A stretch of 64,000 bases of DNA. Origin: Candidatus Reidiella endopervernicosa. GTDB lineage: Bacteria > Pseudomonadota > Gammaproteobacteria > GCF-013343005. The stretch is from positions 496,001 to 560,000 of the forward strand of contig NZ_CP054491.1 of NCBI RefSeq assembly GCF_013343005.1. Reading direction: 5' to 3'. This document shows, in pieces, positions 1 to 64,000 of this stretch. Within the stretch, counting starts at the first letter, position 1. The number at the start of each line of letters is the position of its first letter. Under the pieces are notes generated by a model, which did not search any database, had not been told where the DNA came from, and saw nothing but the letters and a program-made list of their open reading frames with translations. The translations under genes were made by a program, and so were the position numbers.

Positions 1-451
1 CGCCCAGCAGGGTCTCGTCGATACGGCAGTCCAGAGTCACTTCGCGTCCCAGACGCTTCTTCAGTGACTCGGTAATGCCCTGCTTCTGTGCATCGGTCAT
101 CTCCTTGGCGGAGATCACTTCAGCCTCGACGGTACCCTCAGCCGTAGCGCGTTCAATTTCGAACAGCGCCGCGATTTCGGGCAGCAGTTTCAGACGATCG
201 TTTTCGAGCAGAACATGCACCATGTTCTGACCAAACTCGTTCAGCTGATCACCACAGATATCGAGAAACAGCTTGCCCAGCTCAGTTGCGTCGAGCTGGG
301 GGCTATCGATCAGGGCGGCCATATCCGTATCTGCAGCAACGGCGCTAGCCAGCTGCAGCATCTCGGACCACCCATTAAGATTATCCTGCTCCTGGGCCAG
401 TGCGAAGATGGCCTGGGCGTAGGGGCGTGCGATCGTTATATTTTCAGCCAT
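1..451 (-). CDS. atpH: F1F0 ATP synthase delta subunit (C-terminus beyond left edge)
   Basis: Peripheral-stalk subunit joining the F1 catalytic head to the b-subunit dimer at the inner membrane. From the ATG at 451 the protein begins MAENITIARPYAQAIF, the usual start of the delta/OSCP family. The helical N-terminal domain (about residues 1-105) is followed by the conserved stretch ending GREVTLDCRIDETLLG at the window edge, so roughly the last 25-30 residues are missing. It follows atpF with a 12-base gap in the order atpI-B-E-F-H, with atpA expected next outside the window. Identity is firm from sequence and context; only the C-terminal end is unseen. Confidence 0.95.
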   Translation of the reverse strand, partial: MAENITIARPYAQAIFALAQEQDNLNGWSEMLQLASAVAADTDMAALIDSPQLDATELGKLFLDICGDQLNEFGQNMVHVLLENDRLKLLPEIAALFEIERATAEGTVEAEVISAKEMTDAQKQGITESLKKRLGREVTLDCRIDETLLG

Positions 452-463
452 GGCTATACGACC

Positions 464-934
464 TTAAATCTCAGCGACCAGGTCTTGCAGCAGGGCGTCG
501 TGAGATGAGTCGTCAATCTCCTTGTTCAGCACCTTGGCTGCACCAGCTACAGCGATTGAAACAACCTGACCACGCAGATGTTCACGTGCGCGGTTAACCT
601 CTTGTTCAATCTCAGCGTTAGCTGCGGTGATCAGACGCTCACCTTCGCCACGTGCATTGTCTTTGGCCTCGTCAACAATCTCACTGGCGCGCTTCTGCGC
701 CTGTGCGATGATGCCGGAAGCCTCTTCTTTGGCCTCCTTGAGAAGATCCTTTGCACGCTGCTCAGCCAACTCCTGCTCATGCTTGCCACGTTCGGCGGCG
801 GCCAGACCATCAGCGATCTTACCGGTACGCTCCTGCAGTGCGGCCATGATCGGCGGCCACACAAACTTCATGCAGAACCAGACAAAGATGACGAAAACGA
901 TCATCTGTCCAATCAGGGTTGCATTGATATTCAT
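464..934 (-). CDS. atpF: F1F0 ATP synthase subunit b
   Basis: Stator stalk subunit of the F0 sector. At 156 residues it has the exact family length. One N-terminal membrane helix (about residues 5-27, starting MNINATLIGQMIVFVIFVWF) is followed by a long charged Ala/Glu/Lys/Arg helix that forms the right-handed coiled-coil dimer reaching up to F1. It lies between atpE and atpH in the ATP synthase operon, 52 bases after atpE. Nothing is unusual; it is the single proteobacterial b type rather than the b/b' pair. Confidence 0.97.
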   Translation of the reverse strand: MNINATLIGQMIVFVIFVWFCMKFVWPPIMAALQERTGKIADGLAAAERGKHEQELAEQRAKDLLKEAKEEASGIIAQAQKRASEIVDEAKDNARGEGERLITAANAEIEQEVNRAREHLRGQVVSIAVAGAAKVLNKEIDDSSHDALLQDLVAEI

Positions 935-986
935 GCCTATACCTCGTGTTTACGGCGGGATAATTTAAGTTCGAAAGAGTTCGTAC

Positions 987-1229
<243 letters not shown>

Positions 1230-1268
1230 CTAAATTTACTTAAAGTTTAAAAGTTGAAGTTAATAAAA

Positions 1269-2162
<894 letters not shown>

Positions 2163-2549
2163 TCAAGCTCGTCTCTTTATACCACCAAAAAAGAGGGCCA
2201 TTAGGCCCACCACAAATCCGATCATTAACGGCAAAAAGTCCAATTTCAGGGCACCTACAGCCAGCGCAAATAGTGCAATCGTCACTACATAGCGCTCAAT
2301 CACGCAACGATAGAGAATCATGATGTTGCGCTCAGGGCTGGCACCCGCCGTTTTAAAGGCACGTACCGTGTGCCAGAGCTGCAGCAGCGTGTTTATGATT
2401 GTGATCGAACCACCATAAAGCGCTATCGCTGCTGCTTTCCAACCACCTATCAGAAGAAAGAGTAGTGAGACTGTAGTCACAAGCAGCGCCTGTATCCACA
2501 ATTGCCTATAAATCACTTGCCTCTGTATATCTTCAGCACGGTGGCTCAC
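2163..2549 (-). CDS. atpI: ATP synthase accessory protein I
   Basis: Small membrane protein (128 residues, four predicted helices) that heads most F-type ATP synthase operons. The family is linked to c-ring assembly or magnesium uptake and is usually dispensable. The pattern of alternating hydrophobic segments, a Gly-rich turn (GGSITIINTLLQ) and the basic tail fits AtpI. It directly precedes atpB with a 6-base gap. A 169-base AT-rich stretch (2550-2718) separates it from parB and probably holds the operon promoter. Sequence conservation in this family is low, so the call leans on context. Confidence 0.88.
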   Translation of the reverse strand: MSHRAEDIQRQVIYRQLWIQALLVTTVSLLFLLIGGWKAAAIALYGGSITIINTLLQLWHTVRAFKTAGASPERNIMILYRCVIERYVVTIALFALAVGALKLDFLPLMIGFVVGLMALFFGGIKRRA

Positions 2550-2718
2550 GCCCGACTCCTATCCCGGTAGGGATATGTGCGTTACAACTTATAGACTAAA
2601 TCCAGCCTACGGAATCGAACGGCGCATAAGTATATGTGCATATACGAAGCCGGTCAATGCTGGGATAAGTAAACTTTATATTAGCCTAATTGAATACTCG
2701 GCCATTCGTGTCAGGTGC

Positions 2719-3612
2719 TTACTTGATGTGTTCGAGGATACCGTCGAGCTCATCAAGGCTGTTGTACTGAATCACCAACTTGCCCTTACCCTTGGCACCC
2801 GCCTGTACCTTGACCACTGCACCGAGCTTGTCGGAGAGCGAATCCTGTAGATTTCGAATGTCGGGATCGAGCGCCTTGCTAGAGGCCTTCTGCTTGGGTG
2901 CCTCCTGAGTACGGCGCACCAGCGCCTCGGTCTCACGCACCGAAAGCCCCTTGGCGACCACCTGGCGGGCGGTCTGACTCTGCTCAGCACCCTTGAGTGC
3001 CAACAGACAACGGGCGTGGCCCATCTCCAGATCGCCATGCTCAAGCAGCTTTCTAACATCATCATTGAGATCGAGCAGGCGCAGCAGGTTACTCACAGAG
3101 GCACGAGAACGGCCTACCGCCTCTGCCGCCTGCTGGTGAGTCAGCTCAAATTCATCGAGCAGACGCTTTAGTGCAACGGCCTCTTCGATAGGATTGAGGT
3201 TTTCGCGCTGGATATTCTCGATCAGCGCCATCGCGATCGCCGCCTCATCGGGCACATCGCGGATCACGACCGGAATCTCACTCAGTCCGGCAATCTGCGA
3301 GGCACGCCAGCGGCGCTCACCTGCGATGATTTCGTAACGATCCTTGCCAATCGGGCGCACCACAATCGGCTGCACCACGCCCTGAGCACGAATCGAGTCG
3401 GCCAGCTCTTCAAGGCTCTCGGGGTGCATATCCATACGCGGTTGATACTTACCGCGCTGCATCAGCTCGACCGGCAGGTTGCGCAGCTGCTCGCCACCCT
3501 TGCCCTCGTCGCTACCCGCTTTGCTCTCATCACTCTCTTCAACGGCGCTCTTGGCGCTCGCTCCGAGCAGTGCATCGAGCCCTCTGCCCAAGCCGCGTTT
3601 CTTTGCTGCCAT
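2719..3612 (-). CDS. parB: Chromosome-partitioning protein ParB
   Basis: CTP-dependent DNA clamp that loads at parS near the origin and with ParA separates sister origins. The 297 residues start with the typical basic tail (MAAKKRGLGRGLDALLG), followed by the ParB/sulfiredoxin nuclease-like domain containing the CTP-site motif GERRWRAS, then the helix-turn-helix (THQQAAEAVGRSRASVSNLLRLL), and a C-terminal dimer domain. It lies 39 bases downstream of parA. No perfect parS palindrome (TGTTTCACGTGAAACA type) was noticed in the window, so the site is probably elsewhere near the origin. Confidence 0.97.
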   Translation of the reverse strand: MAAKKRGLGRGLDALLGASAKSAVEESDESKAGSDEGKGGEQLRNLPVELMQRGKYQPRMDMHPESLEELADSIRAQGVVQPIVVRPIGKDRYEIIAGERRWRASQIAGLSEIPVVIRDVPDEAAIAMALIENIQRENLNPIEEAVALKRLLDEFELTHQQAAEAVGRSRASVSNLLRLLDLNDDVRKLLEHGDLEMGHARCLLALKGAEQSQTARQVVAKGLSVRETEALVRRTQEAPKQKASSKALDPDIRNLQDSLSDKLGAVVKVQAGAKGKGKLVIQYNSLDELDGILEHIK

Positions 3613-3651
3613 GCTTCTCTCTCTAAACCCTATTGATATCGTTGACTGGAA

Positions 3652-4461
3652 CTAGGCGCTCTGCGCTTCGCTCTCTTCTGCCACCTGATTGGCGACCTCT
3701 TCATCACGCCGCAGTATCTCACCGGCCAGCGCCAGGTAGGCAATCGCACCACGCGAAGCCTTGTCGTACTTGATGATCGGCAGACCGTAACTGGGTGCCT
3801 CGGCGAGACGTACGTTGCGCGGTATTACGGTGCGGTAGACCTTCTCGCCAAAGTGTTCGGTGATCTGCTCCGAGACCTCCTTGGCCAGACGGTTGCGTGG
3901 ATCAAACATGGTACGCAGCAGCCCCTCAAGCTCCAGATTGGGATTGATGCTGCGTTTGATCTTCTCAATCGTATCCATCAGCGCCGAGAGCCCTTCCAGC
4001 GCGTAGTACTCACACTGCATCGGGATCAAAACGCTCTGCGCCGCCACCATCGCGTTGACGGTGAGCATGTTCAGTGAGGGGGGACAGTCGATCAGGATGT
4101 AGTCGAACTGGTCACGTACGCGTGATAACGCCAGACGCAGTTTGTGCTCACGCATGCTCATTCCCATCAGCGCTACCTCAGCAGCAGTCAGGTCGGCATT
4201 GCCCGGTAACACGGTAAAACCAGCATCCTCGGAGTAGGTCATGACTCGCGCCAGATCGGCCTCTTCGGCCAGCACATCGTAGGCCGAGGTCTCGACACCG
4301 TTCTTATCGACACCACTACCCATGGTGGCGTTGCCCTGCGGATCGAGATCAACCAGCAGCACACGACGCTTTGTCGCAGCCAGTGAGGCGGCGAGATTAA
4401 CGCTAGTCGTGGTCTTGCCAACCCCACCCTTCTGGTTGGCGACGGCGATTATCCTTCCCAT
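3652..4461 (-). CDS. parA: Chromosome-partitioning ATPase ParA/Soj
   Basis: Deviant Walker-type ATPase that drives segregation of ParB-parS complexes. It has 269 residues. The deviant P-loop with its signature lysine is visible (NQKGGVGKTTTSVNLAASLA), as are the switch motif DLDPQGNATMG and DCPPSL. It starts MGRIIAVANQKGG without a long N-terminal DNA-binding extension, as in chromosomal Soj rather than plasmid ParA. It lies between rsmG and parB, the standard near-origin arrangement in Gammaproteobacteria. Confidence 0.97.
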   Translation of the reverse strand: MGRIIAVANQKGGVGKTTTSVNLAASLAATKRRVLLVDLDPQGNATMGSGVDKNGVETSAYDVLAEEADLARVMTYSEDAGFTVLPGNADLTAAEVALMGMSMREHKLRLALSRVRDQFDYILIDCPPSLNMLTVNAMVAAQSVLIPMQCEYYALEGLSALMDTIEKIKRSINPNLELEGLLRTMFDPRNRLAKEVSEQITEHFGEKVYRTVIPRNVRLAEAPSYGLPIIKYDKASRGAIAYLALAGEILRRDEEVANQVAEESEAQSA

Positions 4462-4545
4462 GGTTTCAGTGATCCGCAGATATCGGGGCTTGAGAATATA
4501 ACCGAAAAGCTCCGCGACTTCCCAACTCGCAGAGCGGATGAAAGA

Positions 4546-5184
4546 TCAGACGCGTTCGATCCAGACCAGATGGCGATCGGCATCGAGTGTCGGCACATCG
4601 AGCTTGATCACCTCTTTAACGGTGAAGCCGTCAGGCAGCATCTCCAGCTCGGCGAGCGGGTAGACGCCCTTCATCGCCAGCAGACGCCCCTCGGGTGCCA
4701 GCAGTCCACCGGCCATCTCGGTCATGTTCTCCACCGTGGAGAAGGCGCGCGAAATGATCGTGTCGAAAGGCTGTTCAGGCTTGAAAAGCTCAACACGCTC
4801 ATGCACAACTTTAACGTTCTGCAGCCCAAGATCGGCGACCGCCTGGGTCATGAAACGCGTCTTTTTGGCGTTGCCATCGAGCAGTACGATCTGCCAATCG
4901 GGACGAGCCAGCGCCAGTGGAATGCCTGGCAGGCCGGCACCTGAGCCGACATCGAGCAGCCGTGGTTCCTTTATATGTTGGAGTACAACCAGCGAGTCGA
5001 GCAGATGACGGGTGACCATCAGCGCCGGTTTCCGCACCGAGGTGAGGTTGTAGACGCGATTCCACTTCAGCATCAGCGCGATATAGTCCATGAACTTCTG
5101 CTGCACCTCTGCAGAGAGATCAAGATGGAGTGCTGCTAGACCTTGTTCAAACAGCTCCTCAGGAGCCGCTTCATTACCGTGCAT
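4546..5184 (-). CDS. rsmG: 16S rRNA m7G527 methyltransferase RsmG
   Basis: Makes 7-methylguanosine at position 527 of 16S rRNA using S-adenosylmethionine. At 212 residues it is the usual length. The N-terminal YIALMLKWNRVYNLTSV is the RsmG signature, and the SAM-binding loop LLDVGSGAGLPGIPLA is intact, followed by IISRAFSTVENM. It lies between mnmG and parA, as in many bacteria where gidA-gidB-parA-parB are linked. Nothing unusual was seen. Confidence 0.97.
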   Translation of the reverse strand: MHGNEAAPEELFEQGLAALHLDLSAEVQQKFMDYIALMLKWNRVYNLTSVRKPALMVTRHLLDSLVVLQHIKEPRLLDVGSGAGLPGIPLALARPDWQIVLLDGNAKKTRFMTQAVADLGLQNVKVVHERVELFKPEQPFDTIISRAFSTVENMTEMAGGLLAPEGRLLAMKGVYPLAELEMLPDGFTVKEVIKLDVPTLDADRHLVWIERV

Positions 5185-5289
5185 AATCGCTTCTCTGTAC
5201 CGTCATTATTCGAATTATGGTGTAGGGCGCATTAACGCCATTTCAGCCACAACGCTGACAATTCACTCAGCGTTAACAGGCCCATTAGC

Positions 5290-7179
5290 TTACGCCGATT
5301 GACGCACTTCGGCACCCCGTTTTTTCAGGTGTACCAGCAGCAGCGAGACCGACGCTGGCGTGGCACCGGGAATTCTCGCCGCCTGTCCCAGGGTAGTGGG
5401 ACGGATCTCACTGAACTTCTGACACAGCTCAGCCGAGAGGCCTCGTACTGCACTGTAGTCGAGATCATCGGGGATCGCGCGCGCCTCCTGCTGCTTGTGA
5501 CGCTCGATCTCCTCACGCTGGCGCTCGATATAACCGGCGTACTTGATCTGCGTCTCCAACTGCTCGGCAACGCGCAGATCCTCAACACCGGGACCGATCT
5601 CGGGCAGCGCCATCAACATCGCGTAGTCAAACTCGGGGCGCTGCAACAGATCAGCCAGTCGCTGCTCGCGTCTTAATAGGTTGCCACCCGCCTTTAGCTG
5701 ATCACCCTGTGGCGTGTTCGGTCGCACCCAGGTGGCGTGCAGCCGCTGTCGCTCCTGCTCAATCGCCTCGCGCTTGGTCTCGAAGGCTCTCCAGCGCTCA
5801 TCGTCGACCAGCCCCAGCTCACGCCCCTGCTCCGTGAGACGCAGATCGGCGTTATCTTCACGCAGCAGTAAGCGGTACTCAGCGCGCGAGGTGAACATAC
5901 GATAGGGCTCATTGGTGCCACGGGTGATCAGATCATCGACCAGCACGCCAAGGTAGGCCTCATCGCGGCGCGGCGTCCACGCCTCACTTTCCTGGCTCTG
6001 CCTTGCGGCGTTCAGGCCTGCCAGCAGCCCCTGCGCCGCCGCCTCTTCGTAACCGGTGGTGCCGTTGATCTGGCCAGCGAAGAAGAGACCGCCGATGTAG
6101 TTGGTCTCCAGCGAGGGTTTCAGATCACGTGGATCGAAGAAGTCGTATTCGATTGCATAACCTGGACGGGTGATATGCGCCCGCTCAAAACCGCGCATCG
6201 AGTGGACCAGCGCCAGCTGCACATCAAAGGGAAGGCTGGTGGAGATACCGTTGGGGTAGAGCTCGTGGGTGGTAAGCCCCTCCGGCTCGACAAAGATCTG
6301 GTGGGAGTTTTTATCGGCAAAGCGCACGATTTTGTCTTCAATCGAAGGGCAGTAACGCGGCCCAACTCCCTCAATCACACCGCTGTACATCGGCGAACGG
6401 TCGAGACCGTTGCGAATAATCTCGTGGGTCTGCTCGTTGGTGTGGGTAATAAAGCAGTTGATCTGCTCTGGATGGTCCGCCGCTGAACCGAGGAAAGAGA
6501 AGACCGGCACCGGGTCATCACCTGGCTGTGGCTCCATCACCGAGAAGTCGACACTGCGCCCGTCGATACGTGGCGGTGTACCGGTCTTGAGCCGTTCGAC
6601 CCGAAACGGCAGCTCACGCAGGCGGCGGGAGAGGGCGTTGGCAGGTGGATCACCGGCACGCCCACCCTCGTAGTTCTCCAACCCGATATGGATACGGCCG
6701 CCCAGGAAGGTACCTACGGTCAGCACCACGGCGGGCGCGTGAAATTTCAGCCCCATCTGGGTGACCACACCAACGACCCGATCATTCTCAACCACCAGAT
6801 CATCAACCGCCTGCTGGAACAGGGTCAGGTTGGGCGTGTTCTCGAGTACGCTACGCACCGCCTGCCTGTAGAGCTGGCGGTCGGCCTGGGCGCGGGTGGC
6901 ACGCACCGCCGGACCCTTGCGACTGTTGAGGGTACGGAACTGAATACCAGCACGGTCGGTCGCCTGCGCCATCAGGCCACCCAGCGCATCGACCTCCTTG
7001 ACCAGATGCCCCTTACCGATACCACCAATGGCCGGATTGCAGCTCATCTGCCCCAGTGTCTCGATGTTGTGGGTCAGCAGCAGCGTGCGTGTGCCCATGC
7101 GGGCAGCCGCCAGTGCCGCCTCGGTACCGGCATGGCCACCGCCAACGACGATCACATCGAAATCTTGCTGATAAAACAT
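5290..7179 (-). CDS. mnmG: tRNA uridine 5-carboxymethylaminomethyl modification enzyme MnmG (GidA)
   Basis: FAD-dependent partner of MnmE; together they modify the wobble uridine of several tRNAs. The 629 residues match the family. The N-terminal dinucleotide motif ([20 protein letters not shown]) and the GidA signature around [22 protein letters not shown] are present; the C-terminal helical domain that binds MnmE contains YSAVRGLS. An in-frame ATG lies 60 bases upstream, but the ATG at 7179 gives the canonical start [15 protein letters not shown] and is preferred. The gene leads the mnmG-rsmG-parAB group. Confidence 0.97.
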
Positions 7180-7283
7180 GGAATTATTCCCGACAATCTT
7201 GATCCGTATTCTAGAGTCGACACACCGATAAACCAACACGGGAGCGATATTGCCCGCTCGTAAATAGGCTAGACTTGGGCATC

Positions 7284-8045
7284 ATGGAGAATATTGGGGC
7301 ACTATTAGACCAGCTTCGCACTGGTTATATCGGAGAGTTACCGGAGCGTTTCAGCTCAATCGAGCAGCTGATCATCGGTCTCAAAACAAGCGACGCCGTT
7401 GCCGATACGATGGCGCTACTCTACCGCGAAACCCACAGCCTGAAGGGCAGTGCGGGTACCTACGGCTGCCCTATCATTACGACCATCTGTCACCAGCTGG
7501 AAGATCTGCTCACCACCATAGGCGGTGAAGGTTTCAAACCCGATGAATCGACCATCGACAACCTGCTGCGTTATATCGACCTTTTCCACCAGGCACTCTC
7601 GATCATCACCAGCGATAACGAAGATTTTCACGCCATTACCGAAACCCTCATCGAGATCAAACAATCGGGGCTTGCTCAAAAACAGTGCCTCTTGATTGAG
7701 CCATCCCGTCCAATCACGCTCATGATCACCAGGGCGCTCGAAGAGCTCCATTATCGTGTCATACACCTCGACGATGGCTATTTGGCACTCGACCGCCTCC
7801 TCGACGAGCCGTTCGACCTGATTATCACCAGCCGAGAAATCAAACGCGTCAATGGTCGAGCCCTGATCGCTGCGGTGAAACTCTCAAATGGTCCTAACCA
7901 CTCCACCCCGACGATGGTTCTAACCTCCAGCAACGATCTCCAAAACACCCGTGATACCGATGCCGACTACATCATCGTCAAGGATGGCAGGCTAATCGAT
8001 CACCTCACCGAGGTCGTCTCGCGGCTAAGCAGGCGGGTTGCCTGA
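7284..8045 (+). CDS. Hpt-domain protein fused to a degenerate receiver
   Basis: Predicted phosphorelay protein of 253 residues. Residues about 5-110 form an Hpt domain with the phosphorylatable histidine (H51) in THSLKGSAGTYG. Residues about 135-250 look like a CheY-type receiver, but the acceptor aspartate position in FDLIITSREIKRVNG holds serine (the usual pattern is DLxxxDxxMP); the later lysine (IIVKDGR) is kept. The receiver is therefore probably a docking or output module. A TTG lies 9 bases upstream in frame; the ATG at 7284 is preferred. It stands alone, divergent from mnmG, with no kinase beside it. The hybrid kinase at 20-22.5 kb is a possible partner, by inference only. Confidence 0.78.
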   Translation: MENIGALLDQLRTGYIGELPERFSSIEQLIIGLKTSDAVADTMALLYRETHSLKGSAGTYGCPIITTICHQLEDLLTTIGGEGFKPDESTIDNLLRYIDLFHQALSIITSDNEDFHAITETLIEIKQSGLAQKQCLLIEPSRPITLMITRALEELHYRVIHLDDGYLALDRLLDEPFDLIITSREIKRVNGRALIAAVKLSNGPNHSTPTMVLTSSNDLQNTRDTDADYIIVKDGRLIDHLTEVVSRLSRRVA

Positions 8046-8139
8046 CAAGCATCGAGCAATCGCTTCGAGTTAAATAAAGATTTTTTTACCTCGATCCACT
8101 AACATAGCGCCCCCTTTCATCTCCCCCCTAGGAGCAGGC

Positions 8140-11049
8140 GTGCAAGAGTACATTCCCGGTCAACGCTGGATTAGTGACACCGAGCTACAGATGGGGCTCG
8201 GTACCGTGCTAACCGTCGAGTTTCGCACCATTACCGTACTCTTCATTGCCACAGGCGAGACACGCACCTACGCCAAGCAGACCGCACCACTGACCCGCGT
8301 TATCTTCGCCCCCGGCGATACGGTCGAGAGCCACGAGGGGTGGAAGCTGCGCATCACCGCAGTGGAGGAGTATGAAGGTCTCTTCACCTATGTCGGCCTC
8401 AACGAGCAGGGCGACGAGGCCGGCCTGGAGGAGGGGCAGCTCAGCAGCTTCCTGCAGCTCAACCGCCCGACCCAGCGCATGTTCAACGGCCAGATCGATC
8501 GCGATCACCTCTTCGAACTGCGCTACCAGACGCTGCAGCAGCAGAACCGTCTCTCACACTCGGAGCTGCGCGGCCTGCTCGGTGCGCGCACCAGCCCAAT
8601 CCCGCACCAGCTCTATATTGCCCACGAGGTAGCCAACCGCTACGCACCGCGCGTACTGCTGGCCGACGAGGTAGGGCTGGGCAAGACGATCGAGGCGGGG
8701 CTGATTCTGCACCACCAGCTGCTCAGCGAACGTGCCAGGCGTGTCCTGATCGTGCTGCCCGAGAGCCTGATGCACCAGTGGCTGGTGGAGATGGTACGCC
8801 GCTTTAACCTGCGCTTTAGCCTCTTCGATGAGGCGCGCTGCCTCGCCATCGAGGAGAGCAGTGGCCAGTCAAACCCGTTCCAGTCCGAGCAGCTGGTGCT
8901 CTGCGATCTTAACTTCCTTGCCGACAACCCCAACCGCCTGCAGCAGGCGCTTGAGGGGGAGTGGGATCTGCTGGTGGTCGATGAGGCGCACCACCTCGAG
9001 TGGTCACCACAGCAGCCGAGTCGCGACTACACCATCGTCGAGCAGCTCGCTGCCGAGACCAAGGGTGTGTTGCTGCTCACCGCCACCCCGGAGCAGCTCG
9101 GCAAGGAGAGTCACTTTGCCCGCCTGCGGCTGCTCGATCCCGACCGCTTCCACAGCTTCGAACAGTTTGTCGAGGAGGAGCAGCACTACGCCCCGATCGC
9201 CACCGCGGTTGAAGCCCTGCTCAACAACCAACCGCTCACCTCTGAGATCGAATCGACACTCGCGGAACACCTCGACGAGGGCGACAACCGCCAGCTACTC
9301 ACCACCCTGCAGTCGGCCGAGAGCAGCGAGGCAGAGCAGAGCGCCGCACGCACCGCGCTGGTCGAACATCTGCTCGATCGCCACGGCACCGGCCGCGTGC
9401 TGCTACGCAACACGCGTGCCGCCGTCAAAGGCTTCCCCGAACGCCATCTCAATCGCTACCCGCTGCCGCTGCCACTGCCACAGCCCTATGCGGCCTGCCT
9501 TGAGCAGTTCCAGGGCAGCGGCCTCTCGGAGCCACAGTTGCTGCTCTCGCCCGAGCTGCTCTACAGCGCCAGCAGCACACCCGATAGCCAGCACTGGTGC
9601 GAGATCGACCCACGTATCGAGTGGTTACAAAAACAGCTCAAGAGTCTCAAGCCGGAGAAGGTCCTGGTGATCACCGCCAGCGCCGACAGCGCCCTCGATA
9701 TTGCCGATGCGCTGCGCATCGGCAGTGGCATCCATGCTGGTGTCTTCCATGAGGGGATGAGCATCATCGAGCGCGACCGTGCCGCTGCCTACTTCGCCGA
9801 TAACGAAGCCGGCAGCCAGGTGCTGATCTGCTCCGAGATCGGTAGTGAGGGGCGCAACTTCCAGTTCGCCCACCATCTGGTGCTGTTCGATCTGCCGCTC
9901 AACCCCGATCTTCTCGAGCAGCGTATCGGCCGCCTCGACCGTATCGGCCAGCACGAGACGATCGAGATACACGTGCCCTATCTGGAGCAGAGTCCACAGG
10001 CCGTCATGCAGAGCTGGTACCACGAGGGGCTCGGTGCCTTCGAGCAGACCTGCCCGGCGGGCCACAGCGTCTTCGTGCAGGTCGAGACGACCCTGGTCGA
10101 GGCGCTGCACCAGATCGACGAGGGGCTGGAGGATCTACCCGCGCTGATCGCCACCACCAGCGAGCTGCACCGCCGTCTCAACGAGGCGCTGCAGCAGGGG
10201 CGCGACCGCCTGCTCGAGTACAACTCCTGCCGACCCCACATCGCCAACGGCCTAAAGGATCAGGTAGAGGCGATTGACGATGAGACGGCACTCGATCTCT
10301 ATCTCGATGGCCTCTTCGACGCCTTCGGTGTCGAGAGCGAACTGCACACCAGCATGAGCACCCTGATCCGCCCCGGCCAGCAGATGCAGGCCGGAGCACT
10401 GCCGGGGCTCACCGACGAGGGGATGGTGATCACCACCGACCGCGACACCGCGCTTTCCAACGAGGATATGCAGTTCATCAGCTGGGAGCACCCGATGATC
10501 AGCTCCGCCATGGAGGGGATCACCTCAAGTGAGCTTGGCAACACATCCGTCACCTCGGTGAACTACCCATCGATCACAGCAGGAACACTGTTGATCGAAT
10601 CGCTCTACCTGCTCGAAAGCAGCGCCAGCAGCGAACTGCAGGCGGGGCGCTACCTGCCACCGACCACCATCCGCATCGTCATCGACCAGCACGGCAAACT
10701 ACGCAACGACGACCTGCCGCACGAGGCGATCAACGACAATCGCGAACGGGTCAAACGCGGCACCGCCAACCAGATCATCAAGGCCTACAAGAGCGAACTC
10801 GAAGCACTGATCGAACAGAGCGAAAAATACGCAGAGGCCGAAGCCCCACAGATCATCGCCGAGGCACGCACCCAGACCGAACAGATGCTACACGGCGAGA
10901 TCGAACGCCTCACCGCACTGCAGCAGGTTAATCCGAACGTGCGTCGTGAAGAGATTGAGTTCTTTGAACAGCAGTTGGCGGGAGTGAATGCGGCGCTGGA
11001 GTCAGCGACGGTTCGGTTGGATGCGCAGCGGATTATTATTACGACCTAA
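8140..11049 (+). CDS. rapA: RNA polymerase-associated ATPase RapA (HepA)
   Basis: Swi2/Snf2-type translocase that binds RNA polymerase and helps recycle it after transcription. The 969 residues match the roughly 968 of E. coli RapA. It starts at a GTG preceded by AGGAG and opens with PGQRWISDTELQMGLGTV, the RapA Tudor-like N-terminus. Helicase motifs: Walker A ADEVGLGKTIEAG, DEAH box VVDEAHHLEW, motif III LLLTATPEQLG, motif VI QRIGRLDRIGQ. The gene is markedly GC-rich compared with the AT-rich island that begins 130 bases downstream. Confidence 0.96.
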   Translation: MQEYIPGQRWISDTELQMGLGTVLTVEFRTITVLFIATGETRTYAKQTAPLTRVIFAPGDTVESHEGWKLRITAVEEYEGLFTYVGLNEQGDEAGLEEGQLSSFLQLNRPTQRMFNGQIDRDHLFELRYQTLQQQNRLSHSELRGLLGARTSPIPHQLYIAHEVANRYAPRVLLADEVGLGKTIEAGLILHHQLLSERARRVLIVLPESLMHQWLVEMVRRFNLRFSLFDEARCLAIEESSGQSNPFQSEQLVLCDLNFLADNPNRLQQALEGEWDLLVVDEAHHLEWSPQQPSRDYTIVEQLAAETKGVLLLTATPEQLGKESHFARLRLLDPDRFHSFEQFVEEEQHYAPIATAVEALLNNQPLTSEIESTLAEHLDEGDNRQLLTTLQSAESSEAEQSAARTALVEHLLDRHGTGRVLLRNTRAAVKGFPERHLNRYPLPLPLPQPYAACLEQFQGSGLSEPQLLLSPELLYSASSTPDSQHWCEIDPRIEWLQKQLKSLKPEKVLVITASADSALDIADALRIGSGIHAGVFHEGMSIIERDRAAAYFADNEAGSQVLICSEIGSEGRNFQFAHHLVLFDLPLNPDLLEQRIGRLDRIGQHETIEIHVPYLEQSPQAVMQSWYHEGLGAFEQTCPAGHSVFVQVETTLVEALHQIDEGLEDLPALIATTSELHRRLNEALQQGRDRLLEYNSCRPHIANGLKDQVEAIDDETALDLYLDGLFDAFGVESELHTSMSTLIRPGQQMQAGALPGLTDEGMVITTDRDTALSNEDMQFISWEHPMISSAMEGITSSELGNTSVTSVNYPSITAGTLLIESLYLLESSASSELQAGRYLPPTTIRIVIDQHGKLRNDDLPHEAINDNRERVKRGTANQIIKAYKSELEALIEQSEKYAEAEAPQIIAEARTQTEQMLHGEIERLTALQQVNPNVRREEIEFFEQQLAGVNAALESATVRLDAQRIIITT

Positions 11050-11179
11050 CTAAACTCCGGATTACTACCTCGGCGCTAACTCGAAAGGTGTCGTTGTCGA
11101 TTCAGTGAAGGGGAGACTGTGGTTATTAGAGGTTCACAATAGCCCATGCCTTCTTTATCAGGTTAACGGAATAGCAGTG

Positions 11180-12646
11180 ATGACAACTATGGCTCATAAG
11201 GTGAACACGCACTCACCACCCCTGGTAGTCGATTTAGATGGAACACTCACACCAACTGACACACTTCTCGAGTCAATTCTTCTACAGATAAAAGCTTCTC
11301 CATTCACTTTGTTTCTTTTTCCGTTTTGGCTATTACTGGGAAGAGCACACTTTAAGCGAAAAATCGCTAATAACATCACACTCCCAGCAGAATTACTTCC
11401 TTATAATCAAGAACTTTTAAATTACTTAAAACAACAAAAAAGGATAGGGAGAAAGTTAATCCTTGCAACAGCAGCTCATGAGTCCATTGCATCAAAAGTA
11501 TCTGCACACCTAAAAATATTTGATCAAGTATTATCGACAAACCTTAACGTTAATTTAAAAGGTAAAAACAAGCTATCCGCAATAAGAAATGCAGTTGGAA
11601 ACGATTTTTCTTACGCGGGTGACTCACCAGCAGACCTCCCAATTTGGGAATCAGCCAAGACAGCAATTTTTGTAAATCTTAAAAATAAACACAAAGATCA
11701 GCTATCCGAATCGGTCATAATCGAAAGAGAATTCCATATACCTGGCCCCACACTGGTGGCATGGATTAAAGCCATTCGGCTTCACCAGTGGACAAAGAAC
11801 ATTTTACTCTTTATTCCTCTACTTACATCTTTTTCGTTTATAGATGCAGAAAAAAGCGCATCAGCCATCATAGGATTTTTAGCATTTTCTCTTCTTGCAT
11901 CAGGAACATATATATTTAACGATCTTTGGGATATATCTTCTGATCGACAGCATCCAACCAAGAACAACAGGCCATTTGCTAGCGCACAACTATCGATAAT
12001 ATCTGGAATCATTCTAGCTGCCACGTTAGTAACAGCTGGGATAGTTACAGGTAGCTATCTATCATCTGATTTCACCTTAGTACTTATTTTGTATCTTGCT
12101 TTAACCAGCTTATATAGCTTCTTTATCAAAGAGAGTTTTTTATTCGACGCATTCACGCTATCTATTCTATACACCATGAGAATTATTGCTGGGGCAGTGG
12201 CGATCGGTGTCGATACGAGCCCATGGCTCTTAACCTTCTCATTGTTTATTTTTTTTAGTCTGGCATTAGTAAAAAGGTGCTCGGAACTAAAATCGATTCA
12301 AGACACTGACAGGGAACAGATAATTGGGAGATCTTATTGCACAAAAGATTTAGGTGCTATTTTTACACTTGGCGTAGGAACTGCAATTTCATCCGTCATT
12401 ATTTTCGGATTATTTATCCTCTCAGATAACACGCAAGAACGATACCAGTCCCCTCATCTTCTTTGGCTAGCAGTACTAGGGTTATGTTATTGGCTTTCAC
12501 TAATATGGATCAAAACAGCACACGGTGAAATGAATGACGATCCACTCATTTTCGTTTTCAGCAACATAAGAAGCCTGATCACCATTATCTTGATAGCAGC
12601 CATCTTAATAATTTCACACTTCTCGTCAATCGGAGATTTAGTGTAA
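11180..12646 (+). CDS. HAD phosphatase-UbiA prenyltransferase fusion (DPPR synthase-like)
   Basis: Bifunctional integral membrane protein of about 488 residues. The N-terminal ~200 residues are a HAD-superfamily phosphatase with motif I VVDLDGTLTPTD and motif IV YAGDSPADLPIW. The C-terminal ~290 residues are a UbiA-type prenyltransferase with the aspartate-rich motif NDLWDISSDRQHPTKNNRP and multiple membrane helices. Such fusions resemble 5-phosphoribosyl-1-diphosphate:decaprenyl-phosphate transferase plus its phosphatase, making a polyprenyl-linked pentose donor; that substrate is inferred. The start is uncertain: ATG at 11180 or 11189, with longer in-frame starts having no clear ribosome-binding site. 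It heads a cluster with 12652 and 13023 in AT-rich DNA. Confidence 0.82.
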   Translation: MTTMAHKVNTHSPPLVVDLDGTLTPTDTLLESILLQIKASPFTLFLFPFWLLLGRAHFKRKIANNITLPAELLPYNQELLNYLKQQKRIGRKLILATAAHESIASKVSAHLKIFDQVLSTNLNVNLKGKNKLSAIRNAVGNDFSYAGDSPADLPIWESAKTAIFVNLKNKHKDQLSESVIIEREFHIPGPTLVAWIKAIRLHQWTKNILLFIPLLTSFSFIDAEKSASAIIGFLAFSLLASGTYIFNDLWDISSDRQHPTKNNRPFASAQLSIISGIILAATLVTAGIVTGSYLSSDFTLVLILYLALTSLYSFFIKESFLFDAFTLSILYTMRIIAGAVAIGVDTSPWLLTFSLFIFFSLALVKRCSELKSIQDTDREQIIGRSYCTKDLGAIFTLGVGTAISSVIIFGLFILSDNTQERYQSPHLLWLAVLGLCYWLSLIWIKTAHGEMNDDPLIFVFSNIRSLITIILIAAILIISHFSSIGDLV

Positions 12647-12651
12647 AAATA

Positions 12652-12993
12652 TTGTTATTTGCTCTGACAAGTGTAGAAATCTCAGTTTCAGCCCAGTTTT
12701 CATTGAAATCAGGTATCTCAAGGCCATACCCTGAAAACAGCTTTGTAGACGCTTACTCCGTAAAAGGTTTGTTCAGTATATTAACCAATGCGCATATCAT
12801 CATTGTTTTCCAATTATATGCACTCGGGGCAATAATGTGTTTAGGTGCTTTATCGAAATGGAATGTTAGTAAGGCCCACCCTCTTGTGGGAATTGGTTTT
12901 CTATTGCCCTTAGCAACTGGCAACATCTCAGCGAGCAGGTTTATACAGGGAGACCTGTTGGTTTTATTTTTATTTCTATTGGTGTATGGCTAG
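12652..12993 (+). CDS. Small four-helix membrane protein, EamA/SMR-like
   Basis: A 113-residue, very hydrophobic protein with about four membrane helices. The segment SVEISVSAQFSLKSG resembles the first helix of small multidrug-resistance/ArnE-type transporters, which flip polyprenyl-linked sugars. The only start in the right place is TTG at 12652, 5 bases after the preceding stop, suggesting translational coupling. In this setting a flippase or accessory role for the lipid-linked sugar made by the upstream enzyme is a reasonable inference. The family match is by pattern, not by a decisive motif. Confidence 0.6.
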   Translation: MLFALTSVEISVSAQFSLKSGISRPYPENSFVDAYSVKGLFSILTNAHIIIVFQLYALGAIMCLGALSKWNVSKAHPLVGIGFLLPLATGNISASRFIQGDLLVLFLFLLVYG

Positions 12994-13022
12994 TAGCCAA
13001 CAATTAGAGAACATATTTAATT

Positions 13023-14871
13023 ATGAGAACGACACCAAATACCCACGCCATTATTAAGACACTATTTTTCTTATCATGTCTCATTCTAATCGTTATTAGC
13101 ATCTCACATTCATTCACTCGAAATATTGGTATTTACGATGAAGGTTTTGCATTAACAAACGCATGGCGAATAATGAGTGGTGAAATACCTCATGTTGATT
13201 ATTGGGCTGCATACCCTCCTGGAACATCTCTTACTCTAGCAGCATTCTTTTATCTATTTGAGCCTTCTTTAATTATTGCCCGCTTTGTAAACCTTGGTTG
13301 GACAACACTTTTATTAAGCTCGTTTTATCTCACTCTTAGACATTTTACACATTACTGGAAAAGCTTACTCGGCACTGTGCTTGCGTCACTCTGGGTCTCA
13401 TCCAGCTTATATCCATCCTATTCTGCAATTCCTGCTCTTGCGATTATATTCTTCGTTTTATTTATTTATTTTAAAGCCATCAAGTCAGAGACCAATTCAT
13501 TACTCTACCTTGCAGGTTCTGTAGCAGGGATAAGCGTTATTTTTCGACATGATTTTACTGCTTATCTCTTTATTTCTTGCCTGTTTGCATTAACACTACT
13601 TCACTTTACACATTCTCATACAGGCCAGGACAGGTTAATAATCAGGAAGACAGCAACATTCTTGCCGGGGAGTCGCTATTTTTGCGAAAGTTTGTTTTGG
13701 GCATCCAAGCCCAAGCAAACAGCAAAACTAACGCGACCGTTTATGCCTTCGGCGCCCCGACCGTCCTGCGTTCGTTGCGTAATCACCTCTTCGCTGCTCT
13801 ACACAACTCCCTCAGTGACTCTACGCCGACATAAAGCCGCTGCTGCATCTTCTTCGTCGTCCGCTCGCGCTCTCAACTACGAATAGGCAGACGGCGTCGA
13901 CTATCGGGGACTAACCGCCCTCACTTCGCTCTCCATGGCGGTCAGCGACTGTTTTTCTTATCACATCTCTTATATCTCTTTTTCTTCTACTAATGATAAG
14001 TGGTTGGCATAATTTTTATGAGCAAGCCATAAAGTTTCCTGCCACTGGAATGAGAGATCACCGGCTTTTACCTGTTCCAGGATTTCTGGAATTCCCCCAT
14101 CATCTTAAGAAGTGGCTATTAGCGTGGACGGCGCCTATTTTGTGCGTCTTTACTTCCTCATATCTGTACATTTTCAGAAACAAAACAACTCTAATTATAA
14201 AAACAGCTTTATTAATATTGTTATGCATGTCGTTTTTTCTTACCTTTCAAGCACACAGCAGGCTTGATATGACTCACGCCGTTCCATCTATGCTTTTCTC
14301 TATTCTCTTATTAGCAACACTCAGTTCTTCAATAAGTGAACATGAGCTAAAAGTCATTAAATTGATAGATGTGACGCTCTTGACATCATTAATACTGATC
14401 ACCTTATTTCTTTGCTTAGATAGAATAAAAACCAAGAATTCATATAACTGCGCTGTCAATCTCACAGAAAATTCATGTGCCAGAGCTCACCCTTTACAGG
14501 AAGAGGTTGTTGACTACATTTGGGATAACCACTCAAACTCTAACTACATTTTTGTTGGCAACACATATCATGACAAGATATTTATCAATGATGCATCATT
14601 ATACTTCCTCTTAAAAAAGCCAATTCCTGTCATGTGGAATGAGATGCATCCTGGCATCGTAACAACCAGTGAAGTTCAAAAAGAAATAATCGACCAACTC
14701 AATAAAAAAGAGGTAAACATTATAGTTCTATCACAAATGCCTACACCACAAGAAAACAACAAAAGCTCTATGTCCAGCAAAATCCACATACTAGATAGAT
14801 TTATCGCTAAAAACTTCCATGTCATTGCTAAAAACACAAGGTATTCTATTTTAAAACGGACAGTCGATTAA
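13023..14871 (+). pseudogene. Membrane glycosyltransferase (ArnT/GT39-like), split by a 283-bp element
   Basis: The N-terminal half (13023 to about 13664) starts MRTTPNTHAIIKTLFFLSC and has the GT39/GT83-type first loop with acidic pair NIGIYDEGFALTNAW and DYWAAYPPGTS, then several membrane helices. The C-terminal half (about 13948-14871) continues with a membrane helix (VFLITSLISLFLLL) and a long soluble end. Between them lies repeat copy 1, in the same orientation as the gene, which brings in stop codons. Removing 13665-13947 joins FL to TVFLITSL in one frame, giving about 520 residues. Both halves are otherwise open, so the break is recent or the insert is removed at some level. It probably transferred a lipid-linked sugar to the envelope with the two upstream genes. 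Confidence 0.75.
13666..13947 (+). mobile_element. Dispersed ~283-bp element, copy 1
   Basis: Starts CGGGGAGTCGCTATTTTTGC and ends ATGGCGGTCAGCG. Within it are a left hairpin (TCGC/GCGA around TATTTT), a strong stem GTTTG..TTGGGC / GCCCAA..CAAAC at about 13691-13720, and a right-end hairpin CTAACCGCC/GGCGGTCAG. There is no transposase and no conserved reading frame. It differs from copies 2 and 4 at diagnostic positions (CGTCCGCTCG; CCCTCACTTCGCTCTCC) and groups with copy 3. It interrupts a glycosyltransferase in the sense orientation. No target duplication is visible (left flank ATTCTTGC, right flank ACTGTTT). Confidence 0.88.
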
Positions 14872-14906
14872 GCACTATTAATCATCTTAAACAATCATGC
14901 TTAATA

Positions 14907-14936
14907 AAGAATCCGAAGGGCTGTATAGTCGGACGC
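14907..14936 (+). repeat. Short dispersed repeat, first copy
   Basis: The stretch AATCCGAAGGGCTGTATAGT and its flanks match 17587-17616 (AACCCGAAGGGCTGCATGGT) at most positions in the same orientation. It is the edge of a longer repeat that is fuller at 17.4-17.7 kb. It lies just after the broken glycosyltransferase, so the two copies bracket the decayed part of the AT-rich island. Confidence 0.5.
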
Positions 14937-14948
14937 ACCTGAAGATAA

Positions 14949-15014
14949 CCGGGTCAGAGAACAGTTGTTTCTTATATTTGAGAATATTGCTCTCTGATCC
15001 GGTTTTTGACCCGG
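14949..15014. repeat. Imperfect palindrome, REP/terminator-like
   Basis: CCGGGTCAGAGA (14949-14960) pairs with TCTCTGATCCGG (14991-15002) with one mismatch across a 30-base AT-rich loop, and a second partner GACCCGG follows at 15008-15014 before TTTTAA. The form recalls short palindromic elements mobilised by REP-associated (Y1) transposases, or a terminator shared by the convergent genes on either side. No such transposase is in the window. Confidence 0.5.
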
Positions 15015-15037
15015 TTTTAATAGCGCACAAACTCACA

Positions 15038-15931
15038 TTAATGTTCTTCACCGAAATAATCCATTTGAATTAGCCTTGGTGCAGCAATGACTTCAATTAC
15101 ATCAAGTATTTCATATGCAATGTGGACAACCTCACCCTCATATCCACATGAGATATCTTGCTTTAAATTAACCCTCAATGAATCCCCGGCTGAACCATAA
15201 TATCTTTTCTTTGGAACATCGCCAGCCAGTCCGTATTGCGAATTTTAGCTTCAATTGAATGACCTTGATAACGAAGCGCCCATTTTGAATTACCTAGATA
15301 GTCAGGCTTTTTAACTTTTACAACACGAATACCTTCACTCGTTATCACCTCTCGCGTTAGTACTTCACGAATAATTTGGTGTGATATTGCAAGATTTCCA
15401 TTGAATTTCGCATATCCGTATTCAGAACGATATTCTAATGAATCTTCGCTTTCCAAGCGCTTAAGTGACAACTGAATAGTATTTATGTGCGTTAGTAGCT
15501 TTCTTGTTTCTATAGAGCTATAGGCTGGAAGTTGTTTTGCATCTGTTTCTTCTGCAATAGAAATAATCTCTCCCTCCAGCTCGCGAATTTGATCAATACT
15601 CTCGATTCTCTCATTTTCTTTCGCACCACTTTAGAATTTTGTATTTTGCTTTATGGAGAAAGTGACCTATAATATTTCTAATACTCGACTCTTTTAGGGC
15701 ATCGTCAGGTATGTCTTTTACAATATCCCTTATTTTAGCCTTTATTGACCCTGAAACAACATCATCCAAAACCAGAGTTGGCTGATAATAAGGACTAATA
15801 ATTCTTGCAAGATCAGAGTCAGGACTCTGCATGGAATCAATAACATCAGCCATTGCATGAAAAACTCGTGATGGATCACCATCTGCTGGCTTGAAATCCA
15901 AATACAGCTCAAATCCTTCTATGTCCATCAT
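15038..15931 (-). pseudogene. Unrecognised ~297-residue protein broken by two frameshifts
   Basis: The N-terminal part (15931 down to about 15611) begins MMDIEGFELYLDFKPADG and runs to KYKILKWCERK, where a single-base shift at GAAAGAAAATG moves the frame. The middle part continues ENERIESIDQIRELEGE through KRKDIMVQPG-like sequence, where a second shift at GCCGGGGATTC restores a frame ending QMDYFGEEH at 15038. Both shifts are one base missing or added in short A or G runs, so this is either an early pseudogene or an artefact. I do not recognise the family. The protein appears soluble, with a helical middle and a beta-rich C-terminal part. It lies in the AT-rich island beside a decayed HNH gene. 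Confidence 0.55.
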
Positions 15932-15960
15932 AATTCCCTCGTCATTCTAACGATCGGCCT

Positions 15961-16702
15961 TTATTTGATCTTCCGATATATATTCCTAAGAAGTTCTTTT
16001 TCGTTTTCGTCTTTAGCAACTGTTCCTCTCAGAACAACATATGCCATCTCTTTCACATCATCTAAGCTCCTATTTGGAACTCTAATAATATCTTTATAAT
16101 CGTGCCATTTAATACCTTTCTCTTTCAAAATCAATTGAAATGCATATCTGCTCTTATCGCCATAAATTCTAATCGTGTGATGATTATATTTACCTGAAAT
16201 ATATCGCTTTCCTTTTGGGTGCACCCTCACTCCAGTATGTCTCATGAATATATTTACTTACTTGCTTATATGTTTTAACAACCGAACTACTTAATAGCTG
16301 GTCTTCTTGTGTTAAATGCTCAATACATGTACTACCAACGAATCCATACCCAATTTTAGGGTGATAGGTTTGATGAGAGTACCTAATTCCATTTCCACAT
16401 CCTTGACGTTCACATACTCCATCTAGGCCACCTAAATCATCAATTGAAATAAGTGTCCAGCCTCGATTAGGTTCAATTATGTCATGCTCTCTGGCGTGAC
16501 ACCCTTTACACAATGTTCTACAGTCGCTAAGCGGATAATCCCATGGAGCCTTTCCCTCAATATAATGCTCATGGTGTATCTGGAGTATCGTTTCCTGTCC
16601 AGATCGTCCACATTACAAACACTTGAATCCATCCCTTTGTTTCACTTTATTAGAGAACTGCTCCCAGCTTGTATTTGCATAGACTTTCCTTCGTCTACCC
16701 AT
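15961..16702 (-). pseudogene. HNH endonuclease-like gene with nonsense codon and frameshift
   Basis: From the ATG at 16702 the product begins MGRRRKVYANTSWEQF and carries a zinc-bound HNH core: KCL-stop-CG, then QIHHEHYIEGKAPWDYPLSD and CRTLCKGCHAREHD. The TAA at 16613-16615 sits where CLxCG needs any residue, so one substitution (for example AAA to TAA) breaks the gene. The frame then continues as a second domain with another cysteine pair (CERQGCGNGIRYSH) until a single-base shift in the run CCCAAAAGG near 16210, after which KRYISGKYNHHT continues to 15961. The C-terminal domain is not recognised. Two lesions make a real pseudogene likely, though the frameshift alone could be an artefact. 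Confidence 0.65.
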
Positions 16703-18057
16703 TCCTTACAATCTCCATTTTATTCATTTGTAGCTGACGTTTTGTAAGTTCTGTGTGTCAGACTCTATTGATCATAAAGTTTTACACAACTTTGGAGCTT
16801 TCGTGATTGGTCGCCTGTTATCTGGTTCAGCTGCTGGATCACCACCAATTCTGAGTCCTTTGTATAATACCCACCAAGCCCGTAGATGACACATTCCATC
16901 CTCTTTGCACATGCTCTGTAGCAATCTATCTGCAGGATCTCGATATATGTCGTTATCCAGGGTGACTCTCTCATTAATTGGTAGAGCGCATCATGAACAG
17001 AGAACCTCGCATAAAGTCACGCGTATCTATTGTCGGACCTGAAGGACCATCCACGCATAGCCTTTAGATAGAGTCAGCAATCCATCCTTGGTCAGGGTGA
17101 TATACCCAGATGGAGATGAGACATCTTCTTCAGGCCTTATTGTTATCGTAACCTCATATTGTTCTACCAACTGATACTTGTAACCTTTTTATATGATATG
17201 CATTCCATTGCTTTTCCTTTATTTCCATTCGAACGCACGATGATCATGCATGACACCACGAGCACTCACTATTCATGCTTGACCATAACTTGCTTTGGGG
17301 ATGTTTGTTGGGTGTTTGCATCCTGCAAGACTTCTTCCTGTTGTGCGATCACGGCTAGCGCATGATCATTTTTCGTTATGTTGTGTAGCTGAGATTACTC
17401 AAAACTACTGCTGTTGCCAAACGATGGTGTTTACTTACGTCGATGCAGACGAGCATCGCAGTGATTTCAGGATGAAGTGAGCAGCTGTTTGAGCGCAGCG
17501 AGTTTCTGCTCACGCCTGAAATCGTGAGAAGGCCGCTCTCGCACGTCCATGTGCTTCGCGGCACTCGTGCATCCTGCACTTCGCGCAAGGAACCCGAAGG
17601 GCTGCATGGTCGGATGAGTTTCTTTCCACCATTTCTTTCTAAAAGAAATGGGGTTGCTGCCTTACACATAAAGTCAGCCATCAAGACTTAACATGATAGG
17701 GCAGTAATACACGACGGTGCTTCTATTGATGTTTATAGCGACTCAACACACGCGTGGGCACAAACCATACACTTACTCTACGTACCGCAAAATTAGCGGA
17801 TGATAAGTATATATAGGCTTATCGGTGGTGAGGGTACGAGATCGAATGGATCTCCGACCATCTGCTAAATACTGAGATCCAGCGAATCAGCTTGTTTACC
17901 CGGATTTCGTTTCACTACATCCGGGCTACTTTCAATTAACGCGCGGGCTCAAACAGCATGCCCAACCTACGAAAACCACCCACCAATAAAAGGGCACGCC
18001 CCAAAGGGCGCACCCATCACCACCTGGCTGCATTCAGCCAATCAAATCAGAAGCCGA
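16703..18057. other. Gene-poor stretch at the end of the AT-rich island
   Basis: About 1.35 kb with no supportable gene. Short open frames occur on both strands (for example 16765-16974 and 17376-17684) but lack ribosome-binding sites and recognisable domains. The segment 17470-17640 is a more GC-rich patch that holds the fuller copy of the short repeat seen at 14907. Around 17790-17930 there are short direct and inverted segments but no convincing RNA gene. It looks like degraded mobile or accessory DNA between the island and the core gene at 18058. Confidence 0.6.
17587..17616 (+). repeat. Short dispersed repeat, second copy
   Basis: Matches 14907-14936 at most positions in the same orientation (shared CCGAAGGGCTG). 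It is embedded in a GC-richer block (about 17470-17640) followed by a T/C-rich palindrome, CATTTCTTT/AAAGAAATG, at 17629-17650. The block appears to be a decayed repeat unit rather than a gene. Confidence 0.5.
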
Positions 18058-18423
18058 TCAAACCACGCTGCCGAAGCTTTTGTCGGCTGCGCCTGCCGGT
18101 GCCTTCAGGCCCGCCAGTCTGCAACCCTGCGCAATCGGTCCACCTGGGAAGATTGTGTAGAGGTAGTTAAGACCTCCACTGGCATGAAACTCTTCATCAA
18201 GTGCATCGTGCAGGGCGCGTACATTCACCTTGCCGTCGTGCTTGGAGAAGTAGTCCTGTAGTGCGCGAATCGCGTGCCAGTGCTCATCTGAGAGACTAAT
18301 CGCTTCACTGCCTGCCACTTCGACCGCCTCATCACGCGACCAGGTAACCGGAGCGGTCGGGAAATCGGGATCTATGTTCCTTGGGTGTAAAACATCGTGC
18401 ATCGTCTGTAACATCTCTATCAC
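18058..18423 (-). CDS. DsrC/TusE-family sulfur-carrier homologue lacking the terminal cysteine
   Basis: A 121-residue protein of the DsrC family, small carriers that pass sulfur as persulfide or trisulfide in sulfur oxidation and tRNA thiolation. The family fold is evident from DEHWHAIRALQDYF and from LNYLYTIFPGGPIAQGC near the C-terminus. In canonical DsrC two cysteines lie 11 residues apart in the flexible tail, the second being penultimate. Here the first (GGPIAQGCRLAGL) is present but the second position is alanine (KAPAGA), and the tail extends by ADKSFGSVV. The usual sulfur-accepting cysteine is therefore absent. It stands alone beside rhlE. Function may be regulatory or altered. Confidence 0.8.
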   Translation of the reverse strand: MIEMLQTMHDVLHPRNIDPDFPTAPVTWSRDEAVEVAGSEAISLSDEHWHAIRALQDYFSKHDGKVNVRALHDALDEEFHASGGLNYLYTIFPGGPIAQGCRLAGLKAPAGAADKSFGSVV

Positions 18424-18532
18424 CTCCTTATTAGCCGTAGGGCTTTGGTGATAGAAGTGTAGACCAACTATTAGACTCTGCTATTTATAAGTCCTTATAA
18501 ATTAACTGTTTTAGGGTTATTCACCCCCTCTA

Positions 18533-19849
18533 TCAACTTGACCGTGACGCCTGATTGCCACGACCGCGTCCACGACCACCGCCGCCACCGCGTTTCTGAC
18601 CGGAACGGTTGGCAGGGCGATTGCCACCGCCGCCCGCACCACGCCCCTGTCCACGACGCCCCTGATTCTGGTTCTGCCCACGGCGCTTCATGATCGGTTC
18701 TGCCTTGATGGTCGGATCGGGTTCATAACCGTCGATCACCACCTTCGGCAGCTCACGTTTGATCAGACGCTCAATATCACGCAGCAGTTTTAGCTCATCG
18801 ACGCAGACCAGTGACATCGCCTCGCCCTCATTACCGGCACGGCCGGTACGACCGATGCGGTGCACGTAGTCCTCCGGCACGTTGGGCAGTTCGAAGTTGA
18901 CCACGTGGGGGAGCTGGTCGATATCGAGCCCGCGTGCGGCAATATCGGTTGCTACCAGCACACGAACCTCACCACTCTTGAAGTTGGCCAGTGCACGGGT
19001 ACGCGCGCCCTGGCTCTTGTTGCCGTGGATCGCGGCGGAGGTGATGCCATCACGCTCGAGCTGCTGGGAGAGGCGGTTGGCACCGTGTTTGGTGCGGGTG
19101 AAGACCAGCACCTGCTGCCAGTTACCCTCGCCAACCAGCTGCGAGAGCAGCTCGCGCTTACGCTCACGATCGACCGGATGCACGACCTGCTCGACCAGTT
19201 CCGAGGCGGTGTTACGACGCGCCACCTCGATCAGCTCGGGTTTGCGCAGGATGCCGTCGGCGAGGCGTTTGATCTCGGAGGAGAAGGTTGCCGAGAAGAG
19301 CAGGGTCTGGCGGTCCTTAGGTAGCAGGGCGAAAACCTTGCGGATATCGTGAATGAAGCCCATGTCGAGCATGCGATCCGCCTCATCCAGGATCAGGATA
19401 TCGACCTTGGAGAGGTCAACGGTACGCTGACCGGCATGGTCGAGCAGACGCCCCGGTGTTGCCACGAGGATATCGACACCACGACGCAGCTTCTCGATCT
19501 GTGGGTTGATCTTCACCCCACCAAAGATAACGGCACTCCTCAGTGGCAGGTGTTTACCGTAGGTCACCACACTTTCGTGGACCTGTGCGGCCAGCTCTCG
19601 GGTGGGTGTGAGTACCAGCGCACGCACCGGGCGCTGCCCCTTGCCCTGCGCCTCTTCGGTGAGGCGTTGCAGCATCGGCAGGGTGAAACCGGCGGTCTTG
19701 CCGGTGCCGGTCTGTGCGCCAGCCATAATATCTTTGCCAGCGAGAATAATGGGGATGGCCTGCTTCTGCACAGGCGTTGCTTCGGTGTAACCATTTTCGG
19801 TGACCGCACGAACGATTTCGGCCGAGAGACCGAGACTATCAAATGACAT
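18533..19849 (-). CDS. rhlE: DEAD-box RNA helicase RhlE
   Basis: ATP-dependent RNA helicase involved in ribosome assembly and RNA turnover. From the ATG at 19849 the protein begins [16 protein letters not shown] with a Q motif ([14 protein letters not shown]), Walker A ([16 protein letters not shown]), the DEAD box ([14 protein letters not shown]), SAT ([11 protein letters not shown]) and the C-terminal helicase motif [13 protein letters not shown]. About the last 55 residues are a low-complexity Arg/Gly/Gln tail (RGG-like) that binds RNA. An upstream start at 19885 is possible but less likely. The length of 438 residues and the basic tail fit RhlE better than DbpA, SrmB or DeaD. Confidence 0.92.
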
Positions 19850-20016
19850 TTTTTGGATTGCTCCTGATGAGCCTACCCGTCTCAAATCTAAGCGGGCCGG
19901 TCCAGGCTGAATAACTTGGAAAACTTCTAGAATAACCGGATGGTCATGTAGATCGACGCAGACCGGAGTGCGTCGGAGGTGGCGCAGCTTAACAGATTAT
20001 CTACGCCAGTTGGTTT

Positions 20017-22542
20017 TTATTCCTTGTCGATGACCTGACTGATCACCCTCAGTACCTCATTCACATCGATCGGCTTGGTCAGATACTCGTCGAAACCCTC
20101 GTTGAGACCCTTTTCGATATTACCCGGCAGGGCGGCGGCACTGATCGCAATCACCGGAATCTTCTCAGTTAGGGCATCTCGCCGCAGCTCGTGCAGTGCC
20201 TCGATACCGCTCATGCCCGGAAGGTTAACATCCATCAGGATCAAGTTGGGCAACAGACTTCGGGCCAGCTCCAGCCCATCTTCTGCATTGCTGGCTGAAA
20301 CCAGACCGACGTGTTCCACCTTCTTCATCAGACGTTCTATCAGACGTAGATTGGCTGGATTATCTTCAACGTAGAGCACCGTATATTCGTGGTCCACATT
20401 CGCAGCTATCTGATAGTTAATCTCTTTGTGCGCACCGACTAACGTGCTCTCGCTAGCTAGCTCTTCATCGACTGCCAACGGAAGTTCAAACCAGAAGGTA
20501 GAGCCCTTACCCTCAGCGGTTTCGAAACCGAGATTACCGCCCATCATCTGTACCAACTGTTTGGTAATTGAGAGACCGATTCCGGTCCCCTCAATCTCAC
20601 CACCCTCCGCATTGAGTCGGTGGAAGGGTTGGAACAGGTTATCGAGTAGATCCTTGGGAATACCGTGTCCAGTATCGGTCACCAGGATACGCAGATAATG
20701 CTCTGGTATAACCTCACTCTCGAGCACCACACTGCCACCCTCACGGTTATATTTAATCGCGTTGGAGAGGAAGTTGAGTAGCACCTGGGTGATACGGGTA
20801 CGGTCGGCATGCAGCGGGGGAAGGTCGATGCCCGCCGTTCTGTCCTCAAAGGTGACGCCGCTCTTTTTTGCCAGTGTGTTGGCCATCACCCGGCAGCTCT
20901 CAATCGCATCATTGGCGCTGATATTCTCGATTGAGAGGGAGAGCGTTCCACTCTCTATCTTGGCCAGATCAAGGATCTGATTAATCAGCTCTAGCAGGTG
21001 TTCACCCGCCTTACTGATGTAGGTGAGCGATTCGAGTTGATCCTCATTGAGTGGTGACTCTGGATCACTCTCAAGCAGCTGACTGAAACCCAGGATGGCA
21101 TTGAGCGGGGTACGTAGCTCGTGACTCATTGATGAGAGGAAACTCGACTTCGCCTCATTGGCGGACTCCGCCTCAAACTTGGCACTGCGCAGTTGATCCT
21201 CGGCATGTTTTCGTTCGGTGATATCGCGCATGATGCCGACATACATCCGTCCACCCGCTATATCGATACCGGAGACGTTGAGCTCCATGGGGAATTGACG
21301 CCCATCGCTGTGCTGACCAAATAGATCCCGCGCCTTATTGATAATACGCGGCTCATGCAGATCGGAGTTGTGCACATAGTCGTCATGTGCGGCACGCTCA
21401 TCCTTCGGCAGCAGCATATTGACGTTCTGCCCAACCACTTGCGCTTCGCGATAACCAAACATGGCGCAGGCAGCCGGATTGATAATCTGAATTAATCCAC
21501 GTGGATCGATCGTAACGATGCCGTCAGCACTGTTCTCGATAATTGAACGGGCACGCGCCTCACTCTCCGCCAGTGAGGCCTCTGCTCGCTGATGCGCCTC
21601 AACTCGCTCTTCGAGTGCATGGGTTCGCTGCTGAACCTCTCTGCTCAGGTCATTCTTGATGGCGACCAGGGTACGGTGTCGCCAGACTCCAAACAGCAGC
21701 AGTGTGGTGATAAATATGGCTGCAAATACCCACAGCAGCAGCTCTTTGGTCCAGAAGGGGGGCGGCGCTGCAAACCAACGATGGTAGATGGTTCGATACT
21801 CCGCTGAAGTCACAAACGCTGAAACCACCTCATTCAGCGTGGTCAGCAACTGCGCCTCACCCTTGCGCACTCCTATCACCCGTTTGATCTCTGTGAGTGG
21901 TGCAGCTGTAGTCGCCAGTGCACGCTCCTGCTTCGCCTCGGTCGCCAGTTTCCAGCCTACGGGTCCCGGATAGATCAGCGCATCGAGCTGGCCCGAAAGA
22001 AGTGCAAAGAGCGCCTGCTCAAAACTCTCGTACTGGGTCGCGTTAAGATCGTCGCGTTTAGCAACGATCTTGGCGCCGACATTCGATTTCACCACACCCA
22101 CACTTCGCTCAATGAGATCATCCACCGTCTGGATCGACGCCTTGCTCTCACTACGGATAAAGATCGAAATCGGGAAGGTCTCGACGGAGGCGGTGAAATC
22201 GAGGAATGAGCGACGGCTCTCTGTTGCACCAACGTTGGGGATCAGATCAACCCCGCCCACCTTCGCGGCTGCAAACACCTCTTTCCATGTGGGCATGACA
22301 CGGTATTCGATCTGCAGATCCGCTTCGGCGGCCACGGCATCCATTACATCGATGGCAAACCCTGTTGGGCGACCCTCTCTATCCAACTTGTAGTAGGGGG
22401 GGAACGATTCGGGAACAGCGGCTATTAAACGCTGAGATGTCGGATTCTCCTCAGCCGCAGCAAGCGGAAACGCAGAGAAGAGCGCCATCAAAGTGATGGC
22501 GATTGAGAACAATCCTCTCTTCCAGCCTGTTGATCGATACAT
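20017..22542 (-). CDS. Hybrid sensor histidine kinase with periplasmic solute-binding sensor
   Basis: An 841-residue membrane kinase. Order: signal/anchor (residues 10-30), periplasmic SBP_bac_3 domain (about 40-265; LIAAVPESFPPYYKLDREG), membrane helix (about 272-292), coiled coil, PAS domain (about 325-445; RSIIENSADGIVTIDP), HisKA with H-box SSMSHELRTPLNAILG, HATPase_c with GTGIGLSITKQLV, and a C-terminal receiver with acceptor aspartate in NLILMDVNLPGMSGIEAL. The sensor domain is related to amino-acid-binding proteins, so an amino acid or similar small molecule is the likely ligand (inference). No output regulator is adjacent; a freestanding Hpt protein is encoded at 7.3 kb. The family is BvgS-like. 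Confidence 0.92.
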   Translation of the reverse strand: MYRSTGWKRGLFSIAITLMALFSAFPLAAAEENPTSQRLIAAVPESFPPYYKLDREGRPTGFAIDVMDAVAAEADLQIEYRVMPTWKEVFAAAKVGGVDLIPNVGATESRRSFLDFTASVETFPISIFIRSESKASIQTVDDLIERSVGVVKSNVGAKIVAKRDDLNATQYESFEQALFALLSGQLDALIYPGPVGWKLATEAKQERALATTAAPLTEIKRVIGVRKGEAQLLTTLNEVVSAFVTSAEYRTIYHRWFAAPPPFWTKELLLWVFAAIFITTLLLFGVWRHRTLVAIKNDLSREVQQRTHALEERVEAHQRAEASLAESEARARSIIENSADGIVTIDPRGLIQIINPAACAMFGYREAQVVGQNVNMLLPKDERAAHDDYVHNSDLHEPRIINKARDLFGQHSDGRQFPMELNVSGIDIAGGRMYVGIMRDITERKHAEDQLRSAKFEAESANEAKSSFLSSMSHELRTPLNAILGFSQLLESDPESPLNEDQLESLTYISKAGEHLLELINQILDLAKIESGTLSLSIENISANDAIESCRVMANTLAKKSGVTFEDRTAGIDLPPLHADRTRITQVLLNFLSNAIKYNREGGSVVLESEVIPEHYLRILVTDTGHGIPKDLLDNLFQPFHRLNAEGGEIEGTGIGLSITKQLVQMMGGNLGFETAEGKGSTFWFELPLAVDEELASESTLVGAHKEINYQIAANVDHEYTVLYVEDNPANLRLIERLMKKVEHVGLVSASNAEDGLELARSLLPNLILMDVNLPGMSGIEALHELRRDALTEKIPVIAISAAALPGNIEKGLNEGFDEYLTKPIDVNEVLRVISQVIDKE

Positions 22543-22715
22543 TGTTTATTAATTCTTAGTATTCAAAGCGTGCAGCTGCACTGAAATCCCCTACAAATCT
22601 TATTCTATACAAAAACAGTCGGGAACTTAACTGGGGATCGTAAACAATTGTATAAGCAATCGACGTAGATAACCCTAGCGGCTCGGTCGAGCCTTTTGAG
22701 ACGACACGGGTGGTG

Positions 22716-23363
22716 TCAGTAGAGTTCGAGCCGTGATATCTCGATCTCGGCAACCAGCGTACTACCGGCCGTTTTTATCAACTGTCGCTTCACGGCGGAG
22801 AGCGCTTCGACCCTGAAGGTCTCCTGATCCTGCTCACTGATGTGATCTTCAATGGCGTGGCGTTTTACAAAATCGGTTAACAGCATCATCACTGCCGACT
22901 GAATCGCCGGTCGATGTCGTTTAATCAGCTTGCGTTGAGAGGCGTCTTTGGCGGTCACGATCACTGTCACCGTCAGATAATGCTCTCCCTGCTCATCGAC
23001 ATTGACGGTAACCGGGGCAATCGCAACCCTAGCAGTTCCCACATGCTTATCGACTTGATTGAGTCCTGCGATATTACGATAGGCGGCTGCATCGGTTTCA
23101 CCATCAAGCGGTCGGACCAGATGCTTGGCAAACTGAACCGTGGCACTATCCTCTCGCTTATCTTCACCCCACTTGAACTTCTCCATCAGGCTGCCGCCTT
23201 CGAAGCCACCGAGTAAGAAGAGCAGTGCAAGTGCTACCACAACCAGCAATAGCAACCCGCCCTTGAGAGCAAGCCTAACCGCCACACCCGAACTACTCTG
23301 CGGCTGCGCACTCCCTCGCTCTTCTCTCTCGTCGATCATCGGTTCCGCATATTGCTGTTGCAC
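22716..23363 (-). CDS. FliL-like single-pass membrane protein
   Basis: A 215-residue protein with a cytoplasmic N-terminus, one membrane helix (about residues 31-54; LALKGGLLLLVVVALALLFLL) and a periplasmic domain. The pattern HYLTVTVIVTAKD, then a long helix with paired basic residues, and a C-terminal strand EIEISRLELY resembles FliL/stomatin-like periplasmic domains of flagellar stator-associated proteins. No flagellar gene is nearby, so a flagellar role is not supported by context. It lies between the hybrid kinase and the aminotransferase, in the same direction as both. Confidence in the family is moderate. Confidence 0.55.
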   Translation of the reverse strand: MQQQYAEPMIDEREERGSAQPQSSSGVAVRLALKGGLLLLVVVALALLFLLGGFEGGSLMEKFKWGEDKREDSATVQFAKHLVRPLDGETDAAAYRNIAGLNQVDKHVGTARVAIAPVTVNVDEQGEHYLTVTVIVTAKDASQRKLIKRHRPAIQSAVMMLLTDFVKRHAIEDHISEQDQETFRVEALSAVKRQLIKTAGSTLVAEIEISRLELY

Positions 23364-23427
23364 TAAACCGAAACTAATAGAAGTACCTCTTTAAGCGTGT
23401 GTACATCGGTCACACTTCCTTGCGCCC

Positions 23428-23457
23428 AAAAAAAAACCGCCACACGGGCGGTCTTTT
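23428..23457 (-). terminator. Rho-independent terminator after the aminotransferase gene
   Basis: Read on the minus strand, GACCGCC and GGCGGTT form a GC-rich stem around CGTGT, followed by a run of nine T. It ends the transcript about 20 bases after the stop of the gene at 23479, separating the glycolate group from the FliL-like gene. Confidence 0.88.
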
Positions 23458-23478
23458 CTGTGACGGAGTCGGCAGAAA

Positions 23479-24663
23479 TCAGCCGGCAGAAAGTACCTTC
23501 TCCGCCGCCTCGATTGCTGCGCCACGGCTGTGACCCGCACCCAGACCACTCAACACGTTGTCGAGTGCACTGAGACAGAGACGCACATTTTTCGCATTGG
23601 CGGCGTGGCCCATCAGACCGATACGCCATACCTTGCCCGCCATCGGACCGAGGCCCGCACCAATCTCGAGGCTGTAGTCGTTAAGTAGCTTGCCACGTAC
23701 CACCGCATCAGCGATCCCTTCAGGAATCTTCACCGCATTGAGCTGTGGCAGACGATCCGCCTCAGCCACGACAAACTCCAGACCCAACGCCTCAAGGCCT
23801 GCACGCAGTGCCATGTGGTAGTGTTTGTGACGTGCCCATGAGTTCTCCAGACCCTCCTCTTTGAGGATCAGCAACGACTCGTGCAACGCATAAAGTGCAT
23901 TGATCGGTGCGGTGTGGTGGTAGGCACGCTTGGCACCCTCACCCCAGTAACCCATCACCAGATTGAGATCAAGGAACCAGCTCTGCACCTTGGTCTCACG
24001 CCCCTTGATGTGCTCAAGCGCACGCTCACTGAAGGTGACTGGCGAGAGGCCAGGGGTGCAGGAGAGGCACTTCTGCGTGCCGGAGTAGACCGCATCGAGC
24101 CCCCACTCATCGACCAGCAGTGGTGTACCGCCGAGTGAGGTAACGGTATCGGCGATGCTCAGGCAGTTATATTTACGCGCCAGCTCAGCAAGGCCCTTGG
24201 CATCGGACTGTGCACCCGTTGAGGTTTCGGCATGGACAAAGGCGAGCACCTTGGCATCGGGATTCGCCTTGAGCGCATCCTCGACCTTATTGAGATCGAT
24301 CGCGGTGCCCCACTCATCCTCGACCATGATCGCCGTGCCACCGCAGCGCTCAACGTTCTCCTTCATGCGACCGCCGAAGACGCCGTTCTGCGCCACCACG
24401 ACCTGGTCACCCGCCTCAACCAGGTTGGCAAAGCAGCTCTCCATACCGGCCGAGCCGGGTGCCGAAACGGGCATGGTCATCTGGTTATTGGTCTGGAAGG
24501 CGTACTGCAGCATCCCCTTCAACTCATCCATCATCGCGACGAAGACGGGATCGAGGTGGCCGATGGTGGGGCGGCACATCGCCTCCAGAACACGCGGGCT
24601 CACATCGGAGGGGCCGGGGCCCATCAGGGTTCGCTGGGGTGGGTGAAAGGTACGCTCAGTCAT
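23479..24663 (-). CDS. Alanine/serine-glyoxylate aminotransferase (class V, PLP)
   Basis: Pyridoxal-phosphate enzyme converting glyoxylate to glycine with an amino donor such as serine or alanine. It has 394 residues with the family opening LMGPGPSDVSPRVLEAM and GHLDP. The PLP lysine lies in YSGTQKCLSCTPGLSPV, and the cofactor aspartate in LSIADTVTSLGG. The start is set at the ATG at 24663 because AAGGA lies 7 bases upstream; another in-frame ATG is 24 bases earlier. It directly follows glcD-E-F, so glycolate is oxidised to glyoxylate and then aminated to glycine. Which donor is used cannot be told from sequence alone. Purine-catabolic homologues (PucG) are the main alternative, but nothing nearby supports that. 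Confidence 0.88.
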   Translation of the reverse strand: MTERTFHPPQRTLMGPGPSDVSPRVLEAMCRPTIGHLDPVFVAMMDELKGMLQYAFQTNNQMTMPVSAPGSAGMESCFANLVEAGDQVVVAQNGVFGGRMKENVERCGGTAIMVEDEWGTAIDLNKVEDALKANPDAKVLAFVHAETSTGAQSDAKGLAELARKYNCLSIADTVTSLGGTPLLVDEWGLDAVYSGTQKCLSCTPGLSPVTFSERALEHIKGRETKVQSWFLDLNLVMGYWGEGAKRAYHHTAPINALYALHESLLILKEEGLENSWARHKHYHMALRAGLEALGLEFVVAEADRLPQLNAVKIPEGIADAVVRGKLLNDYSLEIGAGLGPMAGKVWRIGLMGHAANAKNVRLCLSALDNVLSGLGAGHSRGAAIEAAEKVLSAG

Positions 24664-24759
24664 CTTGTTGTCCTTCTCTATGTTCATGAATTCTTAAACT
24701 TCTACAAAAGCTGGGGGCAAATCCTGACACAAACATTCTGTCTTTTCACCCGGTAAATA

Positions 24760-25986
24760 TCAGGGCATTTCGTCGAACAGTTCAATCCAGTGCTTCACCG
24801 GCACTTCAGCCTGACTGCCGATGTGCATCTGGCAACCGATATTGGCGGTAACAATCAGCTCTGGCATGCCGCGCTCTAGGTTCTCCACCTTGTTATCGAG
24901 CAGCTGCTGCGAGAGCTTCGGCTGCAGCAGCGAGTAGGAACCGGCCGAGCCGCAGCAGAGGTGTGAGTCGGCAATTTCAGTCAACTCGAAACCGGCGCGG
25001 GTGAGAATCGACTCCACCAGTCCGGTCAGCTTCTGGCCGTGCTGCAGGGTGCAGGGGCTGTGGAAGGCGATGCGTCGCCCACGGCCGACACCCTCGAGCA
25101 GTGAACCCAGCGCCTCGGCCGGTTCACGCTGCAGCGCCTCGCTGAAGAGCGCCGCCATTGCACTCACCTGAGCCGCCTTCTCGGCGTAATCGGGGTCGTG
25201 CTTGAGCAGCTCGCCATACTGTTTCACCGTTACGCCGCAGCCGCTGGCACCGATCAGCAGCGCCTCGGCCCCCATCTCAATATGGGGCCACCAGGCATCG
25301 ATGTTACGGCGCATAAAATTGAGCGCCTCCTGCTCGGCCGAGAGGTGATGACTCAGCGCACCGCAACAGCCCGCCCCCTCGGCACGGATCAACTCGATAC
25401 CAAGCCGATCAAAAACGCGCAGTGCCGCCGCACTGGTCTCTGGCGTAACCACCGACTGCACACAACCCGCCAGCAGCAGCATCTTGCGTGGGTGGTTCTC
25501 CACCTTCGGTATTTTGATCCTCTTCACCAGCGGTATCTTCTTGCGTAGCCGCTTCGGCAAGGTCTCGCGGAAGAGCCAAACAGCTTGCAGCAGTGCTTCA
25601 AAACGGGTGGGATAGGGGAGCACACCGCGCAGCAACCAGCGCTTGAAACGTTCCAGCACAGGCCGCTTCACCTGCTGCTCCACAACACTGCGCCCAATAT
25701 CGAGCAGTCGTCCGTAACGCACTCCGGAGGGGCAGGTGGTCTCACAGCTACGACAGGTAAGGCAACGATCGAGGTGCAGTTGAGTCGTTGTGGTCGCTTC
25801 GTTCCCCTCCAGCAGCTGCTTAATCAGATAGATACGTCCACGCGGACCGTCGAGTTCATCACCGAGCAGCTGGTAGGTGGGGCAGGTAGCGGTACAGAAA
25901 CCGCAGTGGACACAGCTGCGCAGAATCGTATCGGCCTCCGCACCCTGAGCTGTTTCGAGAAACTGTTGTGCCATCCGCGTCTGCAT
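24760..25986 (-). CDS. glcF: Glycolate oxidase iron-sulfur subunit
   Basis: Electron-transfer subunit of the membrane-associated glycolate dehydrogenase. It has 408 residues. Two 4Fe-4S clusters are visible near the N-terminus: CVHCGFCTATCPTY and CLTCRSCETTCPSG. Two CCG domains follow, with GAGCCGALSHH and SHLCCGSAGSYS. It lies 3 bases after glcE and 72 bases before the aminotransferase gene start region. The whole glcDEF order is conserved with E. coli. Confidence 0.95.
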   Translation of the reverse strand: MQTRMAQQFLETAQGAEADTILRSCVHCGFCTATCPTYQLLGDELDGPRGRIYLIKQLLEGNEATTTTQLHLDRCLTCRSCETTCPSGVRYGRLLDIGRSVVEQQVKRPVLERFKRWLLRGVLPYPTRFEALLQAVWLFRETLPKRLRKKIPLVKRIKIPKVENHPRKMLLLAGCVQSVVTPETSAAALRVFDRLGIELIRAEGAGCCGALSHHLSAEQEALNFMRRNIDAWWPHIEMGAEALLIGASGCGVTVKQYGELLKHDPDYAEKAAQVSAMAALFSEALQREPAEALGSLLEGVGRGRRIAFHSPCTLQHGQKLTGLVESILTRAGFELTEIADSHLCCGSAGSYSLLQPKLSQQLLDNKVENLERGMPELIVTANIGCQMHIGSQAEVPVKHWIELFDEMP

Positions 25987-25989
25987 CGA

Positions 25990-27063
25990 TCAGAGCTCCG
26001 CGTAGAGGCGGCCAGGATTGAGAATCCCGTGCGGATCAAAACTCTGTTTGAGACGACGGTGCAGAGCCATCACTGCAGTGGGCAGCGGCTGGAACGGCGC
26101 AGAGTGATCAGTATGGTTTCGATAGGCGGTAGCATGACCACCCGCCTTGGCAGCGGCATCGAAGATCGTCTCAGCGCGCGCACTGCTCAGCAGCCAACGC
26201 TGTGCGCCGCCCCACTCGTAGAGCCACTCACCCTCGATATCGAGTGGTGGTGTATCGGAGCCGATCGAGAGACGCCACAACGGTTGCTCGCTGTTGAAGA
26301 AATCGTGCTGCTGCTCGCGTAGTGCCTGCCACCAACCGTCTGCTACCGCAGGGTTGAGCCACTCGCCTTCCACCGCATGACACGCAGCGGCGACACCCTC
26401 GGGCGTGCCACTCAGACGGATCACGAGACCGTCATCGTCGATGGCACTGGCTGAGATGGGCAGTGGCTGCTGCGAGAGCTGGTGGATTCTGGCCAGTGCC
26501 TGTTTGGTACTCAAACCATCGAAACGAAGCGTCACCTCATCCTCGGGGCGGGGCAGAACCTTGAGCGAGACCTCAAGCAGGATGCCAAGGGTACCGAGCG
26601 CACCAGCCATCAGTCGCGAGAGATCGTAGCCCGCGACATTTTTCATCACCTCACCGCCGAAGCTAAGGATCTCGCCCTTGCCATTGAGCAGTTTGCAGCC
26701 GAGCACCAGATCACGTGCCGCGCCGGCATAGGGACGGCGTGGTCCGGAGAGGTTGCAGGCGATGGTGCCGCCAAGGGTGGCCGTTTCATCGAAGTGGGGC
26801 GGCTCGAAGGGGAGCATCTGATTCGCGGCCAACAGCGCCGCTTCGATCTCCCGCAGCGGTGTACCACCGCGGGCGGTGATGGTCAGTTCGGTCGGCTCGT
26901 AACTAACGATGCCGCTATGTGCGGTCAGCGCTAACTGCTCGCCTCTCGGCTCACACCCATAAAACCGTTTGCTGCCACCACCGAGTAGCTCGAGCACTCT
27001 ACCCTCTGCACCCGCCTCTGTGACGCGGCACTGCAACTCCTCTGCGATATCACCACTGGCCAT
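25990..27063 (-). CDS. glcE: Glycolate oxidase FAD-binding subunit GlcE
   Basis: Second flavin-binding subunit of glycolate dehydrogenase, 357 residues. It has a PCMH-type FAD domain: ELTITARGGTPLREIEAALL, then the conserved LGGTIACNLSGPRRPYAGAARD and MKNVAGYDLSRLMAGALGTLG. The C-terminal end LKQSFDPHGILNPGRLY is typical. Its ATG overlaps the glcD stop by one base (TGATG), indicating translational coupling. Confidence 0.95.
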   Translation of the reverse strand: MASGDIAEELQCRVTEAGAEGRVLELLGGGSKRFYGCEPRGEQLALTAHSGIVSYEPTELTITARGGTPLREIEAALLAANQMLPFEPPHFDETATLGGTIACNLSGPRRPYAGAARDLVLGCKLLNGKGEILSFGGEVMKNVAGYDLSRLMAGALGTLGILLEVSLKVLPRPEDEVTLRFDGLSTKQALARIHQLSQQPLPISASAIDDDGLVIRLSGTPEGVAAACHAVEGEWLNPAVADGWWQALREQQHDFFNSEQPLWRLSIGSDTPPLDIEGEWLYEWGGAQRWLLSSARAETIFDAAAKAGGHATAYRNHTDHSAPFQPLPTAVMALHRRLKQSFDPHGILNPGRLYAEL

Positions 27064-28556
27064 CAGAAGCGCTCCAGCTCGGGGAAGGGGAGCTCACCGT
27101 TATGCACATGCATGGCACCGAACTCGGCACAACGGTGCAGCGTCGGCACCGCCTTGCCAGGATTGAGCAGGCGTTTAGGGTCGAACGCCTCTTTAACTGC
27201 ATGAAACTGGCTCAGCTCCAGCGGCTGGAACTGCACACACATCTGATCGATCTTCTCCATGCCGACACCGTGTTCGCCGGTAATGGTGCCGCCAACCGCG
27301 ACACAGAGTTCGAGGATCTTGCCGCCCAGCTCCTCGGTGCGCTGCAGTTCACCCGGTGTATTGGCATCGTAGAGAATCAGCGGATGGAGATTACCGTCAC
27401 CGGCGTGGAAGACGTTGGCGATCGGCAGCTCATACTGTTTGGAGAGATCGGCCATCGCCGCCAGCACCTCAGGCAGCCGCTTGCGTGGGATGGTGCCATC
27501 CATGCAGTAGTAGTCGGGGGCGAGACGGCCGACAGCGGGGAAGGCCATCTTTCGTCCCTTCCAGAATGCGATGCGCTCCGCCTCATCGACGGCGGTACGC
27601 ACCTCGGTGGCGCCGCTCTGCTTGAGAATTTCACGCACCTTTAATATGTGGGCCGAGACCTCTTCGTTGGTGCCATCGAGTTCGCAGAGCAGGATCGCAT
27701 CTGCATCACGCGGATAGCCGGCGTGGACGAAATCCTCCGCCGCCTGGATCGCCAGCTTGTCCATCATCTCCAGTCCGCCGGGAATAATTCCGGCGGCGAT
27801 GATCGCACCCACTGCACCGCCCGCTTTGGCAATATCGTCAAAGGCGGCCAGTACCACCTGGGCACGCTCCGGACGCGGCAACAGCTTCACCGTCACCTCG
27901 ACGATCACACCCAGCATCCCCTCGGAACCGGTCATCAGCGCTAGTAGATCGTAACCCGCACTATCGAGCCCGTTGCCACCGATCTCCAGCAGTTCGCCCT
28001 CAATGGTGATCACCTTGATCTGCTGAATGTTGTGAACCGTCAGGCCATATTTAAGGCAGTGCACACCCCCGGCGTTCTCCGCCACATTGCCGCCGATGGT
28101 GCAGGCGATCTGTGAAGAGGGATCGGGTGCGTAGTAGAGACCATGCGGTGCAACCGCTTCGGAGATGGCGAGGTTACGCACCCCCGGCTGCACCCGCGCC
28201 GTGCGACGCTGCGGGTCGATATCGAGAATCTGATTAAAGCGTGCCAACGAGAGCAAAATGCCCTCTTCAAACGGCAGTGCACCGCCAGAGAGACCGGTAC
28301 CGGCACCGCGAGCCACAACCGGGACATCGAGTTCATTACAGAGTTTAAGAATCGCCTCGACCTGCGTCACCTCAGTCGGCAGCACCACCAGCAGCGGCAG
28401 ACGACGATAGGCGGAGAGGCCATCGCACTCATAGGGGTGCAGCGACTCTTCATCGGTTAACAATCCATCTGCAGGAACGATCCTGCGCAACGCATCGATC
28501 AACGCTTGTTTGGTTTCGGACGAGAGCGGCTCCCGCTCCGAGTGGTGGTGACTCAT
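27063..28556 (-). CDS. glcD: Glycolate oxidase catalytic subunit GlcD
   Basis: FAD-linked subunit that oxidises glycolate to glyoxylate. At 497 residues it matches E. coli GlcD. The FAD site is visible in VARGAGTGLSGGALP and GGNVAENAGGVHCLKYG, and the C-terminal catalytic part in FHAGDGNLHP and GGTITGEHGVGMEK. It leads a minus-strand operon glcD-glcE-glcF-aminotransferase. Glycolate would come from the oxygenase reaction of RuBisCO in an autotroph (inference; RuBisCO is not in this window). No GlcC-like regulator lies next to it. Confidence 0.95.
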   Translation of the reverse strand: MSHHHSEREPLSSETKQALIDALRRIVPADGLLTDEESLHPYECDGLSAYRRLPLLVVLPTEVTQVEAILKLCNELDVPVVARGAGTGLSGGALPFEEGILLSLARFNQILDIDPQRRTARVQPGVRNLAISEAVAPHGLYYAPDPSSQIACTIGGNVAENAGGVHCLKYGLTVHNIQQIKVITIEGELLEIGGNGLDSAGYDLLALMTGSEGMLGVIVEVTVKLLPRPERAQVVLAAFDDIAKAGGAVGAIIAAGIIPGGLEMMDKLAIQAAEDFVHAGYPRDADAILLCELDGTNEEVSAHILKVREILKQSGATEVRTAVDEAERIAFWKGRKMAFPAVGRLAPDYYCMDGTIPRKRLPEVLAAMADLSKQYELPIANVFHAGDGNLHPLILYDANTPGELQRTEELGGKILELCVAVGGTITGEHGVGMEKIDQMCVQFQPLELSQFHAVKEAFDPKRLLNPGKAVPTLHRCAEFGAMHVHNGELPFPELERF

Positions 28557-28970
28557 ATCACGCTTTTTTTATAGATCAGATAGGCGAGTCTATCAGTAGG
28601 GTATGGCAGCCCTCCACCCTAGAAGATTAAGGGGTATTTGATCTTTGATTTTCACCCGACAATTTTCCCACTAATAACAGCCACCGAGACGACCTTGATT
28701 TGAATATTGAGATCGGTGCTAATAGTGAATTCAACGAGTCACCGATGAAGATCTGAGATCTATGGTGTTATTTAAATAGCCATAACATCACCCTCGTAAC
28801 TGCACACCGCGATAACAGATGCTGTAATTTCGTTATTTTTCTCAGCTATATCCACACACACCGACAGGTTAAGGGTGTTTTTAAATTAATTCTTATATAC
28901 TGCCGTTAATTAATAGAATCGAATAATAAAGGGGGATATACCCCTCTGGTCATACCACGGCAGGTAAACC
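28557..28970. promoter_or_regulatory. Intergenic region between divergent glcD and diguanylate cyclase
   Basis: About 410 bases, AT-rich, separating two divergent genes, so it should hold promoters in both directions. AT-rich blocks such as TTAAATTAATTCTTATATAC (about 28883) precede the gene at 28971. I could not assign a specific operator, and no further gene is supported here. Confidence 0.5.
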
Positions 28971-30228
28971 ATGAACTCAAACGGACTCTCCACACAGATA
29001 CTCATTGCCCTGACCAACCACCTACAGGATGCCGTCTTCGCTGTCGAAGAGGGGTGTTTCATCTTTGTTAACCAGCGGGTCACCGATCTGTTTGGATATT
29101 CGGAACTGGATATCATTGGCCAGCCGATTCTAGATTTCGTTTTTGAAGAGGATCAACCTCTGGTAGCCGCGCGTTACAAGGCACGGCTGATGGGTGAGCA
29201 GGTTGAGAGTGAATACAGTTTCAGGATCGTCACTAAAAGCGGCGAGGTGCGCGAGGTAAATATGCGTGTCGGTCTCACACAGGACGATGAACACTCCACT
29301 ACATTAATCGGTTCACTGCAGGATATTACCGATGCCGTTCAGACCCGTGCAGCCCTTGAACACTCACAGGCCGATATAGAATCGATCCTCAACAACATGC
29401 CGGATGTCTTCTATCGCACCGACATGAACGGCGTCATCACCCTGATGTCGCCCTCCTGCCATGAGGTGATCGGTTACACGCCTGAGGAGATGATCGGCAG
29501 GCCAATGGTTGATTTCTACTGCGATGCCAGCGACCGGGAACGGATTGTCCAGGCACTGACCGAAGGAGAGGGAAAGGCCCAACTTGTTGAAGCGTGCCTA
29601 CGCCATAAGGACCAATCGTCGGTCTGGATATCAACCAACGCCTACATCCGCTATGACGATGCCGGAGAAGCGATCTGCATTGAGGGATCTCACGCAACGA
29701 CACTGAGCGCAAGGCACTCGAGGAACGACTGGGAAGCTGGCGAAATATGACTCTCTTACCAAGCTCCTTAATCGCCGCGCCTTTCTTGAAGAGGCGGCAC
29801 ATCAGATAGAAATAGCCCACCGCTACCATCGGCCGTTGTCGATGATGATGCTCGATCTTGACTGGTTCAAGACAATCAATGACCGCTACGGTCACTATAT
29901 CGGTGACGAGACGCTGGTCTATTTTTCGCACGCCTGCCAGGCCGTGCTACGTAAGACCGACATCGTTGGCCGCATGGGTGGTGAGGAGTTTGCCGTACTC
30001 TTCCCCGAGACGAGTGGTGAGTTCGCGAATGATATGGTTGAGCGCCTGCGTAGTCGTCTCAGTAATCCAATTGACGTAGGCAGCGTTACGCTGAAGATCA
30101 CCTTCTCTGCAGGGCTGATCACTCTTAAGTCCGACGACCACTCAGCAGAGATGATGCTCAAGCGCGCTGATCAGCTCCTCTATCAGGCAAAGGAGAATGG
30201 ACGCGACCAGATCGTGATTGAAAGTTAA
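28971..30228 (+). pseudogene. PAS-PAS-GGDEF diguanylate cyclase with two apparent frameshifts
   Basis: The first part begins MNSNGLSTQILIALTNHL and contains two PAS domains (about residues 10-125 and 130-245), the second with PDVFYRTDMNGVITLMSP. Near 29690 the frame is lost at GAGGGATC; with one base restored it reads SRNDTERKALEERLG, the usual PAS end. A second missing base at CTGGGAAGCTGG then leads to KYDSLTKLLNRRAFLEEA and the cyclase domain, with the active site RMGGEEFAVLFPE. Two one-base losses in G runs within 60 bases, with everything else intact, suggest an artefact as much as a pseudogene. If intact it would be a soluble c-di-GMP synthase of about 420 residues. Confidence 0.75.
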
Positions 30229-30336
30229 GATATTCTTTACTGTTATATTCCCCCTTTCGCAGTTATGGTAAGCCTATAGATTGAGGGTTACCAAGGTTCT
30301 GACACCCTGCCAGAAACCACTGCTAATACATTTGTA

Positions 30337-32400
30337 ATGCACCGAAATAGCAACTTCGCCAAGCACCTTCTCTGGTTGTTCCTGCCAGTTGCTATCATCG
30401 TCATTTCTGGCGCAACGGCCATCTACAAGTCTGAAACCAGTGCCGACTTGTCACTCATTCGCCTCTCTGAAGATGCCACCGTTCGTGTCTCTTCCAACAC
30501 CATCAAGAGAATCGTTCAGTCGATCACTCGTGATCTCGCCTTTCTTGCCGAACAGGAGACCTTCATCGAGATGGTCTCCAATGGCAATGGCCATCGAGAT
30601 CTGCTCATCAAAGATTGGCAGAGCTTCTCTCATACCAAGGGCATCTACGACCAGATCCGTTGGCTGGATACCGAAGGTCAGGAACAGGTAAGAATTAATT
30701 ACAACGGTGGAGAACCCATCAGCGTTCCTGAACACAAGTTACAGAACAAGCGCAAACGCTATTACTTTACCGACACCCTGCCTCTTAACAGGGGTGAGTT
30801 CTTTATCTCTCCGCTCGATCTGAATATCGAGCAGGGAAAAATTGAACGGCCTATAAAGCCGGTGATCCGCATCGGAACACCCGTTTTTAACCACGAGGGA
30901 GAGAAACGGGGAATTATCCTTTTAAACTATTTCGGCAATGAATTATTACGCGCTTTTTCACAAGCCATGAGTGATACCGACTCTCATACCTGGCTGATCA
31001 ATCGAGATGGTTATTGGTTGAAAGGTTCAAACAGCAATGCCGAGTGGGGCTTTATGTTTAACGAACCCGATCTATCACTCCCCGCTCTGTATACGGCTGC
31101 ATGGCAACAGATCAACGCGACCGAAGAGGGTCAATTTAAGGACCAGCATGGGCTGTGGACCTTTAACACGATCTATCCCCTGATCGAGGGGCAGAAAACA
31201 AGCACTGGCACAAATGAGACATTTGCTGCGAGTCGTTCCGAACTCGCTAGCAGGGATTACTACTGGAAAGCTGTGCTCCTGCTCCCCACCGACCAATACC
31301 GTGCTACAGCACATTCGCTGGTCCTGGTCACGATAGCCCTTGTTGGCGGTCTATTTTTCGGCTCATGGCGTCTGGCCACTGCCTGGGTGCGTGAAGAGAA
31401 GGCACAGGAAAAATTACGCCACGTTAATGAACATCTGGAAGAGACTGTTGCTTCAAGGACAGAAGATCTACGCAACGAAATCACGGTTCGCCAACACGCC
31501 GAGGAAGCCTTGAGACATCGTGAACAACGCTTCAGGTCCATTACCAACACCTCCTCTATAGCAATGATCATCACCGTCGATCACCTGGGCAACGTGGTCA
31601 CCTGGAACCCAGCCGCTGAGCGGACATTTGGTTATTCAGAATCTGAAGTTATTGGAAAACCTCTCACTCAGGTTATGCCCGAGAGATACCGGTCTCAGCA
31701 TAAACAAGGTTTGGCCAATGCAGTCAGCGGTCAATTGACGCGTGTCATGGATAGAACTGTTGAGGTTCATGGACTGAAAAAAGGCGGCGAAGAGTTTCCG
31801 ATTGAGCTATCACTGGGTACCTGGAAACAGGATGGTAAACAATATTTCAGTGCCGTCATCCACGATATCAGTGAGCGTCGAATTGCCGAGGAACAACTTA
31901 AACACATTGCCAATCACGATACGCTCACAGGATTGCCATCACGCCGACTCTGTCTTGACCGAATCAAAACCGCTGCCGCAACGGCCAAACGTGATAATAA
32001 TCGTGCGGCCGTCCTGTTTATTGATCTCGATGGTTTTAAGGGTGTTAACGACACGTTGGGACACGAAGCCGATGATGCACTCCTGGTCAATGTCAGTAAA
32101 CGACTCACCCGCTGTGTCAGAGAGATCGATACGGTCGCACGCATTGGTGGCGACGAGTTTGTTGTTGTCCTGTTTGGTCTCGACAACAGAGAGAGCATCA
32201 CCCATATCGCCGCCAAGCTGATCCACGCCCTGTCGCAACCATTCCAACTTGGAGACGAAGAGGCCGTCATTGGTGCCAGCATCGGCATCGCTATCTATCC
32301 CGACGACACGGACAATTCAGACCTACTGCTAAAGCTTGCCGATGAGGCGATGTATTGCGTCAAGAATACCGGGAAAAATAGCTATCAGTTTTATCGCTGA
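30337..32400 (+). CDS. Membrane diguanylate cyclase (Cache-PAS-GGDEF)
   Basis: A 687-residue sensor that makes c-di-GMP. One membrane helix at residues 10-28, a periplasmic double-Cache-like sensor (about 30-325), a second helix (about 330-350), a coiled coil with a PAS domain (about 395-515; RFRSITNTSSIAMIITVDH), and a GGDEF domain with DTLTGLPSRRLCLDRI and the intact active site ARIGGDEFVVVLFG. No EAL domain is present. It follows the other cyclase in the same direction, 108 bases apart. The ligand sensed is unknown. Confidence 0.92.
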   Translation: MHRNSNFAKHLLWLFLPVAIIVISGATAIYKSETSADLSLIRLSEDATVRVSSNTIKRIVQSITRDLAFLAEQETFIEMVSNGNGHRDLLIKDWQSFSHTKGIYDQIRWLDTEGQEQVRINYNGGEPISVPEHKLQNKRKRYYFTDTLPLNRGEFFISPLDLNIEQGKIERPIKPVIRIGTPVFNHEGEKRGIILLNYFGNELLRAFSQAMSDTDSHTWLINRDGYWLKGSNSNAEWGFMFNEPDLSLPALYTAAWQQINATEEGQFKDQHGLWTFNTIYPLIEGQKTSTGTNETFAASRSELASRDYYWKAVLLLPTDQYRATAHSLVLVTIALVGGLFFGSWRLATAWVREEKAQEKLRHVNEHLEETVASRTEDLRNEITVRQHAEEALRHREQRFRSITNTSSIAMIITVDHLGNVVTWNPAAERTFGYSESEVIGKPLTQVMPERYRSQHKQGLANAVSGQLTRVMDRTVEVHGLKKGGEEFPIELSLGTWKQDGKQYFSAVIHDISERRIAEEQLKHIANHDTLTGLPSRRLCLDRIKTAAATAKRDNNRAAVLFIDLDGFKGVNDTLGHEADDALLVNVSKRLTRCVREIDTVARIGGDEFVVVLFGLDNRESITHIAAKLIHALSQPFQLGDEEAVIGASIGIAIYPDDTDNSDLLLKLADEAMYCVKNTGKNSYQFYR

Positions 32401-32522
32401 TACGCTCAGGGTTTTCTTTATCCAACATCAGGAGTTCGTCTCACCAGCACTTATTGCGGTGAGATAACCGCTCTGCTAGCATCTCCCACAATTCGAAACA
32501 GACTTAATTACGGAGGGTACTC

Positions 32523-32561
32523 ATGATTGTAATCAACACCTTCCGGGCAACCAGCAAGTAA
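32523..32561 (+). CDS. Putative 12-residue leader peptide upstream of rsgA
   Basis: ATG at 32523 with a strong ribosome-binding site (GGAGG, about 7 bases upstream) opens a frame encoding MIVINTFRATSK and a TAA. It ends about 100 bases before rsgA and is followed by strong RNA structure. The placement resembles a translated leader that controls downstream expression. Only position and ribosome-binding site support it; no codon enrichment points to a particular amino acid. Confidence 0.4.
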   Translation: MIVINTFRATSK

Positions 32562-32580
32562 CAAATCGCTACTGCTCCTT

Positions 32581-32658
32581 GCCCGGTCTCTGGACCGGGG
32601 CAGACCAACGCCCCTCAAGAGTAAATCTACTCGGCGCACAACCGCGCCAGGGGTTCTT
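32581..32658 (+). promoter_or_regulatory. Structured rsgA leader that can mask the ribosome-binding site
   Basis: A 7-bp hairpin CCCGGTC-TCTG-GACCGGG (32582-32599) is followed by CGCCCCT (32609-32615), which can pair with the rsgA ribosome-binding site AGGGG at 32649-32653. GCGC segments between them could add an inner stem. Masking of the start would give translational control. This is read from sequence complementarity; no known riboswitch class was recognised. Confidence 0.45.
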
Positions 32659-33702
32659 ATGTCAAATCAATACTCGCTCGCCCAACTGGGCTGGCAACCA
32701 TTTTTCCAGCAACAGATCTCACTCGAGGAGTGGGAACCCTCTATCTTTGCCCGTGTTGCTAGCTATCAGCGTTCACAGATCTCACTGTTCACCGTTGACG
32801 GACAGCGCACGCTATCGGTAACACCCAATCTGCCACCGATCACCGTTGGCGACTGGCTACTGCTCGGCAGCGATGGAAGCTTTCAGCGACTGCTCGAACG
32901 TCGTTCACTCTTTTCACGCAAGGCGGCGGGCAGCAAGGTTGAACGTCAACTGATTGCTGCCAATATCGATACGCTCTTTATCGTCACCTCGCTCAACCAG
33001 GACTTCAGTCTCAGTCGTATTGAGCGTTACCTGTCACTGGCTAAGCAGAATGACGTCGAGGCGGTCGTGGTGTTGAGCAAATCTGATCTCTGTGACGATG
33101 TCGATAACTACCGTGATCAGGTTGAAGCGCTCGATCCACTACTATCGGTTGTTACAGTAAATAGTCTCGATCACAGCAGTACGGCTACGCTTGAGTCCTG
33201 GTGTGGTAGTGGGCAGACCGTTGCACTGCTCGGCTCATCAGGTGTCGGCAAGTCGACGTTAATCAATACGCTCTCTGGCACAACCACTCAGGCGACCGCC
33301 TCGATACGCGAAGATGACAGCAAAGGTCGGCATACAACCACTGGACGTTCGCTACATCTATTAAACTCTGGTGGACTGTTGCTCGACACACCGGGTATGC
33401 GAGAGCTACAACTGGTCGACTGTGAGGAGGGGGTAGAAGAGACCTTTGCCGAACTGCACACACTCGCGCAGCAGTGTCGCTTCTCCGACTGCCAACATCA
33501 TTCGGAACCCGGCTGTGCCATACAGGCAACAATTGACGCAGGCAGCATCGATGCACGTCGACTCTCCAGCTATCAGAAGCTGCTTCGTGAGCAGGCCTTC
33601 AATAGCGCCACTCTGGCTGAGAGGCGTGATCACGATCGCAACCTGACACGCTACTATCGGTCGGTCCTGACTGAGTCGAAAAGATTCAAGGAGCAGGGAT
33701 AG
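32659..33702 (+). CDS. rsgA: Ribosome small-subunit GTPase RsgA
   Basis: Circularly permuted GTPase acting late in 30S assembly. It has 347 residues. The OB fold is N-terminal (about 30-100). GTPase motifs appear in permuted order: VLSKSDL (G4), [16 protein letters not shown] (G1), then [14 protein letters not shown] and DTPGMREL (G3). The C-terminal zinc site is [21 protein letters not shown] lies 5 bases before the ATG and may be masked by the leader. It is followed at once by arfB, and both concern ribosome function. Confidence 0.95.
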
Positions 33703-33706
33703 TCTC

Positions 33707-34129
33707 ATGGCACCGTTAACCATCAGCAATAGCGTCACGATCCCAGAGGAGGAGATCGAACTGACAGCCATCCGCGCCCAGGGCGCGGGTGGTCAGAACG
33801 TTAACAAGGTCTCCTCGGCGATCCATCTGCGCTTCGATATCAGAGGCTCATCGCTTCCTGAAATCTATAAAGAGCGGTTATTGGTGCAACGCGATCGGCG
33901 CATCAATAGCGATGGCGTTATTGTGATCAAGGCGCAACGCTTTCGCACTCAGGAAAAGAATCGTGATGATGCACTGGAACGTCTCAGGGAAATCATCAAG
34001 GCAGCGATGGTCACACAGAAAAAACGTCGTCCGACCAAACCATCAAAGAACTCACAGAAACGTCGACTCGACAGTAAGGCCAAACATGGCAAACACAAGG
34101 CACTACGTGGTCGCGTCAGAGAGGATTAA
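33707..34129 (+). CDS. arfB: Alternative ribosome-rescue factor ArfB (YaeJ)
   Basis: Peptidyl-tRNA hydrolase that frees ribosomes stalled on mRNAs without a stop codon. It has 140 residues. The GGQ catalytic motif is in [20 protein letters not shown], and the C-terminal basic tail ([16 protein letters not shown]...) is the part that enters the empty mRNA channel. It starts 4 bases after rsgA, an arrangement consistent with a ribosome-quality operon. It is too short to be a full RF1/RF2. Confidence 0.95.
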
Positions 34130-34132
34130 TTC

Positions 34133-34669
34133 ATGGCCATCAAGGCAACCATTTTTAAGGCTTCACTACAGATCACCGACATGGACCGCAACTACTACCA
34201 GGGGCACGAGCTGACCATCGCTCGTCACCCTTCAGAAACCGATGAGCGAATGATGCTGCGACTACTCGCCTTCGCCCGGCACGCCGATGAGGCGCTCACC
34301 TTTACCAAGGGAATCAGTACCGACGATGAACCTGACCTGTGGCGCATGGATCTGACCGGCGCGATTGATGAGTGGATAGAGTTGGGGCAACCCGATGAGA
34401 AACGCATTCGCCAAGCCTGCGGTCGCTCTAAACAGGTGATCATCTACTGCTACAGCGGTCACAGTGCTGAGCTATGGTGGGAACAGTTAAAGGCAAAGGC
34501 GGCAGGAATTAAAAACCTTAGCATCTATTCGGTCGCACCAGAGAGCTGCAAGACGCTGGGAACACTTGCCGAGCGCAACATGCAACTACACACCACCATT
34601 CAGGATGGTGATATCTGGTTTGGTAATGATGATCAAAACCTCGCTATCGAGATCTCAACCTGGCAATAG
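34133..34669 (+). CDS. yaeQ: YaeQ family protein
   Basis: A 178-residue protein of the YaeQ family, which has a PD-(D/E)XK nuclease-like fold and was first linked to suppression of RfaH loss. The start MAIKATIFKASLQITDMDRNYY and the following HELTIARHPSETDERMMLR are family signatures. It starts 3 bases after the arfB stop, completing an rsgA-arfB-yaeQ unit. The biochemical role of the family is not settled. Confidence 0.92.
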   Translation: MAIKATIFKASLQITDMDRNYYQGHELTIARHPSETDERMMLRLLAFARHADEALTFTKGISTDDEPDLWRMDLTGAIDEWIELGQPDEKRIRQACGRSKQVIIYCYSGHSAELWWEQLKAKAAGIKNLSIYSVAPESCKTLGTLAERNMQLHTTIQDGDIWFGNDDQNLAIEISTWQ

Positions 34670-34674
34670 AACCG

Positions 34675-35580
34675 TTAAACCAGCGACTCAACGCTATAGA
34701 CAATCTGTAAGGTGTGTTCACCACCTGGATCAATCGTAACCACATCATCGGCTGCGTTGGCGCTCTCGACGCAGACCATTTTCAGATAGCCATTCTCACC
34801 CAGATCACCCATCTTCTCGGCCGTCTCGATCCAGGGATTCCAGACGATGGTGGAGTTGCTGCCACTCTTGTTGATACGTATACGTCGCTGCAGGGCGGGA
34901 TCATCGATCGTACAATCGATCGACGACTCGAGATAGATCCGATCGGTCTCTTCGCTGATGCTCACATCACCCGACTGCTGTTTGCGTTCAAAACCATCCA
35001 CCTTGTCGAGGTAGGGACAGCCATCAAGTCCACCAATGCTTATCTGACTCGCATCGCCCACAGCAAAATAGGTGTGCAATGCCTGACCTATGGTGAATGC
35101 ATCGCTACCCTCATTACGTGTGGTCAGTGCGAATCTCAACTGCTTGCCTACCGCAATACGGTACTCAAGCTCAGTTGCATGGGGCCACTGACTCTTTGCT
35201 TGCGAGTTCAACATCGGGCGCAGTGTTAGCTCGACCTCACCGCTCTCGAGTAATGCACTGCCACTCAACTCCCAATCAATGGTGCGTGCAAAACCGTGCG
35301 CCGGATATGACAACTCTAAGGTATGTGGACCGAACCACGGCCAGCAGATAGGCACACCACCACGCACCGATTTTCCGGGTGCAAACTTGGCATCCTCTGA
35401 GACCCAGATCACCTCTGCACCACCTTCAGGAATCCAGCTGAGCAGGTGAGCACCCTGCAGTGCAACGCTCGCTGTTGCACCCACTGCCGTGATATCGACT
35501 ACCGGTAGATCACCTTTTCCGTTGCGGAGCGCAACCCTGCCATTGATGGTGTGTGGGTGATGGTCTGAATTGGTACTCAT
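34675..35580 (-). CDS. yeaD: D-hexose-6-phosphate mutarotase (YeaD-like)
   Basis: Aldose-1-epimerase-fold enzyme interconverting alpha and beta glucose-6-phosphate. About 301 residues from the ATG at 35580, chosen because AAGGAGAACACC precedes it. Motifs GAHLLSWIPEGGAEVIWVSE and GGVPICWPWFG are typical, and the conserved acidic/His residues appear in the middle (ALHTYFAVGD) and at VWNPWIE. It converges on yaeQ and lies just downstream of yeiP on the same strand. Confidence 0.92.
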   Translation of the reverse strand: MSTNSDHHPHTINGRVALRNGKGDLPVVDITAVGATASVALQGAHLLSWIPEGGAEVIWVSEDAKFAPGKSVRGGVPICWPWFGPHTLELSYPAHGFARTIDWELSGSALLESGEVELTLRPMLNSQAKSQWPHATELEYRIAVGKQLRFALTTRNEGSDAFTIGQALHTYFAVGDASQISIGGLDGCPYLDKVDGFERKQQSGDVSISEETDRIYLESSIDCTIDDPALQRRIRINKSGSNSTIVWNPWIETAEKMGDLGENGYLKMVCVESANAADDVVTIDPGGEHTLQIVYSVESLV

Positions 35581-35622
35581 GGTGTTCTCCTTCTCTTCCT
35601 TGATGGCCTGCCCACTCAACGT

Positions 35623-36186
35623 TCAGGCGCGCGAAATATAGTCAGCGCTGTCGGTATTGACCTTGATCACCTCACCCACCTCCAGGTACTCGGGCACCTG
35701 AACCACCAGACCGGTAGAGAGGGTGGCAGGCTTGGTACGCGCCGACGCTGAGGCACCCTTCATTCCTGGCGCACACTCGGTGATCTCCAGAACGACGGTG
35801 GTCGGCAGCTCAATACCCAGAATCACTTCATCGGTTATCAATGCCAACATTCCCTCGAGCCCCTCGGCGATGTACTTCAGCTCCTCTTCGATCGAATCTT
35901 CGCTGAGGATGTACTGCTCGTAGCTCTCGCTGTCCATAAAGGTGACGCCATCGCCATCTTTATAGAGCAGCTGCACCGGGCGACGGATCAGGTCAACGCT
36001 GTTGACTGCCTCATCACCCTTGAAACTGCGCTCGAACTTCTGGCGACTGACCACATTCTGGCCACGCACCTTATAGAGGGTGCTACCGCTGCGCGAGGAG
36101 GGCGACTGTACCTGCAGCTGTTTGACCAGAATCGTCTGACCATCGACCTCAATCGCCGCACCTTTTTTAATCTCATTCGCTTTCAT
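35623..36186 (-). CDS. yeiP: Elongation factor P-like protein YeiP (EfpL)
   Basis: EF-P paralogue that helps ribosomes through difficult peptide bonds. It has 187 residues in three beta-barrel domains. The tip loop is SPSSRSGSTLYKVRG: it carries serine/arginine rather than the modified lysine of EF-P, as in the YeiP branch. The start at 36186 (MKANEIKKGAAIEV) is preferred over an ATG 15 bases upstream. It is followed by the mutarotase gene on the same strand, 42 bases away. Confidence 0.92.
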   Translation of the reverse strand: MKANEIKKGAAIEVDGQTILVKQLQVQSPSSRSGSTLYKVRGQNVVSRQKFERSFKGDEAVNSVDLIRRPVQLLYKDGDGVTFMDSESYEQYILSEDSIEEELKYIAEGLEGMLALITDEVILGIELPTTVVLEITECAPGMKGASASARTKPATLSTGLVVQVPEYLEVGEVIKVNTDSADYISRA

Positions 36187-36256
36187 TGTCTGTCCACTCA
36201 AATTTCAGATGGGCGAATTGTGGCAGCTCAGCCCTCCGGGGTATAGCGCCGACTTA

Positions 36257-37036
36257 TTACTCAGCGATCTGCTCAATCGCCTGCTGCAGAAAGGGGCGTT
36301 TTTCAGCGACCTCTCTACTGGCACGCTTGAATACCGATCGCAGAGGTTTCTTAAGATGACTCAACACCGTTTTGGCTGACAGCTGCTTAAGCTCTGCAAA
36401 TATCGCCAGCGCATAGGTCACCTCGTCCTGTGAGAGGTGAGCAGAGCGCTGCGCATTGGCGTTGTAACAGCTGCCGCAACCACCGCGGAAATTGTAGGCG
36501 CTATTGGCAAACATCAGTCCAAAACCCATAAAGACCGCCAGCACCTCGGTTGCCTGGGCCCAGAAATCCTCTCCACCTGGCGGTGGTTCGGGAGACATCG
36601 ATGCCAGATAGTGGGCGATGATATGGGCGTAGGTGGCGATCATCCCCTCAGGGTTATTAATCTGATTCGGATCGTAGAGCACCGTCAGGTATTGCTCTTC
36701 ACTAATGCCTGTCGGGGTAACTCCTGCTGGACCCCGCAATGCACCTTCAATCACCAGCTGGGGCGGCTCAACGGTCGAGCACTGATACTGATCGACCAGT
36801 CGTGTTGGCCAGTGTTTTACCCCTGCGAACGCTTTCACCTGCTCGAAGATCAACTCCGCCATTCCGTGCACACTATCAACCCGACCTGGGAAGTGCTCAT
36901 TACTCGGAGTGACAAGAATCGTTTCATTTTGAAACAGCTCACCATCGAAGTTGCGCAACGCCCAGCCATAGGTATCGAACAGCCACGCCACACGTAACTC
37001 ATCGAGAATCGGCTCTTTGTTAAATATTGAGAACAT
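36257..37036 (-). CDS. Zincin-like conserved protein of unknown function
   Basis: A soluble protein of about 259 residues. The segment YAHIIAHYLASM followed by QATEVLAVFMGFGLMFANSA recalls gluzincin-type peptidases with AHELxH and a downstream glutamate helix, but here the glutamate of HExxH is isoleucine (HIIAH), so catalysis is doubtful. A cysteine motif, RGGCGSCYN, follows. Two ATG codons lie in tandem at the start; the second (37036) is given. It is divergent from the small gene at 37200. I do not recognise a named family. Confidence 0.6.
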   Translation of the reverse strand: MFSIFNKEPILDELRVAWLFDTYGWALRNFDGELFQNETILVTPSNEHFPGRVDSVHGMAELIFEQVKAFAGVKHWPTRLVDQYQCSTVEPPQLVIEGALRGPAGVTPTGISEEQYLTVLYDPNQINNPEGMIATYAHIIAHYLASMSPEPPPGGEDFWAQATEVLAVFMGFGLMFANSAYNFRGGCGSCYNANAQRSAHLSQDEVTYALAIFAELKQLSAKTVLSHLKKPLRSVFKRASREVAEKRPFLQQAIEQIAE

Positions 37037-37199
37037 CACTTATACCTCTGCCCCACTATGAGGCACCCTTTTAACCCGCTTCGCGTAACAGAATGTTACA
37101 AAAAACCCCACAACTCTGCTTGCATTCAACATAATGACCCAATAAAATTCTCAACTACTTATTTACCCACAACACACATACATACAGAGGTTTTTTACA

Positions 37200-37373
37200 A
37201 TGAACGTAGATCAGCACCTGAAAGTCGCTACCTGGCACATTGAGCAGGCTCGCCTGCACGCAACCAAGGAGCACGCTTGCGGTTGCCCAATCAGCCCTGA
37301 GTACCAGAAGATCATCGACGAGGTCGAAAGCGGTAAGATCCTCGAAGAGCTGACCTGCGCTGTAAATAGCTAA
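37200..37373 (+). CDS. 57-residue conserved-looking small protein
   Basis: ATG at 37200, with GAGG 9 bases upstream, opens a 57-residue frame beginning MNVDQHLKVATWHIEQARLH, with a CGCP motif at the centre and one more cysteine near the C-terminus (LTCAVNS). Codon use is like the neighbouring genes and the frame ends just before a strong terminator, so it is a real transcription unit. The protein is mostly helical and could bind a metal through its cysteines and histidines (inference). No family recognised. Confidence 0.65.
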   Translation: MNVDQHLKVATWHIEQARLHATKEHACGCPISPEYQKIIDEVESGKILEELTCAVNS

Positions 37374-37396
37374 TATTTCATATAATATTAGCTACG

Positions 37397-37424
37397 AAAA
37401 ACCCGCCAATTGGCGGGTTTTTTT
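37397..37424. terminator. Bidirectional terminator
   Basis: AAAAACCCGCC-AATT-GGCGGGTTTTTTT: a perfect GC-rich stem with A and T tracts on both sides. It can stop transcription from the small gene at 37200 and from the glycosyltransferase gene that ends at 37448 on the other strand. Confidence 0.92.
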
Positions 37425-37447
37425 ACGCCTGAACTTTTTAACAAGGC

Positions 37448-39052
37448 TCACTCGTTACTGGGGTGTACCACATGCAGATTTGGCATGCCGACCACGGTGA
37501 AGCCCCGATCCCTCGCCATCAAACCAAAACCCTCTGTCTCAATGTGATAGTTATAGGGTGATTCTGGGAATGTTACCCCCTGCTTCAACACTTCACTCTT
37601 CACTAACAGTGCTGTACCACCGACACAGTCGAGTGGAACCAGATTGAGATAGTTCAACTCAGTCAGATAGATCCGTGGTGTTCCCGATGGCGGTTGCAAC
37701 AACCCCTCTTTTCGAGCGTAACGGTAGAGATATTTAAAGTCAGGCAACTTCTCATAGAGGAATGCGTTTTTATCGAAGGGTTTACCATCCTCTTTCACAC
37801 AGTTGGCCATCACCACATCGCGTTGAGACGAAAGCATCTGTTGAATGAGATCTGTGGGTAAATCGCTCAGATCGACATCGATAAAAAGACAGTACTCATA
37901 ACCCTCTAAAGCTCTGCTCGCAAGGCGGTTACGGCACTGCGCCAGAATTGAGCGACGCCTCAGCTGTACTGAACGATCCCACCGTTTTACCTTTAAATGA
38001 AAACCAAAATCGAGACGTTCAATCCACACTGAGTGAAAGCGTTCACTCCAACTCGACTTCAACTGCATCAGCAGCTCTTCCGTCTTGTCGATACAGTCAC
38101 TGTAAAGAATAGCGACATCGATCTGTTCACACGGGTAATCAAGCGCCTCTATCATCTCCCGGTAGCGCTCGATATTCGACGCCGCATTTTTCATAGGCGT
38201 CGCGATCAAAATTCTCGGATGTGATGTGACCTGCTCTAACCTCTGGTTGTCGATAACGATCGCAGATGCGATGTCCTTATAATCAAGCTCAGGGCAGCGC
38301 AACTCTCTCCATATTTGCTTTAAACTTTTACGTTTGGGTCGTCTATTCAAATCTTTATTTGACCACGAGCCATGCCAAAGATGATTTAACAGCGGTTTAT
38401 CAACTGTATCCAGGCAATTAAATTGAGCATACATAGTTTGTCGATAGGCGGCGGAGTCATGGCAACTGTTTCCATGTTTATCGTGCGGTGACCAGCTGTC
38501 GGCAAGTAGCACGTCTGGTCGCAGCTCATCGGCTACCGTCATCACTGCCCCGGTGAGCATAAATGGACCCGTTGCATCTAAGACCGTGTAGCTCTCTCTC
38601 TGTTTTACTAATACCTCATGCACATGGTTCCAGAAACCATTTCCACGCTCTGATCCCATCAACGCATTGCAGAGTAGGTAGGGAAAACCTCTGGCAGAAG
38701 CCTGTCGCTCTTCAAGATGTTTTTCTGGTTCTGCTGATAAAAACAGTCGGCTTGCACCCATCAAACCGTCGATAGACCCCAAACATTCCACATCGAGATC
38801 TGAATAGACACCACCCTCATGATGCAAGATGAAATAGCGCACGGCATCGCAACGCATAATCGCCTTGGGATAGGCATCATAGATCTCTAGAAACCATGGG
38901 TAGTGATCTTCAATCAGTGCGCGATTATCCTCGTCGCTCCAAATATTTATCTGCCAATCGGGATGATGAAGACGCCATGAATCAACCACCTTCTTATACG
39001 CTTCAGGCAGGTTATGATCGACCCAGGTAAAGTGGATTATTTTTGGAATCAT
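37448..39052 (-). CDS. Two-domain glycosyltransferase (GT32-like + Anp1-like)
   Basis: A 534-residue cytoplasmic protein. The N-terminal half is GT32-like: starts MIPKIIHFTWVDHNLPEAY, with the DxD sugar-nucleotide motif in HEGGVYSDLDVECLG. The C-terminal half (from about residue 275) starts a second Rossmann-like domain, RILIATPMKNAASNIERYRE, with DVD in YEYCLFIDVDLSDLP, as in Anp1/Mnn9-type enzymes. The fusion suggests two sequential transfers in one glycan. It lies 29 bases from another glycosyltransferase in the same direction; capsule, exopolysaccharide or O-antigen synthesis is the probable setting. No flippase is next to it. Confidence 0.8.
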   Translation of the reverse strand: MIPKIIHFTWVDHNLPEAYKKVVDSWRLHHPDWQINIWSDEDNRALIEDHYPWFLEIYDAYPKAIMRCDAVRYFILHHEGGVYSDLDVECLGSIDGLMGASRLFLSAEPEKHLEERQASARGFPYLLCNALMGSERGNGFWNHVHEVLVKQRESYTVLDATGPFMLTGAVMTVADELRPDVLLADSWSPHDKHGNSCHDSAAYRQTMYAQFNCLDTVDKPLLNHLWHGSWSNKDLNRRPKRKSLKQIWRELRCPELDYKDIASAIVIDNQRLEQVTSHPRILIATPMKNAASNIERYREMIEALDYPCEQIDVAILYSDCIDKTEELLMQLKSSWSERFHSVWIERLDFGFHLKVKRWDRSVQLRRRSILAQCRNRLASRALEGYEYCLFIDVDLSDLPTDLIQQMLSSQRDVVMANCVKEDGKPFDKNAFLYEKLPDFKYLYRYARKEGLLQPPSGTPRIYLTELNYLNLVPLDCVGGTALLVKSEVLKQGVTFPESPYNYHIETEGFGLMARDRGFTVVGMPNLHVVHPSNE

Positions 39053-39081
39053 CTTCTAACTGACAAATATTATTAATATGG

Positions 39082-40170
39082 TTATATAGTGCATATCTGC
39101 CGATAAAAATCAGCAGTTTTCTTACCAACCAGCGTCCATGAATAGGCTTTCCGATTCTCTTTAAGCGCTCTCTTTTTCTCTTCATGCTCCGCTTCAGATG
39201 ATGCAGCCAATACCTCCGAAAGGTTATCCTCTCCGGATTCATCAACATCAAAATAGATTCCCGCCTCACCAAGAATTTCACAATTGTAGGGTGATCTACT
39301 GCAGATGATTGGCAAGAGATGCTGCTGTGCAAAGTGAGGTGCAGCTGTGGTCAATGACCTCTTGCCGTGCGCGCTAATCAAATAGTCTGCCGCACGCGCT
39401 AAATCCGCTAGATCGTTTTCTTTAACATAATCTAGAAACCTGATATCACCCCTACCTAACAATCCCTTCACCTTCTCAATATAGTTTGGATAGGCAATAC
39501 TCTTCAGCCGTCTATAGTAACCACGGTCATGAAATGCACCAGCGATAAGAAGTACAGCCCTTCTCTCTAAGTCACGCACTGCTTTGATTATAAGTTCATG
39601 TGTCTTATAGGGTCTGACCAGTCCAACGCTGATTAAAATCAGTGCGTCGTCAGGCAACCCTAATGAGTGACGTGCCTGCTCTTTAGTCAGCGTCGAAACT
39701 GGCTCATGTGAAAAGAAACCGTGTTGTATCAGACTATGCTGGCCTGAAAACTCAAAGGCTTCTAAAACTCGCTGACGCCCGCAATTGGAATGGTGAATAT
39801 TTCCGTCAGAAAATGTGTAGAGAAGTTGATAAAGTCGCTGCTCAAAATCTGGATTAACACAGTTGTGTGGAAGAAAATTATGAAGGGTTAAACAGAGCTT
39901 AATATTACACGCTCGTAGTTTCTCTAGTGCATCACTGAAATCATTTAAAATCTCAGAGCTACTCTGTTTCATTGTTTTTCTTGAGGTGAGTAAAGACTCT
40001 GGCCAGTGTAGGTGCAGAATATCTGGCCGCTGAGCTTTAATCTCATCAACTATCTCCGGCAGATAACTTCCCCACTTTCCGAGCAGCACACAATCCACAC
40101 CGCCCGATTCAAGACCGCTGGCAAGCGCCCTCGAATAGTTATGATCTCCTGGAATTATGACTACCTTCAT
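39082..40170 (-). CDS. Family 4-type glycosyltransferase
   Basis: A 362-residue GT-B fold enzyme. It starts MKVVIIPGDHNYSRALASGL, with a first Rossmann domain containing PDILHLHWPESLL, a histidine-rich acceptor region (LCLTLHNFLPHN), and a second domain beginning LILISVGLVRPYKTHELIIKA. The usual E-x7-E nucleotide-sugar motif near the C-terminus is weak (EILGEAGIYFDVDESGE). It forms a pair with the gene at 37448. The substrate cannot be told from sequence. Confidence 0.8.
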   Translation of the reverse strand: MKVVIIPGDHNYSRALASGLESGGVDCVLLGKWGSYLPEIVDEIKAQRPDILHLHWPESLLTSRKTMKQSSSEILNDFSDALEKLRACNIKLCLTLHNFLPHNCVNPDFEQRLYQLLYTFSDGNIHHSNCGRQRVLEAFEFSGQHSLIQHGFFSHEPVSTLTKEQARHSLGLPDDALILISVGLVRPYKTHELIIKAVRDLERRAVLLIAGAFHDRGYYRRLKSIAYPNYIEKVKGLLGRGDIRFLDYVKENDLADLARAADYLISAHGKRSLTTAAPHFAQQHLLPIICSRSPYNCEILGEAGIYFDVDESGEDNLSEVLAASSEAEHEEKKRALKENRKAYSWTLVGKKTADFYRQICTI

Positions 40171-40283
40171 ACGATACGGCTTTCCCTGGCTCTTGTAATT
40201 AACTGTGCTAATTGCCGTACACGGGTACTGCTTACAGCTGTATAAATATTTCAGTTATTTGATGACTACTACCCGGCTAAACT

Positions 40284-40502
40284 CTATCCGAGATCCGCCA
40301 ACTTCTCTTCAACCTGCACCAGCTCTTCTGAGATCGCCTTGGCAATTCCCGCCAGAACTTCGGCATTCTCTAGCTGGATGGCACGTTCCTCGGAGTCAGG
40401 ATCAAGCCCCTTACGATAGTCGGCCTCAATTGCGGCAAGCCGTTCTTTCAAGCGATCACGCTCAGCCCTCAGCTTTGCCACTTCCTCATCAATCTCGTTC
40501 AT
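40284..40502 (-). CDS. Small coiled-coil protein
   Basis: A 72-residue, highly charged helical protein from the ATG at 40502 (MNEIDEEVAKLRAERDRLKE), with GAGGAGAGG just upstream. Heptad-like repeats of Leu/Ile and Glu/Lys indicate a coiled coil. An in-frame ATG 39 bases upstream would overlap the stop of the previous gene. It follows 40526 closely and may be its partner. No family assigned. Confidence 0.6.
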   Translation of the reverse strand: MNEIDEEVAKLRAERDRLKERLAAIEADYRKGLDPDSEERAIQLENAEVLAGIAKAISEELVQVEEKLADLG

Positions 40503-40525
40503 CTCTACCTCTCCTCGTGAGTGAG

Positions 40526-41692
40526 TTAGCACTTCGGCCAAAACTGCGTCTCGATACCCTCACCCAGATCGGCCTCGATCAGGCGACGACGAACCTCAAG
40601 TAACCGCTCAATCAAGGCGGGCTCCGCCTTCTCATACGCCTCTGCATCGGGCTTCCGGCTCACCACCACACCGAGCAGTTCGGTGATCGCATTACCAATC
40701 GAGTTCTGACTGATAGTTACAATCAGCTTACCCTCATCGTTGCGGTAGATCAGCTGCTTAAAGGCGGGTTGCCAGCGAATAGCATTGGCGTAGGCGGGAT
40801 CGGTAATACAACTATCACGCACCTTCTTCGCCGTCTTGAGAAAATCATTATTAAACAGCAGCACATTCTCAACTGAGTCTGGGAAATAGACGTCGTCGAG
40901 AATCGGTGCGTTGCGGCTTGAAACCTGCGAGAAGAAGGTACGGTAGAAGTCGATGAAACCTTTGAGGATCTCATCATACTCCTGCCAGAAGCGCACATCC
41001 TCCAGAGTCGCCACACCACCCGGAATCTCCCAACTTGGCAGCCCCTGCGGAAAACCGGTGAGGTTGAAGCGCGCCCCATCATCACTGACCGGTTTTAGAA
41101 CCTCCAGCTTGAGGGAGTTGCAGACAAACTGACGATAGACGTCGTGCATATACTTCTCAAACAGCGAGTGCTGGCCACCGTCAGTGAGATTGGGGTTTTT
41201 CACATCGGCCAGGGTACCTTCACGCAGGGTCTGCATCGGGAAGACCATGAAGTGGTTGTGCAGCATACGAATACTCGGTACGCCAGGGGAGGTGAGCGGC
41301 CAGGTGGCATCGAGGCTTGCCTCACCCGCGAGGACCAGATGTTGTTCCGGGTCGGGGTAGGTCTCGAGCATGTAGTCGATAATGATCTGGTTCATCCGGT
41401 TCCAGACGTGTTTCACGTTCTCAGGAACCTGGGTGCGACGCACTGGACGACCCAGTGGGTTGAGGATCGTCTGTGATGTGTTGTAGATGATCGACGTATC
41501 GAACTCGTTGGTATGACCAAGCGCCTTACGATAGAGCAGCAGATCTTCCGGGTTCTTCAGCAGCCCGTTGTTGTGCATCAGATCGTTGAGATTCTCGGTC
41601 GAGTTGAAGAACTCATTCGGCTTCATCCCCTCCGGTACATCGAGCGGAATAGGGCGGAAGGGGGTAACGATCTCTCTTGGGCCGGACTGCAT
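40526..41692 (-). CDS. Conserved protein of unknown function, 388 residues
   Basis: A soluble 388-residue protein beginning MQSGPREIVTPFRPIPLDVP. It has a histidine motif RMLHNHFMVFP at the centre that resembles HIT-type phosphorylase sites, but the full HxHxH pattern is missing. Other segments (SSRNAPILDDVYFPDSVENV; LIVTISQNSIGNAITELLG) give no known domain. It ends in WPKC. It overlaps the upstream boundary of the small coiled-coil gene, suggesting an operon. Function unknown. Confidence 0.6.
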   Translation of the reverse strand: MQSGPREIVTPFRPIPLDVPEGMKPNEFFNSTENLNDLMHNNGLLKNPEDLLLYRKALGHTNEFDTSIIYNTSQTILNPLGRPVRRTQVPENVKHVWNRMNQIIIDYMLETYPDPEQHLVLAGEASLDATWPLTSPGVPSIRMLHNHFMVFPMQTLREGTLADVKNPNLTDGGQHSLFEKYMHDVYRQFVCNSLKLEVLKPVSDDGARFNLTGFPQGLPSWEIPGGVATLEDVRFWQEYDEILKGFIDFYRTFFSQVSSRNAPILDDVYFPDSVENVLLFNNDFLKTAKKVRDSCITDPAYANAIRWQPAFKQLIYRNDEGKLIVTISQNSIGNAITELLGVVVSRKPDAEAYEKAEPALIERLLEVRRRLIEADLGEGIETQFWPKC

Positions 41693-41889
41693 AGCACAAC
41701 ACCTCAGAACTCTTTATGGGCATATAAGCCGTTGAAATGACAACAATAACTAATGTTATTCACGCTATCACCATTAGATATCAAAAGGAAATAGCTACCC
41801 TGATATACCTCCTTTTTCTCGCCACCAACAGAGACCCTCTATCAACTACGCTTAGGGTACAGGGTTACTAATAACAGGGGGAATAACAC

Positions 41890-42240
41890 ATGAAGCCGAT
41901 ACTAACCGTCGAATTCAGCGCCAATGCGGCCGGTCGTGACTTCAATGAAGAGAGCGTCACTATCCACACGCCTGAAGAACTATTTCAGTTTGTTGCACCA
42001 GGGGGAGGGTGCGAAAAGATTCCGGATGAGGTGAGTGAGATTCAGTTTACCTTCCTGCCTCCGGAGCACCCCAACACCATTAATACCATTGCCGATCGAC
42101 CCGCCACACTCTCACTTGGCATGGCCTATTTTAGTGGTCCACTCTCTGAGATTGTCGAAACCTCACAGCAGATCCTCGACAAGGCGGGCAGGGGTGAGCT
42201 TTCCTTGGCATTTATTGAAGCGATTAGTGCAGGTAGCTAA
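41890..42240 (+). CDS. Small conserved protein of unknown function
   Basis: A 116-residue soluble protein starting MKPILTVEFSANAAGRDF, preceded by AGGGGGAATAACAC. It is acidic, with a mixed alpha/beta pattern, and contains EIQFTFLPPEHPNTIN. It stands alone, convergent with the DsrC-like gene at 42335. No recognised domain. Confidence 0.5.
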   Translation: MKPILTVEFSANAAGRDFNEESVTIHTPEELFQFVAPGGGCEKIPDEVSEIQFTFLPPEHPNTINTIADRPATLSLGMAYFSGPLSEIVETSQQILDKAGRGELSLAFIEAISAGS

Positions 42241-42275
42241 GAGCTACTTCTTACTCTCAGCCAATTCCGGGCATA

Positions 42276-42305
42276 AAAAAGGGCCCACAACCGTCGTTGT
42301 GAGCC
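42276..42305 (-). terminator. Rho-independent terminator after the DsrC-like gene
   Basis: On the minus strand GAGGGCTCACAAC-GACG-GTTGTGGGCCC forms a long stem followed by TTTTTT. It lies 30 bases past the stop of the gene at 42335 and may also slow transcription from 41890 on the other strand. Confidence 0.85.
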
Positions 42306-42334
42306 CTCTCATGCCTACATACTTTAGAGTGCGA

Positions 42335-42628
42335 TCAGACGCAGCCGGTCGGCTTTGGCAGGCCACCGTACTTGGTTATCGGCTTCATCGGGCCGGTCAG
42401 CCAGGTCTTGAACATCTCCTTCTGATCAGCACCGGCGTACTTGGAAAACTTACGAATCGGCGGTACTACGCTGTTCTCTTCGAAGTACTCACGCGCCTTC
42501 ATAATGTGTCCCCACTTGACGTCATCGAGTTCAATACCGTCCGCCTCAGCCATTGCACGGCCAATTTCAGGGGTCCAAATATTCATATTGGTGAGATATC
42601 CGTCACCGTCGCGATCTGGTAAATCCAT
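42335..42628 (-). CDS. DsrC/TusE-like sulfur carrier with single terminal cysteine
   Basis: A 97-residue DsrC-family protein from the ATG at 42628 (GGAGGCAAGACG upstream). It has the family tail LPKPTGCV, with the penultimate cysteine that carries sulfur as a persulfide. Eleven residues earlier, where DsrC of sulfite-reductase systems has its second cysteine, there is threonine (PMKPITKYGG). This makes it TusE-like or a DsrC variant. Its N-terminal region (DRDGDGYLTNMNIWTPEIG) is compatible with the family. Together with the homologue at 18058 (which keeps only the other cysteine) it forms a complementary pair. Confidence 0.82.
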   Translation of the reverse strand: MDLPDRDGDGYLTNMNIWTPEIGRAMAEADGIELDDVKWGHIMKAREYFEENSVVPPIRKFSKYAGADQKEMFKTWLTGPMKPITKYGGLPKPTGCV

Positions 42629-42919
42629 CGTCTTGCCTCCAGTAGTTTTCTTGCTGTGTGCCAGCTCGGTTGGGCACATCAAAATTAATAACTTAGTAAA
42701 CTTGTAGGCGATTAAACATTACCCGATGATTCTTGTCAACTACTAATTGTTAAAATTTGTGGTTATTAGACCCTTTAACTAACAAGGTCTAATCGATCGC
42801 TTCACGTCCACCACTGAATATCTCTAAGCCACCTTTAACCATTTCCTTAGAATGGGTTTATATTTCTTGCGCCCAAACCGGTATCCTATGCGGCAACTGC
42901 AATTACTCTATAGGGTGAA

Positions 42920-43288
42920 ATGATGAGCGAGCTGGACCTTCCCGAGATCAAACTCGACAACGACAACCTCTACCGTGAAGAGAGCTTCACCGATCGCAAG
43001 GTAGGCATCCTGCGTCGCCTCTCACCAATAACTACTGATGGCTCTGACGACAATAGTCGTCCAACACTCTGGATCGGTCAGACCCAGGTAATGACCCAGG
43101 CCGGTCCACTGCCGATCTCATTTGAGATCGAGGCCGCGACTCTGGAAGAGGCACTGGGCAAGTTTACTGAAGGTGCCAAGACGGGCATCCAGGAGACTAT
43201 TGAGGAGATGCAGGAGCAGCGTCGCGAATCAGCCTCACAAATCGTCGTTCCCGGTGCTGGTGGTGGCAACCGTATTCAGGTCCCCTAG
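42920..43288 (+). CDS. Conserved cytoplasmic protein of unknown function
   Basis: A 122-residue protein; a second ATG directly follows the first, and the start is preceded by AGGGTGAA. It begins MSELDLPEIKLDNDNLYREE, has a middle beta region (TLWIGQTQVMTQAGPLPISF) and an acidic helix, and ends GAGGGNRIQVP. It comes just before the DUF3581 gene in the same direction. Similar small proteins are common in sulfur-oxidising Gammaproteobacteria as far as I recall, but no function is assigned. Confidence 0.6.
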   Translation: MMSELDLPEIKLDNDNLYREESFTDRKVGILRRLSPITTDGSDDNSRPTLWIGQTQVMTQAGPLPISFEIEAATLEEALGKFTEGAKTGIQETIEEMQEQRRESASQIVVPGAGGGNRIQVP

Positions 43289-43348
43289 CACGCGTTTATC
43301 CAACAATAATGAATGGGGCGCCACCTGAGCGTTCCCTACAGTGGTCAT

Positions 43349-44062
43349 ATGAAGATGTTTTTAGATCAGTTTTTTAGCAATGACGAAGGATCGATCCGGA
43401 TCTCACGCCAACAGGCGAGCACCTTTGCCAAACGTGTAGCGGGCGATTTCAACCCGATCCACAATGAGGATGCAAAGCGCTTCGTCGTACCCGGTGACCT
43501 GCTGTTTGCACTGATCCTCACTCGTTACGGCGTGAGCCAGAAGATGCACTTCAACTTCGAGGGCATGGTGGGTGATGCCACGCCACTTCACTTCCCGGAG
43601 TCAGAGGATGAGAAGCTGGCGATCTGTGATGAGAACGGCAAGACCTATCTGACCGTTGAGCGATCTGGCGATAACGATCAGGAGCAGAATCTGGTTCGCT
43701 CACTCGCCTGTAGCTATGTCGAATTCTCTGGCCAGACCTTTCCCCACATTCTGGTGCCGCTGATGAAGCAGCACAACGTGATGATCAACACTGACCGACC
43801 ACTGGTAATCTACGAAAGCATGTCGATCGACATCGATCGGTTAGATATCACCGATCCGAAGCTGGAGCTGAGTGGATCGTCACTAGAGGTTGAGGGTAAG
43901 CGTGGTAACGTCCGCCTCGACTTCAATCTGATGTCGGGTGATGAGGTGGTAGGGCGTGGTTCGAAGAGCATGGTGTTGAGCGGTCTTCGCGAATATGACC
44001 AGCAGAAGATCGACACCCTGGTCAGCAACTTCAATGCCGGCAAAGAGGCCTACGCGGGTTAG
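43349..44062 (+). CDS. DUF3581 family protein
   Basis: About 237 residues from the ATG at 43349 (MKMFLDQFFSNDEG). The segment ISRQQASTFAKRVAGDFNPIHNEDAKRFVVPGDLLFALIL is characteristic of DUF3581 (only part is quoted as key residues: FNPIH and VPGDLLF), which resembles hotdog-fold hydratases of the MaoC type in its N-terminal half. The catalytic role is unknown. It lies between two small conserved genes in one direction. An earlier in-frame start exists but gives an atypical N-terminus. Confidence 0.82.
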   Translation: MKMFLDQFFSNDEGSIRISRQQASTFAKRVAGDFNPIHNEDAKRFVVPGDLLFALILTRYGVSQKMHFNFEGMVGDATPLHFPESEDEKLAICDENGKTYLTVERSGDNDQEQNLVRSLACSYVEFSGQTFPHILVPLMKQHNVMINTDRPLVIYESMSIDIDRLDITDPKLELSGSSLEVEGKRGNVRLDFNLMSGDEVVGRGSKSMVLSGLREYDQQKIDTLVSNFNAGKEAYAG

Positions 44063-44092
44063 GATCTGTTAACAGACCCTAACTCTCCCACC

Positions 44093-44965
44093 ATGGAGAC
44101 CAAACCAGCCTGTCATCAGTGCTTTCTGCGCCAGGCCAGTGATGCGGCCAAACGTCTAAACCTGAGCGCCGCCAGAACCGATGAACTACTGGCAACGGCA
44201 CAGGCCCAGCTGCAACAGCCATCCGCCAGCGCCACACCACCGATCATCGCCTCTGACCTGCACGCCATGATTCGCCACGAGAGCGGCTGTAGTGACCCCT
44301 ATCTGGCTGCAAAACAGAGCGCCACTGAACATGCGCTCAGCCTCTACCCCAAACTGAAGCAGCTGCTGGCAGATGCCGATGATCCGCTTGATACCGCGAT
44401 TCGCCTCGCCATCGCCGGCAATATCATCGATCTCGGTGTAGCCGATGCCTACGATCTCGAGGCGAGTATCGAGCGGGTGATCAAACTCACACCCGCCATT
44501 AACCATCTGCCTGAACTACGCGAAGCACTCAGCCACGCCGAGCAGGTTCTCTACCTGGCCGATAATGCCGGCGAGACGGTGCTTGATCGTCTGCTGATCG
44601 AACAGCTCGAACTGCCCGTTACTTACGTGGTGAAGGGCGGTGCTACGGTCAATGATGCCACCCGTGATGATGCGCTGGCCGCCGGTCTCGACCAGGCGTG
44701 TGAGATTATCGATAACGGTGCCGCCTCGATGGGAACACTACTAGAGCGCTGCAGCGCAGAGTTCCGTAATCGCTTCGACCGCGCCGAGCTGATCATCGCC
44801 AAGGGGATGGCCAACTTCGAGAGTCTCAGCGGTAGTCGTAGCGGACTCTTTTTCTTGCTGCAGGCGAAATGTGGCGTGGTAGCCGATCATCTCAGCGTCG
44901 CCGAGAAGTCGATCATTATTTTGCAGGACCAGGCCGAGACAGCAGAGGCGGAAACCGGCGTTTAA
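44093..44965 (+). CDS. DUF89 / ARMT1-like damage-control phosphatase
   Basis: A 290-residue protein of the DUF89 family, metal-dependent phosphatases thought to remove damaged sugar phosphates. It has an N-terminal METKPACHQC with CxxC, and the catalytic motifs YLADNAGETVLDRLL and IIAKGMANFESLSG. The late segment LLQAKCGVVADHL is also typical. It ends 2 bases before the next gene. Prokaryotic DUF89 proteins often cluster with kinases or HAD proteins, as here. Confidence 0.88.
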   Translation: METKPACHQCFLRQASDAAKRLNLSAARTDELLATAQAQLQQPSASATPPIIASDLHAMIRHESGCSDPYLAAKQSATEHALSLYPKLKQLLADADDPLDTAIRLAIAGNIIDLGVADAYDLEASIERVIKLTPAINHLPELREALSHAEQVLYLADNAGETVLDRLLIEQLELPVTYVVKGGATVNDATRDDALAAGLDQACEIIDNGAASMGTLLERCSAEFRNRFDRAELIIAKGMANFESLSGSRSGLFFLLQAKCGVVADHLSVAEKSIIILQDQAETAEAETGV

Positions 44966-44967
44966 CG

Positions 44968-45936
44968 ATGGACAGACCGGGTGAAATCGTTATCTGCGGC
45001 CTCGATGGCGTACTGGCACTGATCGAGCATCGCCTTCATCACCTCTATAACGAAGAGGGTGAGAAACATTGGGATCGATTCCACGCCGCCTGTATCGATG
45101 ACATGCCCAACCTGCCTCTGGTCGATCGACTCAACCACGCCCGTAGTGAAGGTACCGAGTTAGTCATCATTAGCGGACGCAGTGCGGCGGTACGCAATGA
45201 AACTATCAACTGGCTGGCACAGTGGGACATCGGTTATGACGCGCTCTGGTTACGCCCAGAGAGGGAGTTCAACAGCTCAGCCAAGTTCAAGGCCGCACTA
45301 CTCGATCGACGCTATCCACAGCGTCCGATCCGACGTATCTACGAGTCCGACAGCCATCTCGATGTGGCACAACTGGCGCTGGAACGCATCATCCCTTGCA
45401 CCCTGATCGGTCACAATCAGGGCAACGGCGAGTCGCGAGAACTATTCGAACTGCGGGTGATCAACCACAGCTGTGATCACACCACCCTCTACCCCTTCTA
45501 TGGCGACGAGGACTTCAGCTGGGATGAACGCACCCAACAGCTCACCGCCGGTCCCTGTCGACAATGTCAGGTTCGAGAGCAGCAGAAAGAGCAGAAACAG
45601 AAGGCGACCGTCGCTCGACTGCACGCCCAGGGGCGTGGCCTGCCCCCACTGGAGGGTTCTGAGCGACAGACGGAGTGGGCTGAGGGGATACGACAGAAGG
45701 GTTTTGGTGCTGTCGATAAGGTCTTGAGCTGGATCGATCAGGTCGATGCAGAGGCGCAGCGTGAAGATCCCGACCACTGGTACACGGTTAAGCAGGGCAT
45801 CGACCGCTCGATCAAATGGCTGGAGGAGCAGGCCGATGCCAAGTGGTGGATCGATAATCGCCACGGCATCTATAACAATCTCGATGCGGGCCGTTCACTA
45901 CTCTCTGCGATTGCTGAACAGCAGGGCTTCTTTTAG
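44968..45936 (+). CDS. HAD-fold protein with degenerate nucleophile (PNK phosphatase-like)
   Basis: A 322-residue protein from the ATG at 44968, 2 bases after the DUF89 stop. Residues about 5-150 have a HAD fold similar to the phosphatase part of polynucleotide kinase (VIISGRSAAVRNETINWL; ESDSHLDVAQLAL). The first catalytic motif reads ICGLDGVLAL where DxDGT is usual, so the nucleophilic aspartate is glycine and phosphatase activity is unlikely. The C-terminal region (about 190-322) is Gln/Glu-rich and includes a Trp-rich end (EEQADAKWWIDNRHGIYNNL). Probably a binding or regulatory role. Coupling with DUF89 is suggestive. Confidence 0.72.
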   Translation: MDRPGEIVICGLDGVLALIEHRLHHLYNEEGEKHWDRFHAACIDDMPNLPLVDRLNHARSEGTELVIISGRSAAVRNETINWLAQWDIGYDALWLRPEREFNSSAKFKAALLDRRYPQRPIRRIYESDSHLDVAQLALERIIPCTLIGHNQGNGESRELFELRVINHSCDHTTLYPFYGDEDFSWDERTQQLTAGPCRQCQVREQQKEQKQKATVARLHAQGRGLPPLEGSERQTEWAEGIRQKGFGAVDKVLSWIDQVDAEAQREDPDHWYTVKQGIDRSIKWLEEQADAKWWIDNRHGIYNNLDAGRSLLSAIAEQQGFF

Positions 45937-46346
45937 TCGCGGCTCGTTTCGGCACGTCCCAATCGGTACGCCTCACTCAGCGCCGCCTTGAGCGCCGCCT
46001 GTTCTTCGAGGTTATCGATCTCCAGGTGCTGTTTGGCAATGGTAGCGAGCTTCTCCATCAACCGTTGTTCATACCATGCAGCTATGAAACCCTCGGTATC
46101 AAGCTGACCCTCACTGATAAAGTCGGTAACCACACCTGTGGCATTGGAGTAGGTGACCGGCTCCGCCTCCATCATCTCGTACTCATAGGAGTAACTATCG
46201 ATGCCGTTACGCTTGGCAATCGTTGTATAGAGCGCGGGAATGACACCGTGCATGGCGATGATCTTATCGAAATCGACCTCTATGGAGGGTTCGAACTTCT
46301 CACCCTTGAAATAGAAGTGGACGGTGGCTGTGGCACTATTTTTCAT
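45933..46346 (-). CDS. Unrecognised small protein
   Basis: A 137-residue soluble protein beginning MKNSATATVHFYFKGEKFEP, with a beta-rich N-terminus and helical C-terminus (EEQAALKAALSEAYRLGRAE). Its stop overlaps the end of the convergent HAD gene by four bases. It is followed on the same strand by the antitoxin-like gene at 46383, which lies upstream of it. No domain assigned. Confidence 0.55.
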   Translation of the reverse strand: MKNSATATVHFYFKGEKFEPSIEVDFDKIIAMHGVIPALYTTIAKRNGIDSYSYEYEMMEAEPVTYSNATGVVTDFISEGQLDTEGFIAAWYEQRLMEKLATIAKQHLEIDNLEEQAALKAALSEAYRLGRAETSRD

Positions 46347-46382
46347 CTCATTGCTCTCACTACTTACATCACTAGATAGGCG

Positions 46383-46778
46383 CTATCCCTGTTCAAGATA
46401 GGCTAGTACATCAGCCAGTCGCCCTTCATCGACCATGAGCAGAAAGGGTGAACTACCAAACTCTCCACTCTCAGCACGAAGCCAATGATACATGCGCACC
46501 CCATCACCCTCCATCCGCTCGTGGAGTGCCTGATAGAGGCGGATAAACTGCTCAGCCCGATCCCAGGCATCGCTCCCCTCAACCAACAGATTTCGTCCCT
46601 CAAACAACGCACCGACATCTTCACACTGAAGGCCAAGCAGCCGCGCCACCTCGGCTCGGTAGAGACCCAGCATCTCACCCGCTTGAACTACCGACTGGCT
46701 GAGTCGCTGCAGTGATGAGAAGGGATCGGTGAGGCGATGGACCAAGAGAGCTCCAGACTTTAATGCGCGTAGCGCCAT
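46383..46778 (-). CDS. MbcA/ParS/Xre-type antitoxin-like protein, no toxin partner
   Basis: A 131-residue protein resembling the Xre-MbcA-ParS antitoxin family. An N-terminal helix-turn-helix-like part (GEMLGLYRAEVARLLGLQ) is followed by a toxin-binding-like domain (AEQFIRLYQALHERMEGD; MYHWLRAESGEFGSSPFLLM; GRLADVLAYLEQG). Usually such proteins pair with RES-domain toxins; no RES gene is adjacent. It may be an orphan regulator. Family assignment is by pattern. Confidence 0.6.
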   Translation of the reverse strand: MALRALKSGALLVHRLTDPFSSLQRLSQSVVQAGEMLGLYRAEVARLLGLQCEDVGALFEGRNLLVEGSDAWDRAEQFIRLYQALHERMEGDGVRMYHWLRAESGEFGSSPFLLMVDEGRLADVLAYLEQG

Positions 46779-46814
46779 TATTACCTACGGTGGCCTGATG
46801 AAAAAATGCTACAA

Positions 46815-47678
46815 CTATTGGGTGTTTCGCAGGCGTAGAAATGATGCGAAGCGTGGCAGACCGCTTTGCGTCAGACCGTAATATTTATAGGTCACGATGG
46901 CACCAATGGGGGGCGGCGTTCGACGCTCTTGATCACTCAGGCCACTACCCAGTCTAAAGCGCCTGCCACTCTCATCCTCAACCAGCAGCGAACCAACCTG
47001 ACCGAGGTACTTCCCCTTACCCGGCAGGTGTTCGATCACGATCGCCTCAGCATCCTGATAACGCTTCAGTTTTAGTAGATCGTCTGATCTGAAGGCACGA
47101 TATCGTGCATTGGCGTGGTGAAGCATCAACCCCTCACCCCCTGCAGTGACCACGGCATCGAGCTGCTACATCAACTCCGACTCACTCGCGACTCGCCACT
47201 GCTCGACCAGAACTATATAGGCAGAAGCGGTGGTCGAAACGACTCCCTTTAACGCCTTCAACCGATCATCAAAGCTGCCCGTTGCGCTGGGCAGGTCAAA
47301 CACCATGAATCGGATCTCTCGCCACTCCTCCTCGTTCGGCACATAACGTCGAACCGCACCACTTAGCGTCCCGAAACGGCCTCGTCCCATCCACAGTTCA
47401 CCATCAAGGGGAGTTGCTGGAAAATCTACAGTGAACCAGCTGGGAGCCTGAAAACGATTACCGCCACGCGAGATGAGTTCACTACCGCTCCAATAGGCAC
47501 GTACTCCATCGAGCTTTTCACTAACCCAATACGCACTCACATCGTTACCCTGACGATAGCTATTGGCAAGCATCAGTGCGGGTCGCTCTGCCGCATAGAG
47601 TGGGGTTATAGAGTGCGCGATTAAGAAAACAAAACAGAGTGCTGGCGTAATCTTGCTACGCAGATATTCCGGTGACAT
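46815..47678 (-). pseudogene. Exported ATP-dependent DNA ligase with in-frame TAG
   Basis: About 287 codons from the ATG at 47678, preceded by AGGGAGGG. It has an N-terminal signal (TPALCFVFLIAHSITPLYA), nucleotidyltransferase motif I with the adenylated lysine in VSEKLDGVRAYW, motif III PLDGELWMGRGRF, motif IV GEGLMLHH, motif V LLKLKRY, and a C-terminal OB domain ending FASFLRLRNTQ. This is the compact Haemophilus-type ligase with a signal peptide. At 47166-47168 the frame meets TAG between SELM and QLDAVVT, where CAG would be usual. No frameshift is involved: both sides are in one frame. The gene is either a point nonsense mutant or the TAG is read through. Confidence 0.85.
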
Positions 47679-47751
47679 AACGCCCTCCCTGGCTGTTATT
47701 GAGGCCTTCCCATGGCCTCTCATCAAATCATGGAATCATGGAATCATGGAA

Positions 47752-48550
47752 TCAACGATTGTGGCGCTCGAATACCAGACGGAGAAGTCGATCCATCGCT
47801 GACCACGACTGCTCATCCGCCTCTTTGTTGTAAGCGAGTGGAATTCCAAACTGCTTGCCATACTTATCGGCGCCGGGATAGGTAAAGCTGTGCTTGGCAC
47901 CCTCGTAGTTCTTGAAGCTGAAGCTGACCAGTGCGCTGTTCATCTCATCTTTAAACGCCACAATATCCTCCGCCTTAACGAAGGGGTCATCAGCGCCATT
48001 GGCCACCATAATGCGTGCCTTGACCTTGCCTCTCTCTGCCGGTGTTGATGTAGTCAGTGAGCCGTGGAAGGATGCAACAGCATCGAGGTCTATACCGCGC
48101 CGCGCCATCTCCAGCACCAGCCCACCACCGAAGCAGTAACCGATCGCCGCGGTCTGTTCCGGATCGACCGAAGCGTGTGAGGTCAACGTCTTCAACGCCG
48201 CCATAAAACGCGCCTCGGCGAGTGGCATATTCTTTTTCAGTTCACCGGAAAATTTTCCGCATCCTGGGATGAGCGGCCTGCTTGCCATCACCATACATAT
48301 CGACCGCCAGCGCCACATAACCCATCTCAGCGAGCATACGCGCACGTTTGCGCGCATATTCATTGTGACCCCACCACTCGTGAACCACCAGGATGCCGGG
48401 GCGTTTGTCCTTAACCTCATTGTCGTAGGCAAGATAGCCCTTCATTACTGTATCGCCACTGCTGTACTGGATCTCCTCACCAACAAAGGCCGCCTCCACG
48501 TTGTGCAGTGTAGCGGCGAACAGGGTTAATAAGATCAGTAGCTGCTTCAT
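47752..48550 (-). pseudogene. Exported dienelactone-hydrolase-like protein with two one-base frameshifts
   Basis: From the ATG at 48550 the protein starts MKQLLILLTLFAATLHNVEA, a signal peptide, then a DLH-type alpha/beta hydrolase: GILVVHEWWGHNEYARKRA, then after the frameshifts AIGYCFGGGLVLEMA with the catalytic cysteine, DDPFVKAEDI and GAKHSFTYPGA with the catalytic histidine. Near 48242-48265 one base is missing in CCC and one in AAAA; with both restored the sequence reads AAHPQDAEKFSGELKKN without a gap. The rest is intact, so these are likely reading errors in the assembly. Substrate unknown. Confidence 0.8.
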
Positions 48551-48599
48551 CGGGATATCTCTCCAGGGCGGAAATAGGTCAGTTAGAAATGTAGCGTTT

Positions 48600-49898
48600 T
48601 CAGTGTTTGTTATGCGACTGTAACCATGCGCAGTATTCAGTATGTGGCATTGGGCGCGCAAATAGATAGCCCTGACCAAAACCACATTTTAAGTTTTTCA
48701 GAATCTCGAGTGCACCCGGCTCTTCGATCCCCTCGGCTAATACACTAAAACCGAAATCCTGTGCAATCTTGAGAATAATTTCGACGATTTTCTGCTCATG
48801 CACGCTCTTTAAGATATCGTGAATAAAGGACTGATCGATCTTCAACTCATCAACCGGAAGCTGTTTGATATAGGCAAGCGATGAGTAACCGGTACCGAAG
48901 TCATCTACCGATACCTTTATCCCTAGTGTTCGCAGCGATTCGAGCACTGCTGTGGTGTACTCAACATCGTGAAGTAGCGCACCTTCCGTAATCTCGAGCA
49001 CCAGACGCTGAGGATCTACTCCCCACAGTGACAGTCCATTCTCCACCACTTCCTGAAAGCTTGGCTGGTTGAAGTTGCGGCTGGCGATATTGACCGAAAT
49101 AGTCGACTTAGATTCACTCTTGGGCCACTCACCAACATGGCGAAGCGCATTGTGCAGGGTCCAACGCGTTAGTGGGTGAATCGCATCGGTCTTCTCGGCC
49201 AACGGTATGAACTGTCCCGGTGGAACCATGCCCCGTTGTGGATGGTTCCAACGCAGCAGTGCCTCCGCGCCGATCACCTTGCCGCTGTTTAACTCGACCT
49301 GTGGCTGGTAGTAGAGCTCGAACTCATCGTTATCAATGGCACGTTCAACCTCATACTCGATATTCCAACTGACACTCTGCTCACTCTGCTCACTCTGCTC
49401 ACTCTGTAAGGCTGTGCAGTAGAAGATGTACTCTTCACCACGATCCTCTGCCAAGCTTCGCGCCAGTACGGCGGATTTGAGTAACTCCGCACCGCTATTG
49501 GCCCCATCGGGATAGGTCGCAATACCGATTACTGGTTTGATACGGAACTTGTCTTCATCGATCTCTACGTGATGTGTCAACAGGTGTAGCAACTTACGCA
49601 CAGCAAGGCGCGCATGCCCCATATTCTTAACACCAAACAAGATCAGCAGTACTTCCGATTCGCTCAGTACAATCACACTATCACTGAGCCGAAGCGTACC
49701 GACCATGCGCTGGTGAATCTCCTTGAGCATCTGCTCACCTTCACCGCTACCAAACAGTGCACGCAGGTGGGCTGCACCACCGATCTTGACCGATAGCACC
49801 GCTATACGTTGATGTGATGATTCACCCTTTTTTATCGCTGCATCGATGCGCTCGATTGCCGCACCTTCACGCTGGGTTCGAAGCTCAATAATATCCAT
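48600..49898 (-). CDS. c-di-GMP phosphodiesterase (degenerate GGDEF + intact EAL)
   Basis: A 432-residue cytoplasmic protein. The N-terminal GGDEF-like domain (about 1-165) has SESEVLLILFG in place of GGDEF, so it should not make c-di-GMP. The EAL domain (about 185-430) has the needed residues: GAEALLRW, SVNIASRNF, LEITEGALL, VDDFGTGYSSLAY, DELKIDQSF, AEGIEEPGA, GFGQGYLFARPMP. It should therefore degrade c-di-GMP. A short SEQSEQSEQS linker separates the domains. It follows the disrupted HD-GYP gene in the same direction, 11 bases away, so the two form a pair. Confidence 0.9.
   Translation of the reverse strand: MDIIELRTQREGAAIERIDAAIKKGESSHQRIAVLSVKIGGAAHLRALFGSGEGEQMLKEIHQRMVGTLRLSDSVIVLSESEVLLILFGVKNMGHARLAVRKLLHLLTHHVEIDEDKFRIKPVIGIATYPDGANSGAELLKSAVLARSLAEDRGEEYIFYCTALQSEQSEQSEQSVSWNIEYEVERAIDNDEFELYYQPQVELNSGKVIGAEALLRWNHPQRGMVPPGQFIPLAEKTDAIHPLTRWTLHNALRHVGEWPKSESKSTISVNIASRNFNQPSFQEVVENGLSLWGVDPQRLVLEITEGALLHDVEYTTAVLESLRTLGIKVSVDDFGTGYSSLAYIKQLPVDELKIDQSFIHDILKSVHEQKIVEIILKIAQDFGFSVLAEGIEEPGALEILKNLKCGFGQGYLFARPMPHTEYCAWLQSHNKH
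49373..49406. repeat. In-frame 9-bp tandem repeat in the EAL gene
   Basis: Unit CACTCTGCT repeated 3.7 times; on the coding strand it encodes repeated Ser-Glu-Gln in the linker between GGDEF and EAL domains. Unit changes stay in frame, so length variation would only alter the linker. Confidence 0.8.
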
Positions 49899-49909
49899 CG
49901 CAACAGTAC

Positions 49910-51419
49910 CTAGATGAAATACTCTGCTGGATCAATACCGTAACTACCGGGTGACAAGCTATGACTGATGCTGAGTGCCTGCCCATTGTGTCCTGAGGTG
50001 TGTTTACGCATATCAAACTCGTAATAATCATCGAGCAGCTGCTTGTCAGACTCCATTAGAACCATCACGACCGGGCGAAGGCGCGCCTCCAGGTGCTGTG
50101 CCACGACGATACCAACACGACCATCACTCAACTGCACAATGGTGCCAACAGGGTAGATTCCGATCACCTGAATAAACTGTTCGATGATCGCACCTTGAAA
50201 ATCGATATCGCGCCACTGGTAGAGAAGCCTTATCGCCTCATCGGGTGAGACCGGCTTGGCATGAGGGCGGGTGGTGGTAATTGCATCGTAACAATCGACG
50301 ATACCTGCGATGCGCCCAAACAGAGGGATCTCCTCCCCCTTCAGTCCTTCAGGATATCCAGAACCGTCGTGACGTTCATGATGGGTCTCAATCATGTGCA
50401 CTGCACTGGCTGATATATGGCCATTTCGCTTGACCATCTCGACCGCATAGTCGACATGTTTACGCACCTCTACCATCTCATCATCACTGAGTCGACGTGG
50501 CCTGGTGAGTAGTTCGTGATTTATTCGGGCACGCCCTATATCGAACAGTGCCGCCCCCAGTGCCAGCTCCTGCAACATCGTTTTTGGCAGGCCGATATGG
50601 CGACCCATCGCGACGGCCAGTACGGCACAGCTCATGGCGTGTAGATAGGCGTAGGCATCGATCGACTTAAGGCGTGTTAGCAGAATCAGCGCATCGGGAT
50701 TACGTATCACGCTGTCGACCATCGGCACGATCGCCTGTTTGAGCTGTGGGATGTTGATCTTCTTGTTGGTCGCCACATCGACAATCAGCTTATCGTAGGC
50801 GTTCTGCATGCCGTCGTAAGTGTGCTTTGCCACCTTCAATTCATCATCACGTGAAGCAGTGCGTTGATAGACAATCTGGCGTTTCTTGTCGAACAGTACA
50901 TCACTGGACGGTTTTACTTTTTCCAGCGAACCGAGCGATGGCCGCTCAGCCTCTTCACTCTTCTCGACATCGATATAGACCGCGCGACAGTACTGCGCGA
51001 TCGGGGAGTCGCTATTTTGCGAAAGTTTGTTTTGGGCATCCAAGCCCAAGCAAACAGCAAAAACTTAACGCGACCATTTATGCCTACGGCGCCCCGACGT
51101 CCTGCGTTCGTTGCGTAATCACCTCTTCGCGGCTCTACACAACTCCCTCAGTGACTCTACGCCGACATAAAGCCGCTGCTGCATCTTCTTCGTCGTTCGC
51201 TCGCGCTCTCAACTACGAATAGGCAGACGGCGTCGACTATCGCGGACTAACCGCCTTCGCTTCGCTATCCATGGCGGTCAGCGGGCGCGGAATATCCTCG
51301 TGGGTAACAATAAACCCCTGAAACGGGAAGGGTGTATCGAGCCAGGGGCGATCGAGATCGGCGACAAACATTCCCTTCTTCAGATCCCCCACGCTCACCT
51401 TTACTTTATCCAGCGACAT
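49910..51419 (-). pseudogene. HD-GYP domain protein (DUF3391) interrupted by the 283-bp element
   Basis: The N-terminal piece (51419 down to about 51284) begins MSLDKVKVSVGDLKKGMFVA and contains LDRPWLDTPFPFQGF, a DUF3391 domain. Repeat copy 2 then enters in antisense. The rest (51000 to 49910) continues AQYCRAVYID and an HD-GYP domain with HHERHDGSGYPEGLKGEEI. Removing 51001-51283 gives HEDIPR-LAQYCRAVYID, exactly the usual DUF3391 continuation. The HD pair itself is degenerate (AALFDIGRARI: Phe for His), so c-di-GMP hydrolysis was doubtful even before the break. It precedes the EAL phosphodiesterase by 11 bases. Confidence 0.85.
51002..51283 (+). mobile_element. Dispersed ~283-bp element, copy 2
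   Basis: Starts CGGGGAGTCGCTATTTTGCG (one T shorter than copy 1) and ends ATGGCGGTCAGCG. It is antisense to the HD-GYP gene it splits. It carries the second subtype signature (CGTTCGCTCG; CCTTCGCTTCGCTATCC), shared with copy 4. The same internal stem (TTGGGC/GCCCAA inside GTTTG/CAAAC) and right-end hairpin are present. Left flank CTGCGCGAT, right flank GGCGCGG: no clear target duplication. Confidence 0.88.
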
Positions 51420-51731
51420 CTTCTCTATCCCTTAGTCGAACGTCGGGAATCACTTCCCACTCTGGAACGAAATGCTCTCATGGACCACTGACTATACTGG
51501 CGCTGCCACCCCGCAAACAAGATCTGCATCTCTCTCCCCCAATCTCCATCCATATCCCCTCGATAACAGCATAGCCCGGTCTCACTCTGATGCCATTTAA
51601 CAGAAACATCACCTGACCACGCTTGCAGAGCAACATCACAGATTCGTTCAGCCTGGGTTCAGTATGGCGGGCGTAGATTGAAGGCGTGCAAGGAGCAAAT
51701 CGCTCCAGATACCCAACCAAGGAGGCACGCC
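51420..51731. promoter_or_regulatory. Intergenic region between divergent HD-GYP and exported-protein genes
   Basis: About 310 bases with no supportable gene on either strand. It should hold the promoters for the HD-GYP/EAL pair (minus) and for the gene at 51732 (plus). AAGGAGGCACGCC just before 51732 is a strong ribosome-binding site. No operator was recognised. Confidence 0.5.
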
Positions 51732-52079
51732 ATGAACAACAAGACTAGAACCACTATTGGAATAGCCCTCGCCGGACTGCTCTCTCTCTCACTGCTGCCG
51801 GGCACTGCCGCAGCGCACGACCGCGATCACCGCGACTATCGCTCGGGAGATCGCTACTCAAGCTACCAGAAGCGTCATCTGCACGACTACTACCGCTGGC
51901 ATGCCAAACCCGGCAAACACGCCTACCGTCACGGCAAACGGGCGCATGCCAACATACACGCCCTGAAGCACAAATACCGTCGTCACACCCATCGTGATTA
52001 TGGTCGCGACCACTATCGAATCTACGGCGACAGCGACGGACGAATCGTCTTCTCTATCGACTACCGGGACATCTTTTAG
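51732..52079 (+). CDS. Small exported His/Tyr/Arg-rich protein
   Basis: A 115-residue protein from the ATG at 51732. Signal peptide at residues 1-28 (TTIGIALAGLLSLSLLPGTAAA, cleavage after AHA-like site), then a mature part of about 85 residues very rich in His, Tyr, Arg and Asp (HDRDHRDYRSGDRYSSYQ) ending GRIVFSIDYRDIF. The composition suggests metal binding or an acid/envelope-stress role, by inference. It is followed by a glycine-zipper protein and a PepSY/two-component operon on the same strand. Confidence 0.72.
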   Translation: MNNKTRTTIGIALAGLLSLSLLPGTAAAHDRDHRDYRSGDRYSSYQKRHLHDYYRWHAKPGKHAYRHGKRAHANIHALKHKYRRHTHRDYGRDHYRIYGDSDGRIVFSIDYRDIF

Positions 52080-52153
52080 TCGCCTGGCCGCCGTTCAGTC
52101 AGCGCTCAGCTACCCACTGCGATAGTGAAGCCACACAACAAGGGAGACAAATC

Positions 52154-52735
52154 ATGAAGAGCTCACACACCATTACCTCGGCACTCATCCTTGCCCTCAC
52201 CGCGGCACCAATCTATGCCGGGCACGGAAACTATAACGACCGTTACGATCGCGACTATGGTCGCAGCACACACAAGTCGTTCACCGACCGTGCCCGGGTG
52301 ATCGATGTCGATCCCATCCTGCAAACCGTACGGGTACCAACCCGCCATCGCCACAACCGTAACTGCTGGGAGGAGGAGGTGCACCACTCCGGGCGCAGTG
52401 ATGTCGCACCTGGGGCGGGTCTGATCGCTGGCAGTATTATCGGCGGTGTAATCGGTAACCAGGTCGGTAAGGGTAAGGGAAATAAGGCAGCAACCGTCTT
52501 CGGTACCGTGGTCGGTGCAGCCGTGGGACACGAGATGGCACGCGGCAGCGATAATCGCGACGATTACACCACCACCGTGACCCGCTGTGATAAGCGTCGT
52601 GACTACCGTGAGCGTGAAGAGATTGTCGGTTATCAGGTCAGATATCGCTATAACGGACACACCTTCAGTCGCCGCATGAATCGTGATCCGGGCAAGTGGG
52701 TACGGGTTAAGGTCAAGGTCAGCCCCTACGAGTAA
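52154..52735 (+). CDS. Glycine-zipper outer-membrane-type protein (17 kDa antigen-like)
   Basis: A 193-residue exported protein. Signal peptide about residues 1-22 (ITSALILALTAAPIYAG). The central glycine-zipper 2TM segment is clear: AGLIAGSIIGGVIGNQVGKG and ATVFGTVVGAAVGHEMARG. The C-terminal beta-like domain includes GYQVRYRYNGHTFSRRM. The family (Rickettsia 17 kDa surface antigen-like) is tied to the outer membrane or envelope. It has no lipobox cysteine at the signal cleavage site. An AGGGAGACAAATC ribosome-binding site precedes the start. Confidence 0.82.
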   Translation: MKSSHTITSALILALTAAPIYAGHGNYNDRYDRDYGRSTHKSFTDRARVIDVDPILQTVRVPTRHRHNRNCWEEEVHHSGRSDVAPGAGLIAGSIIGGVIGNQVGKGKGNKAATVFGTVVGAAVGHEMARGSDNRDDYTTTVTRCDKRRDYREREEIVGYQVRYRYNGHTFSRRMNRDPGKWVRVKVKVSPYE

Positions 52736-52807
52736 CCGGCGTAGTTTTGCCCTAACGCCCGAGGCGGTATGCTTGTGCCAATACCAGCTCTCAAGCGGAG
52801 AATCGAT

Positions 52808-53059
52808 GTGAATAAGCTGCTCATCTCCATACTGCTACTCTTCTGCGCCAGCTTTGGCAGCGCCTACGCCGAACGTGACGGGCGTGAGCGTGGGGGTGCC
52901 AGTCTCGATGAGGCGGTGGAGCAGGTGCGTGAGCGCACCGGTGGCCGAATTCTCTCGGCTACCACTAAAAAGCGCAACGGTGATCGTATCCATCGCATCA
53001 AGGTCCTTACCCCCGATCGTAAGGTCCGGGTCATTCGCATCCCGGCCAGACGGAGATAA
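52808..53059 (+). CDS. Exported PepSY-like protein
   Basis: An 83-residue protein from a GTG at 52808 (NKLLISILLLFCASFGSAYA signal peptide). The mature part is a single PepSY-like domain: SLDEAVEQVRERTGGRILSA followed by KVLTPDRKVRVIRIPARRR. Such small PepSY proteins often precede PhoP/PhoQ-type two-component genes and are thought to sense or inhibit in the periplasm. It lies 8 bases before the response regulator gene. The GTG start is chosen because the upstream part of the frame has no signal-like N-terminus. Confidence 0.78.
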   Translation: MNKLLISILLLFCASFGSAYAERDGRERGGASLDEAVEQVRERTGGRILSATTKKRNGDRIHRIKVLTPDRKVRVIRIPARRR

Positions 53060-53067
53060 CAACCCCG

Positions 53068-53742
53068 ATGCGGCTGTTAGTGATAGAGGATGAGGCGGCG
53101 CTGCTGGCACAGGTCTGTGAACGGCTCGAGGCAGAGGGTTACAGCGTCGATCGTGCCAGTGATGGAAACGACGGTCTCTATCAAGCCAGTGAGTACCCCG
53201 CCGATCTGGCCGTGGTCGATCTTGGTCTGCCCGGCATTTCGGGACTCGATATCATTCGCAAGCTACGCGAGTCCGGCTCCAAACTACCCATTCTTATCCT
53301 CACCGCCCGTGGGCGCTGGGAGGAGAAGGTCACCGGGCTTGAGGCGGGGGCCGACGACTACCTGGTCAAACCGTTCCAGATGGAGGAGCTACTGGCACGT
53401 ATTCGTGCGCTGCTGCGCCGCGCTGCTGGCAGTGCCAGTAATCAGCTCGAACTCGGTACACTCAGCATCGATCTCGATGGTCAGTCGGTTTCAGTCGACG
53501 GTGCCAGCCTCGAACTCACCGCCTTTGAGTTTCAACTACTCGAGTATCTGGCGCGCCGTGCCGGTCAGGTCGTCTCCAAGAGTGAACTGGCCGACTACAT
53601 CTACCCTCATGATGATGATCGCGATAGCAATGTGATCGAGGTGCTGATCGGACGTCTGCGACGCAAACTGGCACAGTTTGAACTCAAACCGATCGAGACC
53701 CTGCGTGGACGCGGTTACTGCTTCCGGACTGAGGCTGAATGA
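53068..53742 (+). CDS. OmpR/PhoP-family response regulator
   Basis: A 224-residue regulator. The receiver (about 1-115) has its acceptor aspartate in PADLAVVDLGLPGISGLDII and the lysine in DDYLVKPFQMEELL; the C-terminal winged helix (about 125-222) includes LTAFEFQLLEYLARR and DSNVIEVLIGRLRRKL. Its stop overlaps the sensor kinase start by 4 bases. Resembles PhoP/QseB. Likely targets include the upstream exported-protein genes, by inference. Confidence 0.93.
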   Translation: MRLLVIEDEAALLAQVCERLEAEGYSVDRASDGNDGLYQASEYPADLAVVDLGLPGISGLDIIRKLRESGSKLPILILTARGRWEEKVTGLEAGADDYLVKPFQMEELLARIRALLRRAAGSASNQLELGTLSIDLDGQSVSVDGASLELTAFEFQLLEYLARRAGQVVSKSELADYIYPHDDDRDSNVIEVLIGRLRRKLAQFELKPIETLRGRGYCFRTEAE

Positions 53743-55070
53743 TTTCACTCAATGCCCGTATCACCATCACCGCTTCAGTTGTTGTGGCGGTGTTTGTCGT
53801 CCTCACCGCGCTGGCACTCGACCAGGCGTTTCAACAGCGCGCTGAGGCGGCGGTGCGCGATCGCCTCTTTGCCCAGCTCTATCTATTGATGGCCGATGCT
53901 GAGCTCGATAGCGGCGGCAATCTACAGATGCCGACACAGAGCGCCGAGCCACGTCTTGGCCTGCCAGGTTCGGGGCTCTATGCCGTCATTCGAGAAAACA
54001 GTAATCGAGCCTTGTGGCGTTCTGCCTCTGCGGTCGGTCTGAACCTCACACCACCACCGATCGAGGCAACACTCAACGACAGTTTCAGTCGACGCCAAAA
54101 TGCAGCCGGCGATTTCTTTACTATCACCATGGGTATCGAGTGGGAGGTGGAGGGCAAGGGTTATCCGCTCCACTTCACACTCTATGAGGATCTGCACCCC
54201 TTTGAGACCGAGTTGAATCGCTACCGTTACAGCCTCTGGGGCTGGCTTGGCGCGATGGCTCTGCTGCTGCTGATCACACAGGCCGCCGCACTCGCCTGGG
54301 GACTGAAACCCCTGCGCACTGTCAGCCGCGAAGTAAAGAGGGTAGAGAGTGGCGAACAGCAGAGCATCCACGAGGACTACCCACGCGAACTGCGGCGCCT
54401 TACCGCCAACATCAACACCCTGCTTCACCATGAACGCGCCCAACAGACACGCTATCGTGACGCACTTGCCGACCTCGCTCACAGCCTCAAGACACCGTTG
54501 GCGGTACTGCGCGGGATCGAAGCCGATGCCAACTGTCAGCAACCGCTACAGGAGCAGGTGCAACGCATGGACGAAATCGTCCAGCATCAACTGCAGCGCG
54601 CCTCCACAGCAGGTCGCTCAGCACTCGCAGCCCCCATCGATATCGCTCCAGTCGTCGAACGACTACTCAACACCCTCAACAAGGTTCACCACTCACGCAA
54701 CGTAACGGCCACCACTGAACTGGAAGAGGGTGCCAGCTTCCGTGGCGACGAGGGTGATCTGATGGAACTGCTCGGTAATCTGCTCGACAACGCCTATAAG
54801 TGGGCCAAGCATCGTGTGACGATTACCAGCTACTGTCAGGGTGAACGGCTACAGATTCATATTGAAGATGACGGCCCGGGTATCGCCGACGAACAGCAGG
54901 TGCTGATTCTTAAACGTGGCGCTCGCCTCGATCAACAGACACCAGGACACGGCATCGGATTGGCCATGGTGATGGATATCATCGACGCCTACGAAGGTTC
55001 ATTGAACTTTATGCGTAGTGAACAGGAAGGAACTAAGGTGGTGGTCAAGTTACCAGGGTGCGACCACTAA
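53739..55070 (+). CDS. PhoQ/QseC-like sensor histidine kinase
   Basis: A 443-residue inner-membrane kinase. Two membrane helices (about 8-28 and 165-187) bracket a periplasmic sensor of about 135 residues. A HAMP-like region follows, then H-box YRDALADLAHSLKTPLAVLRG (histidine in AHSLKTPLAV), and HATPase with NLLDNAYKWAKHRV, DDGPGIAD and GHGIGLAMVMDI. The HSLKTPLAVL form is typical of PhoQ-like kinases. It is translationally coupled to the regulator. Confidence 0.92.
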   Translation: MISLNARITITASVVVAVFVVLTALALDQAFQQRAEAAVRDRLFAQLYLLMADAELDSGGNLQMPTQSAEPRLGLPGSGLYAVIRENSNRALWRSASAVGLNLTPPPIEATLNDSFSRRQNAAGDFFTITMGIEWEVEGKGYPLHFTLYEDLHPFETELNRYRYSLWGWLGAMALLLLITQAAALAWGLKPLRTVSREVKRVESGEQQSIHEDYPRELRRLTANINTLLHHERAQQTRYRDALADLAHSLKTPLAVLRGIEADANCQQPLQEQVQRMDEIVQHQLQRASTAGRSALAAPIDIAPVVERLLNTLNKVHHSRNVTATTELEEGASFRGDEGDLMELLGNLLDNAYKWAKHRVTITSYCQGERLQIHIEDDGPGIADEQQVLILKRGARLDQQTPGHGIGLAMVMDIIDAYEGSLNFMRSEQEGTKVVVKLPGCDH

Positions 55071-55161
55071 CTAGAGCATTTTTGCATTCATAGCACATAT
55101 CGATCTGATCTTTCGATCAATGAAATCTTAGTACACACACATCTAAACTAATCGCTCGATA

Positions 55162-55806
55162 TCAATTCGGCTGTTCAACAGGATTGAGTTCGGGTTCACC
55201 CTCAAAATCCTCACTACGCAGATGTGCATAGAGATCAGACTGACCCATCGCGTGTAGGTGCTCTACTACTTCAGGCAGAAACTCCTGTGCCTTCTCCATG
55301 CGCTCATCTACGTTCTCCTCCTCCGTCTCGCTTGTCACCTCTTCGCGTGATGCAAGCAGTGCGATAACACCGAGACCCACCTCGAGATTCTCCACTGCGT
55401 TCTCATCTTTGACATCGAACCAGGCATCCTCGCTGATCAGCATGCCGTCCATAAATCCTCGGCACCAGTGTTCAACCGGCGCGGTTCCGTAAGGGTAGTC
55501 AACCAGTTCGACGCTCTTCGGTAGTACAGAGCTCTTGAAGACCAGCGATGAGGCGATCTCGCTGTTGAGTTTATAGAGCAGCGGCTGCAGCTTCTGCTCA
55601 TCCTGCTCGGAGTTGATCTCCAGCTCCGGCAACTCCTTGAGGGCTCGCCACCAGGCAGAGGGGGGAATGATAGTCGGAGAGCAGTCGATCGCGGTAAGGA
55701 AACCGGTGAGACGATTAAAGGTGAGGTGTTTGTCGCTATCACCACTGGTAGGAAAGTAGTGATGGATCGTATCGAGCTCATCGCGACTAAATTTGGATTC
55801 GATCAT
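55162..55806 (-). CDS. YecA/UPF0149 family protein
   Basis: A 214-residue acidic cytoplasmic protein of the UPF0149/YecA-like family: LTGFLTAIDCSPTIIPPSAW near the start and WCRGFMDGMLISEDAWFD in the middle are typical. There is no C-terminal SEC-C zinc motif, so this is the shorter form. Function not established. It is convergent with the sensor kinase and divergent from the adenylate cyclase gene. Confidence 0.82.
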   Translation of the reverse strand: MIESKFSRDELDTIHHYFPTSGDSDKHLTFNRLTGFLTAIDCSPTIIPPSAWWRALKELPELEINSEQDEQKLQPLLYKLNSEIASSLVFKSSVLPKSVELVDYPYGTAPVEHWCRGFMDGMLISEDAWFDVKDENAVENLEVGLGVIALLASREEVTSETEEENVDERMEKAQEFLPEVVEHLHAMGQSDLYAHLRSEDFEGEPELNPVEQPN

Positions 55807-55961
55807 GCCTTACACCTCTATTATTCTCTCTCTCCACTCATTGCCTGGTGGAGTGAATGATTGTCGTTCAGCGGTCTGAGATTGGACAGCATGCGCCCGT
55901 TTGTTCCATCCATCAACCCCGACCATTTTACTGCAGCACTCTTTTCCTATACTAAGAGGTT

Positions 55962-57878
55962 ATGGAGATTGACCAGACAGGCCGACGCACACGCAACCGA
56001 TTTGCACTGCTAATCGCTGCCACCCTGCTACTCACCCAGCTCGCGGCCGCCTCAGGTCTGTTGCAGTTGATTGAAAACAGCTACTCCGATCTCTGGCACC
56101 GCATCGCCGGTCTGCGCCACACCCCCGAACACACCGTTCTGATCACCATTGATGAGGCCACACTCAACGCCTACCGCGATGAACCGCTGGCGTTCTGGTC
56201 ACCACAGATCGCCAAGGCGAGTCAGGTCCTGCGTGAGAGTGGGGTGGCGATTGTCGGTCTCGATATGATGTTCTCGATTAGCCCAGAGCAGTGGCTACGC
56301 AAACATCAGGGCACAATCGATAGCGGCATTGCCACCTACGACCTTCCGATCCGAAACGAGATCTCTACCGGTCGACTGGTGATGGTCAGCTCCAGACAGC
56401 AGAGTAGCGACGGTTTCGATGAACTACTGCTACCCGCCTCAGACTATCTACTCGCCGTTCCCGATTTCGATCTCAATACCCATCTTGGCCTCGCCGACCT
56501 GCTCTCCGACCTCGATGGTGGCGTGCGCCACTTCAATCTTGCACCCGAGTTAAAGCTACGCAGAGAGAGTGATCGCGCCGCACTACCATCACTCTCCTTC
56601 GCCACACTGCTAGCAGTACGCGCCAACGGTGCCGACGCACACAGTGCTGAGTGGTCAATCAACAATCACCTCTATAGTCGCAGTAGCGAGCAGCGTCGAA
56701 TCAGTTACAGCGGACCTCCGGGGACCATTCCGCGCGTACCTCTCATCGATCTACTGCAGGAGGGTGCTTCAAGCAAAGCAGAAATCCGCGCACTTGCCGG
56801 CAAGGTGGCCATTATCGGCGTCGCCTACGCCGGTATGAACGATGTACACAAGACGCCCTACACCACCAGCTTCATGGGCATGGGTGGTCGCTTCATGATC
56901 GGTCCAGAGATTCACGCCAACATTGTCGAGAATATGCTCAGTGGGCGTGAGCTGCATCCGCTTCCACTACCCGTCAGTATCGCCTACCAATTGCTGATGC
57001 TGCTGCTCTTTGCGTGGCTCTTCTACCTTCAGCAAAGTTCACGCGGAGCAGTGATTCTGCTGCTTGGTGCAACACTCGCCGCCGCCATCGCCTACGCTGG
57101 CTTTGTTGCTGACATCATCATTCCAGTAGCCGAACCACAGTTGGGACTTCTGCTGCTATTTCTCGGTGTACTCAGCTTTAAACACGCCTCCGAGGAACGA
57201 GAACGTGAGCGCATCACCCAACTCTTTGGTCGTTATGTCTCCGACAATGTTGTCGATCAGCTGATCGAGAGCGGCGGGGAGCCGATCCTGGGCGGCACAA
57301 CGGAGCAGATCACGGTACTGTTTAGCGATATCAGAAACTTCACCACCATCTCTGAACGACTCGATGCCCAGGAGGTGGTGGAGATGCTCAACACCTATTT
57401 CGATCGTGCCTGTGACGCCGTGCTTGAAGAGGGCGGTACGGTCGATAAGTTTATCGGTGATGCGATCATGGTACAGTTTGGTGCCCCCTACCATTTTGAA
57501 GATCACGCCGACCGGGCACTTCGAGCGGCCGTTGCAATCAAACAGGTAGCGGCCGATTTTAGGGTGTGGATGACGGGGCGTTTCCCTGAGCGTAACCTGC
57601 CTGAGTTTGCCATCGGCATCGGGCTGCACAGCGGTGAAGCGGTGATTGGCAACATCGGTTCGTCGCGCCGACTCGAGTACACGGTGATCGGCGATACAGT
57701 TAACGCCGCCTCGCGTATCGAGGGCAAAACCAAGGAACTCGGCTGCGTCATTCTCGCCAGCAGTGCTACCATCGAAAGCGCTCAGCAGAAAGTGAGCACG
57801 GGCAAGGTACAGAGGGTTTCGGTCAAGGGGAAAGCCATCGAGCTGGAGTTATACGAAGTGCTCGATACAGTGGATTAG
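55962..57878 (+). CDS. CHASE2-domain class III adenylate cyclase
   Basis: A 638-residue membrane enzyme making cAMP. An N-terminal helix (about 15-38), a large extracytoplasmic CHASE2 sensor (about 40-340), three membrane helices (about 345-410; MLLLFAWLFYLQ), and a C-terminal cyclase domain (about 425-630). Catalytic residues: metal-binding ITVLFSDIRNFT and KFIGDAIM, substrate-binding VDKFIGD and YTVIGDTVNAASRIEG. The key lysine and threonine/aspartate favour ATP over GTP. It lies 14 bases before the FecR-like gene, same direction, so one operon. Confidence 0.92.
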   Translation: MEIDQTGRRTRNRFALLIAATLLLTQLAAASGLLQLIENSYSDLWHRIAGLRHTPEHTVLITIDEATLNAYRDEPLAFWSPQIAKASQVLRESGVAIVGLDMMFSISPEQWLRKHQGTIDSGIATYDLPIRNEISTGRLVMVSSRQQSSDGFDELLLPASDYLLAVPDFDLNTHLGLADLLSDLDGGVRHFNLAPELKLRRESDRAALPSLSFATLLAVRANGADAHSAEWSINNHLYSRSSEQRRISYSGPPGTIPRVPLIDLLQEGASSKAEIRALAGKVAIIGVAYAGMNDVHKTPYTTSFMGMGGRFMIGPEIHANIVENMLSGRELHPLPLPVSIAYQLLMLLLFAWLFYLQQSSRGAVILLLGATLAAAIAYAGFVADIIIPVAEPQLGLLLLFLGVLSFKHASEERERERITQLFGRYVSDNVVDQLIESGGEPILGGTTEQITVLFSDIRNFTTISERLDAQEVVEMLNTYFDRACDAVLEEGGTVDKFIGDAIMVQFGAPYHFEDHADRALRAAVAIKQVAADFRVWMTGRFPERNLPEFAIGIGLHSGEAVIGNIGSSRRLEYTVIGDTVNAASRIEGKTKELGCVILASSATIESAQQKVSTGKVQRVSVKGKAIELELYEVLDTVD

Positions 57879-57892
57879 TTGGAGGTCTACCG

Positions 57893-58555
57893 ATGTTGAA
57901 TGTCTTACGCGTTGCATGTGCACTTTTCATCTCTCTGCTGATTACCGGCACTGCCTGGGCCGAACCAGATCCGGGTGCCTTTGTGACTCGCAGCAGCGGT
58001 AGCGTCAATTTTCACACTGAAGGGACGGCCGCAGCACCGCTGCCACCCTTCGCCAAGATATTCTCCGGCACCCAGGTCTCTATCGGAGCCGACAGCAAAC
58101 TGCAGTTAGTCTATCTGCAGAACGGTCGTCAGGAGTTCTGGAGTGGGCCCGCTTCACTGGAAATAGGGATCGATGCGAGCAGCGCCAAGGGTGAAACCGC
58201 ATCGCCAACGATCAAGATGCTACCGCCCTATATGGTCGATGTACTGACACGCTCTCAAGATGTCATCAGCGATATCCAGTCACGTCAGGGGATGATCCGT
58301 GTTCGCTCGTTGATGACGGCACGCAAGGTGAGAAAGGCGGAGGCCAACTACACCACCATGCGAGCTGAATCGGCCGATGACGACATCACCCCGGAGATCT
58401 ACCTGCTAACCACCTACGATGAGTTGAAGGTCTATAAACGGATGGAGAGGCCGCTGCAGGAGATTCTAAAACGGCAACCCAACAACGAGGCGGCTCAGCG
58501 TCTGCACGACCAGTTCATGGCAATTCTCGAAGCCGAACAGGAAGCGCTGCAGTAG
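57893..58555 (+). CDS. Exported FecR-like protein
   Basis: A 220-residue periplasmic protein. Signal peptide residues 1-22 (VACALFISLLITGTAWA). The mature N-terminal part is FecR-like: GAFVTRSSGSVNFH, PFAKIFSGTQVSIGADSKLQLVYLQNGRQEFW, suggesting a beta-helical/peripheral domain that senses or binds in the periplasm. The C-terminal half is helical. It is coupled to the CHASE2 cyclase gene and convergent with the caspase-like gene 6 bases away. Confidence 0.8.
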   Translation: MLNVLRVACALFISLLITGTAWAEPDPGAFVTRSSGSVNFHTEGTAAAPLPPFAKIFSGTQVSIGADSKLQLVYLQNGRQEFWSGPASLEIGIDASSAKGETASPTIKMLPPYMVDVLTRSQDVISDIQSRQGMIRVRSLMTARKVRKAEANYTTMRAESADDDITPEIYLLTTYDELKVYKRMERPLQEILKRQPNNEAAQRLHDQFMAILEAEQEALQ

Positions 58556-58561
58556 CTCGGC

Positions 58562-61450
58562 TCACTCTCCCACACTCACAAGCGGAAAGTCCTCAACCTG
58601 CGACGGTGCAATCAGCTGCGGCGTCTGTGGCCCGATACGCTTGTCGCGCTGCGACTCAACAATCGGTGCCGCTCCCGCAAACAGTTCACGTAGTGTCAGC
58701 TGACCATCGGCATTGCTGTCGGACGACTCCGACATTGCCGCGAGTACCGAATGGGTGAAAAGACCATGGCGTGTGTTGGGATACTCCTGCGACTCCTCAT
58801 CCCCCTTGGAGGCGAGCATTAACGAGAAGAGTGAGGAGGCGGAGCGTTTCATCAAGGAGTGTGCCTCGAAACGTCCCTCAATATTACGCGCCTGACAGGT
58901 ATCGACCATCAGCAGACGCCGTCCAGCTGTAAGACGAAGCGACTCAAAGAAGGTGGTCCAGGGCATCAGCGACTCGATCTCCCCGCCATCAATCAACCGA
59001 TCGAGATCGGCCTCAACCGCGTCACGCGGTACAAAGTAGTAGTTACCCGCCTCATCACTAATGCCATGTGAGGCGAGAAAGAGGATCACCGTATCCTCAG
59101 GCTGCGCCTGATGAATGAAGGCGAGCGCTTCACGAATGGTTGCCCGATCCGGCTTGTTGGCACTTGCATCGTTGATCAGACGGGTATGTACACGCCTGAA
59201 CACCTTGCCGCCCCGATCACGCAGTGCCTGCTCGAACCCCTCAGCATCATTGGCGGCGTAGGCGAGTGCGGCATCCTCAGAGAGGCTGGGAAATTTATTC
59301 ACACCCACGGCGAGCAGATAGAGATCGCCCTGCTGCGGTTTGAGGTCGAGCGCCTCCGGTAGCACCAGATAGTGCTCGGCCACACCCATCGAGATACCGT
59401 TAAAGGCCTCGACCCTGATCTCGTTATGGTGTTGGCTGAGCGGTATCTCCACCACTTTACTGAACCGCTCACTCTCACTCTCAGAGAGCACTCTCTCACT
59501 GGTCGGAGTAACTGGTATGTGGTTAATAAAGACCGTTACATCCCTCATTTGCAGCGAGTTTTTCTCGGCGCTGATCTGCAGTGTCAGCACTGCATGACCC
59601 TCATGCAGCTTGACGCGACCAAGCTGCAGTCGGATGCGGGGCGGGGCGATCTTAGCCAGCTGTGAGATCTCAAATTCAGGACGGCCGACCGTGCGCTGCA
59701 GCGCGCGAGTTTTGATCCCGAGAGATTGCGTGATTGCCGCCTTGAAGAGATCGGGGCGGTAGAGGATACGATCAAACTGCACCGCACGGTGAAAATCGGG
59801 CACAACACGTTCGCCACGATTGACGTGCCAGCCGACGAAGTTATCGCCATGGATCGAGGAGATGTAATAACCACTCGGCAGCCAGGCGATCCACTCCTCT
59901 CCATCACGATGCGGGAAGTAGGCAAACAGGGGGGAGCCATCTCGCATGTCGTACCAGCGGATGGTGCCATCGGAGAGGGCCGCCACCGCTACACGACCAT
60001 CGCGACTGATATTGACCGACCACGCCACCGAGGCGAGTGCCACACTCCACTGCTCCTGCACCCGTTCATCGAGTAATCGAAGCGACCACTCTGTGCCCAA
60101 CAACAGCTGCTGGCCGTCAGGTGCTATCGCGTAACTGCGCGCCATCTCATAGTCATCAAGCGCTGGCACCTTGCCATTTATTTTCGGCCTAAAATCATCC
60201 AGCCACTGTTCAACCTTGAATCGCGCGCCACCTCGCTGCGGTGGATGAAGAGTTTCACTCACTCTGGACTCAGCAGGCTTCTGCGCCCCACCCATTAGCG
60301 CCGAGAAGTGGTGCAGCTTAGTTGTGCCCTGTTCAACCGGGTAGGCGACCGTCAGTCCATCCTCGGAGAGCAGCAGTCGCTCGCGGTCGCGACTGTAGTC
60401 GAGAATATCGGGGCCGCGAAAACTCTCGATAGAGCCATCTGCTGCGATGATTCCGAAACCGGGATCCTCGGCCGCAAAGACAATACGCCCACTGGGCATC
60501 TGCTGGATCTCAGTAATACGGTTAAGTGCGGCGGGAATCCGCTCAAGAGCCCCGCGCCCCCCCTCACTCCAGCGGTAGACCGGATTTCGCCCCGCGCCCC
60601 GGTAGTCACCGCTGGCGTAGAGGTAGTCACCCTCTGATGACCAGGTGACGGTAAAGATACTCTGCTGATCAACCAGGCCGGTTTGATCGGGATGAAACGC
60701 AAGCTCTAGATTGCGTGCCGAGACTACGGCAACGGCGGCGGCATCGACAAAACCGATCGCGATCTTTGCTGCATCGGGCGAGAAGCGGATCGATATCGGC
60801 TGCTTACCCCCCGGGATCTTGCGTCGGCCGACCAATTTGAAATCACGACTATAGAGCCGCGTCATGCCATCGAGCGAGACCGCAGCGAGGCGGCCACTGC
60901 GACTGAAATCGAGATCCATCAATTTGTCGAGATAGCCACTATCACGCGCCACCACCTTGCCATCGGCAAGGCGTACCACCGCCAGTCCGGCCCGCCCCTG
61001 CAGACCCACTGCGAGATGCGCGCCATCGGGTGACCAGGCGAGGGCGGAGATGGCGTCCTTAAACCCGTCCAGAGTGCGTACCAGCTCACCGCTAACCACA
61101 TCGAAGAGATAGATCGACGCCGCGCCATTCCAGTCCCAGCCGGTCCAGCCGGCGGCTGCAACGCTATTGCCATCGGGTGAGACGGCCAGGGCAAAGAGCT
61201 GCCCCTCATGACCACTATCGATCGGAACCCGCAGGGTGGAGAGCAGACGCTGCTCCGGCATCTGCCAGATACGGATTGTCTTGTCATCGGAGCAGCTGAT
61301 CAACCGCTGGCGCGGTGCATCGACCACCAGACGTCGGATCAGGGTGGTGTGCATACCCGTCTCGACGCGCAGGATCGGTTCAGTGGGCGGAGCAGCCTGC
61401 GCAGGTGACAGGATTGCAAACAACAGTGCACTTATTAACAGTCGCCACAT
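58562..61450 (-). CDS. Exported WD40-repeat protein with caspase-like (C14) protease domain
   Basis: A protein of about 962 residues from the ATG at 61450. Signal peptide 1-19 (WRLLISALLFAILSPAQA), then WD40-like repeats over about 25-560 (RLISCSDDKTIRIWQ; LFALAVSPDGNSVAAAGW; VAVAALSDGTIRWYD), a short beta linker, and a C-terminal caspase-like domain from about 680 (LYLLAVGVNKFPSLSEDAAL). Catalytic pair visible: histidine in VILFLASHGISD and cysteine in LLMVDTCQARN. An upstream in-frame start would abolish the signal peptide. It starts 10 bases after the stop of the haemagglutinin-like gene, so they are one operon. Orthocaspase role in the periplasm is inferred; cytoplasmic metacaspases are the usual form. 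Confidence 0.88.
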   Translation of the reverse strand: MWRLLISALLFAILSPAQAAPPTEPILRVETGMHTTLIRRLVVDAPRQRLISCSDDKTIRIWQMPEQRLLSTLRVPIDSGHEGQLFALAVSPDGNSVAAAGWTGWDWNGAASIYLFDVVSGELVRTLDGFKDAISALAWSPDGAHLAVGLQGRAGLAVVRLADGKVVARDSGYLDKLMDLDFSRSGRLAAVSLDGMTRLYSRDFKLVGRRKIPGGKQPISIRFSPDAAKIAIGFVDAAAVAVVSARNLELAFHPDQTGLVDQQSIFTVTWSSEGDYLYASGDYRGAGRNPVYRWSEGGRGALERIPAALNRITEIQQMPSGRIVFAAEDPGFGIIAADGSIESFRGPDILDYSRDRERLLLSEDGLTVAYPVEQGTTKLHHFSALMGGAQKPAESRVSETLHPPQRGGARFKVEQWLDDFRPKINGKVPALDDYEMARSYAIAPDGQQLLLGTEWSLRLLDERVQEQWSVALASVAWSVNISRDGRVAVAALSDGTIRWYDMRDGSPLFAYFPHRDGEEWIAWLPSGYYISSIHGDNFVGWHVNRGERVVPDFHRAVQFDRILYRPDLFKAAITQSLGIKTRALQRTVGRPEFEISQLAKIAPPRIRLQLGRVKLHEGHAVLTLQISAEKNSLQMRDVTVFINHIPVTPTSERVLSESESERFSKVVEIPLSQHHNEIRVEAFNGISMGVAEHYLVLPEALDLKPQQGDLYLLAVGVNKFPSLSEDAALAYAANDAEGFEQALRDRGGKVFRRVHTRLINDASANKPDRATIREALAFIHQAQPEDTVILFLASHGISDEAGNYYFVPRDAVEADLDRLIDGGEIESLMPWTTFFESLRLTAGRRLLMVDTCQARNIEGRFEAHSLMKRSASSLFSLMLASKGDEESQEYPNTRHGLFTHSVLAAMSESSDSNADGQLTLRELFAGAAPIVESQRDKRIGPQTPQLIAPSQVEDFPLVSVGE

Positions 61451-61957
61451 AGGCCTACTCTCAACGACCGAGATCTTCCTCCTGTGCCTCACCGCGACCA
61501 CCCTCAAAGACCACCACGGTGCCACTGAAGAGATCGAACAGCAGCGGTTGATCGACGGTGATCACGCCTTCCGAAGTGGAGAGCAGCTGCGGATTGAGCG
61601 AGGCGACCTCAATCACCTCAACTGAGCTGCCACCCCCATCCTGAGACTGACCGTTTTCAGCCAGCAGCTCCGCCTCGACATCGGGCTCCTCAACGAAAAT
61701 CTCGGCGAGAAGGCCTGCAGCGTCTGGTGCACTCTGGCCAGCCACACTCACGCCCCCCGGTGCACCTGGGGGCAACGCCCCCGGTACAGTCGGCGCACCC
61801 GGACCAGCGAGGGTTGGGCCTACAGGGATTGCGGGGAGTGAAGGGATAGGAAAAGGCATGCGGGCATCTGGACCCGCCGCGATAGTGGGAGTAGTCACCA
61901 CCCCGTCGCTATCGGTCACCGAGACGGAGCCCCCCCCCTCAACACCCGTCAGCCCAC

Positions 61958-62238
61958 CGGGAGTCGCTATTTTTGCGAAAGTTTGTTTTGGGCATCCAAG
62001 CCCAAGCAAACAGCAAAACTTAACGCGACCATTTATGCCTACGGCGCCCCGACCGTCCTGCGTTCGTTGCGTAATCACCTCTTCGCGGCTCTACACAACT
62101 CCTCAGTGACTCTACGCCGACATAAAGCCGCTGCTGCATCTTCTTCGTCGTCCGCTCGCGCTCTCAACTACGAATAGGCAGACGGCGTCGACTATCGGGG
62201 ACTAACCGCCCTCACTTCGCTCTCCATGGCGGTCAGCG
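61958..62238 (+). mobile_element. Dispersed ~283-bp element, copy 3
   Basis: Starts CGGGAGTCGCTATTTTTGCG (one G fewer) and ends ATGGCGGTCAGCG; CTCCTC replaces CTCCCTC inside. Antisense to the haemagglutinin gene. Subtype 1, like copy 1. Removing 283 bp (61956-62238) joins VTFL to GLTGVEGG in one frame. No target duplication (left flank CAGCCCAC, right flank GAGGAAGG). Confidence 0.88.
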
Positions 62239-63661
62239 GAGGAAGGTGACCTGACCGGCGGGAGCGGCGATGGAGATAGCCCCTTCGGCGCGTGCTTCAT
62301 ACATTGTGATACTGCCACTGTCTGCCTGTATCAGCAGCGAGGCGACTCCGAGATTGGTCGGATTCCAGAGGTTGCGCTCCGGTGTCTCGACACTGACGTT
62401 GTAACCGATGGTCGCACCGATATCGATATCACCACCGGTCGATGTAATCGAGACCGCACCAGTGGTCTCGATCTGGTCGAGCGAAACATCGTTGCCAGCA
62501 GCGAGGGTGAAATTCTGCGTTAGCTGCAGTGGATCGATCGTCGCGTCGGCATCAGCCAGGCTGTAGGAGACGTGAGTATCGGGAAGGATGATGTCGTGTG
62601 CCGCCGTCACGCTCATACCGCCGGTCCCCTCAATCCAGATCATATTCTCTACCAGCACATCACTCACCGCTGAGGGCGTCCAGCTCGGGCTCCAGCTCGG
62701 CACTGCCACACCCGCCACCGTCACACCGTCCAGCGTCGCGTAGGGGTCGTATCCGGCGGAGAGGGTGAGACTGTCGGCCTGCACCGAGATGTCGACCACC
62801 GCTGTAACACTGGTATCGGGGAACTCGACCAGCGAGGCGGTGGTACCGATGGTCACATCGCGCCCCGCCATGGCGATCACATCTCCCACCAGCACCATCC
62901 CACCGAGATCGGTATCACGACCGGCATAGAACTCACCATTGCCAACCTGACCACCCATGACGATATCGTCCTTGGCGATCACCATCAGATGGCTTGGATT
63001 GGAGACTGCCAGATTGGTCACCGAGCCGTTGGCAGAGAGGGCGTCGATGTTATTGGCATGTCCGGTTGTGAAGTCTGTAATTCCGCTATATCCCGCCAGA
63101 TCGACCTCATCGGGATAACCAAATTTCGAAATAATCGGATCATCGAACTCATCGTAGCCAAGAATGCCCGAGCGGCTCTCCTGTATCTGTCCCCCACTAA
63201 TCTCACCTGCGGTGGAGAGGATAGTCAGATTGCCACCGGTGCGAACCACAGAGGGGGTGATATCGCCCACCGCCTGCAGCCAGATATTGCCCTCGCGGGC
63301 ATCGATATCACTGATCGCATAGGTATTGAGCAGAATATCGGCTTCGGGATCTATGGTCTGATTTTGCGCAATCCCCCCCGCACCCGCATAGATAGAGATA
63401 TCACCGCTGTCGGTATAGATGCGCTGGTCGACCTGTACCGCATCTCCGGCACTGATCATCACCTCACCGGTGGTATCGGGGATGGTCTGCGCAACGGTAA
63501 CCGAACCGTTGGTTGAGACCAGATTGAGTAGCCCGGTGGTGAAGTAACCGGTGAGGATATCGTCATTAACACCCGCCGGTGCGGGGCCATTGTTCAGGTC
63601 GTTGTAGGAGGCGATGGTCAGCGTTCCGCTACCGGCATTAACCTGCAGAGCGTCAGGCAGG

Positions 63662-63944
63662 CGCTGACCGCCATGGATAGCGAAGCGAAGGCGGTTAGTC
63701 CCCGATAGTCGACGCCGTCTGCCTATTCGTAGTTGAGAGCGCGAGCGAACGACGAAGAAGATGCAGCAGCGGCTTTATGTCGGCGTAGAGTCACTGAGGG
63801 AGTTGTGTAGAGCCGCGAAGAGGTGATTACGCAACGAACGCAGGACGTCGGGGCGCCGTAGGCATAAACGGTCGCGTTAAGTATTTGCCGCTTGCTTGGG
63901 CTTGGATGCCCAAAACAAGCTTCCGCAAAAATAGCGACTCCCCG
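63662..63944 (-). mobile_element. Dispersed ~283-bp element, copy 4
   Basis: Same sequence on the minus strand: starts CGGGGAGTCGCTATTTTTGC at 63944 and ends GGTCAGCG at 63662. Sense to the haemagglutinin gene. Subtype 2, like copy 2, with several private changes in the left hairpin region (GCGGAAGCTTG, CAAGCGGC) that keep or strengthen the stem: T-to-C on one arm is matched by A-to-G on the other. Removing 284 bp (63661-63944) gives PPCTIT-LPDALQVNAG. Confidence 0.87.
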
Positions 63945-64000
63945 AGTGATAGTGCAGGGTGGTGTGGCACAGTTATCGGCCAGTGCCAGTGTGGTGCCGG

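Follow-up and report, generated by a model that had tools for sequence, protein, structure and literature searches.

A divergent rsgA paralogue lies in the window (the whole stretch of 64,000 nt of Candidatus Reidiella endopervernicosa DNA that was analysed) behind a leader that is likely to act as a translational attenuator of the erm/toiL type, in which a ribosome stalled at the start of a short leader ORF would induce an accessory RsgA. The model joins computed elements, namely conservation, ruler spacing, co-variation and a folding switch, to steps that we infer, namely the stalling, its signal, the induction within living cells and the advantage that RsgA would bring. The predicted helices of the leader form a chain (Z:A, A:B, B:C, C:D and D:E) in which neighbouring helices compete. 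The parts of the locus are as follows, with ON and OFF for an exposed and a covered Shine-Dalgarno sequence (SD) of the rsgA paralogue.

32474..32482, + strand: extended -10 promoter element TGCTAGCAT (recurring TGNTANNNT before leaders)
32511..32518, + strand: segment Z, CGGAGGGT, the SD of the leader ORF, which can pair with A5 (sequence, folding, permutation)
32523..32561, + strand: leader ORF MIVINTFRATSK, stop TAA (M-I-V ORFs upstream of relatives, ATG-ATH-GTN enrichment)
32538..32550, + strand: segment A, inside the leader ORF, partner Z or B (fixed start in curated leaders)
32538..32545 and 32543..32550, + strand: sub-segments of A, A5 ACCTTCCG and A CCGGGCAA, respectively
32579..32586, + strand: segment B, TTGCCCGG, partner A (ON) or C (OFF) (A:B covariation)
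32594..32601, + strand: segment C, ACCGGGGC, partner B (OFF), or D (ON) via GGGGC 32597-32601 (folding, curated pairing)
32610..32615, + strand: segment D, GCCCCT, anti-SD, partner C (ON) or E (OFF) (folding, permutation, curated pairing)
32619..32648, + strand: two small hairpins, GAGTAAATCTACTC and GGCGCACAACCGCGCC, enclosed by D:E (predicted in every state)
32649..32654, + strand: segment E, AGGGGT, the SD of the rsgA paralogue (D:E duplex permutation)
32659..33702, + strand: RsgA-family GTPase paralogue of 347 aa, the regulated gene (PF03193 2e-50, TIGR00157 156 bits)
33707..34129, + strand: arfB, directly downstream (NF006718 197 bits; neighbour in the window genome only)

The leader ORF consists of 12 codons and a stop (ATG ATT GTA ATC AAC ACC TTC CGG GCA ACC AGC AAG TAA) and has a strong SD, CGGAGGG, which contains GGAGG. 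Between the ORF and GCCCCT stand a stable hairpin (TGCCCGGTC...GACCGGGGCA) and GC-rich inverted repeats. The original prediction had named a 12-residue frame with a strong GGAGG, a stable hairpin and a CCCCT block able to pair with the rsgA site AGGGG, and each of these was found where it should be (32523-32561, GCCCCT at 32610-32615, AGGGGT at 32649-32654). This anatomy stands; the pairing of the leader ORF with the hairpin (A:B), the pairing of the ORF SD with A (Z:A), the status of the gene as a paralogue and the lack of conservation of arfB had been overlooked. Conservation, covariation and folding simulations all lend good support to the proposed control in cis by a leader peptide together with masking of the ribosome-binding site; that the leader would sense the state of the ribosome is the natural reading of the model.

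The rsgA paralogue and its leader in relatives

The window gene belongs to the RsgA family of GTPases (PF03193 and TIGR00157 above cut-off), in which the Cys/His zinc motif C-x4-C-x-H-x5-C is conserved. The same genome holds a second, canonical RsgA of 336 aa (C1:2404428), which shares 43-53% identity with the main RsgA in most relatives and about 30% with the window RsgA. By its sequence, the window gene is a divergent RsgA paralogue and not the house-keeping RsgA. No leader was found upstream of the canonical rsgA of the window genome, which lies in a tight operon with a spacing of 37 nt; at this locus (L144:638-2039, corresponding to G000:C1:2404037-2405438) the gene 37 nt upstream of rsgA is small and looks like a putative pterin-4a-carbinolamine dehydratase. 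Among 23 genomes checked, most of those with a leader also keep the canonical copy, and several genomes (G226, G010, G366, G170, G012) have only the leader-gene type of RsgA, without a leader. Both RsgA copies were present in 12 of 13 genomes with a leader versus 4 of 9 without (one-sided Fisher about 0.02, computed by hand with relatedness ignored and with G103 omitted as incomplete), which suggests that the leader serves the accessory rsgA copy.

The presence of arfB behind the gene had been taken as support for the sensing of ribosome state, and this argument fails, since arfB lies downstream of the gene in the window genome only and is absent in the other 20 relatives read (21 loci). A conserved operon with arfB is thus ruled out, and no shared operon partner of the rsgA paralogue was seen in the other genomes read. 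Within the window, arfB and a YaeQ-family gene follow closely behind the rsgA paralogue (33707-34669) and probably form one operon with it.

Loci were gathered from whole genomes and from named genomes, and 109 were left after one duplicate had been dropped. Leader ORFs beginning with M-I-V (or a close variant) and provided with an SD were found at 37 of the 109 loci, and 33 of these 37, from gamma- and alphaproteobacteria and upstream of distinct relatives of the gene, were kept as a curated set in which a short leader ORF with an SD-type motif (predicted by sequence) precedes the gene. Leader-bearing examples are strains of Vibrio and Alteromonas, Colwellia, Neptunomonas, Ferrimonas, Pseudomaricurvus, Thiodiazotropha and Reinekea, with Cribrihabitans and Rhodobacteraceae on the alphaproteobacterial side; part of the relatives are without any leader. 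In two alphaproteobacterial loci (L106, L114) a sequence like the small SRP RNA, recognised by eye, lies directly before the leader.

In the -260..-60 region (21,751 nt), the motif ATG-ATH-GTN was counted 28 times, compared with 41 times in 750,494 nt of other sequence, which amounts to a 23.6-fold enrichment. A strict pattern, GGAGN{3,10}ATGATTGTN{10,14}CCGGG, gave five matches in 369 genomes, four of them directly before the rsgA paralogue and the fifth, a coding chance match, within a coding sequence whose motifs we take, by recognition, to be uracil-DNA-glycosylase-like; a control pattern gave no match in the same genome scan. Among held-out relatives, which were fetched later and played no part in forming the rule, all elements were present in L147, L148, L149 and L150, and no leader was found in L146 and L155-L158. 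Neither a second leader copy in the window genome nor a plasmid match to the leader sequence was found. Peptide and pairing were both found to be conserved when compared across relatives, as the original prediction had asked.

Transcript, codon 2 and early codons of the leader

Of the 33 leaders, 21 have the extended -10 element TGNTANNNT in the interval -90..-20 relative to the leader ATG (1.3 expected), mostly at -38..-61. This implies that the leader probably has its own transcript, for which we infer a start at about 32490 in the window; a general sigma-70 scan, which also requires a -35 hexamer, found no promoter at the leader. Control by transcription attenuation or Rho-dependent termination in place of translational control is very unlikely, since the + strand of the leader holds no intrinsic terminator with a U-run and the last helix covers the rsgA SD itself; Rho termination does follow translational repression in toiL-topAI (PMC12121999) and could add to the rsgA switch.

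Codon 2 is ATT in 29 of 29 M-I-V leaders, GC-rich genomes included (log10 P -14.3 given the Ile usage of each gene), and the wobble base of Val codon 3 varies among leaders. Val at position 3 and a hydrophobic residue at position 4 are conserved, and the stop position and the remaining peptide vary. At the site corresponding to 32526-32531 of the window, variants of codon 2 still end in T before GTN. The conserved residues would fit an ErmCL-type arrest, in which the M-I-V-hydrophobic chain together with a small molecule stalls the ribosome and the RNA switch is unchanged. We regard such nascent-peptide stalling as rather unlikely, as chains at codons 2-4 are very short and barely reach the tunnel and selection on the peptide leaves the invariant ATT unexplained. 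As judged from sequence, codon 2 points to a constraint at the RNA level besides the peptide; a complementary ACAAU partner for AUGAUUGU was not found above chance.

Alternative helices, the ruler and simulated ribosomes

The leader folds at -57.9 kcal/mol versus -42.1 +/- 3.2 kcal/mol for dinucleotide shuffles (z -5.0, 0/200), and the region downstream of the leader ORF gives a z of -3.15. When the RNA was folded with the ORF, A:B and C:D formed and the rsgA SD was largely free of D; when it was folded without the ORF, B:C and D:E formed and the SD was buried. These two folds were the seed of the switch model, in which mutually exclusive helices (A:B versus B:C, C:D versus D:E) join the leader ORF to the SD of rsgA.

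RNAalifold on a MAFFT alignment recovered only 4 pairs, without two-sided changes or covarying pairs, owing to spacers of different length and to helices that are alternative to each other; tests with swapped partners were used in its place. Over the 33 leaders, own partners formed better duplexes than swapped ones for A:B (z -5.9; shuffled-partner control -1.5) and for D:E (z -3.3 to -3.4, 2/2000; control -1.0). The Z:A helix is supported in the closest group (group 1) only (z -2.8, control -0.6, 2/2000 permutations), since over all leaders it is weak and the reversed-partner control is nearly as strong (z -2.4, against -2.5 for own partners). In curated blocks, A:B was paired at 79% with 27 two-sided changes, versus 66% and 10 with swapped partners (0/5000), D:E at 88% versus 69% (0/5000), and C:D, more modestly, at 80% versus 75% (131/5000); the registers of C:D and D:E were set by hand in these counts, which favours pairing, a bias that the duplex tests do not share. 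Among the A/B pairs are CCGGGCAA/TTGCCCGG in the window, CCGGGTTA/TAACCCGG in L032 and CCGGGTAGA/TCTACCCGG in L034.

As far as Rfam 15 is concerned, it is correct that the leader belongs to no known riboswitch class: strict and permissive scans gave nothing at gathering score and chance matches only (E 3-5). Together with the conservation of the ORF start and the ruler, next to hairpin arms that vary freely, the lack of an Rfam match makes it most improbable that a protein or metabolite binds the RNA (autoregulation by RsgA, or a riboswitch) and that the ORF is incidental, even though the leader is structured and RsgA is a protein that binds the 30S subunit. The small hairpins at 32619..32648 likewise vary among relatives.

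In 19 of 19 curated leaders, segment A (CCGGG or its equivalent) begins 19-21 nt after the first base of the leader ATG, and in the same leaders B is found at +44..+98 and E at +106..+200. The 3' edge of ribosomes stalled at a start codon lies at +16..+18 (PMC12121999), so that a ribosome at the start just clears A and a ribosome further along covers it.

Translation was simulated by a block of 31 nt shifted codon by codon, with co-transcriptional folding ignored. Averaged over the 33 leaders, the rsgA SD had an accessibility of 0.35 when the ribosome was placed at the start, and of 0.24 both for later positions and for RNA without a ribosome. The difference between start and late positions was 0.104 versus 0.008 with shuffled spacers (p 3e-4) and was positive in 24 of 33 leaders. 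In the window, accessibility at codons 1-3 was 0.32, 0.31 and 0.42, and from codon 4 it was 0.02-0.07; it also falls at codon 4 in the held-out L147, L148 and L150, and no folding switch was shown in leaders L037, L068, L069 and L097.

In the window, RNA without a ribosome is about as open (0.40) as RNA whose ribosome sits at the start (0.32); the absence of translation could thus also mean ON. A sensor of missing initiation would be ON when the leader ORF is left untranslated for want of competent 30S subunits and OFF when ribosomes run through it, and it would agree with the window, where A:B and C:D already prevail in the free RNA, the SD is partly open and the elongating state closes it. 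Across the 33 leaders, however, free RNA is as closed as elongating RNA and only the start-held state is open, in the closest group Z:A would keep the free RNA shut, and the +20 ruler has no role in such a sensor, which we therefore consider unlikely.

According to the attenuator model, the mRNA would start at the promoter that closely precedes the leader ORF. In the resting state, the helices Z:A, B:C and D:E would be formed, or fast ribosomes would run over A; B would then take C, and D would cover the rsgA SD (OFF). A ribosome that lingers at the start or first codons, because its passage from initiation into elongation is slowed or blocked (by a drug or by faulty subunits), would melt Z:A and would leave A free, because A begins at +19..+21, just past the ribosome edge. 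Free A would take B and C would take D, leaving the accessory rsgA with an exposed SD (ON); the RsgA made in this way might help 30S subunits.

Known attenuators and a second leader type

In attenuators of the ermC/ermA type, a leader peptide and alternating helices release an SD when a ribosome stalls in the leader, features which the proposed rsgA switch shares. Their stalling depends on macrolides and the nascent chain and takes place deep in the leader, and their genes are methyltransferase genes of Gram-positive origin, whereas the ruler of the rsgA leader points to codons 1-3 and its gene encodes a ribosome-assembly GTPase. The PA5471.1-armZ leader of Pseudomonas aeruginosa likewise has a short leader peptide responsive to ribosome inhibition; it differs in its unrelated gene and peptide, and its action is ascribed to transcription attenuation.

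Among tested systems, toiL-topAI of E. coli comes nearest: there, too, a short leader ORF provided with an SD of its own lies about 140 nt upstream and the SD of the main gene is masked, and ribosomes held at the start codon by tetracycline or retapamulin open the masked SD (PMC12121999). It is a toxin-antitoxin operon in which the RNA of the toiL ORF pairs directly with the topAI SD (PMC12121999), whereas a relay of five alternative helices would pass the signal in the rsgA leader, which has another peptide and another host range. Leader ORFs also control the ribosome-associated factors VmlR, Vga(A) and MsrD, which aid stalled ribosomes (PMC9226507, PMC10314930); these are ABC-F ATPases and not RsgA, and vmlR is subject to transcription attenuation too. 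Drugs that act at the start codon are inferred for vmlR and vga(A), as cited in a passage of PMC12121999. The open-access papers searched held no earlier description of an rsgA leader, and, as far as found, this kind of attenuator is already known, and the regulated gene, the helix relay, the ruler and the family are new.

If the model is true, a GTPase of ribosome assembly that has until now been regarded as a house-keeping protein also exists as an inducible spare copy under the control of the ribosome. This would offer a handle on the role of the accessory RsgA in coping with start-arrested ribosomes or defective 30S subunits, and the leader could serve as a natural reporter for arrest at start codons among Gram-negative bacteria, marine vibrios included. 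Moreover, the leaders might constitute a widespread and hitherto undescribed proteobacterial class, in which a fixed +20 ruler reports ribosomes stuck between initiation and elongation and a dedicated second RsgA answers; we put this forward tentatively, at slightly less than an even chance. Such a class would provide cells with a checkpoint in cis for faulty 30S subunits or for drugs that arrest ribosomes at the start. The AUG AUU GU constraint may bear on early elongation.

A second type of leader (MDTVISAGL.., MDIAAAAGLRT) precedes the same gene family in L046, L048, L051 and the held-out L160-L163. In the simulation, L160 and L163 opened at codons 7-10 and not at codons 1-3, and L161 was mixed; the opening of the first two at codons 7-10 suggests that the MD-type clade may read another position.
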